From Sulfurimicrobium lacus (GTDB lineage Bacteria; Pseudomonadota; Gammaproteobacteria; Burkholderiales; Sulfuricellaceae), in the NCBI RefSeq assembly GCF_011764585.1, contig NZ_AP022853.1, positions 310,001 through 374,000 of the forward strand: DNA of 64,000 nucleotides, given 5' to 3'. The position numbers and the translations under genes are program-made. The notes under the pieces are model-generated. The model had not been told where the DNA came from. It saw only the letters and a list, made by a program, of their open reading frames with translations, and made no database searches. Position 1 is the stretch's first letter; each line of letters opens with the position of its first letter. Positions 1-64,000 of the stretch are shown here, in pieces.

Positions 1-521
1 AGGACGCCGGACTCGACTACTACAACCACAATCTGGACACCGCCCCCGAGTTCTACGGCCAGGTGATCACCACACACACGCACCAGGACCGTCTCGACAC
101 CCTGGGCCGGGTGCGCAAGGCCGGCATCAAGGTGTGCAGCGGCGGCATCGTCGGCATGGGCGAATCGCGCACCCAGCGCGCGGCGCTCATCGCCCAGCTG
201 GCCAATCTCGACCCGGTCCCCGAGTCGGTGCCAATCAACATGCTGGTGCAGGTCGAAGGCACGCCGCTGAAGAACGCGGAGACACTTGATCCGCTGGAGT
301 TCGTGCGCACCGTCGCGGTGGCGCGCATCACCATGCCCTCCAGCCTGGTGCGGCTTTCCGCGGGGCGAGGCGAGATGGCGGAAAGCCTGCAGGCGCTGTG
401 CTTCCTGGCCGGCGCGAACTCCATTTTCTACGGCGAGAAGCTGCTCACCACCGGCAACCCCGATACCGACGCAGACCAGGCCCTGTTCGACAAGCTCGGC
501 ATTCGTGCCATGGCGGCGTGA
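1..521 (+). CDS. bioB: Biotin synthase, C-terminal part (cut by left edge)
   Basis: Radical SAM enzyme that inserts sulfur into dethiobiotin, the last step of biotin synthesis. The frame is open from base 3 and no start lies in the window, so 172 codons remain of a usual 320-340. What is visible is typical of BioB: a YYNHNLDT segment at the very start, [10 protein letters not shown], the glycine-rich [10 protein letters not shown] segment, and [17 protein letters not shown] near the C-terminus. The CxxxCxxC cluster that binds the catalytic 4Fe-4S centre would lie upstream of the window. It is the first visible gene of a bioB-F-H-C-D run on the same strand, separated from bioF by 112 bp that contain a stem-loop repeat. 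Identity is secure; only completeness is unknown. Confidence 0.96.
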
Positions 522-542
522 GCGGATCGTTACTCACCCATT

Positions 543-602
543 AAGGACGCGAAGGTGCGCGAAGTAGTGAATTTGCTTCCCTTGCGTACCTTCGCGTCCT
601 TT
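543..602. repeat. Stem-loop repeat between bioB and bioF
   Basis: Imperfect inverted repeat. The left arm at 543-564 begins AAGGACGCGAAGG and is mirrored by CCTTCGCGTCCTT ending at 602, with about 12 bases of loop. It is likely an interspersed repeat that folds in the operon mRNA. There is no T-run, so a simple terminator is unlikely and bioF is probably still in the bioB transcript. Confidence 0.75.
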
Positions 603-633
603 GCGGTGAAAGACTCTTCCCAACCTGACTACT

Positions 634-1860
634 ATGCCATTTTCATGCCTTGCCGATGAGCTGAAACAAAGGGATGCGGACGGCCTGCTGCGCCGCCGCC
701 GCGTGCTGCAGAGCCCGCAGGGCGCACGGGTGCGGGTGGACGGCGAAGATGTCCTGTCCTTCTGCAGCAACGACTACCTCGGCCTCGCCAACCACCCTGC
801 ATTGGTCGAGGCCGCCTGCGCCGGCGCGCAGCGCTTCGGCGTGGGTGCCGGTGCCTCGCACCTGGTGACAGGGCACACTGCAGTTCACCATGAGCTGGAG
901 CAAAAACTGGCTGAATTTACCGGCCTGCCGGAAGCGTTGCTGTTTTCCACCGGCTACATGGCCAATCTCGGCGTCGTCACCGCCCTGCTCGGGCGCTGTG
1001 ACGCGCTGTTCGCCGACAAGCTCAACCACGCTTCGCTCAACGATGCGGCGCTGCTGTCGCGCGCCACGATGACGCGCTATCCGCACGCCGACCTGGCGGT
1101 GCTGGAGCGCCAGCTCGCCGCCTCCACAGCGAGGCGCAAGCTGGTGGTGAGCGACGCGGTGTTCAGCATGGACGGCGACATCGCCCCCGTGCCCGAGCTG
1201 CTCGCACTGTGCGAGAAATACGATGCCTGGCTGCTGCTCGACGATGCTCACGGCTTCGGCGTGCTGGGGAAAACCGGCCGCGGCGTACTGGAACACTTCT
1301 CCTCACGCCTAACTCCTCATCCCTCATATACGACCTTTCACGCGACAAGTCGCGTAGAAAGTCGGAATCCCCCGCAGGTGGGACGAATTATCTACATGGC
1401 CACGCTCGGCAAGGTAGCCGGCGTATTCGGTGCCTTTGTCGCCGGTGCGCCGGAGCTGGTTGCCTGGCTGGTGCAGGCCGCGCGCAGCTATGTCTACACC
1501 ACCGCCACGCCGCCGCTGCTGGCGGCGGCCTTGCTGGCAAGCCTGCGCGTGATCGAGGCCGAAGCCTGGCGCCGCGAACGCCTGGCCGAACTGGTGGGCG
1601 TCTTGCGCCAGGGGCTGCAATTGCAGCGCTGGCAGCTGATGCCGTCCGAAACGCCCATCCAGCCGCTGTTGATCGGCTCCAGCCAGGACGCGGTCAGGGT
1701 AAGCGAAAGCCTGCGCCAGCGCGGCATCCTGGTGCCGGCGATTCGTCCTCCCACCGTGCCGCAGGGAACGGCGCGCTTGCGCATCACGCTTTCCGCGGCC
1801 CACAGCGTGGTGGACGTGCAGCAGTTGGTTGACGCTCTGCGGCAACTGGAGAATGAATGA
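634..1860 (+). CDS. bioF: 8-amino-7-oxononanoate synthase with an in-frame repeat-encoded insert
   Basis: PLP enzyme of the alpha-oxoamine synthase family; condenses pimeloyl-ACP with L-alanine to give 8-amino-7-oxononanoate. Seen: the substrate-site SNDYLGLANHP (about residue 45), a GAGASHLVTGH segment (71-81), LLDDAHGFGVLG with the PLP-pyridine Asp (about 203), and the PLP lysine in YMATLGK (Lys260). Residues about 223-250 do not belong to the family. They are encoded by an 86-bp palindromic element (1299-1384) that also occurs in bioD, and they end ten residues before the catalytic lysine. At 408 aa the protein is roughly 20 residues longer than usual, which fits the insert. Its stop overlaps the bioH start (ATGA). 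All other motifs are intact, so it may still be active, but this is inference. Confidence 0.95.
   Translation: MPFSCLADELKQRDADGLLRRRRVLQSPQGARVRVDGEDVLSFCSNDYLGLANHPALVEAACAGAQRFGVGAGASHLVTGHTAVHHELEQKLAEFTGLPEALLFSTGYMANLGVVTALLGRCDALFADKLNHASLNDAALLSRATMTRYPHADLAVLERQLAASTARRKLVVSDAVFSMDGDIAPVPELLALCEKYDAWLLLDDAHGFGVLGKTGRGVLEHFSSRLTPHPSYTTFHATSRVESRNPPQVGRIIYMATLGKVAGVFGAFVAGAPELVAWLVQAARSYVYTTATPPLLAAALLASLRVIEAEAWRRERLAELVGVLRQGLQLQRWQLMPSETPIQPLLIGSSQDAVRVSESLRQRGILVPAIRPPTVPQGTARLRITLSAAHSVVDVQQLVDALRQLENE
1299..1384 (+). repeat. Palindromic element inside bioF, translated in frame
   Basis: 86-bp element aligning without gaps to 3537-3622 in bioD with about 9 mismatches. It starts with CTCCTCA-type heptads, then a hairpin (CTTTC-ACGCGAC / GTCGCGT-A-GAAAG around 1336-1362), then a second small hairpin formed by TCCCCC/GTGGGA around GCAG. 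It is read in the same frame as the bioD copy, giving a peptide with the shared core RVESRNP. Confidence 0.9.
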
Positions 1861-2618
1861 GCCTGCACGTCGATGTTCGCGGTACTGGGCCTGATCTCGT
1901 CCTGCTCCACGGCTGGGGCATGCACAGCGGCATCTGGGGCGGCGTGCACGACGAGCTGGCGCGGGATTTCCGCGTCCATGCCGTGGATTTGCCGGGTTAC
2001 GGCGCCAGTCCGCCTTGCCAGCCTTATGATCTGCCGCAACTGGTGCAGGCGGTGGCGTCGGCATTGCCGTCCCGGGCCGGCGTTATCGGCTGGTCGCTGG
2101 GCGGCTTGGTGGCGCAGCGCCTGGGCTCGATCCACCCGCAGCAGGTGACGAGGCTGATGCTGGTGGGCGCGACGCCCTGCTTCGTGCAGCGTCCGGATTG
2201 GCCCTGCGGCATAGAGGCGGATGTTCTGCAGAATTTTGCGCGCGACCTGGAACACGATTACGCCGCCACCCTGATGCGTTTCCTGTCGCTTCAGGTGCGC
2301 AATGGCGAGAACGTGCGCACGGTGCTGAAATACCTGCGCGAGGCCCTGTTCGCGCATGGCATGCCGGGTGCCGAAGTGCTACGGGCGGGCTTGAACATCT
2401 TGCTGGAAAATGATTTGCGCACGGAAGCCGGGAGGCTTGCCCTGCCTTTGTCGATCGTGCACGGCGAGCGCGACATGCTGGTGCCGGCGGACGCTGCGCG
2501 CTGGCTGGCAGCGCAGGTTCCGGACGCGCGGCTGAACATTATTCCAGGCTGCGCGCATGCCCCATTTCTGTCCCATCCGAAGGTGTTTATGCAGGAAGCC
2601 AGGGAGTTTTTTTCGTGA
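1857..2618 (+). CDS. bioH: Pimeloyl-ACP methyl ester carboxylesterase
   Basis: Alpha/beta-hydrolase that removes the methyl ester from pimeloyl-ACP methyl ester, releasing pimeloyl-ACP for BioF. The 253-aa product shows the oxyanion segment LLHGWGMHSG near residue 18, the nucleophile elbow GWSLGG (Ser about residue 80), the acid region HGERDMLVP and the catalytic histidine in GCAHAPFLSHP near the C-terminus. Length matches the family. The start overlaps the bioF stop by four bases and its own stop overlaps the GTG of bioC, so translation of bioF-bioH-bioC is probably coupled. The neighbouring bioC makes the BioC/BioH pimelate route complete here. Confidence 0.95.
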   Translation: MSLHVDVRGTGPDLVLLHGWGMHSGIWGGVHDELARDFRVHAVDLPGYGASPPCQPYDLPQLVQAVASALPSRAGVIGWSLGGLVAQRLGSIHPQQVTRLMLVGATPCFVQRPDWPCGIEADVLQNFARDLEHDYAATLMRFLSLQVRNGENVRTVLKYLREALFAHGMPGAEVLRAGLNILLENDLRTEAGRLALPLSIVHGERDMLVPADAARWLAAQVPDARLNIIPGCAHAPFLSHPKVFMQEAREFFS

Positions 2619-3517
2619 GCGATGTTTTGCCGACCGACGATCTGAAGATCGACAAGCAGCGTATGCGCCGTTCGTTCGAACGTGCCGCGGCGACCTACGA
2701 CCATGTCGCCGTGCTGCAGCGCACGGTGGCGGAGCGCATGGCCGAGCGCCTGCAATTCGTCAAATTCACGCCCACGCTGATGCTGGATGCCGGATGCGGC
2801 ACCGGCTATGCGCGCAAATTGCTGCGTGACAGGTATCCGGACGCACACCTGATCGAACTGGATATCGCGCTCGGCATGCTGCGCGTGGCGCGCGGCGCGC
2901 AGCCGTGGTGGCGCAAGCTGCTGCCAGGCGGCAGCGGCGGCGTGGATTACGTCTGCGGCGATCTGGACGCGCTGCCCTTGCAGTCCGCTAGTGCGGACAT
3001 GGTGTGGTCGAACCTCGCCGTGCAATGGTGCAACGACCTCGATGCGACCTTCGCCGGCGTGCGCCGCATTCTCGCGCCCAACGGGTTGTTCATGTTCAGC
3101 ACCTTCGGTCCGGACACGCTACGCGAGCTGCGCCAGGCCTTCGGCGCGGTGGACGGCTACACGCACGTCAGCCGCTTTCAGGACATGCACGACATCGGCG
3201 ACGCGCTGGCGCGGGCGGGATTCGCCGAGCCGGTGATGGACATGGAGCACTTCACCCTGACCTACGACGACGTCGCCGGCCTGATGCGCGACCTCAAGGC
3301 GCTGGGCGCGCACAACGCCACCCAGGGACGGCGCCACGGCCTGGCCGGCAAGACCGCATGGCGGCGCATGGAAAGCGCCTACGAACAGTTGCGCCGCGAC
3401 GGCAAGCTGCCCGCAACTTATGAAGTGGTCTACGGCCATGCCTGGGCGCCGGCAAGCTTGCCGGATGGCCGGCAGGTGGTGCAAATGCCGTCTTCGCGCA
3501 AGCGGAGTGATAGGTAA
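2615..3517 (+). CDS. bioC: Malonyl-ACP O-methyltransferase
   Basis: SAM-dependent methyltransferase that caps malonyl-ACP as a methyl ester so that fatty acid synthesis can build the pimelate chain. The start is GTG inside the bioH stop (GTGA). Seen: an N-terminal RRSFERAAATYDHVAVLQ segment typical of BioC, the SAM motif I LDAGCGTGYARKLL near residue 56, an acidic LIELDIALGML strand, and LPLQSASADMVWSNLAVQWCND, the family's motif II region. At 300 aa it is slightly longer than the E. coli protein. bioD begins two bases after its stop. BioH directly upstream removes the same methyl group later in the pathway. Confidence 0.95.
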   Translation: MSDVLPTDDLKIDKQRMRRSFERAAATYDHVAVLQRTVAERMAERLQFVKFTPTLMLDAGCGTGYARKLLRDRYPDAHLIELDIALGMLRVARGAQPWWRKLLPGGSGGVDYVCGDLDALPLQSASADMVWSNLAVQWCNDLDATFAGVRRILAPNGLFMFSTFGPDTLRELRQAFGAVDGYTHVSRFQDMHDIGDALARAGFAEPVMDMEHFTLTYDDVAGLMRDLKALGAHNATQGRRHGLAGKTAWRRMESAYEQLRRDGKLPATYEVVYGHAWAPASLPDGRQVVQMPSSRKRSDR

Positions 3518-3519
3518 CT

Positions 3520-4302
3520 ATGGAAAACATCGCCGACTCCTCACCCCTCACCCCTCACCCCTCATATACGAACTTTCACGCGACTCGTCGCGTAGAAAGT
3601 CGGAATCCCGCGCAGGCGGGACCCAAGGGGTTATTCGTGACCGGGACCGATACCGGCGTGGGCAAGACGCTGATCTCGTGTGCCTTGTTGCATGCCTTTA
3701 CCGCCGCGGGCAATAGCACGGTCGGCATGAAGCCTGTGGCGGCGGGTTGCGTGCCTGGTCAGGGGGGCTTGCATTGCGAGGATGTCGAATCGTTGCAACG
3801 TGCATCCAGTGTGCGCGCGCCCCGCGAGCTGGTGAACCCCTATGCCTTCGCGCCGCCTGTTGCGCCCCATGTCGCTGCTGCCGAGGCGGGCGTGACGATC
3901 GATCTGAAACATATCCGGCACGCTTATCTGGCGCTGGCGGAACTGGCCGACAAGGTGGTGGTTGAAGGCGTGGGCGGCTTTCGGGTGCCGCTCGATGAGT
4001 TTTCGGATACGGCTGACCTGGCGCAACTGCTGGATTTGCCCATAGTGCTGGTGGTGGGAATGCGCCTGGGCTGCCTCAGCCATGCCATGCTGACAGTGGA
4101 AGCGATCGCTGCGCGTGGTTTGACTTTGGCCGGATGGGTGGCGAATCGGATCGAGCCGGATATGGAGCGCTTCGATGCCAATCTGGAAGCGTTGCGACAG
4201 CGGATTGTCGCGCCATTGCTCGGCGTGGTGGCTTTTGCGCCGCAACCGGATGCCGTTAGAGTGGCACGGGGCCTGCTTCTGCCTTTGCTGAGCCAGCCGT
4301 GA
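3520..4302 (+). CDS. bioD: Dethiobiotin synthetase with repeat-encoded N-terminal extension
   Basis: ATP-dependent ligase that closes the ureido ring to form dethiobiotin, the substrate of BioB. The conserved protein begins at KGLFVTGTDTGVGKTL (P-loop, about residues 36-51), followed by MKPVAAGC and VEGVGGFRVPL. The first 35 residues are foreign: the 86-bp palindromic element also found in bioF lies immediately after the first codons, and no alternative start between the element and the P-loop keeps the first beta-strand. The element is therefore very likely translated. The gene begins two bases after bioC. No bioA is adjacent, so the DAPA aminotransferase must be encoded elsewhere or upstream of the window. 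Confidence 0.94.
   Translation: MENIADSSPLTPHPSYTNFHATRRVESRNPAQAGPKGLFVTGTDTGVGKTLISCALLHAFTAAGNSTVGMKPVAAGCVPGQGGLHCEDVESLQRASSVRAPRELVNPYAFAPPVAPHVAAAEAGVTIDLKHIRHAYLALAELADKVVVEGVGGFRVPLDEFSDTADLAQLLDLPIVLVVGMRLGCLSHAMLTVEAIAARGLTLAGWVANRIEPDMERFDANLEALRQRIVAPLLGVVAFAPQPDAVRVARGLLLPLLSQP
3537..3622 (+). repeat. Palindromic element at the 5' end of bioD, translated in frame
   Basis: Second copy of the 86-bp element in bioF (1299-1384). Here the heptads are regular (CCCCTCA three times), the main hairpin is CTTTC-ACGCGAC-TC-GTCGCGT-A-GAAAG, and the second hairpin TCCCGC-GCAG-GCGGGA is perfect. It is read in the same frame as in bioF and adds about 28 residues before the P-loop of BioD. Confidence 0.9.
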
Positions 4303-4320
4303 TTCAGGACATTGTGGTCC

Positions 4321-4362
4321 TTTACAAAAATCATATTTGCGGCATAATGACGCAAATATGAT
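4321..4362 (+). promoter_or_regulatory. Promoter and palindromic operator of the Rrf2 gene; near-leaderless start
   Basis: A perfect 12-bp inverted repeat, ATCATATTTGCG at 4330-4341 and its complement at 4351-4362, is separated by 9 bases. It lies over a promoter-like pair, TTTACA (4321-4326) and CATAAT (4343-4348), spaced 16 bp. The right arm runs across the ATG at 4358. Transcription from this promoter would begin only a few bases before the start codon. Autoregulation by the Rrf2 protein encoded here is the natural reading. Confidence 0.6.
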
Positions 4363-4816
4363 TCTGTCACGCACTAGCCAATATGCCATCCAGGCACTTA
4401 TCTACGTCGCCACACGACCGCGCGGCGAACCTGTGCTCAATCGCGAAATCGCCGAACATCTGGGCGTACCGGCTGCATATCTGGCCAAAATCATGCAGAA
4501 CCTATGCAAAAGCAATTTGCTCTATTCCTTCCGTGGGCGCCTGGGCGGTTTCTGTTTGCGCGACGGCGCGGAAAAGACCGACCTGATGCACATCCTGGTG
4601 CTGACCGAAGGTGCGGGCTTCACCGATAATTGCCTGCTCGGCCTGAAAGTGTGCAGTGATGAAACGGCTTGTCCGATGCACTCGCGCTGGAAACCGATCA
4701 AGGAAAAAGTAGTCCAGCTGCTGAACGAACAGACGCTGGAGAAATTGGCGGTAGCCGTACAAAGCGGAAAATATCGCATAACCGACCTGCCTCACGCAGC
4801 CATGAACGCCAAATGA
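4358..4816 (+). CDS. Rrf2-family transcriptional regulator, probable Fe-S sensor
   Basis: DNA-binding regulator of the IscR/NsrR/RsrR superfamily, 152 aa. The winged helix covers residues 1-70 (SQYAIQALIYVA, then LAKIMQNLCKSNLLYSFRGRLGG). Three cysteines at 92, 99 and 105 (C-x6-C-x5-C-P) occupy the usual cluster-binding loop, so an iron-sulfur cofactor sensitive to redox, oxygen or NO is likely. I chose the ATG at 4358 rather than the TTG at 4337 because family alignment starts at MILSRTSQYA and the upstream TTG lies inside the operator. Its stop overlaps the ATG of the FNR-type gene, so the two regulators are co-expressed beside the cbb3 oxidase genes they may control. IscR is unlikely because no isc genes follow. 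Confidence 0.85.
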   Translation: MILSRTSQYAIQALIYVATRPRGEPVLNREIAEHLGVPAAYLAKIMQNLCKSNLLYSFRGRLGGFCLRDGAEKTDLMHILVLTEGAGFTDNCLLGLKVCSDETACPMHSRWKPIKEKVVQLLNEQTLEKLAVAVQSGKYRITDLPHAAMNAK

Positions 4817-5589
4817 TTACTACCACTGCTGTTGTTACCTCTACCAAGCCAGTCAAGCGCGTCAAGGTTGCCGAAACCGCTTGTGCCCCGATTGCCTGCA
4901 AGGATTGCGGCATCTACCAACTATGTCTGACCGTGGGCGGCGACGTCGATCTCTCGCTGCTCGATAGCCTGGTAAAAAACCGCCGTACCTATAAACGCGG
5001 CGAACTGATCTACCGCATCGGCGAGCCTTACCGGGCCGCGTTCGCGATCAGGAGCGGGGCCGTGAAAACCTCGGTGCTGACCGACGATGGGCGAGTGCAG
5101 GTTACCGGTTTTCACATTCCCGGCGAGGTGCTCGGCCTTAACGCCATCATCAACGACCGTTACAACTGCGAAGCGCGGGCACTCGAGACCACCTGCGTGT
5201 GTGAAGTGCCGTTTGATCACTACGAAGAACTGGCGCATGGGATACCCGGACTGCAGCACCAGATGCTCAAGATCATGAGCCAGGAAATCGTTCACAACCA
5301 GGAAATGATGCTGCTTCTGGGCAAGAAAAAAGCCGAAGAGCGGCTCGCTACTTTCCTCGTCAATCTGTCGCGGCGCCTGGAGCGGCATGGCCGGCCAGCA
5401 CTGGAATTCAAGCTCAGTATGTCGCGTAGCGATATCGGCAATTACCTGGGTCTGGCGGAAGAAACCGTGTGCCGGGTCATTACCCGCTTCGAGGAAAGCT
5501 CCCTGATTTCAACCGAGCGCCGTCTGGTCCGGCTTGGACAGATGGATCGCCTGCAGGCCATGGCAGCGGGGCGCTCCAGCCTCGAATAA
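4813..5589 (+). CDS. fnr: FNR-type oxygen-responsive transcriptional regulator
   Basis: Crp/Fnr-family activator of anaerobic and microaerobic genes. The 258-aa protein has an N-terminal cysteine group at residues 24, 29, 32 and 38 (C29-x2-C32-x5-C38 fits the FNR cluster ligands) and the fourth ligand at Cys119 in YNCEA. A cNMP-type beta-roll with the long dimerisation helix follows, then a C-terminal helix-turn-helix LSMSRSDIGNYLGLAEETVC with the recognition helix ETVCRVITRFEE. The ATG at 4813 overlaps the stop of the Rrf2 gene; longer in-frame starts inside that gene are not needed. A clear terminator follows. The next operon encodes cbb3 oxidase, the classic FNR/ANR target under low oxygen. 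Confidence 0.93.
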   Translation: MITTTAVVTSTKPVKRVKVAETACAPIACKDCGIYQLCLTVGGDVDLSLLDSLVKNRRTYKRGELIYRIGEPYRAAFAIRSGAVKTSVLTDDGRVQVTGFHIPGEVLGLNAIINDRYNCEARALETTCVCEVPFDHYEELAHGIPGLQHQMLKIMSQEIVHNQEMMLLLGKKKAEERLATFLVNLSRRLERHGRPALEFKLSMSRSDIGNYLGLAEETVCRVITRFEESSLISTERRLVRLGQMDRLQAMAAGRSSLE

Positions 5590-5592
5590 AGT

Positions 5593-5616
5593 GGACGCAA
5601 GCCTGCGTCCGTTTTT
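5593..5616 (+). terminator. Terminator after fnr
   Basis: GGACGCA (5593-5599) pairs with TGCGTCC (5604-5610) around a 4-base loop, followed by G and five T. It starts three bases after the fnr stop. Confidence 0.85.
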
Positions 5617-5976
5617 AAGCAGCATGTAAGCACCAAGGCGCAACAGCTTCATGCGCCACTTATCTCTTCTTAATGCCCATTCACCGCATTGTCAGCTCGT
5701 CAATGTGACGCTTAGCTGTGTCCGGAAGCGCCCGGTGTAACCAACTGGCCGCGCCAAAAAAATGAAAAAAGTTGCCAAAAGTCAGTGATTTTCTGGCCGT
5801 TTCGAGCTATATTAGCGGCCCGTGGCGTCTTGCCGCAGGCGGGATGAAAATACACAACGAGGCCAAGCGTCAGGCGCGCTTGGCCTTTGTCATACCTGCC
5901 GGACAGGTGGCGGCAGCCCGGTGTTCAATTCTGGAAGATGTTGTAGCTCGCTTCAAAAAACGTTAAGGAGAAGGTT
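5617..5976 (+). other. Leader region of the cbb3 operon
   Basis: 360 bp without a convincing gene. It holds a possible promoter (5772-5813), a strong stem-loop at 5860-5886 formed by AGGCCAAGCG and CGCTTGGCCT without a T-run, and a good ribosome-binding site AAGGAGAAGG just before ccoN. A 64-codon frame at 5772-5966 lacks a ribosome-binding site and family features. Confidence 0.6.
5772..5813 (+). promoter_or_regulatory. Candidate FNR-regulated promoter of ccoN
   Basis: TATATT at 5808-5813 is a plausible -10. TTGCC-AAAA-GTCAG at 5772-5785 has the 14-bp spacing of an FNR box and keeps the TTG and TCA core. Its centre falls about 41.5 bp before the predicted start point, the usual class II position. 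It is a weak match, so this is a suggestion only. Confidence 0.35.
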
Positions 5977-7425
5977 ATGGCGGCAGTTGGCGTCGCAAGT
6001 ACCGAGCAATATAACTACGATATTGTTCGAAAATTTACGATCATGGCTCTGGTATGGGGTGCGGTCGGCATGCTGGTCGGGGTGTACATCGCTTCCGAAC
6101 TGGCCTGGCCGTTTCTGAACTTCGATTTGGCCTACATTACCTTTGGCCGTCTGCGTCCGGTGCACACCGGCGCCGTAATTTTTGGCTTCGGCGGCAGCGC
6201 GCTGTTCGCAACCTCCTACTATGTCGTGCAGCGCACCTGTCAGACGCGTCTGTTCGGCGACGGCATGGCGAGCTTCACCTTCTGGGGCTGGCAAGCGATC
6301 ATCGTGCTCGCCGCGATCAGCTACGTGCTGGGTTACAGCCAGGGCCGCGAGTATGCGGAAATGGAATGGCCGATCGACCTGCTGATCGAGATCGTCTGGG
6401 TGACGTACCTGATCGTCTTCGTGGCCACCATCATGAAGCGCAAGCAGCCGCACATCTACGTGGCCAACTGGTTCTACCTGTCCTTCATCCTGGCCACCGC
6501 GCTGCTGCACACTTTCAACAATCTGGCAGTCCCCGTCAGCCTGTTCAGCATGAAGTCCTACAGCCTGTTCGCCGGCACCCAGGACGCCATGACACAGTGG
6601 TGGTACGGCCATAACGCGGTGGGCTTCTTCCTCACTGCAGCCTTCCTCGGCATGATGTATTACTTCGTGCCCAAGCAGGCCGGTCGCCCGATCTACTCCT
6701 ATCGCCTGTCCATCGTGCACTTCTGGGCGCTGTCCTTCCTCTACATGTGGGTAGGCGCACATCACCTGCACTGGACCGCGTTGCCTGACTGGACTTCCAC
6801 CTTGGCTGCCACCTTCTCCATCATGCTGCTGCTGCCTTCCTGGGGCGGCATGATCAACGGCATCATGACGCTGTCCGGCGCGTGGGACAAACTGCGCACC
6901 GACCCGATCATGCGTTTCATGATCGTGGCGCTGTCCTTCTACGGCATGTCCACTTTCGAAGGTCCGATGATGTCGCTGAAAGACGTCAACGCCCTGTCGC
7001 ACTACACCGACTGGACCGTGGGCCACGTGCACTCCGGCGCCCTGGGCTGGGTGGCGATGATTTCCTTCGGTTCCCTGTACCACCTGATCCCCAAGCTGTG
7101 GGATACCAAGATGTACAGCGAAAAACTGATCGGCATCCACTTCTGGCTGGCCACGATCGGCGTGCTGCTTTACATCACCGCGATGTGGATTTCCGGCATC
7201 ATGCAGGGCCTGATGTGGCGCGCTTTTGACGACTTCGGCAACCTGCAGTACTCCTTTGTCGAGTCCGTGGCGGCGATGCATCCCTTTTACGCCATGCGTG
7301 CAATCGGCGGCATGTTCTTCCTGACCGGCATGTTGATCATGGTGTTCAACGCCTTCATGACCATCCGTCAGGCCAAGCGCGAGGGTTCTGCGTTTGCTTT
7401 GAATCCGGCCAAGGCGGCAGCGTAA
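5977..7425 (+). CDS. ccoN: Cytochrome cbb3 oxidase subunit I
   Basis: Catalytic subunit of the high-affinity cbb3-type cytochrome c oxidase; reduces oxygen at a haem b3-CuB centre in the cytoplasmic membrane. The 482-aa protein is almost entirely hydrophobic with about 12 membrane helices. Conserved parts include [14 protein letters not shown] (low-spin haem histidine), [14 protein letters not shown] (CuB/Tyr cross-link helix), the HHLHW copper histidines near residue 265, and [13 protein letters not shown] with the histidines that bind both haems near residue 350. It starts ten bases after a strong Shine-Dalgarno. It leads a run of ccoN, O, Q, P, then assembly genes; this oxidase supports growth at low oxygen. 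Confidence 0.98.
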
Positions 7426-7455
7426 GAAAAATTTAGGAAGCCGCCCTCTCCCCGG

Positions 7456-7479
7456 CCCTCTCCCGCTTGCGGGAGAGGG
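7456..7479 (+). repeat. REP-like hairpin between ccoN and ccoO
   Basis: Perfect 11-bp arms, CCCTCTCCCGC and GCGGGAGAGGG, around TT, within the 94-bp ccoN-ccoO spacer. This is a commonly seen proteobacterial intergenic palindrome type. In the mRNA it would sit downstream of ccoN and could stabilise that part of the transcript or tune subunit ratios. Confidence 0.8.
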
Positions 7480-7519
7480 GGACGCTGAGGCGCTTCGCGA
7501 CTTTAAATCGAGAAATAAT

Positions 7520-8263
7520 ATGTTCAATTTCAAACACGAATGGATTGAAAAAAACGTCGGCATCATGCTGGTCGCGATCATGCTCGCCATCAGTATCGGT
7601 GGCCTGGTAGAAATAGCCCCGCTGTTCTTCATCAAGGAGACGGTGGAGAAAGTGGACGGGGTGCGTCCTTACACCCCCCTGGAGTCCCGCGGCCGTGACA
7701 TTTACGTGCGCGAAGGCTGCTACCTGTGCCACTCGCAGATGATTCGCCCGTTCCGCGACGAAGCTTTGCGCTACGGCCACTACTCCCTGGCAGCTGAATC
7801 CAAGTACGATCACCCGTTCCAGTGGGGCTCCAAGCGTACCGGTCCGGATCTGGCTCGCGTCGGCAAGAAGTACTCCAACGAATGGCACGTGCAACACCTG
7901 AACGATCCGAAGTCCATGGTGCCGGCAACCGTCATGCCGCGTTACCCATGGTTGCTGACAACGCCGCTGGATTACTCCGACGTCGCCGATCGCCTCAAGG
8001 CCTTGCGCCAGGTTGGCGTGCCGTACTCCCTGACCCAGGGTGAGTACGAAAACAACGTCAAGGAATTCGGTGCAGAAACAGCCAAGATGCTGCACATTCC
8101 CGATGCCCAGAAAAACCTCATTGCCCAGGCTCAGACCGGCAACTATGACGGTGATCGCAGCAACGTGAGCGAGATGGATGCGCTGGTAGCGTACTTGCAA
8201 GTGCTCGGCACGATGGTGGATTTCAGCAAGTACGATAACGACGAATTCGTGAAATTCCGTTAA
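7520..8263 (+). CDS. ccoO: Cytochrome cbb3 oxidase subunit II (monohaem cytochrome c)
   Basis: Membrane-anchored c-type cytochrome that passes electrons from CcoP toward CcoN. The 247-aa protein has one N-terminal membrane helix (about residues 12-34), the covalent haem motif C67-Y-L-C70-H71 in [15 protein letters not shown], and a methionine ligand region [10 protein letters not shown]. The globular part faces the periplasm. It starts 94 bp after ccoN, beyond a REP-like hairpin, and is followed 12 bp later by ccoQ. Length and motifs are standard for the family. Confidence 0.98.
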
Positions 8264-8275
8264 GAGGATAGCTGG

Positions 8276-8461
8276 ATGGAATGGTTATATTGGTTCTCCC
8301 GGTTTGAAAACACCAAGCCCCTTGCGCTGATGATATTTTTCATCTGCTTCTGCCTGATAGTGATTTACGTCTACGGCAGCAGGGAGCGCGGGGAAGAATT
8401 GGAGTCGCGCCGGAACATACCATTCCTGGACGAGGATTCAGATACTAAGGAAGCGAAATAA
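8276..8461 (+). CDS. ccoQ: Cytochrome cbb3 oxidase small subunit
   Basis: Short single-helix subunit (61 aa) that stabilises the cbb3 complex. It begins MEWLYWFSRFENTKP and has one membrane segment, about residues 16-33 (LALMIFFICFCLIVIYVYG), followed by a charged cytoplasmic tail with SRERGEELE. Its TAA stop shares one base with the ATG of ccoP, implying coupled translation. Sequence conservation is low in this family, so the assignment rests mainly on size, topology and its position between ccoO and ccoP. Confidence 0.9.
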   Translation: MEWLYWFSRFENTKPLALMIFFICFCLIVIYVYGSRERGEELESRRNIPFLDEDSDTKEAK

Positions 8462-9375
8462 TGAGTCAGCAAAAAACGCAAAGCGTTCAAACCACCGGAC
8501 ACGTCTGGGACGACGATCTGCAGGAATACAGCAACCCGCTGCCATCGTGGTGGCTGATGGGCTTCTATGCTTCGGTGATCATGGCCCTGATTTACTGGAT
8601 GATTTACCCCGCCTGGCCGGTCGGCAAGCATTTCACCACCGGCTTCAACACGGTGACCTACGTCAACGACAAGGGTCAGGAGAAGTCCTGGCACTGGAAC
8701 ACCCGTGCCCAGTTGATGAAAGACATGAACGAAGCACAGAAAATGCAGAAGCCTTACTTCGACAAAGTGGCAGCGATGCCCTTTGACGATATTGCCAAGG
8801 ATCCGGAACTGACCAACTTCGTCAACTCCGCCGGCAAGGCGATTTTTGCCGACAACTGTGCCGCCTGCCACCAGTCCGGCGGTCAGGGCAAGCCCGGCTA
8901 CTTCCCCAACCTGACGGACGACGACTGGCTCTACGGCGGCAGCTACGCGAAAATCCAGGAAACCATTACCAATGGCCGTCACGGCTACATGCCGGCGTTC
9001 AAGGAAGTGCTGAACGACGCGCAACTGGATAACCTGGCGAACTACGTGGCCAGCCTGTCCGGCGAAAAGGCGGATGCAGCCAAGGCCAAGGCGGGTGACG
9101 CCCTGTTCCACTCCGAAACCGCGGCCTGCTATTACTGCCATGGCACCGACGCCAAGGGGCGCCAGCAGATCGGCTCCGCCAACCTGACCGACAAGATCTG
9201 GCTGTGGGCGGATGTTCCCGGCCAAACCAGCCCGGAGAAAAAGGTCGAAGCGATCCATACGGTCATCGCCAACGGCCTAAACCGCGGCGTGATGCCGGCT
9301 TGGCAAGACCGTCTCAAGCCCGAGCAGATCAAGCTGCTGACCGCCTATGTCCATGGTTTGGGTGGTGGTAAGTAG
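8461..9375 (+). CDS. ccoP: Cytochrome cbb3 oxidase subunit III (dihaem cytochrome c)
   Basis: Entry point for electrons into the cbb3 oxidase. The 304-aa protein starts with a cytoplasmic segment HVWDDDLQEYSNPLPSWW, the signature N-terminus of CcoP, then membrane helices up to about residue 50, and a periplasmic part with two c-type haem motifs: C133-A-A-C136-H137 and C223-Y-Y-C226-H227. Each is followed by a methionine-containing segment (GYMPAF, GVMPAW). It overlaps ccoQ by one base. After it, an 84-bp spacer with a strong stem-loop precedes ccoG. Confidence 0.98.
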   Translation: MSQQKTQSVQTTGHVWDDDLQEYSNPLPSWWLMGFYASVIMALIYWMIYPAWPVGKHFTTGFNTVTYVNDKGQEKSWHWNTRAQLMKDMNEAQKMQKPYFDKVAAMPFDDIAKDPELTNFVNSAGKAIFADNCAACHQSGGQGKPGYFPNLTDDDWLYGGSYAKIQETITNGRHGYMPAFKEVLNDAQLDNLANYVASLSGEKADAAKAKAGDALFHSETAACYYCHGTDAKGRQQIGSANLTDKIWLWADVPGQTSPEKKVEAIHTVIANGLNRGVMPAWQDRLKPEQIKLLTAYVHGLGGGK

Positions 9376-9406
9376 TAAGCAATATTAGAAAATACTGATA
9401 TACTTT

Positions 9407-9438
9407 TGGCCCGCCTCAGGATTTCCTGGCGCGGGCCA
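9407..9438 (+). other. Stem-loop between ccoP and ccoG
   Basis: TGGCCCGC (9407-9414) pairs with GCGGGCCA (9431-9438), extended inward by CAGGA/TCCTG around TT. There is no T-run, so it may be a weak attenuator or an mRNA processing/stability element separating structural from assembly genes. Confidence 0.6.
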
Positions 9439-9459
9439 CATTAATTTCCGGAGCCCCCC

Positions 9460-10890
9460 GTGCCCACCACTGAAGCGTCTTCCCTCTATCAGAAACGCAT
9501 TCCGATCTTCACCCGCTCGGTAAAAGGCAAGTTTCGCAGCTTCAAGACGGCAATGCTGACCCTGGCCTACGCGGTGTATTTCGGGTTGCCGTGGTTGCCT
9601 TGGCACCGCGGTCATGAGGCGGTGTCGCAAGCGGTGCTGTTCGATCTGCCTGGGCGCAAGTTCTATCTCTTCGACCTGGTGGTCTACCCGCAGGATATCT
9701 TCTGGCTGTCGCTGCTGCTGTTCATCGCGGGCGCATTGCTGTTCTTCGCCACCGGGCTGGTCGGGCGCGCATTTTGCGGCTATTTCTGTTTCCAGACGCT
9801 GTGGACCGATGCGTTCATCTTTATCGAAAGAACCGTTCAAGGGGAGCGTCCCGCTCGCCAGCGGCTATACAAGCAAGCGTGGAATGCGGAAAAGCTCGGG
9901 AAGCTCGGCCTGACCCATCTGCTGTGGCTGGCATGGGCATTCTGGACAGCCTTTACCTTTGTTTTGTATTACGGCCATGCCCCCGAGCTGACCGTTCAGT
10001 TCTTTAGCGGCAAGGCGCCTAACGTGGCGTATTTCACCACCCTGGTGCTGACCCTGACTACCTACGTGGCAGCCGGTTGGGCGCGCGAGCAAGTGTGCTT
10101 GTACATGTGCCCTTACGCGCGTTTTCAGGGCGTGATGTACGACCCGGAAACTATGGCGGTGGCCTATGACAGCCGCCGCGGCGAGGGTGCCGCGGGCCGC
10201 GCCTTGCCGCGCGCCGGAGTGAGAACCCTGGAGGAGCGCAAGGCCAAGGGGCACGGCGACTGCATCGACTGCAAGCTGTGCGTGCAGGTTTGTCCGACCG
10301 GCATCGATATCCGCAACGGCCTGCAATACCAGTGCATCGCCTGCGGCTTGTGCGTCGATGCCTGCAACAGCGTGATGGACTCGATCGGTTTCCCGCAGGG
10401 CTTGATTCGTTACGACTCGGAAGCGAACCTTTCTGCGAAGGTGCCGTCAAAACCTCGGTTGCACTGGAAGCGACTCAAGATCATTGGCTGGGGCGTGGCA
10501 CTGGCGATCATGAGCGGTGCGCTGATCAGCAGTGTCGGTCATCGCACCAGCCTCGACGCTGCGGTGCAGCAAATGCGTCAGCCATTGTTCGTGATGCTGT
10601 CGGATGGGCGAATTCGCAACCGCTACCAGATTCGCATCACCAACAAGGGGGTGGAAGACGAGATATACGACATCTCCACCAAGGGCGTGCCGGATACCGC
10701 GCTGGACATGGGAAATTTCCGCGAAGTCAAAGTGCGTGCGGGCAAAAGCCTGATCGTGCAGGCCAGCGTGTCGCTGCCGCAGGAAATGGCAGAACATGAC
10801 AACAGCTTCGAATTCATGGTCACGCCCAGGAGCCAGCCTGCACATGCTGTCGCACTGGCAACCCGTTTCGATTATAAACACGACGAGTGA
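9460..10890 (+). CDS. ccoG: cbb3 oxidase accessory polyferredoxin (cupric reductase family)
   Basis: Membrane iron-sulfur protein required for making cbb3 oxidase; homologues reduce Cu(II) so it can be loaded into CcoN. The 476-aa protein starts with GTG after a GGAG site. It has several N-terminal membrane helices with CGYFCFQTLWTD and CLYMCPYARFQGVMYD cysteine motifs, and two 4Fe-4S ferredoxin clusters (CIDCKLCVQVCPTG and CIACGLCVDACNS, about residues 268-305). Another membrane helix follows, then a C-terminal Ig-like FixG domain. It is followed nine bases later by the FixH-like gene. Confidence 0.95.
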   Translation: MPTTEASSLYQKRIPIFTRSVKGKFRSFKTAMLTLAYAVYFGLPWLPWHRGHEAVSQAVLFDLPGRKFYLFDLVVYPQDIFWLSLLLFIAGALLFFATGLVGRAFCGYFCFQTLWTDAFIFIERTVQGERPARQRLYKQAWNAEKLGKLGLTHLLWLAWAFWTAFTFVLYYGHAPELTVQFFSGKAPNVAYFTTLVLTLTTYVAAGWAREQVCLYMCPYARFQGVMYDPETMAVAYDSRRGEGAAGRALPRAGVRTLEERKAKGHGDCIDCKLCVQVCPTGIDIRNGLQYQCIACGLCVDACNSVMDSIGFPQGLIRYDSEANLSAKVPSKPRLHWKRLKIIGWGVALAIMSGALISSVGHRTSLDAAVQQMRQPLFVMLSDGRIRNRYQIRITNKGVEDEIYDISTKGVPDTALDMGNFREVKVRAGKSLIVQASVSLPQEMAEHDNSFEFMVTPRSQPAHAVALATRFDYKHDE

Positions 10891-10898
10891 ACCCTTAA

Positions 10899-11687
10899 AT
10901 GTTTGAAACCTTGTTTGGCGGCGCCCTGGCGATCATCGTGCTGTATTACCTGCTGCGGGCATTCGGCGTAAGCAATTACTGGCGCGGTGTGATCAGCGGT
11001 GTCGTGCCGGTCATCGGCTACCTCGGGCTGAGCACCTCCAACTGGCCTGGCGGCGACGTGATTTCGATGCACATGGCGGTATATCTTGCGACCGCCACCG
11101 TGCTGACCGTGATCGGCGCGCGCAAGGCGGGCGAAAAGAAGCGCCTGCACTGGGGTCCCAAGGTCATCATGATTTTCTTCCTCGCCTTGTTCGTGATCGA
11201 CGGGACGCTACTCGTGGTTTCCGGCCAGGGTGTGCCGCAGGCAGTGGCGAAGTGGATACTGCCGCCGGCCAAAAAAACCAGTCAGACTGCCCACACGGCA
11301 TTTTCCGGGGTAGTACCCCATGGCGAGGAAGCCGCAAAGAGCATCAACCAGTTTCTGGCTAGCACCGACAAGCAAAACAAACTGGGCTGGAACGTGAGCG
11401 TTGCCGGGCTGGAAAATGTGGCAGCAGGGCGCCAGACCAGCTTGGCCGTTACGGCCAAGAGTGCCGACGGGCAACCGTTGCGCGGCGCTGTCGCGGCGAT
11501 GGCACTGTTGCGCCCGGGCATGGCGCAGGCGGAACAGATCCTCGACCTGGTGGAAACCGACCCGGGCGTTTACCGCACGCCGGTGACCGTGCCACAGTCC
11601 GGAGGGTGGCTGGCGGCCATCAGGCTTCAGCGCAGCAATGACCGTTATGAGGTACAGCAACACCTCGATGTCGCCGCCAAGCAATGA
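10899..11687 (+). CDS. FixH/CcoH-like protein with extra N-terminal membrane domain
   Basis: The position between ccoG and ccoI is that of fixH/ccoH, a factor needed for cbb3 maturation. The C-terminal 120 residues (from about GWNVSVAGLENV) resemble the periplasmic FixH/YtkA-like beta domain: a GVYRTPVTVPQSGGW segment and a hydrophilic end. The N-terminal half is unusual. It has about four hydrophobic helices (roughly residues 4-22, 28-45, 52-73 and 84-108), where typical FixH has a single anchor, making the protein 262 aa instead of about 170. Its stop overlaps the ATG of ccoI. The role in assembly is inferred from context; the extra membrane domain is not one I can name. Confidence 0.7.
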   Translation: MFETLFGGALAIIVLYYLLRAFGVSNYWRGVISGVVPVIGYLGLSTSNWPGGDVISMHMAVYLATATVLTVIGARKAGEKKRLHWGPKVIMIFFLALFVIDGTLLVVSGQGVPQAVAKWILPPAKKTSQTAHTAFSGVVPHGEEAAKSINQFLASTDKQNKLGWNVSVAGLENVAAGRQTSLAVTAKSADGQPLRGAVAAMALLRPGMAQAEQILDLVETDPGVYRTPVTVPQSGGWLAAIRLQRSNDRYEVQQHLDVAAKQ

Positions 11688-14107
11688 GCGAGGATGCCGC
11701 GTGCTTTCACTGCGGCCAGCCGGTGCCGCCCGGCGCCGACTACCCGGTCAGCATTGAGGATACGCAGCACGACATGTGCTGCCGCGGATGTCAGGCGGTT
11801 GCCCAGGCCATCGTCGACAACGGCTTGCAGGCGTATTACAGCCATCGCACGGCGTTGCCCTCCACCGCCAGCGAGCTGATCCCCGCCGAGCTCTCCAAGC
11901 TCGCGCTCTACGACCATCCCGAGATTCAGAAAAGCTTCGTTATCGAGGAAAAGGACGCCGCACACCTCAAGCAGGCGTCGCTGATCCTGGAGGGAATCAC
12001 CTGCGCCGCCTGCGTCTGGCTCAACGAGCGACACCTGCAGCAGTTGCCGGGCGTGAAGAACGTCCAGGTCAATTACGGCAACCACCGTGCCCGCATTACC
12101 TGGGACGAACGCGAAATCCAGCTGTCGCGCATCCTGCGGGAAATCCAGTTGCTCGGCTACAACGCCCATCCCTACAATGCCTTGCAGCAGGAAGCGCTGC
12201 GGCGCCGGGCCAAGAGTCGCGACATCCGGCGCATCGCAGTGACCGGCCTGTCCGCGGGGCAGGTGATGATGCTGGCCGTGGCGTTGTACGCCGGCGCCGC
12301 GTTCGGCATCGAGCACAGCACGGCGCAGCTGCTGCGCTACGTCAGCCTGGCGCTGACCCTGCCGGTGCTGCTCTACACGGCAGTGCCGTTCTACGGCAGC
12401 GCCTGGCGTTCGCTGAAATCCGGCCGGCTCAACATGGATGTGCCGGTCACCATCGCCATACTGACCGCCTTCGCCGGTAGTGCGTGGGTGACTTTTCGCG
12501 GTACGGGCGTGGTGTATTACGACGCCATTACCATGTTCACCCTGTTCCTGCTGTCTACCCGTTTTCTCGAACGCAACGCGCGGGAAAGGTCGGTGGAGGC
12601 GACGGAAAACCTGCTCAAACTGGTGCCCGCCATGGCGCTGAGAATTCGTGACGGGCAGCAGGAGGCAGTGGCAGTGCTCGACCTGGCAGCGGGAGACCTG
12701 ATCCTGGTGAAGCCGGGCGAAGCGGTGGCGGCGGACGGCGAGGTGATCGAGGGCGTGAGCAGCGTGGACGAAGCCCTGCTGACAGGGGAAAGCCGCGCCG
12801 TAGAAAAGTCAGTCGGAACTGCTGTAATCGCTGGCAGCATCAATCTCGAAGGCCCGCTTACCGTGCGGATTACCGGGGTGGGCGAAAATACCGTACTCGC
12901 CGGCATCGTGCGCCTGCTCGACCGCGCCGTGGCGGAAAAGCCGCGACTGGCCCAGCTGGCCGACCAGGTCGCGGGCTATTTCACCTACGTCCTGCTGGCC
13001 CTGACCCTGATCGTGGCGCTGGGGTGGTTGTGGGTGGACCCGGCCCGAGTACTTGAAATCGTGCTGGCAGTGCTGGTGGTGACCTGTCCCTGCGCGCTCT
13101 CGATCGCCGCGCCGGCTGCTTTCGCCGCGGCCGGATCGCACCTGCTGACGCAGGGCATTCTCCTGACCCGCGGGCATGCCCTGGAAACCCTGGCCAAGGT
13201 GACGCACGTGGTATTCGATAAAACCGGCACCCTGACCTACGGCAAGCCGCTGCTGAACCAGATTCTCACCCTGGGCGGGATGGACGAAAACGAATGCCTG
13301 CGCATTGCGGCCAGCCTGGAGCAGGCTTCAGAGCACCCGTTGGCGGCAAGTTTCCAAGCGCGCATCGGCAAGCAGGAACTCTATCCCGTTGCCGATGCAC
13401 AGAATTACCCCGGCAAAGGTGTGGCCGGCGTCATCGACGGACGACGCTACACGCTGGGCAACCGCCGCATGTCCCTGGCTGCAGAAAATGTCGACGACGA
13501 CGCGCAGGGCGCTACTGTCGGCGCTACCCTGGTGTGGTTATGCGACGAGCAGCGGGTGCTGGCAAGATTCGCGCTCTCGGACGAATTGCGCCCCGAAGCG
13601 CTCGGTCTGGTTTCCGTGTTGCAGGAACAGGGTTTCAAGGTATCCATGCTGAGCGGCGATTCTGCAGCGGCGGTGCAGCATTTTGCCGCGCGGCTGGGGA
13701 TTTCCGATTATCGCTCGGGTCTGCACCCGGAAGACAAGCTGGCGGCGCTCAAAGCGCTGCAGGCCGAGGGGCAGGTCGTGGCGATGGTCGGCGACGGCGT
13801 CAACGACGCGCCGGTGCTGGCGGGGGCGGATGTTTCCATCGCCATGGGCGGCGGCACGCAAGTCGCAAGGGCGAGCAGCGACATCGTCCTGCTGTCGGAG
13901 AAGTTGCCGGACATCTGGCGCGCCTTGCAGGCAGGGCGCGCGACCATGAGCGTCATGAAGCAGAATTTCGCCTGGGCCGCGGGTTATAATTTCCTCGCCC
14001 TGCCTTTCGCCGCCATGGGCTTCATTCCACCCTGGCTCGCGGCCCTGGGCATGTCGGTGAGTTCGCTGGTGGTGGTATTGAACGCCCTGCGCTTGAAGCA
14101 AATTTAG
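11684..14107 (+). CDS. ccoI: Copper-transporting P1B-type ATPase for cbb3 assembly
   Basis: Cu(I)-exporting ATPase that supplies copper for the CuB site. The 807-aa protein has an N-terminal Cys-rich segment (CFHCGQPVPP, then CCRGCQAV) typical of the FixI/CopA2 type. It continues with a heavy-metal-associated domain with GITCAACVW (about residue 105), the actuator motif LTGES, the transmembrane metal motif CPC in VVTCPCALS, the phosphorylation motif DKTGTLT, and the hinge GDGVNDAPVL. It overlaps the FixH-like gene by four bases and is followed 20 bp later by ccoS. All catalytic motifs are intact. Confidence 0.96.
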   Translation: MSEDAACFHCGQPVPPGADYPVSIEDTQHDMCCRGCQAVAQAIVDNGLQAYYSHRTALPSTASELIPAELSKLALYDHPEIQKSFVIEEKDAAHLKQASLILEGITCAACVWLNERHLQQLPGVKNVQVNYGNHRARITWDEREIQLSRILREIQLLGYNAHPYNALQQEALRRRAKSRDIRRIAVTGLSAGQVMMLAVALYAGAAFGIEHSTAQLLRYVSLALTLPVLLYTAVPFYGSAWRSLKSGRLNMDVPVTIAILTAFAGSAWVTFRGTGVVYYDAITMFTLFLLSTRFLERNARERSVEATENLLKLVPAMALRIRDGQQEAVAVLDLAAGDLILVKPGEAVAADGEVIEGVSSVDEALLTGESRAVEKSVGTAVIAGSINLEGPLTVRITGVGENTVLAGIVRLLDRAVAEKPRLAQLADQVAGYFTYVLLALTLIVALGWLWVDPARVLEIVLAVLVVTCPCALSIAAPAAFAAAGSHLLTQGILLTRGHALETLAKVTHVVFDKTGTLTYGKPLLNQILTLGGMDENECLRIAASLEQASEHPLAASFQARIGKQELYPVADAQNYPGKGVAGVIDGRRYTLGNRRMSLAAENVDDDAQGATVGATLVWLCDEQRVLARFALSDELRPEALGLVSVLQEQGFKVSMLSGDSAAAVQHFAARLGISDYRSGLHPEDKLAALKALQAEGQVVAMVGDGVNDAPVLAGADVSIAMGGGTQVARASSDIVLLSEKLPDIWRALQAGRATMSVMKQNFAWAAGYNFLALPFAAMGFIPPWLAALGMSVSSLVVVLNALRLKQI

Positions 14108-14127
14108 AGGTTAAAGAGTCCTAAGAT

Positions 14128-14313
14128 ATGACACCAATTCTGATATTCCTGCTTGGCCTGGCCGCATTGATGGTGGTGATCGCCGGCGCCGGGATATTCT
14201 GGGCGATCCGCAGCGGTCAGTTCGACGACATGGAAGGGCCGGCGCAACGCATCCTGATGGACGAAGACGACCCGCTGATTCCGCGCCGGACATTGAGGGG
14301 CGGCGAGAAATAA
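14128..14313 (+). CDS. ccoS: cbb3 oxidase maturation protein
   Basis: Small membrane protein (61 aa) needed to insert the haem and copper cofactors into cbb3 oxidase. It has one N-terminal helix (residues 4-27), then the family-specific tail AIRSGQFDDMEGPAQRILMD with the conserved GQFDD and DDP residues. It lies 20 bp after ccoI, the usual order. A further small membrane peptide is encoded 42 bp downstream before the terminator. Confidence 0.93.
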   Translation: MTPILIFLLGLAALMVVIAGAGIFWAIRSGQFDDMEGPAQRILMDEDDPLIPRRTLRGGEK

Positions 14314-14355
14314 ATTAGAATAGCGGACTAGATAATTCGGAGTGGAGTAATAGCA

Positions 14356-14454
14356 ATGGCTAACCTGTTTACCAAAGAAAACCTGCCCATGACGGTAGTG
14401 ATCGCATTGATCGTGTGGTCCTGGTTGAGCTTTATGTCCGTGGTACTCGCCTAA
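14356..14454 (+). CDS. 32-aa single-helix membrane peptide at the end of the cco cluster
   Basis: Short frame ATG-to-TAA of 33 codons, easily missed because of its size. The product begins MANLFTKENLPM and continues with one hydrophobic helix (about residues 12-32, TVVIALIVWSWLSFMSVVLA) that ends at the C-terminus. GGAG at 14344-14347 is an ideal Shine-Dalgarno eight bases before the ATG, and a strong terminator follows 17 bp after the stop. It is on the same strand as ccoS, 42 bp away. By analogy with the small single-helix peptides found in cbb3 and bd oxidases (CcoM, CydX), it could be an extra oxidase subunit or assembly factor, but no homology can be claimed by eye. Confidence 0.7.
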   Translation: MANLFTKENLPMTVVIALIVWSWLSFMSVVLA

Positions 14455-14471
14455 GGATTTGCCCCAGACGT

Positions 14472-14505
14472 AAAAAAGGCGCCGTGAAATCACGGCGCCT
14501 TTTTT
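14472..14505. terminator. Bidirectional terminator between the cco cluster and rpoH
   Basis: GGCGCCGTG (14478-14486) and CACGGCGCC (14491-14499) pair around AAAT, flanked by six A on the left and six T on the right. It can therefore stop both the cco transcript and the convergent rpoH transcript. Confidence 0.92.
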
Positions 14506-14523
14506 ATTTGCATCGGCGAAAAA

Positions 14524-15375
14524 TCAGTGTTCCCCGATGAGCGCTTTCATTTTCTGCATGGCTTTCTGCTCGATCTGACGAATGCGCTCGGCTGAAACGC
14601 CGTATTCCGCAGCCAGGTCGTGCAGCGTCGAACCGCCGTCTTCCTGCAGCCAGCGCGCTTCGATGATGCGGCGGCTGCGCGCATCCAGGCTTTCAAGCGC
14701 GGCGGCCAGACCCTCGGTATGGCGCCGGGCAGTGTCTTCCAGTTCCAGTTTGACAGCCGGTTCGGCATTGGGATCGACCAGATAGGCGATCGGGCTGAAG
14801 CTGTCCTCGTCGTCCGCGCTGTTGCCCTCCAGGGCGATGTCCTGGCCGGTCAGGCGGGTTTCCATTTCGACCACTTCATGCGGCTTCACACCGAGGTGAC
14901 CCGCCATGGCGCGAACTTCCTCCGGGTTCAGCGTCCCCAAACTCTGCTTCAGGCTGCGCAGATTGAAGAACAGCTTGCGCTGCGCCTTGGTGGTGGCGAT
15001 CTTGACCAGGCGCCAGTTGCGCAGGATGTACTCGTGAATTTCGGCCTTGATCCAGTGCACGGCAAACGAAACCAGGCGCACGCCGCGGTCCGGGTCGAAA
15101 CGCTTGACCGCCTTCATCAGCCCGATATTGCCTTCCTGGATCAGGTCGGCTTGCGGCAGACCGTAGCCGAGATAACCGCGCGCAATGCTCACGACCACGC
15201 GCAAATGCGACATCACCAGCATGCGTGCGGCTTCCACGTCGTTGTCCTGCTTCAGGCGCACGCCGTAGTCATGCTCCTCCTCGGGAGTCAGCATGGGCAA
15301 CGCCTTGACCGACTGGATATAACTTTCCAGGCTCCCTACCGAAGTGGGTACGGGAAAACTAAGAGCATGGGTCAT
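14524..15375 (-). CDS. rpoH: RNA polymerase sigma-32 (heat shock sigma factor)
   Basis: Directs RNA polymerase to heat-shock promoters. The 283-aa protein has region 2 with [19 protein letters not shown] and [17 protein letters not shown], the RpoH box QRKLFFNLR just after it (about residue 140), and region 4 with [17 protein letters not shown] near the C-terminus. A strong AAGGAGG lies nine bases before the ATG at 15375. It converges on the cco cluster with a shared terminator. The 385-bp upstream region shows no promoter I can assign with confidence. Confidence 0.97.
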
Positions 15376-15760
15376 GAATTTTTTCCTCCTTGCGAAAACA
15401 TTTTAGCACTCGGTTCATGAGAGTGATAGTACAGTAAAACGTTCAAGTATTAAAGCCTGTTGTATAAAGCGCTTAAAATCGTAAACAGGAAAATATAGTC
15501 GTGAGTGGTTTATTAATGACGTAAACATGAGGGTATGGAGAAAATAGAGGTTTGGCGGCCGGAATAGTTCCTGGCAGGAGCGTTTTTACCACCAGCAAGC
15601 CAGGAAGGGGGTAGGTTGGCTCTTGTCTGGAGGGGCCGCAGCGAACAAACTGAGACTAAAGCCTGCTGGTTTTACATCTGGCACAGGCTTAATTGGAATG
15701 GCGGTTGTTCAGGATTAAGCCTGGTCGGCTTCGCTCACTTGTGCTGCATTTTTCCGTAGC
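15376..15760. other. Intergenic region upstream of rpoH
   Basis: 385 bp with no credible gene on either strand. It contains the rpoH ribosome-binding site, an AT-rich stretch at about 15420-15560 suited to promoters reading left, and a loose inverted repeat (AAGCCTG at 15659-15665, CAGGCTT at 15684-15690) after the Crp/Fnr-type gene. I see no clear terminator. Confidence 0.6.
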
Positions 15761-16495
15761 TTACCGATTCAGGGAAATCATCCCGTCCGCAACCTGCCGT
15801 AAGGAAGCCACGTTCTTCAGCACGATGGAATCCTTGATGCAGTCTATCATTCCCTCATTGCGAAGCTTGCCGATGATGCGCGAAAAGGTTTCGGGCGTCA
15901 CGCCAAGGCGCGAGGCGATCACCTGCTTGTTGGCATTGAACCGCACCACGCCGTCGAGTTCGGCCAGGCTGCCATTTTCCTTGATCAGGTATTGCGTGAT
16001 GCGCTGGATGGCGCTCTGCAGGGTGAGGTTTCCGATCTCGTCGATCAGGTTCTGCTGGCGGTGACTCATCAGGGTCATCATGCGCAAGCACAGCTCCGGG
16101 TTCGTATGCAGCAGGTTGACGAAGGTTCGAGAGTCGAAAGCGATCACATGGCTCGGCTCGAGGGCAACTGCGTGGGTGGAATATTGACCTATAAACATGG
16201 CGTCTTCACCGAGCAACTGCCCGGCGCCAATGAGTTCCAGAACCCTTTCCGTTCCATTCGGAGCTGCGTGGAACAGTTTCATCACGCCATCGAAAACGAC
16301 GTAAAAATGGTGGCAATAATCCCCTTGCGAATACAGTATTTCGCCCGTGGCGAACTTGACCAGTTTGGAGTGTTCGGACACCTGTTTGAATTCGGCATCG
16401 CTGAGATTATCGAACAAATAGATGTGACGAATTTTATCCAGATAAGAATTCGGTAATGTCATGATGGGCCTGCCAGCTATTTCGATGCTTGCCAT
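15761..16495 (-). CDS. Crp/Fnr-family transcriptional regulator without FNR cysteines
   Basis: Regulator with an N-terminal cyclic-nucleotide-type beta-roll (LYSQGDYCHHFYVVFDGVMK; ELIGAGQLLGEDAMF), a dimerisation helix, and a C-terminal winged helix (VIASRLGVTPETFSRIIGKLR). It lacks the N-terminal cysteine cluster of FNR, so it resembles the DNR/NnrR or general CRP-like branch; a haem or small-molecule signal is possible. ATG at 16495 gives 244 aa; an internal ATG at 16462 (MTLPNSYL) is an equally reasonable start. It is monocistronic, downstream of the NarL/kinase operon terminator on the same strand. The ligand cannot be decided from sequence alone. Confidence 0.85.
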   Translation of the reverse strand: MASIEIAGRPIMTLPNSYLDKIRHIYLFDNLSDAEFKQVSEHSKLVKFATGEILYSQGDYCHHFYVVFDGVMKLFHAAPNGTERVLELIGAGQLLGEDAMFIGQYSTHAVALEPSHVIAFDSRTFVNLLHTNPELCLRMMTLMSHRQQNLIDEIGNLTLQSAIQRITQYLIKENGSLAELDGVVRFNANKQVIASRLGVTPETFSRIIGKLRNEGMIDCIKDSIVLKNVASLRQVADGMISLNR

Positions 16496-16522
16496 CTTGC
16501 GCGTTTTTTGTCTGAAAAAATA

Positions 16523-16536
16523 TCAGCGAACGCTGA
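16523..16536. promoter_or_regulatory. Palindrome upstream of the Crp/Fnr-type gene
   Basis: TCAGCG and CGCTGA around AA, 28 bp before the start codon at 16495. It is a possible operator, supported only by symmetry and position. Confidence 0.3.
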
Positions 16537-16572
16537 ATTTACCCGTGGGAAATAGCGACTAAAAAACGCAAA

Positions 16573-16594
16573 GGGGTAGGACGATTCCTACCCC
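16573..16594 (-). terminator. Terminator of the signalling/corrinoid operon
   Basis: GGGGTAGG (16573-16580) and CCTACCCC (16587-16594) form an 8-bp stem around six bases. On the minus strand it is followed by TTTGCGTTTTTT. It lies 19 bp after the stop of the NarL-type gene. Confidence 0.85.
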
Positions 16595-16613
16595 TCCAAG
16601 ATGCCGTCAATGG

Positions 16614-17273
16614 CTATTCCGGCATCCTATTTTCCTCCGGGACGAGGTCGTGCCTGATGGCGTAGTGGATGAGCTCGGCAACGTTGGCGACATTCATCTT
16701 CTGCATCAGGCGGGTCTTGTGGGTGCTGACGGTCTTTACGCTCAGGTTGAGTTCGTCGGCGATCTCCGTGACGCTTCTGCCGCGCGCGATGAGCTGGAAG
16801 ATCTGGTATTCCCGGTCGGACAGGAGGGTATGGGGCGGCGCATCGCTCGTACCGCTCAGCATCTCGACCGCCAGTTTCTCCGCCACCGCCTGGCTCATGA
16901 ACAGGCCGCCTTTCGCAACTTTGCGGATGGCTTGGGCCAGTTGCGTTTCCGCGTTGTCCTTGCACAGGTAGCCCGATGCGCCGGCCTTGAGGGTGCGCAC
17001 CGCATACACATCCTCGGTGTGCATGCTGAGGACGAGAATCGGCAATTTCGGCCTTTCCGCCTTGATCTGCTTGATCAGTTCGACGCCGCTTTTGCCCGGC
17101 ATGGACATATCCAGCACCACCGCGTTCCAGTTCTCCGCCTGTATCCTGGCCAGCGCCTCGGCGCCGTTGCTCGCCTCGCCCGCCACCTCGATGTCGGGGT
17201 GTTCGGAAAGGATGTGTTTCACCCCCGCGCGCAGCAGGGCGTGATCGTCGACTATCAATATTCTCATGGGCAC
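16614..17273 (-). CDS. NarL/FixJ-type response regulator
   Basis: Two-component regulator of 219 aa: receiver domain at residues 1-120 (ILIVDDHALLRAGVKHIL, phospho-acceptor Asp in VVLDMSMPGKSG, Lys in ASGYLCKD) and a LuxR-type helix-turn-helix at about 150-205 (LSDREYQIFQLIARGRSVTEIA; LSVKTVSTHKTRLMQKM). The GTG at 17273 is preferred because GAGG lies ten bases upstream and it overlaps the kinase stop; ATG at 17267 is the alternative. It is the last gene of a seven-gene minus-strand operon, right after its likely cognate HisKA_3 kinase. Its target promoters are not evident in the window. Confidence 0.93.
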   Translation of the reverse strand: MPMRILIVDDHALLRAGVKHILSEHPDIEVAGEASNGAEALARIQAENWNAVVLDMSMPGKSGVELIKQIKAERPKLPILVLSMHTEDVYAVRTLKAGASGYLCKDNAETQLAQAIRKVAKGGLFMSQAVAEKLAVEMLSGTSDAPPHTLLSDREYQIFQLIARGRSVTEIADELNLSVKTVSTHKTRLMQKMNVANVAELIHYAIRHDLVPEENRMPE

Positions 17274-18409
17274 TATTCGTTTACCTCTTGATTCTTGGGG
17301 AAGATGGCAGCGATGCGGGTGCCTTTGCCCGGCACGCTGGCCATGTCGAATTTTCCGCCAAACATCTTGACCCTTTCTCGCATGCCGAGCAATCCGAAGG
17401 TCTTTCTCCCGTTGGATGGGGGGAGTCCGCTTCCGTCGTCCTGAACCGTCACATGGATTGCGTCGTCACCATCCAGAATTTCCACTTTCACGCTATGCGC
17501 GGCGGCATGGCGCGCCACGTTGGTCAGTGCCTCCTGGGTCAGGCGGAATATCGCTGTTGCCATGTCGTCGGCGATCCCGAACTCCTCCCGGTTCATGGTG
17601 AGCGCGCAGGGGATGCCTGAGTGTTCGGTGAATTTCGCCACGTGATTCTCGATGGCCGCCGCCAGTCCAAGGTCGTCCAGCATGCCCGGCCGCAGGTCCT
17701 CGGAAATGCGGCGCACGGCGTCTAGCGTTCTCACCACCAGCTGGTGTGCGGAAGCCAGCTTTTCGGCGATGCGCGGGTCGTCGCCGCTGCACTTGTTTAC
17801 CAGCCAGCCCAGGTCGATGCGCAAGGCGGTAAGCGCCTGCCCCAGCTCGTCGTGGATTTCGCGCGCCATGCGGGTGCGCTCCTCTTCGCGCACCGTTTGC
17901 AGGAAGCCGGTGAGTTCCTGCAGCTGCTGCCATGACGCCTGCAGCTTCTTTTGCGACTGCTCGTAGTCCGCCGTGCGCTCACGCACCCGCTGCTCCAGCC
18001 CGGTCTGCAGACGCCGCAACTCGATATGGGTGCGCACCCGCGCCAGAACCTCGTCGGGCTGATAGGGCTTGGCGACGAAGTCCACCGCGCCCAGCTTGAA
18101 GCCCTGGACCTTGTCCTCCGTCTCGTGCTGGGCGGAAAGGAAGACCACCGGGACATCGCGCGTGCGCGGATCGGCCTTGAGCCGGCGGCAGACTTCGTAA
18201 CCGTCGATGCCGGGCATGCGGATGTCCAGCAGCACCAGTTCCGGCGGCCGCTCCCGCGCCGAGAGCAGGGCCATTTCGCCGTCCTGCGCCTGGCGCACGG
18301 CATAGCCGGCCTGCGTCAGCAAATCGGAAAGCAGTTGCAGGGACGCCGGCGTGTCTTCGACGATCAGCACTTCGCCCGGACCAGCCGGGTTTTTCTCAGC
18401 CAAACTCAT
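17273..18409 (-). CDS. Receiver-HisKA_3 histidine kinase
   Basis: Soluble signalling protein of 378 aa: an N-terminal receiver (LIVEDTPASLQLL, LLDIRMPGIDG, FVAKPYQPDE; about residues 14-130), a coiled-coil linker, a HisKA_3 dimerisation domain with the phospho-histidine in MAREIHDELGQALTALRIDL, and an ATPase domain (LTQEALTNVARHA; QDDGSGLP; FGLLGMRERV). This is the NarX/DegS-like kinase class that pairs with the NarL-type regulator directly downstream. The N-terminal receiver suggests it is itself controlled by phosphorylation, perhaps from the hybrid kinase that begins the operon. It overlaps the HD-GYP gene by 14 bp. It has no membrane segment. Confidence 0.93.
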   Translation of the reverse strand: MSLAEKNPAGPGEVLIVEDTPASLQLLSDLLTQAGYAVRQAQDGEMALLSARERPPELVLLDIRMPGIDGYEVCRRLKADPRTRDVPVVFLSAQHETEDKVQGFKLGAVDFVAKPYQPDEVLARVRTHIELRRLQTGLEQRVRERTADYEQSQKKLQASWQQLQELTGFLQTVREEERTRMAREIHDELGQALTALRIDLGWLVNKCSGDDPRIAEKLASAHQLVVRTLDAVRRISEDLRPGMLDDLGLAAAIENHVAKFTEHSGIPCALTMNREEFGIADDMATAIFRLTQEALTNVARHAAAHSVKVEILDGDDAIHVTVQDDGSGLPPSNGRKTFGLLGMRERVKMFGGKFDMASVPGKGTRIAAIFPKNQEVNE

Positions 18410-19838
18410 ATCCCTCCCTGAACAGCTCCAGACATACGTTCACCACCGCCGTATCGTACAGCTTGCCGCGGTTCTTCCTGACTTCCGCCAACGCCTTCCG
18501 CACACCCAGCCCCGGGCGATAGGGGCGGTACGTCGCCATCGATTCGACCACGTCGGCCACGCACAGGATGCGGCCGGCGAGCGAGATCTGGTCACCCTGC
18601 AAACCGCGCGGGTAGCCACTGCCGTCGAGGTGTTCGTGGTGCTGGTACACCATCTGCGCCAGCGGCCAGGGAAATTCGATGTTTTTCAGGATATCGTAGC
18701 CGGCCTGGACATGGGTCTTGATCAAGGTGTACTCGATCGCCCCCAGCTTGCCCGGAAAGCTCAGGATCTCGGCGGGAATGTGGATCTTGCCGATGTCGTG
18801 GATGGTCGCGGCGAGAAAAATCCCGTGGATTTCCTCCGCCGGCAGGTGCATTCGCGCCGCGATGCGTTGCGCCAGGCCGGCGACGCGGCGCTGGTGCCCG
18901 GCGGTGTAGGGGTCGCGCATCTCGATGGTGGTGGCGATGGCCTGGACGGTTTCCTCCATGCTGTTTTCCAGCTGCGCCATGCTGCGCTTGCGCTCGGCTT
19001 CGAGCCGTTCGCGCTCGGTGATGTCCTGGGCCGCGCCGTCCCATGCTACGACGCCATCCTCCAGCGCGCTCGGCATGGCGTTGAGCAGGATGTGCCGCAC
19101 CCCGGCCCGCTTGTCGAGCCAGCGAAATGCCTGGTTGAGGCGCACGCCGTCCGTTTCGCAGCGCATCAGCGCAGCCTCGTAGGCTGCCCGGTCGTCGGGG
19201 TGGATGCCGCCATCGAATGCCGCCGCGTTCGCCAGCAGTTCGTCCGGCGGCAGCCCCAGCGCTTCCACAGAACCCTTGCTGACATAGGTGAAGCGGGCCT
19301 TTCCGTCGGGATAGCGCAGTATCTGGTAAAGCATTTCCGGCACGTTGTCCGCCATGCTGATGAAGCGGTGTTCCGAGGCGATGCGCGCGAGCGTGGTGTC
19401 GAACAGGCCGGCCACCGCGAGGTAAACGTTGAGCAACTCCCTGGACAGGGGCGCTGCGGCGTAGTGACCCACCAGCATCACGGTCGCGGTGCGGCGGCCC
19501 TCCGTCAGGGGCAGGAAGGCGAACGAGCAGGCCTGCTGCAGTTGCAGCGTGTCGGTGGCCAGAAAACCGCTTTCCAGCACCTGGGTGATGGTGTTCTGCG
19601 CAGCTTCGAGCAGCGGGGGGCAAAGGTCTTCATCGAGGGGAATGCAGGAATGGAGCAGAATTTTCCCATCCGGGCGCTTCCCGGCGAAGGCGACGATGTC
19701 CGCGTCGAAGAAGCGCGACATGACTTTCCCCAGCTCGCTCCAGATATCCCGGTCGCTGGTCAGGCCGGCGACGTATTGCGCCGTCTTGATCACCGCTTCT
19801 AGATAGGTTTGTTGTGCGCTGGAGGGCATTGTCTTCAT
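18396..19838 (-). CDS. PAS / HD-GYP cyclic-di-GMP phosphodiesterase
   Basis: Likely degrades cyclic-di-GMP. The 480-aa protein starts at the ATG at 19838, which follows an AGGAGA site; longer frames are shadows of the upstream gene. The N-terminal 170 residues look like a GAF-type sensor (VMSRFFDADIVAFAG, LPLTEGRRTATVML). A PAS domain follows (PEMLYQILRYPDGKARFTYVS; EDGVVAWDGAAQDITERE), then the HD-GYP domain with AATIHDIGKIHIP, KTHVQAGYDIL, YQHHEHLDGSGYPRGL and ILCVADVVESMA, so the metal-binding and GYP signatures are present. It overlaps the corrinoid-activase gene by four bases and the receiver-kinase by 14, firmly inside the operon. The sensed ligand is unknown. Confidence 0.92.
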   Translation of the reverse strand: MKTMPSSAQQTYLEAVIKTAQYVAGLTSDRDIWSELGKVMSRFFDADIVAFAGKRPDGKILLHSCIPLDEDLCPPLLEAAQNTITQVLESGFLATDTLQLQQACSFAFLPLTEGRRTATVMLVGHYAAAPLSRELLNVYLAVAGLFDTTLARIASEHRFISMADNVPEMLYQILRYPDGKARFTYVSKGSVEALGLPPDELLANAAAFDGGIHPDDRAAYEAALMRCETDGVRLNQAFRWLDKRAGVRHILLNAMPSALEDGVVAWDGAAQDITERERLEAERKRSMAQLENSMEETVQAIATTIEMRDPYTAGHQRRVAGLAQRIAARMHLPAEEIHGIFLAATIHDIGKIHIPAEILSFPGKLGAIEYTLIKTHVQAGYDILKNIEFPWPLAQMVYQHHEHLDGSGYPRGLQGDQISLAGRILCVADVVESMATYRPYRPGLGVRKALAEVRKNRGKLYDTAVVNVCLELFREGYEFG

Positions 19839-21433
19839 CTCTCCTGCAACGGCTGAAGGTAAAGATTGTCGAGAAACACCAGGTCGAAATCGGGATGCTG
19901 CGCCAGATTGACGATGCGCGCGCGGATGCGCAAGTCGCTCAGTTTTTCCGCCGCCAGGGACGACAGCATGACGTCGCAGCAGCCGGCGAGGGCGGTGTTG
20001 CCGGAGAGCTCCACCCTTTCCGGCGGCCCCGGCGGCAACAGGCCTATGGCCTGGGCGTTGGCGACGTCGAGGTAGCGCCCGAAGGCCCCGCCCACGCAAA
20101 CGCGCCGCAGGTCCTTCAGCGTAATCCCGGCATGGCCGCACAGCGCCAGGATGCCGACCCCGACGGCGGCCTTGGCGCGCTGCATGAGGTCCACGTCATT
20201 CTTGGTCAGCGTCAGCGCCGTTCCGCCGGCGCTGAAGGCATATCCCGTTTCGCCCGCGGTGAATCTGCCGGTACTGGACAGCTTGCCGGATTCGAGCAGG
20301 CAGGCGATCAAGTCCACCAGGCCAGACCCGCATATCCCGTGCGCGCGGTCGTCGCCGATGATGCCCCAGGCCAAGTTCCCCGCCGCATCGCACTTCACGC
20401 GGAACACCGCGCCTGCCTCGGCGGGCACGCCGCAGCTGATGCCGCTGCTTTCGAAGGCCGGTCCTCCGGCGGACGCGGTCACCCACAGTTCCCTGCCGTT
20501 CCACAGCGCGATCTCGGAATTGGTGCCGAAGTCGATGAATAGTGCCGGCGCCGCGCTGTCGATGAAGCGCGTCGCCACCAGCCCGGCCAGCAGGTCCGAG
20601 CCGACGAAGCCCGCCAGCGGCGCGACGACGTCGGCCTCGGCGAGGGGGTTCGCGCCCCACTGCGCGATCCAGCCGGACGTTTCCTCGGGGCGGCAATCCA
20701 CGAACCGGGTCCAGTATTCCGGCTGCAGCAGCAGGTGGAAATTGTGGCTGGTGAGCAGGGCCAGCATCGCCGTGTTGCCGACCACGGTGATATTGACCAC
20801 GCGGCGCGTGTCGAAGCCCTCGCGCGTGGCGATGTCGAGCAGCGCTTCGCCGATGGCCGCCACCACGGCATCGCTCATTTCCCGTGCGGCGGCGGGCGAT
20901 TCCTGTGCCGCCGCGAGGCGGGTGATGATATCGGCGCCGAAATTCTGCTGCGGGTTGCGGCCCCACCGGTCGGCGAGCCAGTGCCCCTTGGCCAGATCGA
21001 ACAGCGACAGGCACAGATTGGTCGTGCCCAGGTCCACCGCGAGGCCGCAGGGATGCCGGACTTCCGGCGGCAGCCATTTTCCCCCGGGACTGTGCGTCGG
21101 GTACGCCTCCACCCGGTCCGGGGGGGATTTCCAGTTCGACGGGGGCGCGGGGTTGAGGATTTCGATTTCGAGATCATGCGCCGGACTGAACTGGCAGGCG
21201 AGCCGCATTCCGCCCGCCAGCTGGGCTTCGCTCAGGTGCAGGCGCTCGTTCTGCGTCGCTTCGCCGTCCGCGCCGGAGAGCACGCGCACCCGGCACAGCC
21301 CGCATGCGCCGATGCCGCGGCAGCCGGAGCGCACGCGAAAATCGGTCGCGTCGAGGATGTCGCGCAGCGAATGGCCGGGGGCGAAGGCGATGCGGTGAGC
21401 CGCGCCGTCGATGCTGAGCAGCAGCTCGGGCAT
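19835..21433 (-). CDS. Ferredoxin-ASKHA corrinoid activation protein (RACo-like)
   Basis: Reductive activator that returns an accidentally oxidised Co(II) corrinoid to the active Co(I) state using ATP. The 532-aa protein has an N-terminal plant-type 2Fe-2S domain with Cys38-x5-Cys44-x2-Cys47 and Cys80. A linker follows, then a C-terminal actin-like ATPase domain (DUF4445) with CGLAVDLGTTNL, TVVGNTAM, LFIDFGTNSEIALWNG and CVGGAFGRYLD. Length and layout match RACo and O-demethylase activating enzymes. It sits four bases after a UroD-fold methyltransferase gene and one gene after a corrinoid protein, the partners it should act on, and is coupled by ATGA overlap to a cyclic-di-GMP phosphodiesterase. 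Confidence 0.9.
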   Translation of the reverse strand: MPELLLSIDGAAHRIAFAPGHSLRDILDATDFRVRSGCRGIGACGLCRVRVLSGADGEATQNERLHLSEAQLAGGMRLACQFSPAHDLEIEILNPAPPSNWKSPPDRVEAYPTHSPGGKWLPPEVRHPCGLAVDLGTTNLCLSLFDLAKGHWLADRWGRNPQQNFGADIITRLAAAQESPAAAREMSDAVVAAIGEALLDIATREGFDTRRVVNITVVGNTAMLALLTSHNFHLLLQPEYWTRFVDCRPEETSGWIAQWGANPLAEADVVAPLAGFVGSDLLAGLVATRFIDSAAPALFIDFGTNSEIALWNGRELWVTASAGGPAFESSGISCGVPAEAGAVFRVKCDAAGNLAWGIIGDDRAHGICGSGLVDLIACLLESGKLSSTGRFTAGETGYAFSAGGTALTLTKNDVDLMQRAKAAVGVGILALCGHAGITLKDLRRVCVGGAFGRYLDVANAQAIGLLPPGPPERVELSGNTALAGCCDVMLSSLAAEKLSDLRIRARIVNLAQHPDFDLVFLDNLYLQPLQER

Positions 21434-21437
21434 GGCC

Positions 21438-22448
21438 CTAGGCCCTCCGGCACGCCGCCACCATGGCGGCGATGTTTTCCGGTTTCGCCTCGGGCGGGAT
21501 TTCGCAGCCGGAGGAAAGCAGGAAGCCGCCGCGCCGGGCGAATGACGAGATCAGCAGGGCAGCGGCGGCGGCCACCTCGTCCGGGCTCGCTTCGACGAAG
21601 AGCAGCGATTTCATGTTGCCGTCGACGCAGGTGCGGGGCAGCAATCGCTGCACCTGGTCCGGTTCGACGTAATAGTCGAAGTTGGCGATGTCGGCGCCGG
21701 CCTCGGGGTAATAGGGCAGGGTGGCGGCCGTCGGCCCGGCGATGTTGAGCCAGTTGGCCAGCGCCCCGGCCTGGCGGAACGCGGCGAAAACCTGCTGCAG
21801 CCGCGGCAGCAGCAGTTCGCGGAAAAACTGCGGCGGCACCACCGCGGGCGACGCGGCGGGGTCGAACACGATGGGCAAATGGGCGCCCGCCGCGATCTGG
21901 GCGCAGCCGTAGCGGATCGCGACGGCGGTGGAAAAATCGAGAATCTGCTCGAATCGCGCCGGATCGTCCACCGCCAGGTAGAGCGCGGTCTCGATGCCGA
22001 GCAACTGGGTCGCCAGGGTCATCGGCCCGGCCACGCAGCCGGCCACCAGCGTCGTATCGCCCAGCTCGCGGCGCAGGATCGATGTCGCCTTGAGCAGTTC
22101 GGGCATGCGCCCGGCGCTGGCAGGATCCGGCATAGTCAGGGCCGATACTTCGCTGGAGAGCGTCAGCGCGTAGGAAATCACGTCCGGATACTGGTTTTCG
22201 CGGTATTGCAGCGTCGAGCCGAGCGCCTCGGTTTCCACGCACAGATCCATGAAGGCGAACACCACGTCGTGGCCGTAGCGTTCCAGCGTCCTGGCCTGGC
22301 ACGCGGCGAGCAGGGCGCCGTCGCGCAGATAATCGCGCAGCGCGACGCCGCCCACCGCGGCGGCGTGGCCGAACAGTTGCGGCACAGCCGGGGTGCGATC
22401 CGGTGGGGCGAAAGCCAGCGCGGCCTTGATGCGCTCCAGGCTGTTCAT
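21438..22448 (-). CDS. UroD-fold methyltransferase-like protein lacking the zinc H-x-C pair
   Basis: Member of the uroporphyrinogen decarboxylase superfamily, MtaA/CmuA branch, 336 aa. Family marks: MNSLERIKAALAFAPPDRTP, VAGCVAGPMTLATQLLG, FDPAASPAVVPPQFFRELLLP, and LLSSGCEIPPEAKPENI at the C-terminus. In MtaA-type enzymes a strand reading like LHICG supplies His and Cys to zinc; here the same place reads LNIAG (Asn235, Ala237), while the third ligand position, Cys315, is kept. It may therefore act on another acceptor or be non-catalytic. ATG at 22448 overlaps the stop of the corrinoid-protein gene. It is not hemE, judging by context and sequence. The substrate is unknown. Confidence 0.82.
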   Translation of the reverse strand: MNSLERIKAALAFAPPDRTPAVPQLFGHAAAVGGVALRDYLRDGALLAACQARTLERYGHDVVFAFMDLCVETEALGSTLQYRENQYPDVISYALTLSSEVSALTMPDPASAGRMPELLKATSILRRELGDTTLVAGCVAGPMTLATQLLGIETALYLAVDDPARFEQILDFSTAVAIRYGCAQIAAGAHLPIVFDPAASPAVVPPQFFRELLLPRLQQVFAAFRQAGALANWLNIAGPTAATLPYYPEAGADIANFDYYVEPDQVQRLLPRTCVDGNMKSLLFVEASPDEVAAAAALLISSFARRGGFLLSSGCEIPPEAKPENIAAMVAACRRA

Positions 22449-23083
22449 GGCGTCTCCAGCAACTGGTCCAGGTAGCGCGCCCCGTCGAAGGCCGTTTCGG
22501 CCACGTAATCGACATTCAGCGCCTGGGGCGAGGACTGCTTCAGCGCGGCGCCGCCGGCAATGACCTTGATGTGGGCCAGCCCTTTTTCCGCCAGCGCCGG
22601 CCTGACCTTGGCCACTTGCGGGATGACCGAGGTCAGCAGCCCGCTCACCAGCACGACCAGCGCGCGCTCGCGCTCGGCGGCGTTTACCAGGGTATCCACG
22701 GGGCAGTCCTTGCCCAGGTCGACGATCCGGTAACCCTTGCCGATCAGCACCATCCTGGTGATGTTCTTGCCCAGGTCGTGCACGTCGCCGAGCAGCGTGG
22801 CGATCACGCAGGTCGCCCGGCCCTGCTCGGGCGACAAGCCTTCCGGGTAAAGTTCGTTCGCCACTGCAGAAACGGCGCGCCCGACCAGCATGATTTCGAG
22901 CAGGTTGAAGCTTTCCACCGTGCACTTGTCGTCCAGCTGGCTCATCGCCGCTTCCATCCCCTCGGTCACGATGCGTTCGGGAACGACGCTCAGGGCAAGC
23001 AGGCGCCTGGCCTCGGCGAGGGCTCCGATGTGGTCCCCCTGGAGCAGGGTTTCCACCAGCTTGTCCATTCCAGGTTGGTTCAA
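22445..23083 (-). CDS. Corrinoid (B12-binding) methyl carrier protein
   Basis: MtaC/MtbC-type corrinoid protein of 212 aa. The N-terminal helical cap (about residues 1-88) contains GMEAAMSQLDDKCTVESF and a LLEIMLVGRA helix. The Rossmann-like cobalamin domain follows with the ligand motif D100-V-H102-x-x-G105 in LLGDVHDLGKN, the VSGLLTSV loop, and IAGGAAL. His102 would be the lower cobalt ligand. It is the first of three adjacent genes for a corrinoid methyl-transfer set (carrier, UroD-fold protein, activase). It lies 33 bp downstream of the haem-sensor hybrid kinase gene and overlaps the next gene by four bases. A substrate-specific methyltransferase is not encoded nearby. Confidence 0.93.
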   Translation of the reverse strand: MNQPGMDKLVETLLQGDHIGALAEARRLLALSVVPERIVTEGMEAAMSQLDDKCTVESFNLLEIMLVGRAVSAVANELYPEGLSPEQGRATCVIATLLGDVHDLGKNITRMVLIGKGYRIVDLGKDCPVDTLVNAAERERALVVLVSGLLTSVIPQVAKVRPALAEKGLAHIKVIAGGAALKQSSPQALNVDYVAETAFDGARYLDQLLETP

Positions 23084-23116
23084 GGCAATCTCGTCAAAGG
23101 GCTTTTCCTGAATTCA

Positions 23117-25714
23117 TTATATGCCTGCGATGCCGAGCAGTTGCCAGAATTGGCGGTATTGCATGTTCTCGGCCAGAGCAAGCAGCCGTGCGGCCAGCTC
23201 GGGATTTTCCAGCCGGATTTGATCCAGTTCCGCCGCGATCTTGGCGGGGTTGAGTTCGCGTACCGCTTCGGTCAGCCTTGCGCGGGCTTCCGCGGAAAGG
23301 GACGCCAGGTCGGCGGCGGTCAGTTCCGCCGTTTTCTGCCCGCCATCGCGCGGCGCTTCGATTTCGCGCGCGAAATGTATGCCGAGCTGTTTTTCCAGCA
23401 CGGCGTATAGCTCCTCTTTCCGAACCGGCTTGCGCATGAAGTCGTCTGCGCCTGCTTCGAGCGCTTCCCGGCGGTTCTCCTCGAAAGCGTAGGCGGTGAG
23501 GATCACTACCTTGGGCTGACACGCGTCTTTCCGGGCGCGCATCTGGCGCATCGCTTCCAGTCCATCCATTTTCGGCATGCGCCAGTCCATGAGGACCAGT
23601 TCGGGCTGGAACGATGCGACCCGCTCTTCGACCTGGCTGCCGTCCTCGGCCTCGGCGATCTCGAAGCCGTAGGGTTCCAGCAAGTCGCGAAATAGGAGCC
23701 GCGTTTCCGTATTGTCGTCCGCGACCAGGATGCGCTTACCGCGGTCGGCGGCCGCAAGATCGACGACGCGGCCGCGCGTGCCGGGATGCGCCGCGGGTGT
23801 GCCGCAGGTCTGCACCAGCAGCGTGAACATGAAGGACGAGCCTTGTCCGGGGGTGGACTCGACGGTCAGATCGCTGCCCATCATTTGCAGGTACTGCCGG
23901 CTGATGGTCAGCCCCAGGCCGGTGCCTGCCTGATTGGCCGAGGGTGTGCCCGCCTGTTCGAAGGGTTCGAAGATGCGGCGCAGGTCTTCCGGGGCGATGC
24001 CGATGCCGGTGTCGCTCACGGCAAATTCCAGGCGGGCCTTGCCTTCCCCTTCGGCTTGCGTCTTTACCCTGAGCGCGACACCGCCGTGGCGAGTGAACTT
24101 GACCGCGTTCGACAGCAGGTTGAGCAAGACCTGGCGCAGCTTGACGGTGTCGAGCAAGGCGCCCGGCGGCAGATCGGGCGCTTCCAGCGTGAGCGTCAGG
24201 CCGGTCTGTTCGGCGCGTCCCCGCATCATGTCGCTGACCTCGCGCAGGAGTTCGCCGGGACTGGCTTCTTCTTCCGTCACCCGCATCTTGCCGGATTCGA
24301 TCTTGGAGAGTTCCAGGATGTCGTTGATCAGGGTGAGCAGATGGTTGCCCGAGCGTTCGATGACTTCTGCGTTGCGGCGCTGCTTGTCGGACAGCGCCGG
24401 GTCCTTGTCCATCAGTTGCGAGAAGCCGATCACGGCATTCAGGGGCGTGCGCAGCTCATGGCTCATGTTGGCGAGGAAGGTGGTCTTGGAGTGGTTGGCG
24501 GCTTCGGCCTGATCGCGCGCCACCGTCAGTTCCTCGGTGCGCTGCCGCACCAGCTCCTCCAGGTGTTCGCGGTGCTTCTGCAATTCCGCCTCGGCCTGTT
24601 TGCGCTCGGTGATGTCGGAGAAAATGGAGATGAAGCGGCGAATCCGTCCGTCGTGGCCGCGCAAGGCCCGGATCGAGATTTCCTCGGGGAATATCTCGCC
24701 CGATTTGCGCCGGTTCCACAATTCCCCGCGCCAGTGCCCGACGGTTTTCAACTGATTCCAGAGATTGCTGTACACCGTGTTGTCGTGCCGTCCGGACTTG
24801 AGGATGCGCGGGTTCTGGCCGATCACCTCGTCGCGGGTGAAGCCGTAAATGGTGCAGAACGCGTCGTTTACCCACAGGATGGTGCCTTCTGAGTCGGTGA
24901 TGACGGCGCCCTCGGCCATGGCGGAGAAAGCCAGCTCGTTTTCGCGCCGTTCCTCGCTTTGCCGCTCCTGTTCCAGGACACGACGGCGGGCGAAAAAGCT
25001 GAAAGTCGAGATCGTGGCGAGGCCGAGAAACCAGATGCCGAAGTGCCAGTACTGGATGGAGCGCCATGTCGGCTCCTGGACGGTCCGGTAGGTGTTGAGG
25101 TCGATCGAGATCACCGCGCCGCCGCGCAGCCCCCCCACCGGGACCAGGGTGTCGCGATGGCACTCCAGGCACTCCTCTTCCATGCGCATCGGTATCATGA
25201 CCCGCATCAGGCCGTGGCTGCCTTTCTTGGGGACCGCCTCGGTGGCTATCTGTGCGCCGCTTTCCAGCGTCTTGAGCGCTTTCGCCTCCCAGTCGTCGGG
25301 GGCGTTGTTGCGGTTGCGCAGCTGGCGCGAGGTGAGCCTTTCCTTGATGCCGTATTCCTTGTTACTGACTTCCTGGACCGCTTCCAGGATATGAATGGGC
25401 GTGAGCGCTACGAGATTGAACGGGGTGCCGTCCATCTTGTCCCCGGAGAGGTGTTCCTGTTCCTCCAGGGTTTCGATCGGCGGCACCTTGTCGGCGTTGA
25501 TGAAAACCCCGCCCACGCTGGCCGCCCACTTGCGAATCGCCATGTCCTTCTTGAGATTGGTGACCGCGTCGATCCTGGCCATCGATTCCGCCGTGCGGTC
25601 CAGCTGGCCGCGCTGTGACCAGAGGGATGCGACCACCACCAGCGTCCAGATGATGGCGGCGAGAACCGCGGTCACGCGGTTGCCGAACAAGAGGTGCTTC
25701 CTTTCTGTTTCCAC
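23117..25714 (-). CDS. Hybrid histidine kinase with periplasmic c-type haem sensor domain
   Basis: Membrane sensor of 865 aa starting the operon. I chose GTG at 25714, which has AAGGA nine bases upstream; a GTG at 25753 would add 13 residues. Order: one N-terminal membrane helix, a periplasmic DUF3365/Tll0287-like domain with a covalent haem motif C182-L-E-C-H186, a second helix (about 224-242), a PAS domain, a HisKA domain (ANMSHELRTPLNAVIG), an ATPase domain (NLLSNAVKFT, DTGIGI, GTGLGLTI), and a receiver (ILVADDNTETRLL, LVLMDWRMPKMDG). A C-terminal helical tail of about 100 residues may be a degenerate phosphotransfer domain. Haem binding suggests sensing of redox state or a gas. Promoter unclear. 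Confidence 0.9.
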   Translation of the reverse strand: METERKHLLFGNRVTAVLAAIIWTLVVVASLWSQRGQLDRTAESMARIDAVTNLKKDMAIRKWAASVGGVFINADKVPPIETLEEQEHLSGDKMDGTPFNLVALTPIHILEAVQEVSNKEYGIKERLTSRQLRNRNNAPDDWEAKALKTLESGAQIATEAVPKKGSHGLMRVMIPMRMEEECLECHRDTLVPVGGLRGGAVISIDLNTYRTVQEPTWRSIQYWHFGIWFLGLATISTFSFFARRRVLEQERQSEERRENELAFSAMAEGAVITDSEGTILWVNDAFCTIYGFTRDEVIGQNPRILKSGRHDNTVYSNLWNQLKTVGHWRGELWNRRKSGEIFPEEISIRALRGHDGRIRRFISIFSDITERKQAEAELQKHREHLEELVRQRTEELTVARDQAEAANHSKTTFLANMSHELRTPLNAVIGFSQLMDKDPALSDKQRRNAEVIERSGNHLLTLINDILELSKIESGKMRVTEEEASPGELLREVSDMMRGRAEQTGLTLTLEAPDLPPGALLDTVKLRQVLLNLLSNAVKFTRHGGVALRVKTQAEGEGKARLEFAVSDTGIGIAPEDLRRIFEPFEQAGTPSANQAGTGLGLTISRQYLQMMGSDLTVESTPGQGSSFMFTLLVQTCGTPAAHPGTRGRVVDLAAADRGKRILVADDNTETRLLFRDLLEPYGFEIAEAEDGSQVEERVASFQPELVLMDWRMPKMDGLEAMRQMRARKDACQPKVVILTAYAFEENRREALEAGADDFMRKPVRKEELYAVLEKQLGIHFAREIEAPRDGGQKTAELTAADLASLSAEARARLTEAVRELNPAKIAAELDQIRLENPELAARLLALAENMQYRQFWQLLGIAGI

Positions 25715-25876
25715 GTTCAGGCTTCCTTGATTCAGACAATTGCCGGGCAGCACTTCGAGATATTAAACCCGGATTATCTCTTAGGACGCGCTAATAGCTG
25801 GAAAGGTTGCGTTCTGACGTTCAATAGGGGTTAAACAATTGCGACGACACCGTCGCATGAAAATTCGCTGCCTGGA

Positions 25877-26779
25877 TCAGCGGTGAGACAGATGAAAATG
25901 CCGCAGAAAGTGGCTCACGGCGAGGTAGGCGCCGATCCAGCCGAGCAAGGCGGAGAGGGCCAGCAGGACAACAGTCTGGCCCGCACCGAGCAGTTCGAGG
26001 TGGAAGGCCGAGCCGTAAAGGCCGGCGAGCTGCGCGATGTGGCTATCGAGAAAATAGGCGCTGGCGCTGATGATGGCCCATCCTGCCATGCCGCCCAGCA
26101 GCCCCTGCAGGGCGCCATGGTAGAGGAAAGGCAGGCGGATGAAGCGGTCGGTCGCGCCGATCAGCTTGCTGACTTCGATTTCCTCCAGGCGGGTGAGGAT
26201 TTGCAGGCGGATGGTGTTGCCGGTACCGGCGATCAGGCCAAAACCCAGCAAGGCGGCGACGATCAGGGTGATCTGACGGCCCAGTCCGAGCAGCGCGTCC
26301 AGGCGCCGGGCCCAGCTCGAGTCGAGCTCGGCGGTTTCCACGCCAGACCAGCCGGCCGCTTCGGCGCGCAGCTTTTCCAGCATGGCGGGGTCGTTTTCGA
26401 CGGCGTTGACGACATAGGCGTCGGGCAGGGGGTTGTGCGTCAGTCCGGCGGTCACGTCTCCCAGCCCGCTGCTGGCGGAGAGGTCCTTGAGCGCCTGATC
26501 GCGTCCGACGAAAAGATGGTTTTTGACGCCGGGGTGTTTCTTCAGGCGCGCGTCGATCTGGCGTATCACATCCTTGCCCGCATCGCGCTTGAGAAACAGG
26601 CTGATTTGCGGTTCGGCGTCGAGGTTGCCGGCAACGTGGTTGAGGTTGGATAGCAGCAGGTACAGCCCGGCCGGCAGGCTGAGCGCGATGCCGATGACGC
26701 TCAGCGTCAGCAGCGTGGCCAGCGGCGTGGCGGCAAAGCGCCGCAGCACTGTGCTGAATGTGCGCCAGTGCCGCCTCAT
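25877..26779 (-). CDS. ftsX: Cell division ABC transporter permease
   Basis: Membrane partner of FtsE; the complex links the divisome to septal peptidoglycan hydrolases. The 300-aa protein has an N-terminal helix (about residues 20-45, LATLLTLSVIGIALSLPAGLYLLL), a periplasmic domain of roughly 110 residues, and three C-terminal helices beginning at about residue 170, with the conserved GATDRFIRLPFLYHG loop between them. The start at 26779 overlaps the ftsE stop (ATGA); the longer frame reading through ftsE is not real. In these bacteria ftsEX often precedes rpoH; here rpoH is 11 kb away, with the corrinoid/signalling operon in between. Confidence 0.95.
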   Translation of the reverse strand: MRRHWRTFSTVLRRFAATPLATLLTLSVIGIALSLPAGLYLLLSNLNHVAGNLDAEPQISLFLKRDAGKDVIRQIDARLKKHPGVKNHLFVGRDQALKDLSASSGLGDVTAGLTHNPLPDAYVVNAVENDPAMLEKLRAEAAGWSGVETAELDSSWARRLDALLGLGRQITLIVAALLGFGLIAGTGNTIRLQILTRLEEIEVSKLIGATDRFIRLPFLYHGALQGLLGGMAGWAIISASAYFLDSHIAQLAGLYGSAFHLELLGAGQTVVLLALSALLGWIGAYLAVSHFLRHFHLSHR

Positions 26780-27429
26780 GCGAGCAGCTCCCCGTGCTGC
26801 AGATGCAGGGTACGCGCGCTGTAGCGCTCGATCAGATGTTCGTCGTGGGTGGCGATCAGCACCGTTACCCCGACCTGGTTGAACGACTTGAACATTTCCA
26901 GGATCTCGCTCGCGTAGTTGCTGTCGAGGTTGCCGGTGGGTTCGTCTGCCAGCAGGATGGCGGGACGATGCACGATGGCGCGGGCGATGCACAGGCGTTG
27001 CTGTTCGCCGCCGGACAGGGCGATCGGCATGGTTTTCTCGCGTCCCAGCAGTCCGACCTTGTCCAGCGCGGCGCGGGTCCGTTTGGCGGCTTCGCCTTGA
27101 TCGAAACCGGTGATTTCCAGCGGCAGCATCACGTTGTCGAACACGCTGCGGTCGTATAGCAGCTTGTGGTCCTGGAAAATCAGGCCGAAATTGCGCCGCA
27201 GGAAGGGGATGGCCGCGGGGCGCAGCTGGCCCAGGTTTTGCCCGTTGATGACGATGGTGCCGCTGCTGGGCGCCTCGATGGCGGCGATCAGGTTGAGCAG
27301 CGTGCTTTTTCCGGCACCGGAATGTCCGGTGACGAACGCCATCTCGCCGGTCTCGATGGTGAAGGTGATGTCCTTCAGCGCCTCGAGACCACCGGGGTAA
27401 CGCTTGCTGACCTGGCTGAGGCTGATCAT
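26776..27429 (-). CDS. ftsE: Cell division ATP-binding protein
   Basis: ABC ATPase of the FtsEX complex, 217 aa. It starts [14 protein letters not shown], with Walker [13 protein letters not shown] (about residues 35-46), Q-loop in [12 protein letters not shown], signature [14 protein letters not shown], and Walker [13 protein letters not shown], then the H-loop IATHDEHLI. It is coupled to ftsX by a four-base overlap. Upstream lie 163 bp that contain a long CACAGAG-type inverted repeat separating it from trpE on the same strand. Confidence 0.96.
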
Positions 27430-27443
27430 CTTGAAATCAGTTA

Positions 27444-27564
27444 GCCACAGAGAACACAGAGTTCACAGAGAAAACCGGGACGGCGGAGAAGGACAGTTTC
27501 ATGGCCCAACCCGCAAAAAATGCAAAACACGCTTCATCTCTGTGTCCTCTGTGATCTCTGTGGC
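27444..27564. repeat. CACAGAG-type inverted repeat between trpE and ftsE
   Basis: 28-base arms at 27444-27471 and 27537-27564, each starting or ending with GCCACAGAG/CTCTGTGGC and built from approximate 9-base units, with 65 bases between. The right arm is the exact complement of the left arm of the copy at 37247. It may act as a transcript barrier between trpE and ftsE. Confidence 0.85.
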
Positions 27565-27592
27565 TGATTGGTGATTTTTTTAAAATCATCGC

Positions 27593-29059
27593 TTAGTCGG
27601 CCAAGCCGCCCAGCGCCAGCTCGGCTGCGCGCAGCACCGCGCGCGCCTTGTTGCGGGTTTCTTCCCATTCGCTTTGCGGCACGGAATCGGCCACGATGCC
27701 GGCGCCGGCCTGGACGAACAGAGTGCCGTCCTTGATCACGGCGGTGCGGATGGCGATGGCGAGATCCATGTCGCCGTTGAAGCCGAGGTAGCCCACCGCG
27801 CCGCCATAAATGCCGCGCTTGGTGGGTTCGAGTTCGTCGATGATCTCCATAGCGCGCACCTTGGGGGCGCCGGACAGCGTGCCGGCCGGGAAGGTGGCGC
27901 GCAGCACGTCCATGGCCGATACGCCCGCCTTGCGCTTGCCTTCGACGTTGGAGACGATGTGCATGACGTGGGAGTAGCGTTCGATGACCATTTTCTCCGT
28001 GACCTGCACCGTGCCCGTGGCGGATACCCGGCCCACGTCGTTGCGGCCGAGGTCCATCAGCATCAGGTGTTCGGCGAGTTCCTTGGGATCGCTGAGCAGG
28101 TCCTTGGCCAGCGCTTCGTCTTCCTCGCGCGTTTTGCCGCGCGTGCGGGTGCCGGCGATGGGGCGCACGGTGATGGTGTCCGCTTCCAGCTGCACCAGGA
28201 TTTCCGGCGAGGCGCCGACCACGTGATGGTCGCCCATGTCGTAGTAAAACATGTAAGGCGAAGGGTTGAGCGTGCGCAACGCGCGGTACAGCGACAGCGG
28301 CGAGGCGGCGTAGGGCTGGCTCATGCGCTGCGACAGCACGACCTGCATGATGTCGCCGTCGGTGATGTAATTTTTTGCCCTGGTGACGGCGGCCTTGAAT
28401 GCGTCTTCGCCGATTTCCGAACTCGCCTGTTGCGCGCCGGATGCAGGCGCGGCGGGTATTTCCACCGGTTTGCGCAGCATGCCGCGCAGTGCAGTGAGGC
28501 GTTGTTGCGCCCGTGCGTAGGCATCTGGCTGGCCGGGGTCGGCATAGACGATGAGGTAGATCTTGCCGGACAGGTTGTCCATTACCGCCAGTTCGTCCGA
28601 CAGCAGCAGCAGGATGTCCGGCGCGCCGATCACGTCGGGTTTGCTGGTGTGCGCCAGTTTCTTCTCGACGTAACGAATGGTGTCGTAGCCGAAGTAGCCC
28701 GCCAGGCCGCCGCTGAAGCGCGGTTGTCCGGGGCGCGCCGGCACTTTGAGGCGCGCCATGTATTGCTGGATGAACTGCAGCGGGTCGCTCGCTTCCGTCT
28801 GTTCGAGCGTGCCGCTGTCGCTTTCCACCGTGATGTTCCGGCCGCGTACCACAATGCGGGTTTTGGCCGGCAGGCCGATGAAAGAGTAGCGCCCGAAGCG
28901 CTCGCCGCCTTCCACCGACTCCAGCAGGTAGGAGTAGGGCTGGTTGGCGAGCTTGAGGTAAAGCGACAGCGGGGTGTCGAGGTCGGCGAGGGTTTCCAGC
29001 GTGAGCGGGATGCGGTTGTAGCCCTGCTGGGCAAGCTGATTGAATTCCTGTTCGGTCAT
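27593..29059 (-). CDS. trpE: Anthranilate synthase component I
   Basis: First enzyme of tryptophan synthesis; converts chorismate to anthranilate with ammonia from TrpG. The 488-aa protein has the N-terminal tryptophan-binding LLES segment in [19 protein letters not shown], the chorismate-domain motifs [24 protein letters not shown] in variant form, [18 protein letters not shown] and [22 protein letters not shown]. Full length and intact. trpG, trpD and trpC are not within the window next to it, although gph upstream is a frequent neighbour of trpE in betaproteobacteria. Allosteric feedback by tryptophan is expected from the LLES element. Confidence 0.97.
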
Positions 29060-29183
29060 GGTGTCGGTTCCTTAAGCTAGACTGAAAAAAGCGCGGTGGC
29101 GCGAGACTTCCTATTGCCAGGCACGCCATCGCCAGGAAAGGAGGGCCGATTTCAGTACAGCTTGAGGTTGGTTGCGCATGACG

Positions 29184-29864
29184 TCAGATTTTTTTTATCA
29201 GTTTGGTGGCTTCGAAAAGGCTGGGCACCACGGCGTCGAGGTCCAGTTCTGCCACGCTGCGGCCGCGGTTGTAGCCGTAGGGTACGCAGAACACGTGACA
29301 GCCTGCCGCACGCGCCGCCTGGGTGTCGTTGAGGGAATCGCCGATGAGCAGCAATTCCGCCGCTGCGATGCCGAAAATCTTGCAGGCATGCTGCAGCGGC
29401 AGCGGGTCGGGTTTGCGCTTGGGCAGCGTGTCGCCGGAAAGGATCAGCTCGAAATAATCGAACAGACCGGTGTCCTTGAGCAGCGGCACGGTGAATTTCT
29501 CCGCCTTGTTGGTGATGCAGGCGAGGCGGAACCCTGCCGTTTTCATCGCTTGCAGGCCTTCCACCACGCCGGGGAAGGGCCGGCTTTCGCGGCTCACGCC
29601 TTCGGCATAGTGCTTTTCATATATCGGATAGGCGCGGGCGAACAGCGCGGCATCGGGTTCCGCGTCCATGTCGCGCGTGAGCACGCGCTTCACCAGGCGG
29701 GAAACGCCGTTGCCGATGTAGGTCTTGACCGTTTCCAGTTCGATGGGCGGAAGATTCAGTTCCGCGGCCATGCGCGTGGCGGCCTCGGCCAGGTCGGGCG
29801 CAGTGTTGAGCAGGGTGCCGTCGAGGTCGATGACGACCGCTTTGATGGAGAGTGGGAAGTTCAT
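29184..29864 (-). CDS. gph: Phosphoglycolate phosphatase
   Basis: HAD-family phosphatase that removes phosphate from 2-phosphoglycolate, produced by Rubisco oxygenation or DNA repair. The 226-aa protein starts at ATG 29864 with VVIDLDGTLLNTAPDL (catalytic aspartates), then a helical cap, FPGVVEGLQAMKTAG, CITNKAEKF, KRKPDPLPLQ with the conserved lysine, and LLIGDSLNDTQAARAAG. A longer frame running upstream from 30050 reads through a repeat and the rpe gene end and is rejected. The rpe gene lies just upstream, a common rpe-gph-trpE arrangement. Confidence 0.94.
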   Translation of the reverse strand: MNFPLSIKAVVIDLDGTLLNTAPDLAEAATRMAAELNLPPIELETVKTYIGNGVSRLVKRVLTRDMDAEPDAALFARAYPIYEKHYAEGVSRESRPFPGVVEGLQAMKTAGFRLACITNKAEKFTVPLLKDTGLFDYFELILSGDTLPKRKPDPLPLQHACKIFGIAAAELLLIGDSLNDTQAARAAGCHVFCVPYGYNRGRSVAELDLDAVVPSLFEATKLIKKI

Positions 29865-29872
29865 GGTAGTAG

Positions 29873-29950
29873 TAAGCGGTGAGCGGTGAGCGGGAAGCGG
29901 CAGCGAGGGCGGGGGGTACCGCTTTCTGCTCACCGCTTCCCGCTCACTGG
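29873..29950. repeat. Heptad-type inverted repeat between rpe and gph
   Basis: Tandem heptads such as TGAGCGG (29878-29900) face a mirrored set (TGCTCACCGCTTCCCGCTCA, 29926-29947) to form a long imperfect hairpin filling the whole rpe-gph spacer. The same family occurs inside murB at 60744-60809. Confidence 0.8.
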
Positions 29951-29952
29951 TT

Positions 29953-30639
29953 TCACGCCTTGGCCAGTTCGGCGCGCATCGCGGCGATAACGGAGTTGTA
30001 ACGCTGCGGATCGCTGTCCTTGGCCGCGCCGAACACGGCGGAACCGGCAACGAAGGTGTCCACGCCGGCTTTCGCCACTTCCAGGATATTGCCGGGACCG
30101 ACGCCGCCGTCGATTTCCAGGCTGATGTCGAGGCCGCGTGCGTCGATCATCTGGCGTACCTTGCGCGCCTTGTCCAGCACGTAGGGAATGAACTTCTGTC
30201 CGCCGAATCCGGGGTTGACCGACATCAGCAGCACCATGTCCAGCTTGTCGAGGGTGTATTCGAGTATATCCAGCGGGGTGGCCGGGTTGAACACCAGGCC
30301 GGCTTTGCAGCCGCATTCCTTGATCAGGCCGATGGTGCGGTCGACGTGCTCGGAAGCCTCGGGGTGGAACGTGATGTAGGTGGCGCCCGCCTTGGCGAAG
30401 TCGGGAATGATGCGGTCCACCGGCTTGACCATCAGGTGCACGTCGATCGGCGCAGTCACGCCGTGCTTGCGCAGTGCTTCGCATACCAGCGGGCCGATGG
30501 TCAGGTTGGGCACGTAATGGTTGTCCATCACGTCGAAGTGAACGATGTCGGCGCCGGAGGCGAGCACATCGTCCACGTCCTTGCCCAGATTGGCGAAGTT
30601 GGCCGACAGGATGCTTGGCGCGATGCGAAATTGAGACAT
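29953..30639 (-). CDS. rpe: Ribulose-phosphate 3-epimerase
   Basis: Interconverts ribulose-5-phosphate and xylulose-5-phosphate in the pentose phosphate and Calvin cycles. TIM-barrel protein of 228 aa with the family motifs [34 protein letters not shown] (metal-binding His and Asp), [33 protein letters not shown] and [12 protein letters not shown]. It stands 80 bp after lgt in the direction of transcription and is followed by the heptad repeat and gph. Confidence 0.97.
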
Positions 30640-30719
30640 GATCTATCCTTAAGAATTCAGAGGCAAAGTCCGAATTTTAACCACAAATTGCGTTCCTGGC
30701 ACACATCCCGGCAGATAAA

Positions 30720-31499
30720 CTATCTCCGGTTGTACGCCCAGCGCAGCATCGCCACCCCGGCCGCAATCATCGGCAAGGACAGCCACTGTCCCATGGACAG
30801 GCCCAATGTCAGCAGGCCGAGGAAATCGTCCGGCTCGCGGCTGAATTCCGCCAGGAAGCGGAAGCTGCCGTAGCCGATCAGGAATAGCGCCGAAACCGCG
30901 CCGAGGGGTCGCGGGCGGCGCGAAAACAGCCACAGCAGGGTAAACAGGGTCAGGCCTTCGAGGGCGAACTCGTATAGCTGCGAAGGGTGGCGCGCCACCA
31001 GGTCCACTTGCGGGAAAACCATGCCCCAGGGTACGTCGGTAGGGCGCCCCCACAGTTCGCCGTTGATGAAATTGCCGATGCGCCCGGCGCCGAGCCCAAG
31101 CGGGACCAGCGGGGCGATGAAGTCGGTCACGGCCAGCCAGGTTTTTCCCGTCTTGCGCGAGAACAGCCACATCGCCACCAGCACGCCGAGGAAGCCTCCA
31201 TGGAAGGACATGCCGCCCTGCCACACGGCAAAAATCTCCAGCGGATGCTGCAGATAGTAGCCCGGCTTGTAAAACAGGATATAGCCCAGGCGCCCACCCA
31301 GCACCACGCCCAGCACGCCATAAAACAGCAGGTCGTCCAGTTCCTGCTTGCGCCATCCGAGATCGGGGCGGGCATTCAGGCGGTAACGGCCGAGACCGAG
31401 AAACAGGGCGAAGGCCGTCAGGTACATCAGTCCGTACCAGCGGATGGCCAGCGGACCAAGGTGAAGTGCGATGGGGTCGAATTGGGGGTGAATCAGCAT
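30720..31499 (-). CDS. lgt: Phosphatidylglycerol-prolipoprotein diacylglyceryl transferase
   Basis: First enzyme of lipoprotein maturation; transfers diacylglycerol to the lipobox cysteine at the cytoplasmic membrane. The 259-aa protein begins with [21 protein letters not shown], has about seven membrane helices, and contains [23 protein letters not shown], and the Lgt signature [18 protein letters not shown] (about residues 137-154) followed by RHPSQLYE. All are diagnostic of Lgt. Transcribed leftwards toward rpe. Confidence 0.97.
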
Positions 31500-31598
31500 G
31501 GCGTCCGGGAGGGGCGAATAAAGGACCGAAATTTACCACAGCGGACGCACGGCGGAGCACATTATATGTGCCCCGCATGCTTGCTCATGCTTGAGCGC

Positions 31599-33188
31599 TC
31601 AGTTTGCGCAGTCGAAATGCCGGGCCATCGAACGAAGATTTGCTGCCACATGGGCCAATTCTTCGGTGGCGCGTCCCATCTGGATGGCGCTTTCCGTACT
31701 TTCGCCGCTGATGGCGGAGATCTGTTCCATATTGGATGCCACTTCCTCGCCCGCGCTGGATTGCTGGCTGGCCGCGCCGGCTATGTGCCTCGCCATCTCG
31801 GTCACCCGCTGCGACGCGGTCGTGATCGCCTTGAAGCTTTCGCCGCTTGCCTGGATCAGCGCGAGCCCGGACTTTACTTCGCATGCGGCTTGTTCCATGG
31901 AGCCTGTTGCCGCGCCGACGGTGTTTTCGATTTCCGCCACCATGCGGGAAATGTCGGCGGTGCTGGAGGCGGTGCGTTCGGCAAGTTTTCTCACTTCGTC
32001 GGCCACTACGGCGAAGCCGCGACCCTGTTCACCGGCGCGCGCAGCCTCGATGGCGGCGTTGAGCGCCAGCAGGTTGGTCTGGTCGGCGATTTCCCGGATG
32101 GTCTGGGTAATCGCCCCGATTTTGAGTATGGCCTGGTTCAGTTCCATGATGGCCGTGCCGGACGTCTCCACTGTCTGCACCACGCGCGAGCTGGCATCCA
32201 TGCTGTGCCCCATCTGGGTATTGCCATTGTGCACTTCTGCAAGGGTCTGCCCCGCGGCATCTGCGGTGCCGCCCGCGTGTTCCGCCACTTCCCGGATGGA
32301 TGCGCTCATTTCCTCCATCGCCGCGGAAACCTGCATGATGCGGTCAGACTGCGCGTGCGAACGGGTGATGACGTGCGACATTTCCTCTTTCAAGCGGTCG
32401 GTGTGCGATGCAAGAATGGCCGACGACAGCGCGACTTCATCCAGGATCACCTTGAGGTGAACTTGCATGCAGGCGAGCGACGTCAGCACCTTGCCGACTT
32501 CGTCCTTGCCGCCGATGTCGATTTTGCTGCTCAGGTTGCCTTCGGCGATCTGGTCGAAAACACCGATGATTTTCTTCAGGCCGCGGTCGATCATGCCCGA
32601 GAGGAAAATGCCGAGCCCCGCTGAAAACAGCATGCCGGCGCCGGTCAGGGCGAATCCGAGCTTGTGCATGCCGATGTAGCCGAGCACGTTGCTGCCGATC
32701 AGCATGAGATTCATCGCGAGGATCAGGGTGATCAGGGATGCCTTGATGGACAGGCCGCGCGCTTTGGGGAGGCTTAACGGCTTGCCGGCGTTGAGCTCCT
32801 TGTACAGTGCTTCCGCTTCGCTTACCTGCTGTCGGGTGGGCGGGGAGCGTACCGACATGTATTCGACGATTTTGCCTTTTTCCTTCACCGGGACGACGAA
32901 GGCTTCCACCCAGTAATGATCGCCGTCCTTGCAGCGGTTCTTGACGATGCCGCGCCATGGCTGGCCGGATTTCACCGTGCTCCACAGCCAGGCGAAAGCC
33001 GCTGCCGGCATGTCCGGGTGGCGCACGAGGTTGTGGTTTTTGCCGATCAGTTCTTCCCTGCTGAAGCCGCTTAATTCGACAAAGGCGTCATTGGCGTAAG
33101 TGATGGCGCCCTTGAGGTCGGTCCTGGATACGATGGTGCCGCTGGTAAAGGATTTTTCGATTCCGGTGACAGGCAGGTTGACTTTCAT
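31599..33188 (-). CDS. Aer-like chemoreceptor with N-terminal PAS domain
   Basis: Probable aerotaxis or energy-taxis receptor, 529 aa. N-terminal PAS domain (residues about 20-125: [56 protein letters not shown]), the same fold that carries FAD in Aer. Two hydrophobic helices follow (about 148-200) with almost no periplasmic loop, a HAMP segment ([20 protein letters not shown]), then a full cytoplasmic signalling domain with the hairpin tip [20 protein letters not shown]. It is the third of three same-strand genes: hemerythrin, soluble CZB receptor, and this one. FAD versus haem in the PAS cannot be told by eye. Confidence 0.92.
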
Positions 33189-33237
33189 GGTTTTGCGTTT
33201 CCCCCAATTTTGATTTTTTTGTTTTGCTGCGTCCGGG

Positions 33238-34365
33238 CTACGCCTGATGGTGGCAGAGCATCCCGTTGTTATTTTTGCCGTCGGCCGCCATTTGCTCGAG
33301 TTCTGCCAGCACCTTGAAACTGGCCTGTTCCATGCGTTCGATTTCGCTTATGCCCTGGCTGAAATTTCCGGCGCGGAAATGGGTGACGGCGGCTACCCCG
33401 TGCTGATGCACCGCCACGTGTGGCGTTTCGATCCCCTTGTAACCCTGCAACCGGGAGAAGCATTCCCGCCCTTCCCCCTCGTAATACCACTTGCCCAGGC
33501 GGCACGAGAGATGGTCGGAGAAGTCCGATGGGTTCTTGGCGGATAGCCCCATGAACACCTTGTAGATCTCGAACTTGAAAATGAGGTGGTCCACCTTGGC
33601 GGTTTCCACGAAGCAGGACAAGGCGGACGAGGCGATCGCGCCTTTCATCTGGTTGGACATCTCGTGCAGCCCCTGCATGCTGCGCGTTGCCGCTTCGCCG
33701 TCGCGATTGAATTCCGCCGCCTGCTGGGGGGAAAGCTCCATGGTGGATTTGAGCTGGGAGGTTTCGTTCTGGATGGCCGAAACCAAGGAGGCGATATCGT
33801 TGGTGGAGTTGGCGGTGCGTTCCGCAAGTTTCCTTACTTCATCGGCTACCACGGCGAACCCGCGCCCCTGCTCGCCGGCGCGCGCGGCCTCGATGGCGGC
33901 GTTGAGCGCCAGCAGGTTGGTCTGTTCCGCGATCTCCCTGATCATCCTGACGATGCCGCCGATCTGGGAGGCGCGTTCATTCAGGTGCTCGACGCCAGAG
34001 GCTGTTTCGTGGGTTTTTTCGGAGAGCTGATGCAGGTTGCCGGAAATCTTCTCGACGGCGACCAGGTTGGTGCCGAGAGAGTTGGCGGCTTCCATCGCGT
34101 GGTCTTTTTCCGCCTTCATGGCGTGGGCAAGTTTGGCCAGCGTGCCTTGCACCTCAACAAAGGAGTCGCCGAACATCATGATGTGTTTGAACAACTGGTC
34201 GTGCATGGCGCACGTGTCCGCAGACGCAGCGTGACCTTGGCGCAAGTCTTCCAGTTCTGCGCGTAGTGCCGCAGCCTCTGACTCCAGCTCGCTTCGCTCC
34301 CGGCGCATTTGCGCCAGTTCGGATTGCAGTAAGTCTCTTTCCTGTCGAATTCGCCCGCAAAACAT
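33238..34365 (-). CDS. Soluble chemoreceptor-like protein with zinc-binding CZB domain
   Basis: Cytoplasmic methyl-accepting-type protein of 375 aa. I chose ATG at 34365 because GGGGGA lies four bases upstream; a TTG further up is weaker. Order: an N-terminal coiled coil ([17 protein letters not shown]), a short signalling module with the tip [20 protein letters not shown] and [16 protein letters not shown], then a C-terminal CZB domain with the zinc ligands in [28 protein letters not shown] and [10 protein letters not shown]. There is no membrane segment. CZB domains bind zinc with high affinity and can sense oxidants through the cysteine. Position between an Aer-like receptor and a hemerythrin suggests redox or oxygen-linked signalling. 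Confidence 0.88.
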
Positions 34366-34520
34366 GTTTCCCCCTGAATCGGCCGATTGTGTACCTGCCA
34401 GCAAATCTGCCGGCAGCGCAATCCTAATTCATGGGGTCAACCGCAGGTATCAGGTAAACCCTTATTATTTTTAAGTTTATGCCCCGATACAGGGCAGGCT
34501 GCAAGGTGCTGAAATCGGGT

Positions 34521-35030
34521 CTACCAGACCTTCCACCACTGCTTGCGCTTGGGTGTTTCCGCCTGTTTGGCTGTGATGGTGGAGCTGGCAAAATCGGTCC
34601 AGGCCTTGGTCGAATAGCCGGCGTCCTGCAAGGCGGTGGCGTATTTCTTGTCGGTGACGAGGATGTGGTCCTGTAACCAATGTTTGAGGAAATTGATGAT
34701 CTCGAAGGAAACCGATTTTCCTTCCACGAAATGCTTGCTGGCGGCTTCACTGATTTTTCCGACGAAGGCCTGATGTTCCTTTTGATGCGCGGCAAATTCC
34801 GTCGGGTTGTAACCCGCGTCCTGCAGCAGCTTTTCCTCCAGGCCGAAATGGGTCTTGGTGTAGTCGACAAGCGTGTCGAGGATCTCGATGGTGATTTCGT
34901 TGCTTTCCCGCTGCACTACGGCAAGGAAGAGGCGGTTCAGTATGTCGACGAGCATTTTGTGCTGTTCGTCAATTGCGGCGATACCTACGCTCATGGCATC
35001 TGACCATTCAAAGAAAACCTTATCCCCCAT
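34521..35030 (-). CDS. Bacteriohemerythrin
   Basis: Non-haem di-iron oxygen-binding protein, 169 aa. The four-helix bundle shows the full ligand set: AIDEQHKMLVDILNRL, THFGLEEKLL, AAHQKEHQAF and KHWLQDHILVTDKKYA. The C-terminal 35 residues beyond the domain (TITAKQAETPKRKQWWKVW) are basic and tryptophan-rich and not part of the fold. It is first in a same-strand group with a CZB receptor and an Aer-like receptor, so it may deliver or store oxygen, or act as an oxygen sensor for taxis. That role is inferred from proximity only. Confidence 0.93.
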   Translation of the reverse strand: MGDKVFFEWSDAMSVGIAAIDEQHKMLVDILNRLFLAVVQRESNEITIEILDTLVDYTKTHFGLEEKLLQDAGYNPTEFAAHQKEHQAFVGKISEAASKHFVEGKSVSFEIINFLKHWLQDHILVTDKKYATALQDAGYSTKAWTDFASSTITAKQAETPKRKQWWKVW

Positions 35031-35379
35031 CTTCTCCCCCTCGTGTATTTGTTTCGCAGTTTATTGTTTTAATGAATTAACCCATGAATTCAAGCCTGCC
35101 GCTTCGTGATGACGGCATATGATATTCAGGAGTCGGCCATCCTAATACATGTGGCTTGATAGGAAAAGCGGGGAGACCCTGATTTTGACAAAAATCGGAT
35201 TTTTATTGCGCTTCGGGATTTTGTTGCATCGCCGTCTCAGGTGGCACAGACGCGCAATCTGCTTCATGGCAGTGGACGGGGGCAGGAGAGAAGTGCGCGT
35301 TGAGCGGTGGCTGAATTCGTTTAGAATGTTCCATTCTTGAATATTTCAACTGGCGAATTCCAACAGGAGCTTTGCATTC
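35031..35379. other. Divergent intergenic region between hemerythrin and ilvD
   Basis: 349 bp with no credible gene. It must hold promoters for both directions. The ilvD side has a good candidate at 35300-35327. On the hemerythrin side I see AT-rich stretches around 35050-35150 but no clear pair of elements. Confidence 0.6.
35300..35327 (+). promoter_or_regulatory. Candidate ilvD promoter
   Basis: TTGAGC (35300-35305) and TAGAAT (35322-35327) with a 16-bp spacer, ending 52 bp before the ilvD ATG. It is a good sigma-70 match; no attenuator peptide or leader terminator is seen. Confidence 0.5.
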
Positions 35380-37230
35380 ATGCCGCAGTATCGTTCCCGC
35401 ACCACCACCCACGGCCGCAACATGGCCGGCGCCCGCGCCCTGTGGCGCGCCACAGGGATGACCGATGGCGATTTCGACAAGCCGATCATCGCCATCGCCA
35501 ACTCCTTCACCCAGTTCGTGCCGGGGCATGTGCACCTCAAGGACATGGGCCAGCTGGTTGCGCGCGAGATCGAGGCCGCCGGCGGCGTGGCCAAGGAATT
35601 CAACACCATCGCGGTGGACGACGGCATCGCCATGGGTCACGGCGGCATGCTCTACAGCCTGCCGTCGCGCGAGCTCATCGCCGACAGCGTCGAATATATG
35701 GTCAACGCTCACTGCGCCGATGCGCTGGTGTGCATTTCCAACTGCGACAAGATCACCCCGGGCATGCTGATGGCCAGCCTGCGCCTCAACATCCCGACCA
35801 TTTTCGTTTCCGGCGGGCCGATGGAAGCCGGCAAGGCCGTGATCCGCGGCAAGACCCTGCACCTCGACCTGGTGGACGCCATGGTGTCCGCGGCCGACGC
35901 CAACGAGAGCGACGAAGATGTCGCGATCATGGAGCGCTCCGCCTGCCCCACCTGCGGTTCCTGCTCCGGTATGTTCACCGCCAACTCCATGAACTGCCTG
36001 GTGGAAGCGCTGGGCTTGGGCCTGCCCGGCAACGGTTCGCTGGTGGCCACCCACGCCGACCGCAAGCGCCTGTTCCTGGAGGCTGGCCGCCTGATCGTGG
36101 CGATAGCCAAGAGCCATTACGAGCGCGACGACATGTCCGTGCTGCCGCGCTCCATCGCGACCTTCGAGGCGTTCGAGAATGCCGTTGCCCTCGACATCGC
36201 CATGGGCGGCTCCACCAATACCGTGCTGCACCTGCTGGCGGCGGCCCATGAGGCGGGCGTGGATTTCACCATGCAGGACATCGACCGCATGTCGCGCAAG
36301 GTGCCGCACCTCTCCAAGGTCGCGCCCAGCATCCAGACCTACCACATGGAAGACGTGCACCGCGCCGGCGGCATCATGGCCATCCTCGGAGAACTGGACC
36401 GCGCGGGGCTGCTGCACCGCGACCTGCCGACCATCCACAGCCCGTCCATGGGCCAGGCGCTGGAGCACTGGGACGTGCGCCGCACCACGGACGAAAAAGT
36501 GAAGACCTTCTACCGCGCTGCGCCGGGCGGCGTGCCGACCACGGTGGCGTTCAGCCAGGACAAGCGCTTTGCCGAACTCGATCTCGACCGCGCCAGCGGC
36601 TGCATCCGCGACAAGGCCCACGCCTATTCGCAGGACGGCGGCCTGGCGGTGCTGTACGGCAACATCGCCGAGGACGGCTGCATCGTCAAAACCGCCGGGG
36701 TGGACGAGAGCATCCTCAAGTTCACCGGCCGGGCGCGCATCTTCGAGAGCCAGGAAGCGGCGGTGGAAGCCATTCTTGCCGACAAGATCGTGGCCGGCGA
36801 CGTGGTGGTGATCCGCTACGAAGGCCCGCGCGGCGGGCCGGGCATGCAGGAGATGCTGTATCCCACGTCTTATCTCAAATCCAAGGGCATGGGCAAGGTC
36901 TGCGCGCTGCTGACCGACGGGCGCTTCTCCGGCGGCACTTCCGGCCTCTCCATCGGCCACGCCTCGCCGGAAGCGGCGGAGGGCGGCGCCATCGGCCTGG
37001 TCGAAGAGGGCGATACCATCGAGATCGACATTCCCAATCGCAGCATCAACCTGATGGTGTCGTGGGAAGATCTCTCCCACCGCCGCGCCCTGATGGATGA
37101 GAAAGGCGCCAAGGCATGGCAGCCGGTGGGGCGCGAGCGCATTGTGTCGCAAGCACTGCAGGCCTACGCGGCGATGACGACCAGCGCGGCGCGCGGTGCG
37201 GTGCGAGACGTTTCGCAGCTCAAGCGCTAA
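35380..37230 (+). CDS. ilvD: Dihydroxy-acid dehydratase
   Basis: Iron-sulfur dehydratase of the valine/isoleucine (and pantothenate) pathway; converts dihydroxy-acids to 2-keto acids. The 616-aa protein starts [21 protein letters not shown], has the cluster cysteines in [12 protein letters not shown] and [20 protein letters not shown], the Mg-binding region near [20 protein letters not shown], and the C-terminal [20 protein letters not shown]. Full length for the long IlvD form found in E. coli. It stands alone, followed by a CACAGAG-type inverted repeat. Confidence 0.98.
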
Positions 37231-37246
37231 TTCTGGAAAAGCGGTG

Positions 37247-37323
37247 GCCACAGAGATCACAGAGGACACAGAGATATGGAGGATTCAAAGTTTTCCCTCT
37301 GTGTTCTCTGTGATCTCTGTGGC
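37247..37323. repeat. CACAGAG-type inverted repeat after ilvD
   Basis: 28-base arms at 37247-37274 and 37296-37323 with few mismatches and a 21-base loop. The left arm matches, as complement, the right arm of the repeat at 27537-27564 exactly. It could terminate or protect the ilvD transcript. Confidence 0.88.
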
Positions 37324-37346
37324 TTGAACAAAGGCTCTAAAACTAC

Positions 37347-39118
37347 ATGACCCTCCCCGTCCACGAACACCAGCTCACGCTTACCGAGGTGCTGGCGGAG
37401 CTAGTGGCGGACGGGATGGTGGCGCAAGAAAATGCGGACAAGCTCAATTTCCCCGCCCGGGGCATGAGCCCGAGCAAGCTGCATCCGCTGGTGATCGTCG
37501 CCGACCAGAAATGGAAGAGTCTCCAGCCGCCCCACAAAACGCTCAGTCTCGATGCGTTGACGCTGTGGCTGGCCGACAAGACTGGCCTGCCTTACCAACA
37601 TATCGACCCGCTCAAAGTGGATGTTTCCGCCGTGGCGACGGTAATGTCGCACGCTTATGCCACGCGCTTCATGATCCTGCCCGTTGCCGCCAACTTGCGC
37701 GAAGTGGTGATCGCCACCGCCGAACCATTCGTGCGCGAATGGGAGCAGGAGCTGGCCCACGCGCTGCGGCGCGAGATCAGGCGCGTGGTTGCCAGTCCCG
37801 ACCAGATCAAGCGCTTCCTGCCGGAGTTCTACAATCTGGCGCGTTCCATGAAGAGCGCGCTGCAGACGCATGAGGGCGCAGGGCAAGCCGGCGTCGCCAA
37901 TTTCGAGCAGCTGGTGGAACTTTCGCGTGCCGGCCAGCTCGACGCCAACGACCAGCACGTGGTGCACATCGTGGACTGGCTGTTCCAGTACGCCTTCGAG
38001 CAGCGCGCTTCGGACATCCACCTCGAACCGCGGCGCGAAGCGGGCAACGTGCGTTTCCGCATCGACGGCGTGATGCACCAGGTGTACCAGATACCCCCCC
38101 GGTGGTGACCGCGATCACCAGCCGCATCAAGGGCCTGGGGCGCATGGACATCGTCGAGAAGCGGCGCCCGCAGGACGGCCGTATCAAGACCCGTACCCCC
38201 GACGGGGAAGAAATCGAACTGCGCCTGTCCACCATGCCCACCGCCTTCGGCGAAAAGCTGGTGATGCGGATATTCAACCCCGACGTGATCGTGCAGGACT
38301 TCAAGGACCTCGGCTTCAGCGAGCAGGACGAGCAGCGCTGGAACGAGATGGTAAAGCAGCCCAACGGCATCGTGCTGGTCACCGGCCCGACCGGCTCGGG
38401 CAAGACCACCACGCTGTATTCCACGCTGCGCACCCTGGCCCAGCCGGAAATCAACGTCTGCACGGTGGAAGACCCGATCGAAATGGTCATGCCGCAGTTC
38501 AACCAGATGCAGGTGCAGCACAACATCGGCCTGGATTTCGCCAGCGGCATCCGCACCCTGATGCGCCAGGACCCGGACATCATCATGGTGGGCGAGATCC
38601 GCGACCTGGAAACGGCGGAAATGGCGATCCAGGCGGCGCTCACCGGCCACCTGGTGCTCTCCACCCTGCACACCAACGACGCGCCCTCCGCCATCACCCG
38701 CATGCTCGATCTCGGCGTGCCGTCCTATTTGCTCAATTCCACCGTGCTCGGCGTGCTGGGGCAGCGCCTGGTGCGCACGCTGTGCCCGCACTGCCGGGAA
38801 AAGACCACGGTCGACGAAGATGAGTGGAACGCTTTGGTCACCCCGTGGAAGGCCGCGACGCCGGCGAGCATCAACGCGCCGAAAGGCTGCCTGGAATGCC
38901 GCATGACGGGCTATTTCGGGCGCTCGGGCATATACGAAATCATGCTCCTTTCGCCGGCGCTGAAGAAGCTCATCTCCGCTTCCAGCGATCTGGCCCTGCT
39001 GCGCGAGCAGGCCTACAAGGAAGGCATGAAGCCCCTGCGCATCAGCGGCGCGCAGAAAGTGGCGGCGGGCACGACCACCATCGAGGAAGTGCTGCGCGTG
39101 ACGCCCCCACCCGGTTAA
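37347..39118 (+). pseudogene. GspE/PilB-family secretion ATPase, split by a frameshift
   Basis: Hexameric ATPase family that drives type II secretion or type IV pilus assembly. The first 250 residues (to 38108) hold the N1E-like domain and the N2 domain with ASDIHLEP and VRFRIDGVMHQVYQIPP. Then a run of seven C at 38094-38100 shifts the frame and a TGA follows. The second part, in the frame starting at GTG 38102, continues without loss: VVTAITSRIKGLGRMD, Walker A GPTGSGKTTTLYS, DPDIIMVGEIRDLETAE, and the zinc tetracysteine LCPHC..CLEC. One added C restores a roughly 590-aa protein. It may be a sequencing error, a recent mutation or a phase-variable tract. No other secretion or pilus genes are adjacent. 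Confidence 0.85.
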
Positions 39119-39176
39119 TAGTCGACCAAATAATTAAGGTAATGTTAGACTTGGATTTTGCGTGTCCGAGTCTGCC

Positions 39177-41219
39177 ATGCCAAACCATCTCGCCCGGGAA
39201 GCCAGCCTCTACCTCCAGCAGCATGCCGACAACCCCGTGGATTGGTATCCGTGGGGTGAGGAAGCGCTCACCCTCGCGCGCCGGGAAAACAAGCCCATCC
39301 TGCTCTCCATCGGTTATTCCGCCTGTCACTGGTGCCACGTCATGGCGCACGAATCGTTCGAGGACGAAGCAACCGCCGCGCTGATGAACGAGCATTTCAT
39401 CAATATCAAGGTGGACCGGGAAGAACGGCCCGACCTGGACCAGATCTACCAGACCGCGCATTACATGCTGACTAGGAAAGACGGCGGCTGGCCGCTCACC
39501 ATGTTTGTTGCGCCGGACCAGACCCCGTTCTTCGGCGGCACTTATTTTCCCCCTACCTCGCGCTACAACCTGCCCGGTTTCAAGGAGCTGATCCCCCGCG
39601 TGGCGGCGTTCTACCACGAGCGTGCGGCCGAACTCGGCGACCAGCAGCTTGCCCTGCGCGACGCCTTCGACAGCACGCTGCCGCGGGACGCGACTGATGG
39701 CGACATGAGCGGCGCGGCGCTGACCGCTGCGCGCGAGGAGCTGGTGCTGTCCTACGACAGCAGCTGGGGCGGGTTCGGCTCCGCGCCCAAGTTTCCCCAC
39801 CCCACCAACCTGGAATTCTGCCTGCGCCGCCATGCCGCGAACGGCGACGCGACTGCGCTGGAGATGGCGCTGGTCTCGCTGCGCAAGATGGCCGACGGCG
39901 GCGTCTACGACCAGATCGGCGGCGGTTTTTTCCGCTACAGCGTGGACCAGCACTGGGCCATCCCGCATTTCGAAAAAATGCTTTACGACAACGGACCGCT
40001 GCTGGCGCTTTACAGCGATGCCTGGGTCATCAGCGGGGAAGCGCGCTTCAAGGAAATCGTCGAGGGAGCTGCCGCCTGGGTGCTGCGCGAAATGCAGTCG
40101 CCCCACGGCGGCTATTACGCCACGCTGGATGCGGATTCAGAGCACGAGGAAGGCAAGTTTTACGTCTGGACGCCGGACGAGGTTAAAAAAATCCTGGGCG
40201 CGCGGGAATACGCCGTGCTCGCCCCACATTACGGGCTCGAGCGGCCGGCCAATTTCGAGGGCCGACACTGGCATTTCACTGTGCGCGAGAGTCTGGCCGA
40301 TGTCGCGCTACGCCTTGGCTTGAGCGAAGAAGAGGCACGGCAAGCGCTGGCCGGCGCCAAAGCCAAATTGTTCGCCGCGCGCGAGCAGCGCGTCCGCCCC
40401 GGCCGCGACGAAAAAATCCTGGTGAGCTGGAACGCGCTGATGATCAAGGGCATGGCGCGTGCGGCGCGGGTGTTCGGCCGCGTGGACTGGCTTGCCTCGG
40501 CGCAGGCCGCGCTGGGCTTCGTACGCCGGGAAATGTGGCGCAACGGCCGCCTGCTGGCGGTGCATCGGGACGGCGCCCGGCTCAACGCTTACCTCGACGA
40601 CTACGCTTTCCTGCTCGATGCCATGCTGGAATTGCTGCAGGGAGAATTCCGTCCCGAGGATATGGAGTTTGCCCGCCAGCTCGCCGACGTGCTGCTGGAC
40701 CAGTTCGAGGATCAGGTGGAGGGCGGTTTTTATTTCACCAGCCACGATCACGAGCAGCTGATCCACCGCCCCAAGCCCGGCTACGACAGCGCCACCCCTT
40801 CGGGCAACGGCATCGCCGCGCATGCCTTGCAGCGCCTCGGGCACGTGACGGGCGATATGCGCTATTTGGCAGCAGCAGAGCGCGCCTTGCGGATTTTCTA
40901 CAGCGCCGTCGCGCATCAGCCGGGCGGATTCAAGAGCCTGCTGGCCGCCCTGGAAGAATTCCTCGTGCCGCCGAGCATCGTGGTGTTGCGCGGGCCGCAA
41001 CCGGCCATGGCGGAATGGGCGCAAGCCCTGAGCGACAGCTATCGCCCCCACACCCTGGTGTTCGCCATACCGAACGGTGTTCAGGGGCTGCCGGGGGCAT
41101 TGGCTAAATCGGAAAGCGAGTCGGTCAACGCCTGGGTGTGCCAGGGCGTTAAATGCTTATCGCCCATCGCCGAGTTGCCTGAACTGCGAAAGGCTTGCAA
41201 TGGCGGCGGGTTGGTTTAA
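39177..41219 (+). CDS. DUF255 / YyaL-type thioredoxin-domain protein
   Basis: Member of the SSP411/YyaL family: an N-terminal thioredoxin-like domain fused to an (alpha/alpha)6 glycosidase-like barrel; biochemical role not settled. The 680-aa product from ATG 39177 starts [20 protein letters not shown] and has the hallmark [17 protein letters not shown] (C-x-x-C near residue 45), [32 protein letters not shown], and barrel motifs [14 protein letters not shown] and [14 protein letters not shown] at 39162 would add five residues; neither start has a clear ribosome-binding site. It follows the frameshifted ATPase by 58 bp on the same strand and precedes a cytochrome c gene. Confidence 0.9.
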
Positions 41220-41281
41220 GATATCGCACCCCGGTTTTTGTGGTTGAGCAATAAATCTTATTTATTAATTAAGGAGTTAGT

Positions 41282-41614
41282 ATGAAAGCAACTTGGTTGG
41301 GAATGGCCGCTGCGGCTGCCCTGTTGGTGTCCGGTCACGCCAGTGCTGCGGCGGACGATGCTGCGATGCAAGCGCTGGCGACCAAGAGCGCCTGCATGAG
41401 CTGCCACGGCCTGGATCACAAGATCGTCGGCCCGGCCTACAAGGACGTTGCCGCCAAGTACAAGGGCGACAAGGGCGCCGAAGCCAAGCTGGCAGCCAAG
41501 GTCAAGGCCGGCGGCAAGGGCGTGTGGGGCGAGATCCCGATGCCGCCGAACGCCGCGGTCAAGGACGAGGACATCAAGTCCCTGGTGCACTGGGTGCTGA
41601 CCCGCAAGTACTAA
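41282..41614 (+). CDS. Periplasmic class I cytochrome c (c551/c552 type)
   Basis: Small soluble electron carrier, 110 aa. It has a signal peptide (about residues 1-22, MKATWLGMAAAAALLVSGHA then ASA), one haem motif C38-M-S-C41-H42, and the sixth-ligand methionine in EIPMPPN (Met87), typical of cytochrome c551/c552. A strong AAGGAG lies seven bases before the ATG. A perfect terminator follows. It could donate electrons to the cbb3 oxidase encoded 27 kb away, but nothing in the local context proves this. Confidence 0.95.
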   Translation: MKATWLGMAAAAALLVSGHASAAADDAAMQALATKSACMSCHGLDHKIVGPAYKDVAAKYKGDKGAEAKLAAKVKAGGKGVWGEIPMPPNAAVKDEDIKSLVHWVLTRKY

Positions 41615-41635
41615 AGAAGCGCCGCATGCTTCGAC

Positions 41636-41669
41636 AAAAGCCAGCCTTCGGGCTGGCTTTTGTTTTTTC
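41636..41669 (+). terminator. Terminator after the cytochrome c gene
   Basis: AAAAGCCAGCC and GGCTGGCTTTT pair around a TTCG tetraloop (41636-41661), followed by G and six T. Confidence 0.93.
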
Positions 41670-41728
41670 GGGCGTCGAAATTCGCTAGAATGCGTGCTTA
41701 CGCTGGAAAACATTAAAGGGAGACCGAT

Positions 41729-42904
41729 TTGAAATCACGCCTGCTGGCTTTGCTGCTTTCTGCCTTGCTGTTCAACCTGGCCGCCTGCGGCAAAAAGGAC
41801 GCCTCGCCCGCTGCCGGCGGCGAGGAAGTCATCAGGATCGGCGCGATCCAGCCGCTGACCGGACCGCAGGCGCACCTCGGCAAGGACAACGAAAACGGCA
41901 CCCGCATGGCCATCGACGACGCCAACGCCGCGGGGACCACCATCGGCGGGAAGAAGGTCAGGTTCGAACTGGTCAGCGAGGACGATCAGGCCGATCCCAG
42001 AACCGCCACCGTCGTGGCGCAGAAGCTGGTGGACGCGGGCGTGCGCGGCATTATCGGCCACCTCAATTCCGGCACCACCATTCCCGCCTCGAAAATCTAT
42101 TACGACGCGGGCATTGTGCAGATCTCGCCTTCCGCCACCAACCCCAAGTACACCGAGCAGGGATTCAAGACCGCGTTCCGCGTGATGCCCAACGACGTGC
42201 AGCAGGGCAAGGTGCTGGGCGACTACGCCGTGAACCGCCTGGGGGGGAAGAAAATCGCCATCATCGACGACCGCACCGCTTACGGGCAAGGTGTGGCGGA
42301 CCAGTTCGAGAAAGCGGCCAAGGCAGCCGGCGCCGAAATCGTGGCGCGCGAATTCACCACGGACAAATCCACCGACTTCATGGCGATTCTCACCGCCGTC
42401 AAGGCCAAAAACCCGGATATCCTGTTCTTCGGCGGCATGGATGCCCAGGGCGGGCCGATGATCAAGCAGTTCAAGTCCATCGGACTGAACGCCAAATTCC
42501 TCACCGCCGACGGCGGCAGCACGCCCGAGTTCATCAAGCTGTCCGGCGGCGCGGCCGAAGGCGCATACAGTTCCCTGCCCGGCCTGCCGCTCGACAAGAT
42601 GCCCGGCGGCAAGGACTTCGCCGAAAGATTCACCGCCAAATACGGCCAGATCCAGCTCTACGCGCCCTATTGCTACGATGCGGTCGGCGTGATGATCGCC
42701 GCGATGCAGAAAGCCGGCTCGAGCGACCCGGCGAAATACCAGCCAGCGCTTGCAGGCATTTCGTATGACGGCGTGACGGCGAAAGTCAGCTTCGACCAGA
42801 AAGGCGACATCAAGGACGGCGCCATCACCCTGTACCAGGTCAAGAACGGCAAGTGGCAGGTGATCGAAACAGTGGGCGGCCCCGCCTCAGCTTCAGCCAA
42901 GTAA
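41729..42904 (+). CDS. livK: Branched-chain amino acid ABC transporter, substrate-binding lipoprotein
   Basis: Periplasmic binding protein for leucine/isoleucine/valine or related compounds, 391 aa, starting with TTG after AAAGGGAGA. The signal peptide ends in a lipobox LAAC at about residue 20, so it is membrane-anchored. It shows the two-lobed Peripla_BP_6 pattern: VIRIGAIQPLTGPQAHLGKD, GVRGIIGHLNSGTTIPAS, KKIAIIDDRTAYGQGVADQFE, and YAPYCYDAV. It is directly followed by livH, livM, livG and livF with overlaps or tiny gaps. Substrate specificity (amino acids, urea, short amides) cannot be fixed from sequence alone. Confidence 0.93.
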   Translation: MKSRLLALLLSALLFNLAACGKKDASPAAGGEEVIRIGAIQPLTGPQAHLGKDNENGTRMAIDDANAAGTTIGGKKVRFELVSEDDQADPRTATVVAQKLVDAGVRGIIGHLNSGTTIPASKIYYDAGIVQISPSATNPKYTEQGFKTAFRVMPNDVQQGKVLGDYAVNRLGGKKIAIIDDRTAYGQGVADQFEKAAKAAGAEIVAREFTTDKSTDFMAILTAVKAKNPDILFFGGMDAQGGPMIKQFKSIGLNAKFLTADGGSTPEFIKLSGGAAEGAYSSLPGLPLDKMPGGKDFAERFTAKYGQIQLYAPYCYDAVGVMIAAMQKAGSSDPAKYQPALAGISYDGVTAKVSFDQKGDIKDGAITLYQVKNGKWQVIETVGGPASASAK

Positions 42905-42907
42905 GCC

Positions 42908-43837
42908 TTGGACATCTTCCTCCAGCAACTCATCAACGGCCTGGTGCTGGGCAGCGTCTATGCCCTGATCGCCTTGGGCTATACCATGGTGTACGGCATT
43001 CTCGAGCTGATCAACTTCGCCCACGGCGAGGTGGTGATGATCGGCGCCATGGTGACCCTGGCCGTGGTCAACGCGCTCATGGCCAGCGGGGTGGACCTGC
43101 CCGGCGTGGTGGTCGTGGCGGGCGGCGTGCTGGTGGCGGTGCCGGTGTGCATGGCGCTGGGCTTTGCCATCGAGCGCGTCGCCTACCGGCCTCTGCGCCG
43201 TGCGCCGCGCCTGGCGCCGCTGATCACCGCCATCGGCGTGTCCATCGTGCTGCAGAACGTCGCCATGATCATCTGGGGGCGCTCCTACATTTCCTTCCCG
43301 CCCATCCTGCCGGCCACGCGCCACGACATTGCCGGGGCCGGCGTCACCGACCTGCAGATCTTCATTTTCCTGCTGGCGCTGGTGTTGATGGCGGGGCTGG
43401 TATTGCTGGTGCAGAAAACCCGCATCGGAAGGGGCATGCGCGCCACCGCCCAGGCGCCGGAAATCGCCGGGCTGATGGGGGTGAACGTCAATGCCGTGAT
43501 CTCCTTCACCTTCATCCTCGGCTCGGCGCTGGCCGCGATCGCGGGGGTGATGGTGAGCGCCTACTACGGCATCGCGCATTATTACATGGGCTTTCTGCTC
43601 GGCCTCAAGGCATTTACCGCGGCGGTGCTGGGCGGCATCGGCAACATCGCCGGGGCCATGCTGGGCGGCTTGCTGCTGGGGGTGATCGAAAGCATGGCCG
43701 CCGGCTACATCGGCGACATCACCGGCGGTTTTCTCGGCAGCCACTATCAGGACGTGTTCGCCTTTTTCGTGCTGATCGGCGTGCTGGTGTTCCGGCCCTC
43801 GGGTCTGCTCGGCGAGCGCGTGGCGGAACGACCATGA
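42908..43837 (+). CDS. livH: Branched-chain amino acid ABC transporter permease
   Basis: First membrane permease of the Liv transporter, 309 aa. It starts with TTG three bases after the livK stop. It begins MDIFLQQLINGLVLGSVYALIALGYTMVYG split over the first helix, and has about eight membrane helices, including the family's INFAHGEVVMIGA and LGLKAFTAAVLGGIGNIAGA (cytoplasmic coupling region). Its stop overlaps the ATG of livM. Both livK and livH use TTG starts, which may tune their levels. Confidence 0.95.
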   Translation: MDIFLQQLINGLVLGSVYALIALGYTMVYGILELINFAHGEVVMIGAMVTLAVVNALMASGVDLPGVVVVAGGVLVAVPVCMALGFAIERVAYRPLRRAPRLAPLITAIGVSIVLQNVAMIIWGRSYISFPPILPATRHDIAGAGVTDLQIFIFLLALVLMAGLVLLVQKTRIGRGMRATAQAPEIAGLMGVNVNAVISFTFILGSALAAIAGVMVSAYYGIAHYYMGFLLGLKAFTAAVLGGIGNIAGAMLGGLLLGVIESMAAGYIGDITGGFLGSHYQDVFAFFVLIGVLVFRPSGLLGERVAERP

Positions 43838-44949
43838 ACTGGCAGCGTGTGAAGTCCGACCGCCGCGCCGCGCTGGTCGCGTTCGTCGCGCTCGGCCTGC
43901 TGCTGGCAGCGGCGCCCTTCCTGGTCGGCGCCGGGCTCGGCAACGGCTGGGTGCGCATCCTCGACTTCACCCTGCTCTACGTCATGCTGGCGCTGGGGCT
44001 CAACATCGTCGTGGGCTACGCCGGGCTGCTCGACCTGGGCTATGTCGCGTTCTACGCCGTCGGCGCCTATCTCTATGCCCTGCTGGCTTCGCCGCAGTTC
44101 GGCCTGCATCTTCCCGTCTGGCTCATCCTGCCTCTGGGCGCGCTGGTCGCCGGCCTGTTCGGCATGACGCTGGGCGCGCCGACCCTGCGGCTGCGCGGCG
44201 ACTACCTCGCCATCGTCACCCTGGGGTTCGGCGAGATCATCCGCATCTTTCTCAACAACCTCGATGCGCCGGTCAATATCACCAACGGGCCGCAGGGCAT
44301 CAACCTGATCGACCCGATCGCCCTCGGCGGCGTTTCCCTGAGCCAGTCCTTTTCCCTGTTCGGCATGCAGGTGCCCGGCATCTATGCCTACTACTACCTG
44401 TTCCTGGCGCTGGCGCTGCTGATCGTGTTCATTTCCCTGCGCCTGCAGGACTCGCGCATCGGCCGCGCCTGGGTGGCGATCCGCGAGGACGAGGTGGCGG
44501 CCGAGGCGATGGGCATCAACACGCGCAACGTCAAGCTGCTGGCCTTCGCCATGGGCGCGAGTTTCGGCGGCATTTCCGGCGGCCTGTTCGCCGGTTTCCA
44601 GGGCTTCGTCAGCCCGGAAAGCTTCAACCTGATGGAATCGGTGATGATCCTGTGCATGGTGGTGCTGGGCGGCATGGGGCATATTCCCGGCGTGATCCTC
44701 GGCGCCATCCTGCTCACCGTGCTGCCCGAAGCCCTGCGCTACATCGGCCCGCTCGAGCAGGCCCTGTTCGGCCGCGTGGTGGTGGACCCGGCCGACCTGC
44801 GCATGCTGATTTTCGGACTGGCGCTGATCGTGGTGATGATATTCCGCCCCGCCGGCCTGTGGCCGTCGAAGACGCGGCGCCGCGAATTCGACAGCGAACC
44901 GTCGGTGCTGGAGCACGAGCAGGAGGCCTTGTATGACGCATCCCGTTAA
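43834..44949 (+). CDS. livM: Branched-chain amino acid ABC transporter permease
   Basis: Second permease of the Liv system, 371 aa from ATG 43834, which overlaps the livH stop; a longer open frame upstream reads through livH and is rejected. It has about nine membrane helices with ALGLNIVVGYAGLLDLGYVA, LRLRGDYLAIVTLGFGEIIR, and the coupling-helix region AEAMGINTRNVKLLAFAMGA. The C-terminus ends in a charged tail, and the last 17 bases overlap the start of livG. Confidence 0.95.
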   Translation: MNWQRVKSDRRAALVAFVALGLLLAAAPFLVGAGLGNGWVRILDFTLLYVMLALGLNIVVGYAGLLDLGYVAFYAVGAYLYALLASPQFGLHLPVWLILPLGALVAGLFGMTLGAPTLRLRGDYLAIVTLGFGEIIRIFLNNLDAPVNITNGPQGINLIDPIALGGVSLSQSFSLFGMQVPGIYAYYYLFLALALLIVFISLRLQDSRIGRAWVAIREDEVAAEAMGINTRNVKLLAFAMGASFGGISGGLFAGFQGFVSPESFNLMESVMILCMVVLGGMGHIPGVILGAILLTVLPEALRYIGPLEQALFGRVVVDPADLRMLIFGLALIVVMIFRPAGLWPSKTRRREFDSEPSVLEHEQEALYDASR

Positions 44950-45712
44950 TGGTCTGCTGCGCGCCGAAAAAGTGAGCAAGCACTTCGGCGGACTCGCGGC
45001 GCTGAGCGATGTGTCGTTCGATATCCGGGCCGGCGACATCCATGGCCTGATCGGCCCCAACGGCGCGGGTAAGACGACCCTGTTCAACGTGCTGACCGGC
45101 CTCTACACTCCCAATGCCGGACACATCACCCTCGACGGCCACGTCCTGCACGGCCATAAACCGAGTCAGGTGACGCGTCTGGGGCTGGCGCGCACGTTCC
45201 AGAACATCCGCCTGTTCGCCAACATGACCGCGCTGGAAAACGTCATGGTTGGGCGTCATGTCCGCACCCATGCCGGCGTGCTCGGCGCCATCCTGCGTGG
45301 CGCGCGGACGCGCGGGGAGGAGGCCGCCATCCGGGGCCGTGCCCGCGAACTCCTCGCGTATGTCGGCATCGCCCGGCATGAAAATGCCCTGGCGAAAAAC
45401 CTCTCCTACGGCGACCAGCGCCGCCTGGAAATCGCCCGTGCGCTGGCCACCGAGCCCAAACTGCTGGCGCTCGACGAACCGGCCGCCGGCATGAACCCGA
45501 GCGAGACCGTGGTCCTGAAAGAACTGCTGCAGAAGATCCGCGCCGATGGCGTGACGCTGCTGCTGATCGAGCACGACATGAAGCTGGTCATGGGCTTGTG
45601 CGACCGCGTGGTGGTGCTGGATTACGGCAAGAAAATCGCCGAGGGTACGCCCGCCGAAGTGCAGCGCGACCCCAAGGTGATCGAAGCCTACCTGGGAGGC
45701 GCGACGGCATGA
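44933..45712 (+). CDS. livG: Branched-chain amino acid ABC transporter ATP-binding protein
   Basis: ATPase subunit, 259 aa. Walker A LIGPNGAGKTTLFN (about residue 40), Q-loop ARTFQNIRLF, signature LSYGDQRRLEIARAL, Walker B LLALDEPAAGMNPSE, H-loop LLIEHDMKLVM, and the LivG-specific C-terminal VIEAYLGG. It starts inside the end of livM and overlaps livF by four bases. Confidence 0.96.
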   Translation: MTHPVNGLLRAEKVSKHFGGLAALSDVSFDIRAGDIHGLIGPNGAGKTTLFNVLTGLYTPNAGHITLDGHVLHGHKPSQVTRLGLARTFQNIRLFANMTALENVMVGRHVRTHAGVLGAILRGARTRGEEAAIRGRARELLAYVGIARHENALAKNLSYGDQRRLEIARALATEPKLLALDEPAAGMNPSETVVLKELLQKIRADGVTLLLIEHDMKLVMGLCDRVVVLDYGKKIAEGTPAEVQRDPKVIEAYLGGATA

Positions 45713-46413
45713 TGCTGGAAGTACGCGGCCTGTCCGTTTCCTACGGCGGCATCCAGGCCGTCAAGGGCATCGACCTGGAAGTCGCCGCAGGGGAACTGGT
45801 GTGCCTGATCGGCGCCAACGGCGCAGGCAAGACCACCACCCTCAAGGCCCTGTCGCGCATGCTGCCGGCCAAGGGGAAAATCCTTTACCAGGGCCAGTCG
45901 ATCGGCGACCTGCCGGTGTTCGAACTGGTGCGCCAGGGCATCGCGCTGGTGCCGGAAGGGCGCGGCATTTTCGGCCGCCTCACGGTGGAAGAAAACCTGC
46001 TCATGGGCGCATACAGCCGCGACGACGGCGCCGCCATCCGGCGCGACCTGGAACGCAGCTACCACCTCTTCCCGCGCCTGGCCGAACGCAAGCTGCAGCA
46101 GGCCGGCACCCTGTCCGGCGGCGAGCAGCAGATGCTCGCCATCGCCCGTGCCCTGATGAGCAAACCGCGGCTGCTGTTCCTCGACGAGCCGAGCATGGGC
46201 CTGGCCCCGCTGATGGTGGAAAAAATCTTCGCCACCATCCGCGCCATCTCGGACGAGGGCGTGACCGTCCTGCTTGTGGAACAGAACGCCAAACTGGCGC
46301 TGGAAATCAGCCATCGCGCTTATGTCATGGAAAGCGGCGCGATCTGCCTGTCCGGCGCGTCCGCTGCGCTGCTCCATGATCCTCAGGTACGCCACGCCTA
46401 CCTGGGGGAATAG
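45709..46413 (+). CDS. livF: Branched-chain amino acid ABC transporter ATP-binding protein
   Basis: Second ATPase subunit, 234 aa from ATG 45709 overlapping the livG stop. MMLEVRGLSVSYGGIQAVKG, Walker A IGANGAGKTTTLKALS, the LivF-type segment GIALVPEGRGIFGRLTVEEN, signature LSGGEQQMLAIARAL, Walker B LLFLDEPSMGLAP, and the terminal HAYLGE. It closes the livKHMGF operon; no obvious terminator follows in the 42 bp before the next gene. Confidence 0.96.
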   Translation: MMLEVRGLSVSYGGIQAVKGIDLEVAAGELVCLIGANGAGKTTTLKALSRMLPAKGKILYQGQSIGDLPVFELVRQGIALVPEGRGIFGRLTVEENLLMGAYSRDDGAAIRRDLERSYHLFPRLAERKLQQAGTLSGGEQQMLAIARALMSKPRLLFLDEPSMGLAPLMVEKIFATIRAISDEGVTVLLVEQNAKLALEISHRAYVMESGAICLSGASAALLHDPQVRHAYLGE

Positions 46414-46455
46414 TCTCCCGGGCGAACGCCCTAATGCCCTACAGCGAGTAAACCC

Positions 46456-47220
46456 ATGTCTTTCCGCGCCATCCGCATCCTGTCGCTGCTGATCCTGCTC
46501 GCTGCGGCCGCCGGCATGACTTACTGGGAAGGCATGGTGGTGCGCAACTGGCTGCGGCCGCTGGAAGTGACCATCTACCCTGTGAACGGCGACGGCACGG
46601 CGGAAGTCGACGAATATATCGCCGGCCTGAAGCAGGAGCACTTTCAGGAAATCGGCAGCTTCATCGCCAGTCAGTACGAACGCTATCGCGGCAAAGCCCT
46701 GCCGCCAGTGAACATCCGCCTTGCCCGGGAAATAAAAACGCTCCCGCCGATGCCGCCGGACGGCCGTCCTTCGGCCCTCTCGGCCATCCGGTGGAGCCTC
46801 GGGTTGCGCTACTACACTTACAAACACACGCCCTTCTGGGGCAGCCTCGGCACGGTCCGCTTGTTCGTGGTGTATCACCGCGGAGAGGACGGCAAGGCGC
46901 TGCAGCACTCGCTCGGCTTGCACAAGGGACTGGTGGGGGTGGTGCATGCCTTCGCCCAGGCCAGACAGAATGCGCAGAACAACGTGGTCATCACACACGA
47001 GCTGTTTCACGCCCTGGGCGCCTCGGACAAGTACGACGCCGCCAACCAGCCGCTCTACCCGGAAGGCTTCGGCGAGCGCGGCGATGGGCCGCATTACCCG
47101 CAGCGTACGGCCGAAATCATGGCGGGGCGCATTGCCATTGCGCCGGATGAGGCGCGAATTCCGGTGGGGCTGGAGGCTTGTGTGGTGGGGTATAAGACGG
47201 CCTGGGAAATTAACTGGTGA
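46456..47220 (+). CDS. Membrane-anchored putative metzincin-type metalloprotease
   Basis: Unrecognised protein of 254 aa with a peptidase-like active site. It has an N-terminal hydrophobic segment (about residues 6-24), suggesting a membrane anchor or signal peptide, then a periplasmic domain. The motif H181-E-L-F-H185-A-L-G188-A-S-D191 fits the extended zinc motif HExxHxxGxxD, with Asp as third ligand as in snapalysin-type enzymes. Met222 in TAEIMAG, about 30 residues later, could be the Met-turn. It lies 42 bp after livF on the same strand, so it may be co-transcribed, but a functional link to the transporter is not evident. Activity is inferred from motif spacing only. Confidence 0.75.
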   Translation: MSFRAIRILSLLILLAAAAGMTYWEGMVVRNWLRPLEVTIYPVNGDGTAEVDEYIAGLKQEHFQEIGSFIASQYERYRGKALPPVNIRLAREIKTLPPMPPDGRPSALSAIRWSLGLRYYTYKHTPFWGSLGTVRLFVVYHRGEDGKALQHSLGLHKGLVGVVHAFAQARQNAQNNVVITHELFHALGASDKYDAANQPLYPEGFGERGDGPHYPQRTAEIMAGRIAIAPDEARIPVGLEACVVGYKTAWEINW

Positions 47221-47370
47221 AATTTGGCCTGGCTTTTATGCTGGGGCTGAATGCGCTTTGCGCATGGATGATTGGGTGCCGGGGCCGCCCGGCGAGCGGG
47301 TTACTTCTTTTGTTTCGCCAAAAGAAGATAACCAAGAAAAGGCGACCCCCTGCGCCGCCCTACGGGTACC

Positions 47371-47493
47371 TTCGGTTTAGTCAGCAAATTGGGCGTCTGC
47401 GCAACTCGCCCTAACAGCCCACACAAGACGTGGGCTGTCGCGGAGCTCAGACAAGGCGCAGCCGACTGCCCCCAATTTGCTGACTAAACCGAA
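47371..47493. repeat. 123-bp palindromic segment with perfect 23-bp arms
   Basis: The arms at 47371-47393 and 47471-47493 are exact reverse complements (the left begins TTCGGTTTAGTC). The 77-base interior contains another hairpin, CAGCCCAC/GTGGGCTG near 47416-47438. The right arm lies within repeat copy 1. Confidence 0.88.
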
Positions 47494-47758
47494 GCGGCGC
47501 AGAAGGGGAAGCGGGTGGTGCGCTGGGACCAAATGTTTTGTCCGTGAACGTGGCGCGGCACCAAATCCCCTCGGTCCACCGCCGAGCAGCGGAGGCGAGC
47601 CGGGGGCAGTCGGCGAGGACTGTCTGAGCGCGCAGCGCGAGTTCCGCAGCCGCCGGGCTGCCCCCGGCAATCAAACACGGTGCGCGGAGCGCATCCAACA
47701 GCAGCTAAATCACAACATGCGGCGCAATGCCCGTTGGTCATTGCGCCCTACGCGGGCT
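47454..47758. repeat. Long repeat, copy 1 (left of the PEP-CTERM gene)
   Basis: About 305 bp matching 48845-49254 in the same orientation. Shared blocks include CCAAATGTTTT, CCCCTCGGTCCACCGCCGAG, GTCGGCGAGGACTGTCTGAG, GGGCTGCCCCCGGCAATCAA and GGAGCGCATCCAACAGCA. It ends with a hairpin of GGCGCAATG and CATTGCGCC. Confidence 0.88.
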
Positions 47759-47787
47759 GTTGTACCAAGGCTGCTAACGAAACAGCG

Positions 47788-47806
47788 GTGTCAGACTTTT
47801 TTACAC
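47788..47806 (+). promoter_or_regulatory. Candidate activator-binding palindrome upstream of the PEP-CTERM promoter
   Basis: GTGT and ACAC separated by 11 bases within GTGTCAGACTTTTTTACAC, about 97 bp before the -24 element. This is a distance suited to an enhancer-binding protein acting on sigma-54. Confidence 0.35.
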
Positions 47807-47902
47807 TTCGCTTGTACGGCGAGCAAAAAGCTTGGTTAGGTTACCGGTGTTATATGTTTAACCATATGAAATTAGATGAAATTCACGAGATTTCCTGGTG
47901 TT

Positions 47903-47917
47903 TGGCGGGATTATTGC
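47903..47917 (+). promoter_or_regulatory. Sigma-54 promoter of the PEP-CTERM gene
   Basis: TGGCGGG-ATTA-TTGC: GG at 47904-47905 and GC at 47916-47917 with exactly ten bases between, the canonical -24/-12 pattern. The start point would be near 47929, about 79 bp before the ATG. Sigma-54 control is known for PEP-CTERM genes in EPS-producing proteobacteria. Confidence 0.75.
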
Positions 47918-48007
47918 TTAAAACAAGGAAAATGGACGGAGGTGATGTGCAGCAAGGCGGCTTGCTTATCTCTCATTCGATCGGTCTAAAACTACTGGAG
48001 CGACAAC

Positions 48008-48784
48008 ATGAAAACCTTAAAAATAAGGGCGATGGTGGCGGCACTCTCCATGATGGCTACAGGGGTCTGTTCGGCAGGTCCAATTTACTGGACCGATTGG
48101 ACCGGGGCAGATCAGGATCCGGGTGCCGGTTTTCAGGGACAGGGTACGATTACCACTCTTAACTCCACTGTTACGGTTACTTACACAAATTCGAGCGGTA
48201 TCGGCTTTTATCAGCCCAGCGGCGGAACCGACTATTGGCAAAATGGCCAATCCGGTCGTAACGACGCCATCTCACCGTATACCAGCAGTGTCGTTGACAA
48301 CAGCCCGACAGGAACAGACATAGTGGCGCTGAGCCACGCGGGCCCACAAACTCTCCAGTTCTCGCAAGCGATTGCTAACCCCGTGTTTGCGTTCGTTAGC
48401 CTTAATGGCAACGGTTATGCTTTCTTGAATCAGGATTTCGTAATTCTTAGCGTTGGTGGCGTCGATGGCAACGCCTGCGGGTATTGGGGGTGCGGCGGCG
48501 TCACGAGATCCGTGGTTGACCTTGGCGGTGGAAATTTCCGCTATGAACTCAATAGCTCAAATGTCGGTGGAAGCGAGCCTCATGGGGCCATCCAATTCAC
48601 CGGTGCATTTGATACGCTCACGTGGAATAGCAGTACCAATGAATACTGGAACGGTTTTACCGTCGGGGTTCAGGGAACGGCTGCTGAAGTTTTCCCGCCG
48701 AATCCAGCCCCGGAACCAGCGACTCTCGCGTTGTTGGGCCTGGGTCTTGCGGGGCTGGGAGTCTCGCGGCGTCGTAAAGTCTAA
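48008..48784 (+). CDS. PEP-CTERM sorting-domain exported protein
   Basis: Secreted surface or matrix protein of 258 aa processed by the exosortase system. It has a signal peptide (about residues 1-23, ending CSAG), a Ser/Thr/Asn/Gly-rich beta-type body typical of such proteins (TITTLNSTVTVTYTNSSG), and a C-terminal PEP-CTERM signal: PAPEPATLALLG, a hydrophobic helix LGLAGLGVS and the basic end RRRKV. GGAG lies seven bases before the ATG. A canonical sigma-54 promoter stands upstream and a terminator directly after. Codon use is visibly less GC-rich than in neighbours, and long repeats flank the gene, suggesting an accessory insertion. The exosortase is not in the window. Confidence 0.93.
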   Translation: MKTLKIRAMVAALSMMATGVCSAGPIYWTDWTGADQDPGAGFQGQGTITTLNSTVTVTYTNSSGIGFYQPSGGTDYWQNGQSGRNDAISPYTSSVVDNSPTGTDIVALSHAGPQTLQFSQAIANPVFAFVSLNGNGYAFLNQDFVILSVGGVDGNACGYWGCGGVTRSVVDLGGGNFRYELNSSNVGGSEPHGAIQFTGAFDTLTWNSSTNEYWNGFTVGVQGTAAEVFPPNPAPEPATLALLGLGLAGLGVSRRRKV

Positions 48785-48801
48785 CTGCTTTTGTCCTGCA
48801 T

Positions 48802-48826
48802 AAAACGGCGGCTTGACCGCCGTTTT
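48802..48826 (+). terminator. Terminator after the PEP-CTERM gene
   Basis: AAAACGGCGG (48802-48811) and CCGCCGTTTT (48817-48826) pair around CTTGA, 17 bp after the stop codon. Confidence 0.88.
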
Positions 48827-48844
48827 CAATTGCTGAACTCGGAC

Positions 48845-49254
48845 GGGGCGCAGCCGACAAACCCAATTCGCCTGCCAACCCGAAGCTGCGCAGAGGGGAA
48901 GCCGAGTGGTACGCCAGGACCAAATGTTTTAACCCATGAATGTGGCGCTCGCCGAATTCCCCTCGGTCCACCGCCGAGCAGCACAGGCGAGCCGGGGGCT
49001 GTCGGCGAGGACTGTCTGAGCGCAAAGCGCGAGTTCCGCAGCCGCCCGGCTTGACGAGCAGCGCAGGGAACCCCGGAGGGGCGGTGGATGGGGCTCGCCT
49101 TCTTTGGGTTACCTTGCTTGGCGAAGCAAGAAAGGTAACCAGCCGCCGGGCTGCCCCCGGCAATCAAACATGGTGCGCGGAGCGCATCCAACAGCAACTA
49201 AATCACACTATGCGGCGCAATGCCCGTTGGTTATTGCGCCCTACTACGTGGGCT
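48845..49254. repeat. Long repeat, copy 2 (right of the PEP-CTERM gene)
   Basis: About 410 bp, same orientation as copy 1 at 47454-47758. The extra length is an internal block at about 49045-49140 that carries another hairpin (GGTTACCTT and AAGGTAACC around a GCTTGGCGAAGC core). It also fills most of the gene-free stretch between the PEP-CTERM gene and the next one, and its right end overlaps the 3' end of the minus-strand gene. Confidence 0.88.
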
Positions 49255-49665
49255 ACCTCTTTTGTTTACGTAGATGAGTAACACAAACCAAAACAATGCA
49301 GCACCAAATGCAAAATTACTTTCCAATTGATACCTGCTGTATTTCAGTAGGAATTTATCGCCTTGCTTGATTTGATAGACAGTTTTCTGATCATGCCACA
49401 ACACCAGTTGTTCATTGTTTTTATATGCTTCAACAAGTTCTTTGTATGGGCATTTCCATCGGACTCTACCTTGAGCAATACATTCTAGAGTGTGGCCGTC
49501 CTCATCAGCGAATTTAACAATTTCTTTAACATGAGTAGGGTTGGTTGCGACAACTTTTGCATTGGATACTTGTAGACTTTCTATATTAGGGGGCGATATT
49601 AATACTCCCACTATAAAAAATAGTAGCGATCCAAAAATGCAAATCAATAGATCAGCACGTGGCAT
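49231..49665 (-). CDS. AT-rich membrane protein of unknown function
   Basis: Hypothetical protein of 144 aa that I do not recognise. It has an N-terminal membrane helix (about residues 5-24, DLLICIFGSLLFFIVGVLIS), a hydrophilic central domain with two cysteines (LECIAQGRVRWKCPYK) and a second helix near the C-terminus (FAFGAALFWFVLLIYV), so the middle probably sits outside the membrane. The last dozen codons (KRGSPRSRAQ) lie in the edge of repeat copy 2, hinting that the original 3' end was replaced when the repeat arrived. Base composition is clearly more AT-rich than the surroundings, a sign of transfer. No partner genes suggest a function. Confidence 0.65.
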   Translation of the reverse strand: MPRADLLICIFGSLLFFIVGVLISPPNIESLQVSNAKVVATNPTHVKEIVKFADEDGHTLECIAQGRVRWKCPYKELVEAYKNNEQLVLWHDQKTVYQIKQGDKFLLKYSRYQLESNFAFGAALFWFVLLIYVNKRGSPRSRAQ

Positions 49666-49762
49666 AAAAAGGCTAACGGATATTAAACGGGTCTGTTATC
49701 AATTGATACTGCAGGCCAAGAGTATGCACGTCGATGGCATGCCACTCAAGGAAGCGGCCAAA

Positions 49763-50758
49763 TTATGGATTTTTGCACACCCTGACCACCGTTTCATCCG
49801 CCTTCCCGCATGGCGTCTCGGTGCCGGGTACGGGGTGCGGGGTGCCTTCATGATCCATCCGGGCCGCCACCGTATCCCACGCGATCAACCCCTTGCGGTC
49901 CATGCTCAGCCGCAGCAGCCACCCCTCCCGAGTTTCAGGAATCTCCGGCGGATCAAAGCCGTCAAACACGAAGTTGCCCAGGCTGTAAACGATCAGCTTC
50001 CCCCGGTAGTATTCCGCCCCCTGCGTCACATGTGGATGCCCCCCGATCACCACGTCCGCCCCCGCATCGATCATCGTGCGTGCTAGTTGACGCTGCCGTT
50101 CGCTGGGCTGCAACTCGCGTTCCCAGCCCCAGTGCATGAAGGGAATCACCAGGTCCGCGTCTGCGGCACGGGCGGCGCGGATGTCGGCGACGACCTGGCT
50201 GTCTTCGCTCCAGGCGATACCGGCCCAGTCCGGCCCGGCCTCGAAGGAGCGCGGCTTGAATTCGTTGTAGTTGAGAAGGGCGATGCGCAGTCCCTTACGT
50301 TCGATCCACAGCGGCGCATGGGCGGCAGCAAGGTCGCGTCCGCCGCCGAAGTAGGGGAGGCCGTTTTTCTCGAGCAGCGTGAGGGTTTCGAGGAAGGCGT
50401 CCTTGCCGTAGTCGCCGGAGTGGTTGTTGGCCACGGCCAGGGCGTTGAAGCGGCCCTTGAGGATTGGCAGCACGCGGGGATGGGCGCGGAAGGAAAAAAT
50501 CTTGCTCTCCAGCGGCTGGCCGACGGTGGCGACCGGGCATTCGAGGTTGCCTACCGTGAAGTCGGCCTCGGCCAGCGTGGCGGCGAAGTGGACCAACGGG
50601 TCGCGCCCTGACTGGATCACTTTCCCCGGCCCGTCGTCGAGCATGATGTCGCCGACAAAAATCAGGCGCACTGGGTCGGCCAGAACCGGTGTGGCGGCGA
50701 GCAGCAGGCCGACCAGAGCCAGGCGTAGCGATTGCCGACTAGCGTGGATCAGGTTCAT
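49763..50758 (-). CDS. CapA-family exported metallophosphatase-like protein
   Basis: Member of the CapA/PGA_cap family related to calcineurin-like phosphoesterases, associated in other bacteria with polyglutamate capsule handling. The 331-aa protein from ATG 50758 has a signal peptide (LALVGLLLAATPVLA), then LIFVGDIMLDDG, FTVGNLECPVA, FNALAVANNHSGDYG, DLVIPFMHWGWE and VVIGGHPHVTQG, the metal-binding motifs of the fold. It overlaps the upstream small-protein gene by four bases (ATGA). No capB/capC genes are present, so a true capsule role is doubtful. Longer frames upstream are not real. Confidence 0.88.
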   Translation of the reverse strand: MNLIHASRQSLRLALVGLLLAATPVLADPVRLIFVGDIMLDDGPGKVIQSGRDPLVHFAATLAEADFTVGNLECPVATVGQPLESKIFSFRAHPRVLPILKGRFNALAVANNHSGDYGKDAFLETLTLLEKNGLPYFGGGRDLAAAHAPLWIERKGLRIALLNYNEFKPRSFEAGPDWAGIAWSEDSQVVADIRAARAADADLVIPFMHWGWERELQPSERQRQLARTMIDAGADVVIGGHPHVTQGAEYYRGKLIVYSLGNFVFDGFDPPEIPETREGWLLRLSMDRKGLIAWDTVAARMDHEGTPHPVPGTETPCGKADETVVRVCKNP

Positions 50759-51156
50759 CGCCGCGCTCCCTTGTCCGTTGCCATCTCGCACCAGTATTGC
50801 AGCTCGCTGTCGCGCACCGGTTCGTAGACCGACTGCAGGCCGCTGAAACCATAGCGGGATGCGCGGTTGCCGGGCGGGGGGTAGGGGAAGCTGGCCTGGT
50901 GAATCAGCGTCGGGCCTTCGTCGCGGTCGACGTAGGTGTAGATCTTGATGGCGGCCAGGGCGGCGGGCTGGTCCTGGAACACCAGGCGCAACTGGAAGTA
51001 CGACCCCACCTTGATGCCTTTCACCGCATACGGCGACTGCACGGGACGGGCCGCCAGGACCTGGGTCTCGCCGCCATAGGTGTAATGGCACACCACCTGC
51101 TCGCCCGCGGCGGCGTTAAGCGAAACCAGCAGTGCTACCACAAGCGCTCGTTTCAT
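50755..51156 (-). CDS. Small exported protein of unknown function
   Basis: 133-aa protein with a signal peptide (about residues 1-18, MKRALVVALLVSLNAAAG) and no other membrane segment, so probably periplasmic. The body is beta-rich in appearance (YFQLRLVFQDQPAALAAIKIYTYVD) with two cysteines (VVCHYTYGG and QYWCEMA) that could form a disulfide. It begins one base after the dgt stop on the same strand and overlaps the capA-like gene, so these three are likely one transcript. I do not recognise the family. Confidence 0.8.
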   Translation of the reverse strand: MKRALVVALLVSLNAAAGEQVVCHYTYGGETQVLAARPVQSPYAVKGIKVGSYFQLRLVFQDQPAALAAIKIYTYVDRDEGPTLIHQASFPYPPPGNRASRYGFSGLQSVYEPVRDSELQYWCEMATDKGARR

Positions 51157-52278
51157 TTACATCTCTTCGATCGAGAACAGGCGCCGGTGCTCGCGGTGGG
51201 CATAGCGGTCGGTCATGCCGGCGATGTAGTCGGCGATGGTGCGCGCCTTGTCGGTCAAGGCTTTTTCCTGGTACTGCGGCGGCAGCAGGGCGGGCTTGTC
51301 GTGGAAGGCGGCGAACAGCTCGCGCACGATGCGGCGTGCCTTCCCGCTCATGCGTTCCACCTGGTAATGGCGGTAGAGGTGCTTGTGGAGGAACTGCTTA
51401 AGCTCGCGCTGCTCCTTCGCCACCGCCGGGCTGAACGCCATCAGGACCGGCGCGCGGCGCACGTCGTCGAGACTGGTCGGCGCCGCCGCCGCGATGTTTT
51501 CCGTGCTTTGCGCGATCAGGTCGAGCACCAGGGTGTTGATCATGCGCCGCACGATCTCGTGGATCAGGCGCCGTCCCGCGACGTCGGGGTGGCGTTCCCT
51601 GACCATGGCCAGATGGCGCGCGAACAGGCTGGTGTCGGCGAGTTGTTCGAGGGAGATCAGGCCGGAGCGCAGGCCGTCGTCGACGTCGTGGTTGTTGTAG
51701 GCGATTTCGTCCGCCAGGTTGGCTACCTGGGCTTCGAGCGAGGGGCGCTGGTCGTTGAGGAAACGCTCGCCGACCTCTCCCAGCGTCTTCGCGTTGGCCG
51801 GGGAGCAGTGCTTGAGGATGCCCTCGCGGGTCTCGAAGCACAGGTTCAGCCCGTCGAAATCGGCGTAGCGCTCTTCCAGCAGGTCCACCACGCGCAGCGA
51901 CTGCAGGTTGTGCTCGAAGCCGCCGTAATCCTTCATGCAGGCGTTGAGCTCGTCCTGTCCGGCGTGGCCGAACGGGGTGTGGCCCAGGTCGTGGGCGAGG
52001 GCGACCGCTTCCACCAGTACTTCGTTGAGCTGCAGGTTGCGCGCGATGGCGCGGCCGATCTGCGCCACTTCCAGGCTGTGGGTGAGGCGGGTGCGGAACA
52101 GGTCGCCTTCGTGATTGACGAACACCTGGGTCTTGTATTCCAGGCGGCGGAAGGCGGTGGAGTGGATGATGCGGTCGCGGTCGCGTTCGAAATCGCTGCG
52201 TCCCGGCGGCGTCGGCTCGGGATGGCGGCGGCCGCGGGTGCGCTGAGGGTGCGCAGCGTAGGGCGCGAGCTCCGTCAT
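51157..52278 (-). CDS. dgt: Deoxyguanosinetriphosphate triphosphohydrolase-like protein
   Basis: HD-domain dNTPase that splits dGTP (or other dNTPs) to nucleoside and triphosphate. The 373-aa protein shows [20 protein letters not shown], the HD motif [34 protein letters not shown], and a C-terminal [10 protein letters not shown]. The length fits the shorter Dgt-like class 2 proteins of betaproteobacteria rather than E. coli Dgt. In related bacteria dgt often follows aroK-aroB directly; here a diguanylate cyclase gene stands between them. Confidence 0.94.
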
Positions 52279-52385
52279 AGGTGTACCTTTAAAATTCTGG
52301 TTCGATCAGTATCGGCGCCCGATCGGCATCGGCGCACCGGCTTGGACAGGGAGGATAGCATTATTGCCGTTCGGGGAGTAAGCGC

Positions 52386-53819
52386 TCAGGCAGCCATCCG
52401 GGTCTGGTCGCGTCCGGCGCGCTTGGCTTCGAGCAGGGCGCTGTCCGCCCGCGACAGCGCCATGTTTTCGGTCTCGTCGTTTTTCTTGTATTCGCTCAGG
52501 CCGCCGCTCCAACGCAGCTGATGCATGACGCCGCGGGTGAGTTCCAGTTCCTCGGGCAGGTTCTGGCGCAGGCGGCCGGCGAGCTCTTCGGCTTTTTTCA
52601 GGGGGGTGTTGGGGAATATCACGCAGAATTCGTCGCCCCCGAGGCGCGCGATGAAATCGCTGGAGCGCAACTGCTCCTTGAGCGCTTTGCCGAACTGCAC
52701 GATCAGCGCGTCGCCGGCGTCGTGCCCGAACGTGTCGTTCACCTGTTTGAAGTTGTCGATGTCGATGATGAGCAGGCTGTGCGTCCACCCCTCCGCCAGG
52801 GTTTTGAACAGCTCCTTCTGCTTGATGTCGAAGCTGCGGCGGTTGTTGACCTGGGAGAGGTGGTCGATGCTGGCGGATTCGTTCACCTGCTTGTTCTTCC
52901 CCAGCATGAGCTTGCCCAGGCGGTACATGAGCTCGAAGTTTTGCTCGAAATCCTTCAGCTGGAAGGTGTACGCCTTGCGCAGGCGGGAATGACGGATATC
53001 CGAGAAGAACAGCAGAAGCGAATCGATGTCGTTTTTCACCGCCTTGCGCAGGGCAAGATACAGCCCGGCCATGCCGAGCGCCAGGAACAGGGAGGACAGC
53101 GCCCATGCCGCGAGATGGGTCTGCACCGGGGAAGTCACCGGTTTGGCCGGGGCACGCCATACCACCAGCCTCCAGGCGGTTCCCTGCAGGTCGGTCAGTT
53201 CCTGGAATGCGCTGGTCTTCAGCCGCGCATCGCCGCGCTGCATCAGGACGTTGTAGGGGCCGTTGCTGTTGGCTTGCTGCAGCTCGGCGTAGGCATCCTG
53301 TAGCTGAAGCGATTCGAACATGCTGCGCAGTTCGGCGCTCCCCTTGCTGATCACGACGAAGCCGAGTATTGCCGGGTTTTCCATATCCATGACGGGCTCT
53401 GCGATGGCCAGCGCGGGATTGCTTCCGGAGCCTTGCGGCATATCCGCATACACCACCGAAAGCGGCTGCGTGAAAGCGTTTCCACCGGCTTTTCCGTTCG
53501 GCAGCGTCCGCTGAATACGGGCGTCCGGGAACAGCGTGTGGATATTGCCGACCTGCGCAAGCCGTTCGCGTTCCGAGCCGCTTTTGAGCGAGTTGATCGT
53601 CTGGGGAGATTGCGCGATGCGCGCAACGGTGGCGCGCATGTTGGCGGCCAATCCGCTAATGGCTGGAGCCAGGATGCGCTGGGCGCCAGATTGATCGGCT
53701 GATTGAACTTGCTTGGAGTGCGGCAGGGAGGACTGGTGCAGGTAATAAATGGTCGCACTGTTAATCGCTTCCAGCACGAGAAATGCGATCAAGCAGAAAT
53801 GCGCCAGGGACAGTTTCAT
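52386..53819 (-). CDS. Membrane diguanylate cyclase (GGDEF)
   Basis: Makes cyclic-di-GMP from GTP. The 477-aa protein has an N-terminal membrane helix (about residues 5-27), a periplasmic double-Cache-like sensor domain of about 200 residues, a second helix (about 236-256, LAAWALSSLFLALGMAGLYLA), a coiled linker, and a GGDEF domain: SIDHLSQVNNRRSFD, LIIDIDNFKQVNDTFGHDAGD and the catalytic loop IARLGGDEFCVIF. An inhibitory site RSSD lies exactly five residues before GGDEF, so product inhibition is expected. Together with the HD-GYP protein at 18396-19838 it makes the window's opposing c-di-GMP pair, though they are far apart. Confidence 0.94.
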   Translation of the reverse strand: MKLSLAHFCLIAFLVLEAINSATIYYLHQSSLPHSKQVQSADQSGAQRILAPAISGLAANMRATVARIAQSPQTINSLKSGSERERLAQVGNIHTLFPDARIQRTLPNGKAGGNAFTQPLSVVYADMPQGSGSNPALAIAEPVMDMENPAILGFVVISKGSAELRSMFESLQLQDAYAELQQANSNGPYNVLMQRGDARLKTSAFQELTDLQGTAWRLVVWRAPAKPVTSPVQTHLAAWALSSLFLALGMAGLYLALRKAVKNDIDSLLLFFSDIRHSRLRKAYTFQLKDFEQNFELMYRLGKLMLGKNKQVNESASIDHLSQVNNRRSFDIKQKELFKTLAEGWTHSLLIIDIDNFKQVNDTFGHDAGDALIVQFGKALKEQLRSSDFIARLGGDEFCVIFPNTPLKKAEELAGRLRQNLPEELELTRGVMHQLRWSGGLSEYKKNDETENMALSRADSALLEAKRAGRDQTRMAA

Positions 53820-54108
53820 TTGGTTAAAGGCTTCCGTTCTGTCCAGACGCTGTCATAAATGATTTTATTCCGCTGACTTAACGCAACAAAAGAGACGAGG
53901 AAAATGGCGAGGAATGTTTTTTGGTATCAACGTCATATGCGATTCAAGTATAACTTAATTTTTTCAGATGGCCAGCGCCTTGGGGGCAAAATCCGGGGGG
54001 CGGAAATTGAAGGACAGATGAAATTGAGTTCGGGATTGGGTTATGGCGGGAGCCAAATCGAGGAGGAGGCCCGATCCGATTGTATCGGTCCGGACTTCTC
54101 TCGATCCT

Positions 54109-55743
54109 TTATTGGCCCGGGCGGGCGTCAAGCAGGCTCACGAATCCCTGCAGTGTCTGCGCCAGCTTGTCAGCCTCGACGTCGGCCGTAACCAGCGCTT
54201 CTCCGATGGACTTCAGCAGCACGAAGCGGATTTTGCCCCCTTCGACTTTCTTGTCCAGGCCCATCGCATCCATGTAGCTTGCCACGCCCAGGTCGGGCGC
54301 CGTGTCTGGCAGGCCGGCGCGCTTGAACAGGGTACGGACGCGCGCGAGCGCGGCATCGTCCAGCCAGCCCTGGCGTCGCGACAGATCCGCCGCCAGCACC
54401 GTGCCGCCGGCCACGGCCTCGCCGTGCAGCCAGTTGCCGTAGCCCATGCCGGACTCGATGGCGTGGCCGAAGGTATGGCCGAGGTTGAGCAGGGCGCGTA
54501 CCCCGTCTTCGCGCTCGTCGGCCGCGACGATTTCGGCCTTGTTCTGGCAGGAGCGGTGGATGGCGTAGGCCAGGGCATCCTTGTCGCGTGCCAGCAGTTT
54601 GTCCATGTTCTGCTCCAGCCACTCGAAAAACGGCAGGTCGCGGATCAGGCCGTACTTGATTACTTCCGCGAGGCCGGCGGACAGCTCGCGCGCCGGCAGG
54701 GTGTCGAGGGTGGCGGTGTCGGCCAGCACCACTTGCGGCTGGTAGAACGCGCCGATCATGTTCTTGCCGAGCGGGTGGTTGATGCCGGTCTTGCCGCCGA
54801 CGGAGGAGTCCACCTGGGCCAGCAGCGTGGTCGGCACCTGGATGAAAGGCACGCCGCGCAGATAAGTGGCCGCGGCATAGCCGGTCAGGTCGCCGATCAC
54901 GCCGCCGCCCAGGGCGATCAGCGTGGTCTTGCGCTCGCAGCGGTTCTGCAGCAGGGCGTCGTAGATCAGGTTGAGGGTGTCGGCGGTTTTGTAAACCTCG
55001 CCGTCCGGCAAAATGACGGGCAGCACGCTGACGCCCTGCTGTTCCAGGGTATGCGTCAGTTTTGCGAGGTAGAGCGGCGCCACGGTGGTGTTGGTGACGA
55101 TGGCTACGCGCTTTTGTGCCAGGTGCGGCACCATCAGATCGGCCTGTTCCAGCAGATTGGCGCCGATATGGATGGGATAGGCGCGGTCGCCCAGTTCAAC
55201 GGTCAGGGTTTGCATGTTCGTGGCTTGTCCATCCTTGAGTTTCTGTTCCAGGCGGCGTACCAGGTAGTGAATGTTCTGGTCGCCCGTGTCCATGATCACG
55301 TCTGCGAGCTCGCGGTAAATCGGGTCGCGCTGGGCGAACAGCTCGCGCAGCTTTGCGTGCGGGTCGGCGGTCTGCAGCAACGGGCGGTTCTTGTCGTGGC
55401 GGGTGCGGTGCCACAGGTCCGAAATTTGCGCCCGCAGGTATACGATCGCGCCGCTGCGTTTCATGTTCTTGCGGTTCTCTTCGCGCAAAACCGCGCCTCC
55501 GCCGGTGGCGAGCACGACATTGTCCATCTGGCACAGTTGTGCCAGGACGGCTGTTTCGCGCGCCCTGAACCCTTCCTCGCCTTCCAGTTCGAAGATGACC
55601 GGGATCTTTACCCCGGTGCGGCGTTCGATCTCGTGGTCGGAATCGATGAAGCGCATGCCGAGGTGCCGGGCCAGCATCTTGCCGACCGTGGTTTTGCCTG
55701 CGCCCATGAGGCCGATGAGAATGATTTTGTTGGGGAATGACAT
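54109..55743 (-). CDS. aroKB: Fused shikimate kinase / 3-dehydroquinate synthase
   Basis: One 544-aa frame carries two shikimate-pathway enzymes. Residues 1-176 are AroK: P-loop [35 protein letters not shown] and the lid region [13 protein letters not shown]. Residues 177-544 are Aro[52 protein letters not shown] and [11 protein letters not shown]. They are usually separate adjacent genes; here there is no stop between them. An internal ATG at 55215 with only a weak, distant AAGGA could still allow separate AroB synthesis. Such AroKB fusions are known in some betaproteobacteria. Confidence 0.95.
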
Positions 55744-55819
55744 GGGCCGTAATGATAACGGCTAGAGGGGGGTTTAGCCAGAAATGCGGGGCATAATCCG
55801 GCGCAGACCATGAGGCGCG

Positions 55820-56026
55820 TTACGGTTCATCCTCGTAGTCGTTGCTCATGTCGATACCCATTTCCTTGCCCACCTCCACCCAGTAAGGCTCGGCTTCGCA
55901 TGAGCAGCAATCGCACCAGACGGCAATCCCCTCGTGCATGTTGGCGCGTTTTTTTCTGGGCCTGGGTGGTTCGTCTGGCTTTGCGTCCGGGCTGGGTAAG
56001 GTGGAATCTGAGCGAGAGTCGTCCAT
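55820..56026 (-). CDS. Small Cys-rich acidic protein
   Basis: 68-aa protein of unknown function with a good ribosome-binding site (GGAGG nine bases before the ATG at 56026). The N-terminal half is Pro/Asp/Ser-rich and basic (PPRPRKKRANMHE). The C-terminal half has a tight cysteine group WCDCCSCEAEPYW at about residues 37-49 that could bind metal, and an acidic end. It stands between ftsZ and aroKB on the same strand, downstream of the ftsZ terminator. No signal peptide. I do not recognise the family; the start signal and composition make a real gene likely. Confidence 0.6.
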   Translation of the reverse strand: MDDSRSDSTLPSPDAKPDEPPRPRKKRANMHEGIAVWCDCCSCEAEPYWVEVGKEMGIDMSNDYEDEP

Positions 56027-56136
56027 GATTAGCGTCCTCCGAATTAAGTTTTACGGCGTCGATAGTTTGTCGCCGCATTTTTAAGACCTGTTCGGAGCTT
56101 GAACGTTTCGTCGAACCGCCAGCCAAGGGCGTAAAA

Positions 56137-56158
56137 AAACCGGCCTTGCGGCCGGTTT
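56137..56158 (-). terminator. Terminator after ftsZ
   Basis: CCGGCC (56140-56145) and GGCCGG (56150-56155) pair around TTGC, extended by AAA/TTT. On the minus strand a T-run of seven follows. It lies 30 bp after the ftsZ stop. Confidence 0.88.
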
Positions 56159-56187
56159 CGGGTCTGGAGTAACGCAGAAGGACTGAA

Positions 56188-57339
56188 TCAGTCCGCCTGT
56201 TTGCGCAGGAAAGCCGGGATGTCGAGGAAATCGACGCCGGACTGCTTCATCGCTTCGAGCTGCGCGCCGCGCTCTCTTCTGCGCATCACCGCGGGTTGCT
56301 CGAGGGCTTCGTAATCAACGGCCATGGGCGCGTTGTCGGTGCCGTTGCGCACCACCAGTTGCGGCTTGGGCTGCTGGCGGGAAATTGCGCCGCCGAGACC
56401 GGTGGCGACCATGGTGACGCGCAGGGCGTCGCCCATGTTCTCGTCGATGACGGTTCCGACGATCACGGTGGCATCTTCGGCGGTGAACTCCTTGATGGTT
56501 TCCATGACCTCGTAGTATTCCTTCATCTTGAGGGACATGCTGGCGGTGATGTTGACCAGCACGCCGCGTGCACCGGCGAGGTCGACGTCTTCCAGCAGCG
56601 GGCTGGCTACTGCGCGTTCCGCGGCGATGCGGGCGCGGTCAACGCCGGAGGCGGTGGCGGAACCCATCATGGCCATGCCGTTTTCCGACATGACGGTTTT
56701 CACGTCGGCGAAGTCGACGTTGACCAGGCCGGGGCAGTTGATCACTTCGGCGATGCCGGAGACAGCGCCGTGCAATACGTCGTTGGCGGCCTTGAAGGCG
56801 TCCTGGAAGCTGACGTCGTCGCCTAGCACCTGCATCAGTTTGTCGTTCGGCACCACGATCAGGGAATCGACGTGCAGCGCCAGGGTTTCCATGCCCAGCT
56901 GCGCCACCTTGGAGCGCTTGCCTTCGAAGGCGAAGGGCTTGGTCACCACCGCCACGGTCAGAATGCCCAGTTCCTTGGCCACTTCGGCCACGATCGGGGC
57001 TGCGCCGGTGCCGGTGCCGCCGCCCATGCCGGCGGTGATGAACAGCATGTTGGCACCCTGGATCATTTCGGCGATGCGCTCGCGGTCTTCCATCGCGGAA
57101 GCGCGACCGATTTCCGGGTTGGCGCCTGCGCCCAGGCCCTTGGTGATGTGCGCGCCCAGCTGGAGCTGGGTTCTGGCCTGGCTGCGTTTTAGCGCCTGGG
57201 CGTCGGTGTTGGCGCAGATGAACTCCACGCCTTCCAGCCCGCTCACGATCATGTGATCCACTGCGTTGCCGCCGCAGCCGCCCACGCCGATTACCTTGAT
57301 CACTGCTTCCTGCATTGGTGCTTCCATGATTTCAAACAT
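56188..57339 (-). CDS. ftsZ: Cell division protein FtsZ (tubulin homologue)
   Basis: GTPase that forms the division ring. The 383-aa protein has IKVIGVGGCGGNAVDHM, the tubulin signature GGGTGTGAAP (about residue 106), NVDFADVKTVMSENGMAMMG, and the T7-type region VNITASMSLKMKEYYEV. It ends in the conserved C-terminal peptide DFLDIPAFLRKQ that binds FtsA/ZipA. The ATG at 57339 is followed by a second possible start MQEAVIKVIG eight codons later. It is the last gene of the dcw cluster here, separated from ftsA by a 154-bp spacer with an inverted repeat. Confidence 0.98.
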   Translation of the reverse strand: MFEIMEAPMQEAVIKVIGVGGCGGNAVDHMIVSGLEGVEFICANTDAQALKRSQARTQLQLGAHITKGLGAGANPEIGRASAMEDRERIAEMIQGANMLFITAGMGGGTGTGAAPIVAEVAKELGILTVAVVTKPFAFEGKRSKVAQLGMETLALHVDSLIVVPNDKLMQVLGDDVSFQDAFKAANDVLHGAVSGIAEVINCPGLVNVDFADVKTVMSENGMAMMGSATASGVDRARIAAERAVASPLLEDVDLAGARGVLVNITASMSLKMKEYYEVMETIKEFTAEDATVIVGTVIDENMGDALRVTMVATGLGGAISRQQPKPQLVVRNGTDNAPMAVDYEALEQPAVMRRRERGAQLEAMKQSGVDFLDIPAFLRKQAD

Positions 57340-57418
57340 CGCGCTATCTCCTTAATTTGCTGTTATCCAGACCAGACCTAAAACTTAAAACCAAATCGTT
57401 AAAAAATTGCTCCTATAG

Positions 57419-57486
57419 TCATTGCGAGGAACATCGTGACGAAGCAATCTGAAAATTCGAGATTGCTTCGCTGCGCTCGCAATGAC
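57419..57486. repeat. GTCATTGCGAG-type inverted repeat between ftsA and ftsZ
   Basis: GTCATTGCGAG at 57419-57429 is mirrored by CTCGCAATGAC at 57476-57486, with inner arms ACGAAGCAATCT and AGATTGCTTCG. This is a repeat type seen between genes in many bacteria. In the ftsA-ftsZ mRNA it would form a long hairpin that could lower read-through or mark a processing site. Confidence 0.85.
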
Positions 57487-57493
57487 GGCACTG

Positions 57494-58732
57494 CTAAAAA
57501 TTTCCTTGAAACCAGCTCTTCATCTTGTCGAAAACCTGTTGCAGCGAATTGCTCCCCAAAGTGGCGATCTGATGCCGCTGATGCTGTTCCTGGGCGGACA
57601 TCAACAGTCCCAGCCCGGTGGCGAAGCGCGGATTGCGCACCACTTCCGTCAGGCCGCCGCTGTATTGCGGCACGCCGAGCCGCACCGGCATGTGGAACAC
57701 TTCCTCGCCCAGTTCCACCATGCCCTGCATCACCGCGCTGCCGCCGGTGATGACGATGCCCGAGGACATCAGGTCTTCGAAGCCGCTGCGGCGCAGTTCC
57801 GCCTGCACCAGCGAATACAGTTCTTCCACGCGCGGCTCGATCACTTCCGCCAGCGTCTGGCGCGACAGCTGGCGCGTTTCGCGTTCGCCCACGCCCGGCA
57901 CTTCCACCATTTCGCTCGCGTCGGCCAGCTGGCGCAGGGCGCAGCCGTAGGTGCGCTTGATGTCTTCCGCTTCCTTGGTGGGAGTGCGCAGCGCCATGGC
58001 GATGTCGTTGGTGATCTGGTCGCCGGCGATGGGGATCACCGCGGTGTGGCGGATGGCGCCGTCGGTGAACACCGCGATGTCGGTGGTGCCGCCGCCGATG
58101 TCCACCAGGCACACGCCGAGGTCTTTTTCGTCGTCCGCCAGCACCGCCATGCTCGACGCCAGCGGCTGCAGGATCAGGTCGCGCACTTCCAGGCCGCAGC
58201 GCTTGATGCACTTGATGATGTTTTGTGCCGCCGACACCGCGCCGGTGACGATATGCACCTTCACTTCGAGGCGGATGCCGCTCATGCCGAGCGGTTCGCG
58301 CACGTCTTCCTGGCCGTCGATGATGAATTCCTGGGTCAGGATGTGGAGGATCTGCTGGTCGGTCGGGATGTTCACCGCCTTGGCGGTCTCGATCACCCGG
58401 TCGACGTCCATCTGCGTCACTTCCTTGTCCTTGATCGCCACCATGCCGTGCGAGTTGAAGCTCTTGATGTGGCTGCCGGCGATGCCGGTATAGACCTCGC
58501 GGATCTTGCAGTCCGCCATCAGCTCGGCTTCTTCCAAAGCCCTTTGAATCGCGTTGACGGTCGACTCGATGTTCACCACCACGCCTTTTTTCAGCCCGCG
58601 CGACGGGTGCTGGCCGATGCCGATGATCTCCATCCGCCCGTCGGGCAGGATTTCCGCCACCATGGCGACGATTTTCGAGGTGCCGATATCCAGCCCGACG
58701 ATCAGTGTTTTCTGTTCCTTGATCCTGCTCAT
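57494..58732 (-). CDS. ftsA: Cell division protein FtsA (actin-like)
   Basis: Membrane-tethered actin homologue that anchors FtsZ. The 412-aa protein from ATG 58732 (GGGGAG upstream) begins MSRIKEQKTLIVGLDIGTSK with the phosphate-binding loop, has VCLVDIGGGTTDIAVF, GIVITGGSAVMQG and a C-terminal amphipathic helix VFDKMKSWFQGNF that binds the membrane. A longer frame starting at 58822 is not supported. It lies 10 bp after ftsQ. Confidence 0.97.
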   Translation of the reverse strand: MSRIKEQKTLIVGLDIGTSKIVAMVAEILPDGRMEIIGIGQHPSRGLKKGVVVNIESTVNAIQRALEEAELMADCKIREVYTGIAGSHIKSFNSHGMVAIKDKEVTQMDVDRVIETAKAVNIPTDQQILHILTQEFIIDGQEDVREPLGMSGIRLEVKVHIVTGAVSAAQNIIKCIKRCGLEVRDLILQPLASSMAVLADDEKDLGVCLVDIGGGTTDIAVFTDGAIRHTAVIPIAGDQITNDIAMALRTPTKEAEDIKRTYGCALRQLADASEMVEVPGVGERETRQLSRQTLAEVIEPRVEELYSLVQAELRRSGFEDLMSSGIVITGGSAVMQGMVELGEEVFHMPVRLGVPQYSGGLTEVVRNPRFATGLGLLMSAQEQHQRHQIATLGSNSLQQVFDKMKSWFQGNF

Positions 58733-58742
58733 TTCACTCCCC

Positions 58743-59468
58743 TTACGCACCTGCAGGTTTTGCTGCCGCAGCGCCGCCACCGAGGCGCACCGCGAAACCG
58801 TTGGGATAGCGCAGATCCACATAATTAACCGTCTGGTTCAGGCGACCCAGCGTGCGGTCGTAAACCCTGACGAATTTGTCCAGTCGCGCTTCCACTTTTT
58901 CTCTTCCCAGTTCCACCACCAGGCCGTCGTCCAGCTTGAGCTGCCAGGCGCGGCGCGGCGAAAGGCTGACCAGCACAGGCTGGCGCTTGATCGGCTCCAG
59001 TTGCTGCTTGAACAGCTGGTACTGGCTGGTCACCTCCACCACGCCGTCCGCAGGCCCGTTGAACACCGGCAATACCTGGTCGGACGCGGCTTCGAACAGC
59101 TCGCCGTGGGTGTTGACCAATGCCGCGTTGCCCCAGCGCGCCAGCACCTCATGCTCTTCCAGCGTCACTTCCAGCCGGTCCGGCCAGCGCCGCCGCACGT
59201 TCACGTTGCGCACCCAAGGCAGCTTCTCGAAGGTGCGGCGCGTCTTGTTCAGGTCCAGGGTGAAGAAGTTGCCCTTCAGCGCCCGGGTGACGATGAACTG
59301 CACCTGTTCGCGCGTCACATGCTTCAGCTCGCCGTTGACCTTCACTTCCCGCAGCGGAAACACCGGCAGGTGCACCACCAGGAACAGCACGGCGTAAAGC
59401 AGCAGAATCGCTGCAATCGCATACAGCAGATTCGCCAGCCACAGCATGAGGGCGGGCCTATCCCACAT
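58743..59468 (-). CDS. ftsQ: Cell division protein FtsQ
   Basis: Bitopic divisome protein linking early and late division proteins. 241 aa: a short cytoplasmic N-terminus, one membrane helix (about residues 8-33), a POTRA domain starting [21 protein letters not shown], and the FtsQ domain with [19 protein letters not shown] and [10 protein letters not shown]. The C-terminal tail is Ala/Gly-rich. It overlaps the end of ddlB by 11 bases. Confidence 0.95.
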
Positions 59469-60381
59469 GGGCCAGCTCCAGTACCTGCACCACCAGTTGC
59501 TCGAAACTGATCCCCGCGTGGCGCGCCGCCATCGGCACCAGGCTGTGGTCGGTCATGCCGGGCGAGGTGTTGAGTTCGAGCAGGTACGGCTTGCCGGCCT
59601 CGTCCACGAGGAAATCCACCCGTCCCCAGCCTTGGCCGCCGACCACCGCGAAGCCTTGCTGCGCGAGTTTCTGCATTTCTTCTTCCTGTGCCGCCGACAG
59701 GCCGCAGGGGATGAGGTATTTCGTGTCGTCGCGGAAATATTTGGCTTCGTAGTCGTAGAACTCGGTTGCTGGCACGATCCGTATCACGGGCAATGCCTTG
59801 CCGCCGAGCATGGCGGCGGTGTATTCGCCGCCGCCGATAAATTGCTCGGCGAGCACCAGCGAGTCGTGTTGCGCCGCCAACTCGTAGGCGGGGCGCAGCT
59901 CTGCCAGGGTCTTGACCTTGCTGATGCCGACGCTGGAGCCCTCGTTGGCCGGCTTGACGAACAGCGGCAGCCCCAAACGCTGTGCCACGGCGGCGAAATC
60001 GCTCTCCGCCGTGAGCAGTTCGAAGTCGGGAATCGGCAGTCCCGCCGCGCGCCACACCAGCTTGGTGCGCCACTTGTCCATGGCCAGGGCGGAAGCCAGC
60101 ACGCCGCTGCCGGTGTAGGGGATGTCCATCAGCTCGAGCGCGCCCTGCACCGTGCCGTCCTCGCCGAAGCGACCGTGCAGCGCGATGAACGCGCTGGCGT
60201 AGCCTTCTTCCTTGAGCTGGTGCAGATCGCGCTCGGCCGGGTCGAAAGCATGGGCGTCGACGCCGCTGGCGCGCAACGCGCGCAGCACCGCGGCACCGCT
60301 CTTGAGCGACACCTCGCGCTCGGCGGACTTGCCGCCGAACAGTACCGCTACCTTGCCGAAATCTTTTGCTGCCCTGCTCAT
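59458..60381 (-). CDS. ddlB: D-alanine-D-alanine ligase
   Basis: Joins two D-alanines for the peptidoglycan precursor. ATP-grasp enzyme of 307 aa from ATG 60381, which overlaps the murB stop by four bases; a longer frame into murB is rejected. It shows [65 protein letters not shown] and [17 protein letters not shown]. Its place between murB and ftsQ is the standard dcw order. Confidence 0.97.
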
Positions 60382-61343
60382 GCCTTGTCTCCGATAATCC
60401 TTACTTCGCGCACCAGCTCCACGCCGTGCGCCTGTTTTACTTTTGCCTGCACCGTTTCGATCAGGCTTTCGATGTCTGCCGCGCTGGCATTGCCGAGGTT
60501 GACGATGAAATTGGCGTGCTTTTCCGAAACCTGCGCCCCGCCGACGGCCAGCCCCTTGAGCCCGCTCGCCTCGATCAGGCGCGCCGCGTAATCGCCCGGC
60601 GGGTTGCGGAACACCGAGCCGGCGTTGGGCTGGGTCAGCGGCTGTGTCGCCATGCGCTTCGCCAGCCATTCCCTGGCTTGCTTCTTCGCGGCCTTGCCGT
60701 CGCCGGGGGTGAAACCGAACCAGGCGGCGACGAACCATTCTTGCGGGTGAGCGGTGAGCAGAGAGCGGTGAGCGGGTTTACTGCTAACTGCTAACTGCTC
60801 GCTGCTTGCTCGCAACTCGACATGTCGATAGCCAATTTCGTAATCGCTGGGCAAGCGTTCAAGCAACGTGCCCTCCCCATCGATGGTCAGCACCTTGCGC
60901 ACGCATTGCCAGGTTTCCCTGCCATAGCAGCCGGCGTTCATGGCCAGGGCGCCGCCCACCGTGCCGGGTATGCCGGAGAGGAACTCCGCGCCTTCCAGGT
61001 CGTGGCGCGCGGCGAAGCTCGCCACTTTGGGGCTGCTCACGCCTGCTTCGGCGTAGATCAGGCCTTGCGGCGTGAGCTTGATATGGTTCAGCGCGCCGTG
61101 CAGCAGGATCACCGTGCCGCGCAGGCCGCCGTCGCGCACCAGCAGGTTGCTGCCCAGGCCGACGAAATACACCGCGCCGTCGCTGGTCTTGAGGAACAGC
61201 TCCAGGTCTGCCAGATCGGCCGGAACGTAGCAGCGCTCCGCTACGCCGCCGGCGCGCCAGCTGACGTGCTCGGCCATCGGCTCGTCGAGCCGCAGCGTGC
61301 CGCGCAAAGGCGCTTGCAGATGGGCTTGCGTCATGTCCATCAC
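60378..61343 (-). CDS. murB: UDP-N-acetylenolpyruvoylglucosamine reductase with repeat-encoded insert
   Basis: FAD enzyme that reduces the enolpyruvyl group to form UDP-MurNAc. The 321-aa protein has [73 protein letters not shown] with the catalytic Ser, and [13 protein letters not shown]. Between GYRHVEL and EWFVAAW, where homologues have only a short loop, there are about 22 extra residues (179-200). Their DNA is a heptad-type inverted repeat of the kind filling the rpe-gph spacer. The insert lies on the loop before the substrate-binding strand and keeps the frame, so the protein is probably functional. Confidence 0.95.
60744..60809 (-). repeat. Heptad-type inverted repeat translated inside murB
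   Basis: Read on the minus strand, AGCAGTT-type heptads (AGCAGCGAGCAGTTAGCAGT) are followed by TCACCGC-type heptads that can fold back on them with many G-C and G-U pairs. The plus-strand AGCGGTGAGCAG is shared with the repeat at 29873-29950. Sixty-six bases, a whole number of codons. Confidence 0.82.
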
Positions 61344-62734
61344 CCTTCGCCCGCCGTGAGTTTTTGCGCCACTTGGCCGATCGAGCCCGCGCCCATCACC
61401 AGCACCACGTCGCCGTCCTGTGCCGCGTCGATAATGGCCTGCGGCAGTTCCGCCACGTTTTCGACGAAGATCGGTTCGACCTTGCCCGCCACCCGCACCG
61501 CACGTGCCAGCGCACGCCCGTCCGCCGCGACCACCGGGGCTTCACCGGCGGCGTAGACTTCTGTGAGCAGCAGGGCGTCCACGCCGGACAACACCTTGGC
61601 GAAGTCCTCGAACAGGTCGCGGGTGCGGGTGTAGCGGTGGGGCTGGAATGCCAGCACCAGGCGCCGCTCCGGGAAGGCGCCGCGCGCGGCGGCGATGGTG
61701 GCCGCCATCTCCACCGGGTGGTGGCCGTAATCGTCAATCAAAGTAAAGTTTCCACCGCCCGGCAGCGCGACCTCGCCGAAGCGCTGGAAGCGCCGTCCCA
61801 CGCCCTTGAACTCCGCCAGCGCCTTGACGATGGCGGCATCGGATGCGCCCACCTCGGTGGCGATGGCGATGGCCGCCAGCGCGTTGAGCACGTAATGAAT
61901 GCCCGGCAGGTTGAGCGTGACCTTGAGCTTGCTGGTCTTGCCGTTGACCCGCACCACTGTGAATTTCATCTGTCCGTTGCTGGCTTCGATGTCCACCGCG
62001 CGCACCTTGGCGTCTTCGGACAGGCCGTAGGTCCACACCGGCTTGGTGATGCGCGGCAGAATTTCGCGCACCACCGGGTCGTCCACGCACACCACCGCCA
62101 TGCCGTAGAAGGGCAGGCGCTGGGTGAAGTCGACGAAAGCCTGCTTGAGGCGGTTGAAATCGTGGCCGTAGGTTTCCATGTGGTCGGCGTCGATGTTGGT
62201 GATCACCGCCAGCACCGGGGTTAGCAGCAGGAACGAGGCGTCCGACTCGTCCGCCTCGGCCACGAGGAATTCGCCCGAACCCAAGCGCGCGTTGGTGCCG
62301 GCCGCTTCCAGGCGTCCGCCGATGACGAAGGTGGGGTCCATACCGGCTTCCGCCAGAATGCTGGCGATCAGGCTGGTGGTGGTGGTCTTGCCGTGGGTGC
62401 CGGCCACCCCGATGCCCTGCTTGAAGCGCATCAGCTCGGCCAGCATCAGCGCGCGCGGCACGATGGGGATGTTGCGCTCGCGCGCCGCGATCACTTCCGG
62501 GTTGTCGTCCTTGACCGCTGTGGAGGTCACCACGACGTCCACGTCGGCCACGTGTTCCGCGGCATGGCCCTTGAAAACCTTGGCGCCGAGCTTCTTGAGG
62601 TGCTTGGTCACGGCGCTTTCCACCATGTCCGAGCCGCTGATGCGGTAGTCCAGGTTGAGCAAAACCTCGGCGATGCCGCTCATGCCTGAGCCGCCGATGC
62701 CGACGAAGTGGATGCGTTTAACTTTATGCTTCAT
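61340..62734 (-). CDS. murC: UDP-N-acetylmuramate-L-alanine ligase
   Basis: Adds L-alanine to UDP-MurNAc. 464 aa with [18 protein letters not shown], the ATP site [26 protein letters not shown], and [16 protein letters not shown]. It overlaps murB by four bases and murG by four, continuing the coupled dcw run. Confidence 0.97.
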
Positions 62735-63828
62735 TTCGCCAATTCCTTACAAATGTCGGCGACCTGCCGCGTCGCATCGGGTTTGGCCAGCGCCCGCGCG
62801 GCCTGCGCCATGGCGAGCAGCTTGTCGCGGGTCAGGTCCTGCAGCAGGGCTGCCAGGCTTTCCGCGCTGAATTCGGTTTGCGGCACCAGCACCGCCGCGC
62901 CGTTGTCGCTGAGGAAGCGCGCGTTGGTGGTCTGGTGGTCGTCCACCGCATGGGGGTAGGGCACCAGCACGCTGGCCACGCCCGCCGCCGCCAGTTCCGC
63001 CACGGTCAGCGCGCCCGAACGGCACACCACCAGGTCGGCCCAGGCGTACTGTTGCGCCATGTTGTCGATGAACGGCTTGATGTCCGCATCCACGCCGGCG
63101 GCCCGGTAATTGGCCTGCAGCGTTTCCAGGTGCTTGGCGCCGGACTGGTGCACCACTTGCGGGCGTTGCGCAGGTGCCATCAGGGCCATGGCTTTGGGTA
63201 CGCCGTCGTTGAGCGCCGCCGCACCCAGGCTGCCGCCTACCACCAGCACGCGCAGCGCACCTTCGCGTTCGGCGAGGCGCACTTGAGGATCGTCCAGCGC
63301 AGCGATGTCCGCCCGTACCGGGTTGCCGCACCACAGGGTTTCCGCCTTGCCGCACGGCAGGGGCTTGTCTTTCTTGCTCGTGAATGCGCCGGGGAAAGCC
63401 ACCAGCACCTTGTCCGCGAGGCAGGCCAGGACGCGGTTGGTCAGGCCGGCGATGGAGTTCTGTTCGTGGATGACCAGCGGCTTGGCCAGCAGCGTTGCCA
63501 TCATGCCGCCTGGGAAGGCCGGGTAGCCGCCCATGCCCAGCACCACGTCGGGGCGGTGGCTGAGGATGGCCCGGGCGCTCTGGTAGAAGGCGAGCAGCAG
63601 CTGCAGCGGCAGCGTGACCATGCGCAGCAAGCCTTTGCCGCGCAGGCCGGAGAACTTGATCCACGCCATGTCGTAGCCGTGCTGCGGCACGAGCCTGGCT
63701 TCCATGCCGTTGGCGGTGCCGAGCCACACCACTTTCCAGCCCTCGTTGCGCAGGAAGTCGGCCACGGCCAGCGCCGGAAACACGTGGCCACCGGTGCCAC
63801 CCGCCATGATCATGATGGTGCGGCTCAT
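62731..63828 (-). CDS. murG: Lipid II-forming GlcNAc transferase
   Basis: Peripheral membrane glycosyltransferase that adds GlcNAc to lipid I. 365 aa with the N-terminal [18 protein letters not shown] loop, [36 protein letters not shown], and the acceptor-domain segment [18 protein letters not shown]. Its start overlaps the ftsW stop and its stop overlaps murC. Confidence 0.97.
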
Positions 63829-64000
63829 ACCGCGTACCCCTTGAGCAGTTGCCGGTTCTCGTAATCAACTCTCATCAGTACCGCCAGCGCCACGCAGTTG
63901 GCGACGATGCCGCTGCCGCCGAAGGACAGCAGGGGGAGCGTCAGGCCCTTGGTGGGCAGCAGCCCCATGTTCACGCCGATGTTGATGATGGACTGCACCG
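63825..64000 (-). CDS. ftsW: Septal peptidoglycan polymerase, C-terminal part (cut by right edge)
   Basis: The last 57 codons of a SEDS-family protein read into the window from the right. They encode [18 protein letters not shown], then [17 protein letters not shown], the hallmark end of FtsW, and a short tail ending in KGYAV. The stop overlaps the murG start (ATGA). FtsW rather than RodA is clear from its position in the dcw cluster. Confidence 0.92.

Follow-up and report, generated by a model that had tools for sequence, protein, structure and literature searches.

Among protein-coding palindromes the best-known examples come from Rickettsia, which are obligate intracellular bacteria; REPs inside genes are known from scattered genomes. 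The Rickettsia palindromic elements (RPEs) go back to the work of Ogata et al., as cited in two later papers (PMC3733652 and PMC10969869); the latter paper gives their length as about 150 bp and their peptide as conserved. In-gene REPs were described by Di Nocera et al. (2013) in several free-living bacteria, where they occur in DnaE, UvrD-type and tRNA synthetase genes (PMC3733652). Tandem G-rich heptamers have been reported as well, GGGAATC in Xanthomonas and GGGGA(T/C)T in Nostoc (PMC4692102).

The repeats considered here lie in a stretch of 64,000 nucleotides from Sulfurimicrobium lacus (assembly GCF_011764585.1, contig NZ_AP022853.1, positions 310,001–374,000, forward strand), hereafter the window, from the start of which feature coordinates are counted. 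A first-pass annotation had described an 86-bp palindromic element in two neighbouring biotin genes, and its reading of the letters was accurate: positions 1299–1384 and 3537–3622 align without gaps, with 77 of 86 bases identical (90%) and 9 mismatches. A 23-base core, GTCGCGTAGAAAGTCGGAATCCC, is present exactly in both segments and nowhere else in the window, and no such pair arose in 100 shuffles. The palindromic parts alone are identical at 52 of 57 positions, and the heptad parts of the two blocks differ at several positions.

The bioF gene (8-amino-7-oxononanoate synthase; 634–1860, plus strand, as for all features below in this and the next paragraph) is intact and encodes 408 amino acids, with a TIGR00858 match of 466 bits, above the cut-off; this match consists of two stretches broken at residue 224, and alignments with homologues break at residues 223/251. 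The gene contains an array of four CCCCTCA-type heptads (1299–1326), which the arrays at this site in relatives mark as older than the palindrome, followed by a 57-nt palindromic insert (1327–1383; TATACGAC...GTGGGA) that codes for 19 residues, YTTFHATSRVESRNPPQVG, matches the covariance model (CM) described below with 72 bits and corresponds to an empty site in relatives. Within the insert, one hairpin is predicted at 1331–1364 (CGACCTTTCACGCGAC/GTCGCGTAGAAAGTCG), with a stem that covaries across the repeat family, and a second, imperfect one at 1368–1383 (TCCCCCGCAGGTGGGA). The protein reads SSRLTPHPS-YTTFHATSRVESRNPPQVG-RIIYMATLGK; the insert ends at residue 250, ten residues short of the PLP lysine (TLGK, residue 260), as first noted, in a variable-length stretch directly ahead of the strand leading to this lysine. 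A single-sequence AlphaFold model of BioF was poor (pLDDT 42.6).

The bioD gene (dethiobiotin synthase; 3520–4302), likewise intact, encodes 260 amino acids and matches TIGR00347 with 162 bits from residue 39 onwards; its insert forms an N-terminal extension, as first described. Four CCCCTCA heptads at the N-terminus (3537–3564), which have counterparts without the palindrome at the corresponding place in a related genome (G006), precede a 57-nt insert (3565–3621; TATACGAA...GCGGGA) coding for the 19 residues YTNFHATRRVESRNPAQAG, with a CM match of 72.5 bits and a predicted folding energy of −28.1 kcal/mol. Its two hairpins are predicted at 3569–3602 and 3606–3621 (TCCCGCGCAGGCGGGA). The protein reads SSPLTPHPS-YTNFHATRRVESRNPAQAG-PKGLFVTGTDTGVGKT, and inspection of the sequence found no in-frame ATG, GTG or TTG between the insert and FVTGTD. 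The presence of two hairpins after the heptads in each copy was thus reproduced by prediction (z = −3.4 and −4.8 against mononucleotide shuffles), and the translations agree with the reported common frame and shared RVESRNP core. Both inserts were read from the assembly; many of the other genomes compared below are MAGs.

What did not survive comparison with relatives was the treatment of the 86 bp as a single element. Aligning BioF and BioD with homologues, a check that the first-pass annotation had proposed, was carried out at the DNA level for bioF from 27 relatives and for bioD from those of the same loci in which a P-loop motif was found. The insertion points could be defined, and the palindrome was absent at bioF in all 27 aligned relatives and was not found in bioD of G006 or in the remaining BioD loci aligned. 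At the bioF site, CCCCTCA-type heptads occur in the same unit number as in S. lacus in three genomes (G006, G001, G016) and are more numerous or shifted in two (G002, G013), and 7-mers of other types are found in three (G003, G004, G005); the bioD of G006 also contains heptads. Both S. lacus inserts are exactly 57 nt long, add 19 residues each and lie at the same heptad position (CCCTCA^), and comparison with relatives indicates that the bioF heptad count was unchanged by insertion. Since relatives code the heptads in bioF and bioD without the palindrome, the block represents two separable repeats, 28 nt of heptads and a 57-nt palindrome, and the notion of one 86-bp element was rejected.

The heptads have a wide distribution of their own. 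In the 22 genomes of the host's family, CCCCTCANCCCTCA arrays were found in 16, with the reversed pattern nearly absent, and CCCATTN arrays in 12, with the reversed pattern common too. In S. lacus heptads account for roughly 0.05% of the genome by a rough estimate, and many of them occur as inverted pairs separated by a short spacer, apparently in intergenic regions. They resemble the G-rich heptamers of Xanthomonas and Nostoc (PMC4692102) in being tandem 7-mers (CCCCTCA, or TGAGGGG on the opposite strand) that are mostly intergenic and often paired in inverted orientation, but they are a different heptamer, are coded in bioF and bioD, and appear to serve as a landing site for the palindrome. 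On a Rhizobium gallicum plasmid the annotated hypC gene also overlaps a CCCCTCA array (NZ_CP017104.1:70992–71018); therefore, unrelated bacteria, too, can have heptads within coding sequence.

The 57-bp segments of bioF and bioD belong to a family of palindromic repeats dispersed in the genomes of Nitrosomonadales-type betaproteobacteria. Searching the element against its own genome and relatives, as had been suggested, revealed four copies in S. lacus, in bioF, bioD, the nif region (genome position 942487) and at the start of dacB (genome position 3183557), and a CM built from 18 copies gave 241 matches in 19 of the 22 genomes of the host's family, with up to about 40 per genome. Among genomes sampled from the host's order, 25 of 399 were positive. 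A search of 84,980 species genomes with an exact anchor pattern returned 85 stretches from Thiobacillus (including T. thioparus DSM 505 and T. denitrificans RG), Sulfuricella, Sulfuriferula, Gallionella, Ferrigenium and Methylotenera. The viral contigs, phages and plasmids searched contained no match, and carriage by a phage or plasmid was rejected. No Rfam family covers the element, the only Rfam hit being a sub-threshold chance match elsewhere. At the dacB-type carboxypeptidase gene (G000:C1:3183557, L031:2058–2113), the minus-strand element together with heptads appears to supply the ATG start (ATATGAGGGGTGAGGGG).

Units are usually 51, 54 or 57 nt long and comprise (R)Y-ATACGA, a long covarying hairpin and a short GC hairpin; tandem units are arranged head-to-tail at 53–54 nt, and the copy at dacB has 56 nt. 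In the structure-fitted alignment, with which a MAFFT-only alignment of the 18 copies agrees, 13 of the 15 stem pairs have changes in both partners, and pairing holds in 97.8% of cells, a level reached in none of 500 shuffles. Compensatory changes, for example among the outer stem variants CTTTC/GAAAG, TCCGC/GCGGA and TCCAC/GTGGA, preserve the hairpin while the encoded peptide varies. The idea that unit length is a multiple of three only within genes is no more than suggestive, the automatic length measure being noisy: by eye, both 54- and 51-nt units are genic as well as intergenic, and intergenic tandem units in G001 measure 53 nt.

To place copies in their gene context, 124 distinct ones were taken with flanks. 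At least 26 of these reside in genes with Pfam domains flanking or spanning the insert, and in every such host the frame is open through it. The Pfam-supported hosts include a hybrid histidine kinase, CheA, an FAD monooxygenase, a molybdopterin oxidoreductase, DnaE, a UvrD-type helicase, two Mur ligases (including MurE), MetG, Lnt, PutA, HypF, a P-type ATPase, Ppx/GppA, LysM/M23 and TPR proteins and, in Thiobacillus, PFOR. A stringent codon-usage test assigned 17 of the 124 copies to genes, fewer than the Pfam count, and the remaining copies in this test are apparently mostly intergenic or at gene edges; relative to coding density, as assumed here, genic copies are probably depleted.

Several of these genes can be compared with and without the insert. 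The kinase site, between the receiver and Hpt domains, holds one copy in G008, one in G019 and three tandem 54-nt units in G016. In DnaE, two genomes of different genera (G001, L241/L378; G018, L156/L384) share one 54-nt insert at one site, which is empty in the other aligned loci, and three more have inserts at other sites (G004, L395/L397; G015, L391; G016, L392). The PFOR of seven Thiobacillus-type genomes has an 18-aa insert at one site in five of them and at a second site in two, each group providing the empty site for the other group's insert. Intact genes with in-frame insertions and empty orthologous sites are thus represented by bioF, bioD, DnaE and PFOR. The dnaE gene of G012 (L386) carries a 19-residue insertion, YPLRASSARQPSEAWAVSG, at yet another site, possibly from a different repeat family.

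In-frame insertion, dispersed copies and empty orthologous sites bear out the proposed parallel between this mobile-type protein-coding palindrome and the RPEs, which are also multi-copy palindromes found in frame in unrelated conserved genes, where they add an extra peptide, and in intergenic regions. RPE hosts are Rickettsia, and RPEs are described as longer and with a conserved peptide, whereas the palindrome of the free-living betaproteobacteria measures 51–57 nt, is read in several frames and has no conserved peptide. None of the NCBIfam hits of six host proteins is a model named for RPEs, and no rickettsial name appears among the 85 stretches with the exact pattern. The first-pass annotation had cited Rickettsia for protein-coding palindromes; the parallel stands, but in-gene palindromes were already known outside Rickettsia (PMC3733652).

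With the GTAG/CGTC REPs of the same paper the family shares its short palindromes, its covarying stem variants and its location inside genes, including those of replication/repair and tRNA synthetases; it differs in the 15-bp bulged stem followed by a second hairpin and in the tandem 53–54-nt units. Its ends are ATACGA and a GC hairpin, with no unpaired GTAG/CGTC tag, and an internal GTAG lies within the stem and varies (CATAG, CGCAG) together with its partner. Y1 transposases do occur in the host's family, but no copy was detected within about 1.5 kb of the 30 best Y1_Tnp loci scanned, and a RAYT-driven system was rejected on these grounds. Target-site duplication, a hallmark of MITEs, could not be seen at those empty sites that are clear (bioF, bioD, DnaE). 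As for ends matching an IS, the one copy seen near a transposase, in a Thiobacillus MAG (L280:4394–4449), makes up the 3′ end of the IS transposase ORF; there is no second copy at the other end, and carriage by an IS was rejected. By analogy, the mechanism would be like that of RPEs and intragenic GTAG/CGTC REPs. Since the REP tag and RAYT association are lacking and no paper with this sequence was found in the literature searched, mostly without subscription papers, which agrees with the earlier statement that no such case is described, we regard the palindrome family as previously undescribed, although the type of element is already known.

The best overall explanation, to which we assign a probability of about 0.85, is a selfish REP-like DNA element retained where it happens to be in frame in tolerant loops. 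Replicated as DNA, the palindrome would move as a selfish element and would prefer pre-existing repeats, heptads or other palindromes, as targets; most hits in coding sequence would be lost, and inserts that keep the frame in linkers, surface loops or termini would persist and be translated. At bioF and bioD the palindrome would have entered a heptad array that was part of the coding sequence beforehand, at a tolerant position of variable length. The heptads predate the insert in both genes, and three of the four S. lacus copies lie inside CCCCTCA arrays, all at CTCA^ and in one orientation, although heptads fill only the roughly 0.05% of the genome estimated above; elsewhere, the repeat CTTCGTCGCTTTGCTCCTCG^CAATGAC would be a target (L153, L212, L242). 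We would propose only tentatively, and with some doubt, that an uncharacterised process precisely inserts single 51/54/57-nt units without a recognisable transposase or target duplication; their orientation relative to heptad arrays would be fixed, the targets would be repeats and palindromes, and certain core genes would be hit more than once (DnaE at several sites, PFOR at two).

One could also suppose that the palindrome owes its spread to homologous recombination or gene conversion with heptad arrays as flanking homology, and not to its own transposition. This is possible, though the less probable view for the family as a whole, and for the AATCCC...GGGA subtype (bioF, bioD, dacB), which nearly always adjoins heptads, it is a serious alternative. 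Besides the three S. lacus copies, copies in G017, G013, G012 and G021 share register and orientation within arrays, and a strict count of orientation gave six forward and none reverse. However, many copies, such as those in DnaE, PFOR and the kinase, have no surrounding heptads, which makes heptads dispensable for spread, and the constant heptad number of bioF does not favour recombination either. Conversion restricted to bioF and bioD, which the first-pass annotation had raised, could draw on the distance of only 2.2 kb and the 52 of 57 identical bases; yet heptads pre-existed at both sites and differ between them, and over the first 45 nt the bioF, bioD and dacB copies differ by three bases in every pairing (counted by hand), the dacB copy being 2.87 Mb away. 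This equal divergence leaves local conversion unsupported, and we rejected it as very unlikely.

The selfish-element explanation was also weighed against a peptide that is useful, a modular protein tag selected to be read through. In favour of such a role, BioF, BioD and the hybrid kinase share one frame and have similar peptides, and inserts persist in several Thiobacillus species. Against it, in-gene copies are read in no fewer than four frames, of which 1 and 2 are forward and 0 and 1 reverse, the stem is maintained through compensatory changes that alter the peptide, and close orthologues lack the insert. The frame common to bioF and bioD is expected, since the two copies lie in the same register of the heptads, and is not special given the four frames in use; of the six frames of the consensus four are open, and about 35% of shuffles have four or more open frames. 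Therefore, of the earlier suggestion of a mobile element selected for read-through, the mobile-type coding palindrome holds and the selection does not, and a useful peptide seems highly improbable. Just as improbable is that the insert is missing from the mature protein, being spliced out, bypassed or part of a pseudogene or assembly artefact. A hairpin in coding DNA can be the sign of a bypass element; nevertheless, neither bypass nor splicing requires the open frame seen in every Pfam-supported copy, the genes are otherwise intact, and the family recurs in many independent assemblies. Judging from translations deduced from DNA, the insert would be translated as an extra 17–19 residues without a function of its own.

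The hosts are free-living sulfur- and iron-oxidising betaproteobacteria, including cultured Thiobacillus strains, and provide natural before/after pairs of the same enzyme, among them the replicative DNA polymerase, so that the cost of the insert and its route of spread become testable. Unit length, often a multiple of three, and the liking for existing repeats may explain how the palindrome enters coding sequence and survives there.

Nested arrangements were also observed. Some copies are enclosed by the two arms of another palindrome, CTCTCCCGC...GCGGGAGAGGG (L217, L224, L225, L228, L229, L247 and L248, in G018 and G010), and some of these are genic (Mur ligase, Lnt, PutA); others are nested in another conserved repeat, TTGCTTCGTCGCTTTGCTCCTCG^CAATGAC (L153, L212, L213, L242 and L243, in G005 and G004). 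The window itself contains other short periodic inverted repeats, all intergenic, at 541–605, 27536–27564 and 37247–37323 (AAGGACGCGAAGG..., CTCTGTGNN nonamers).
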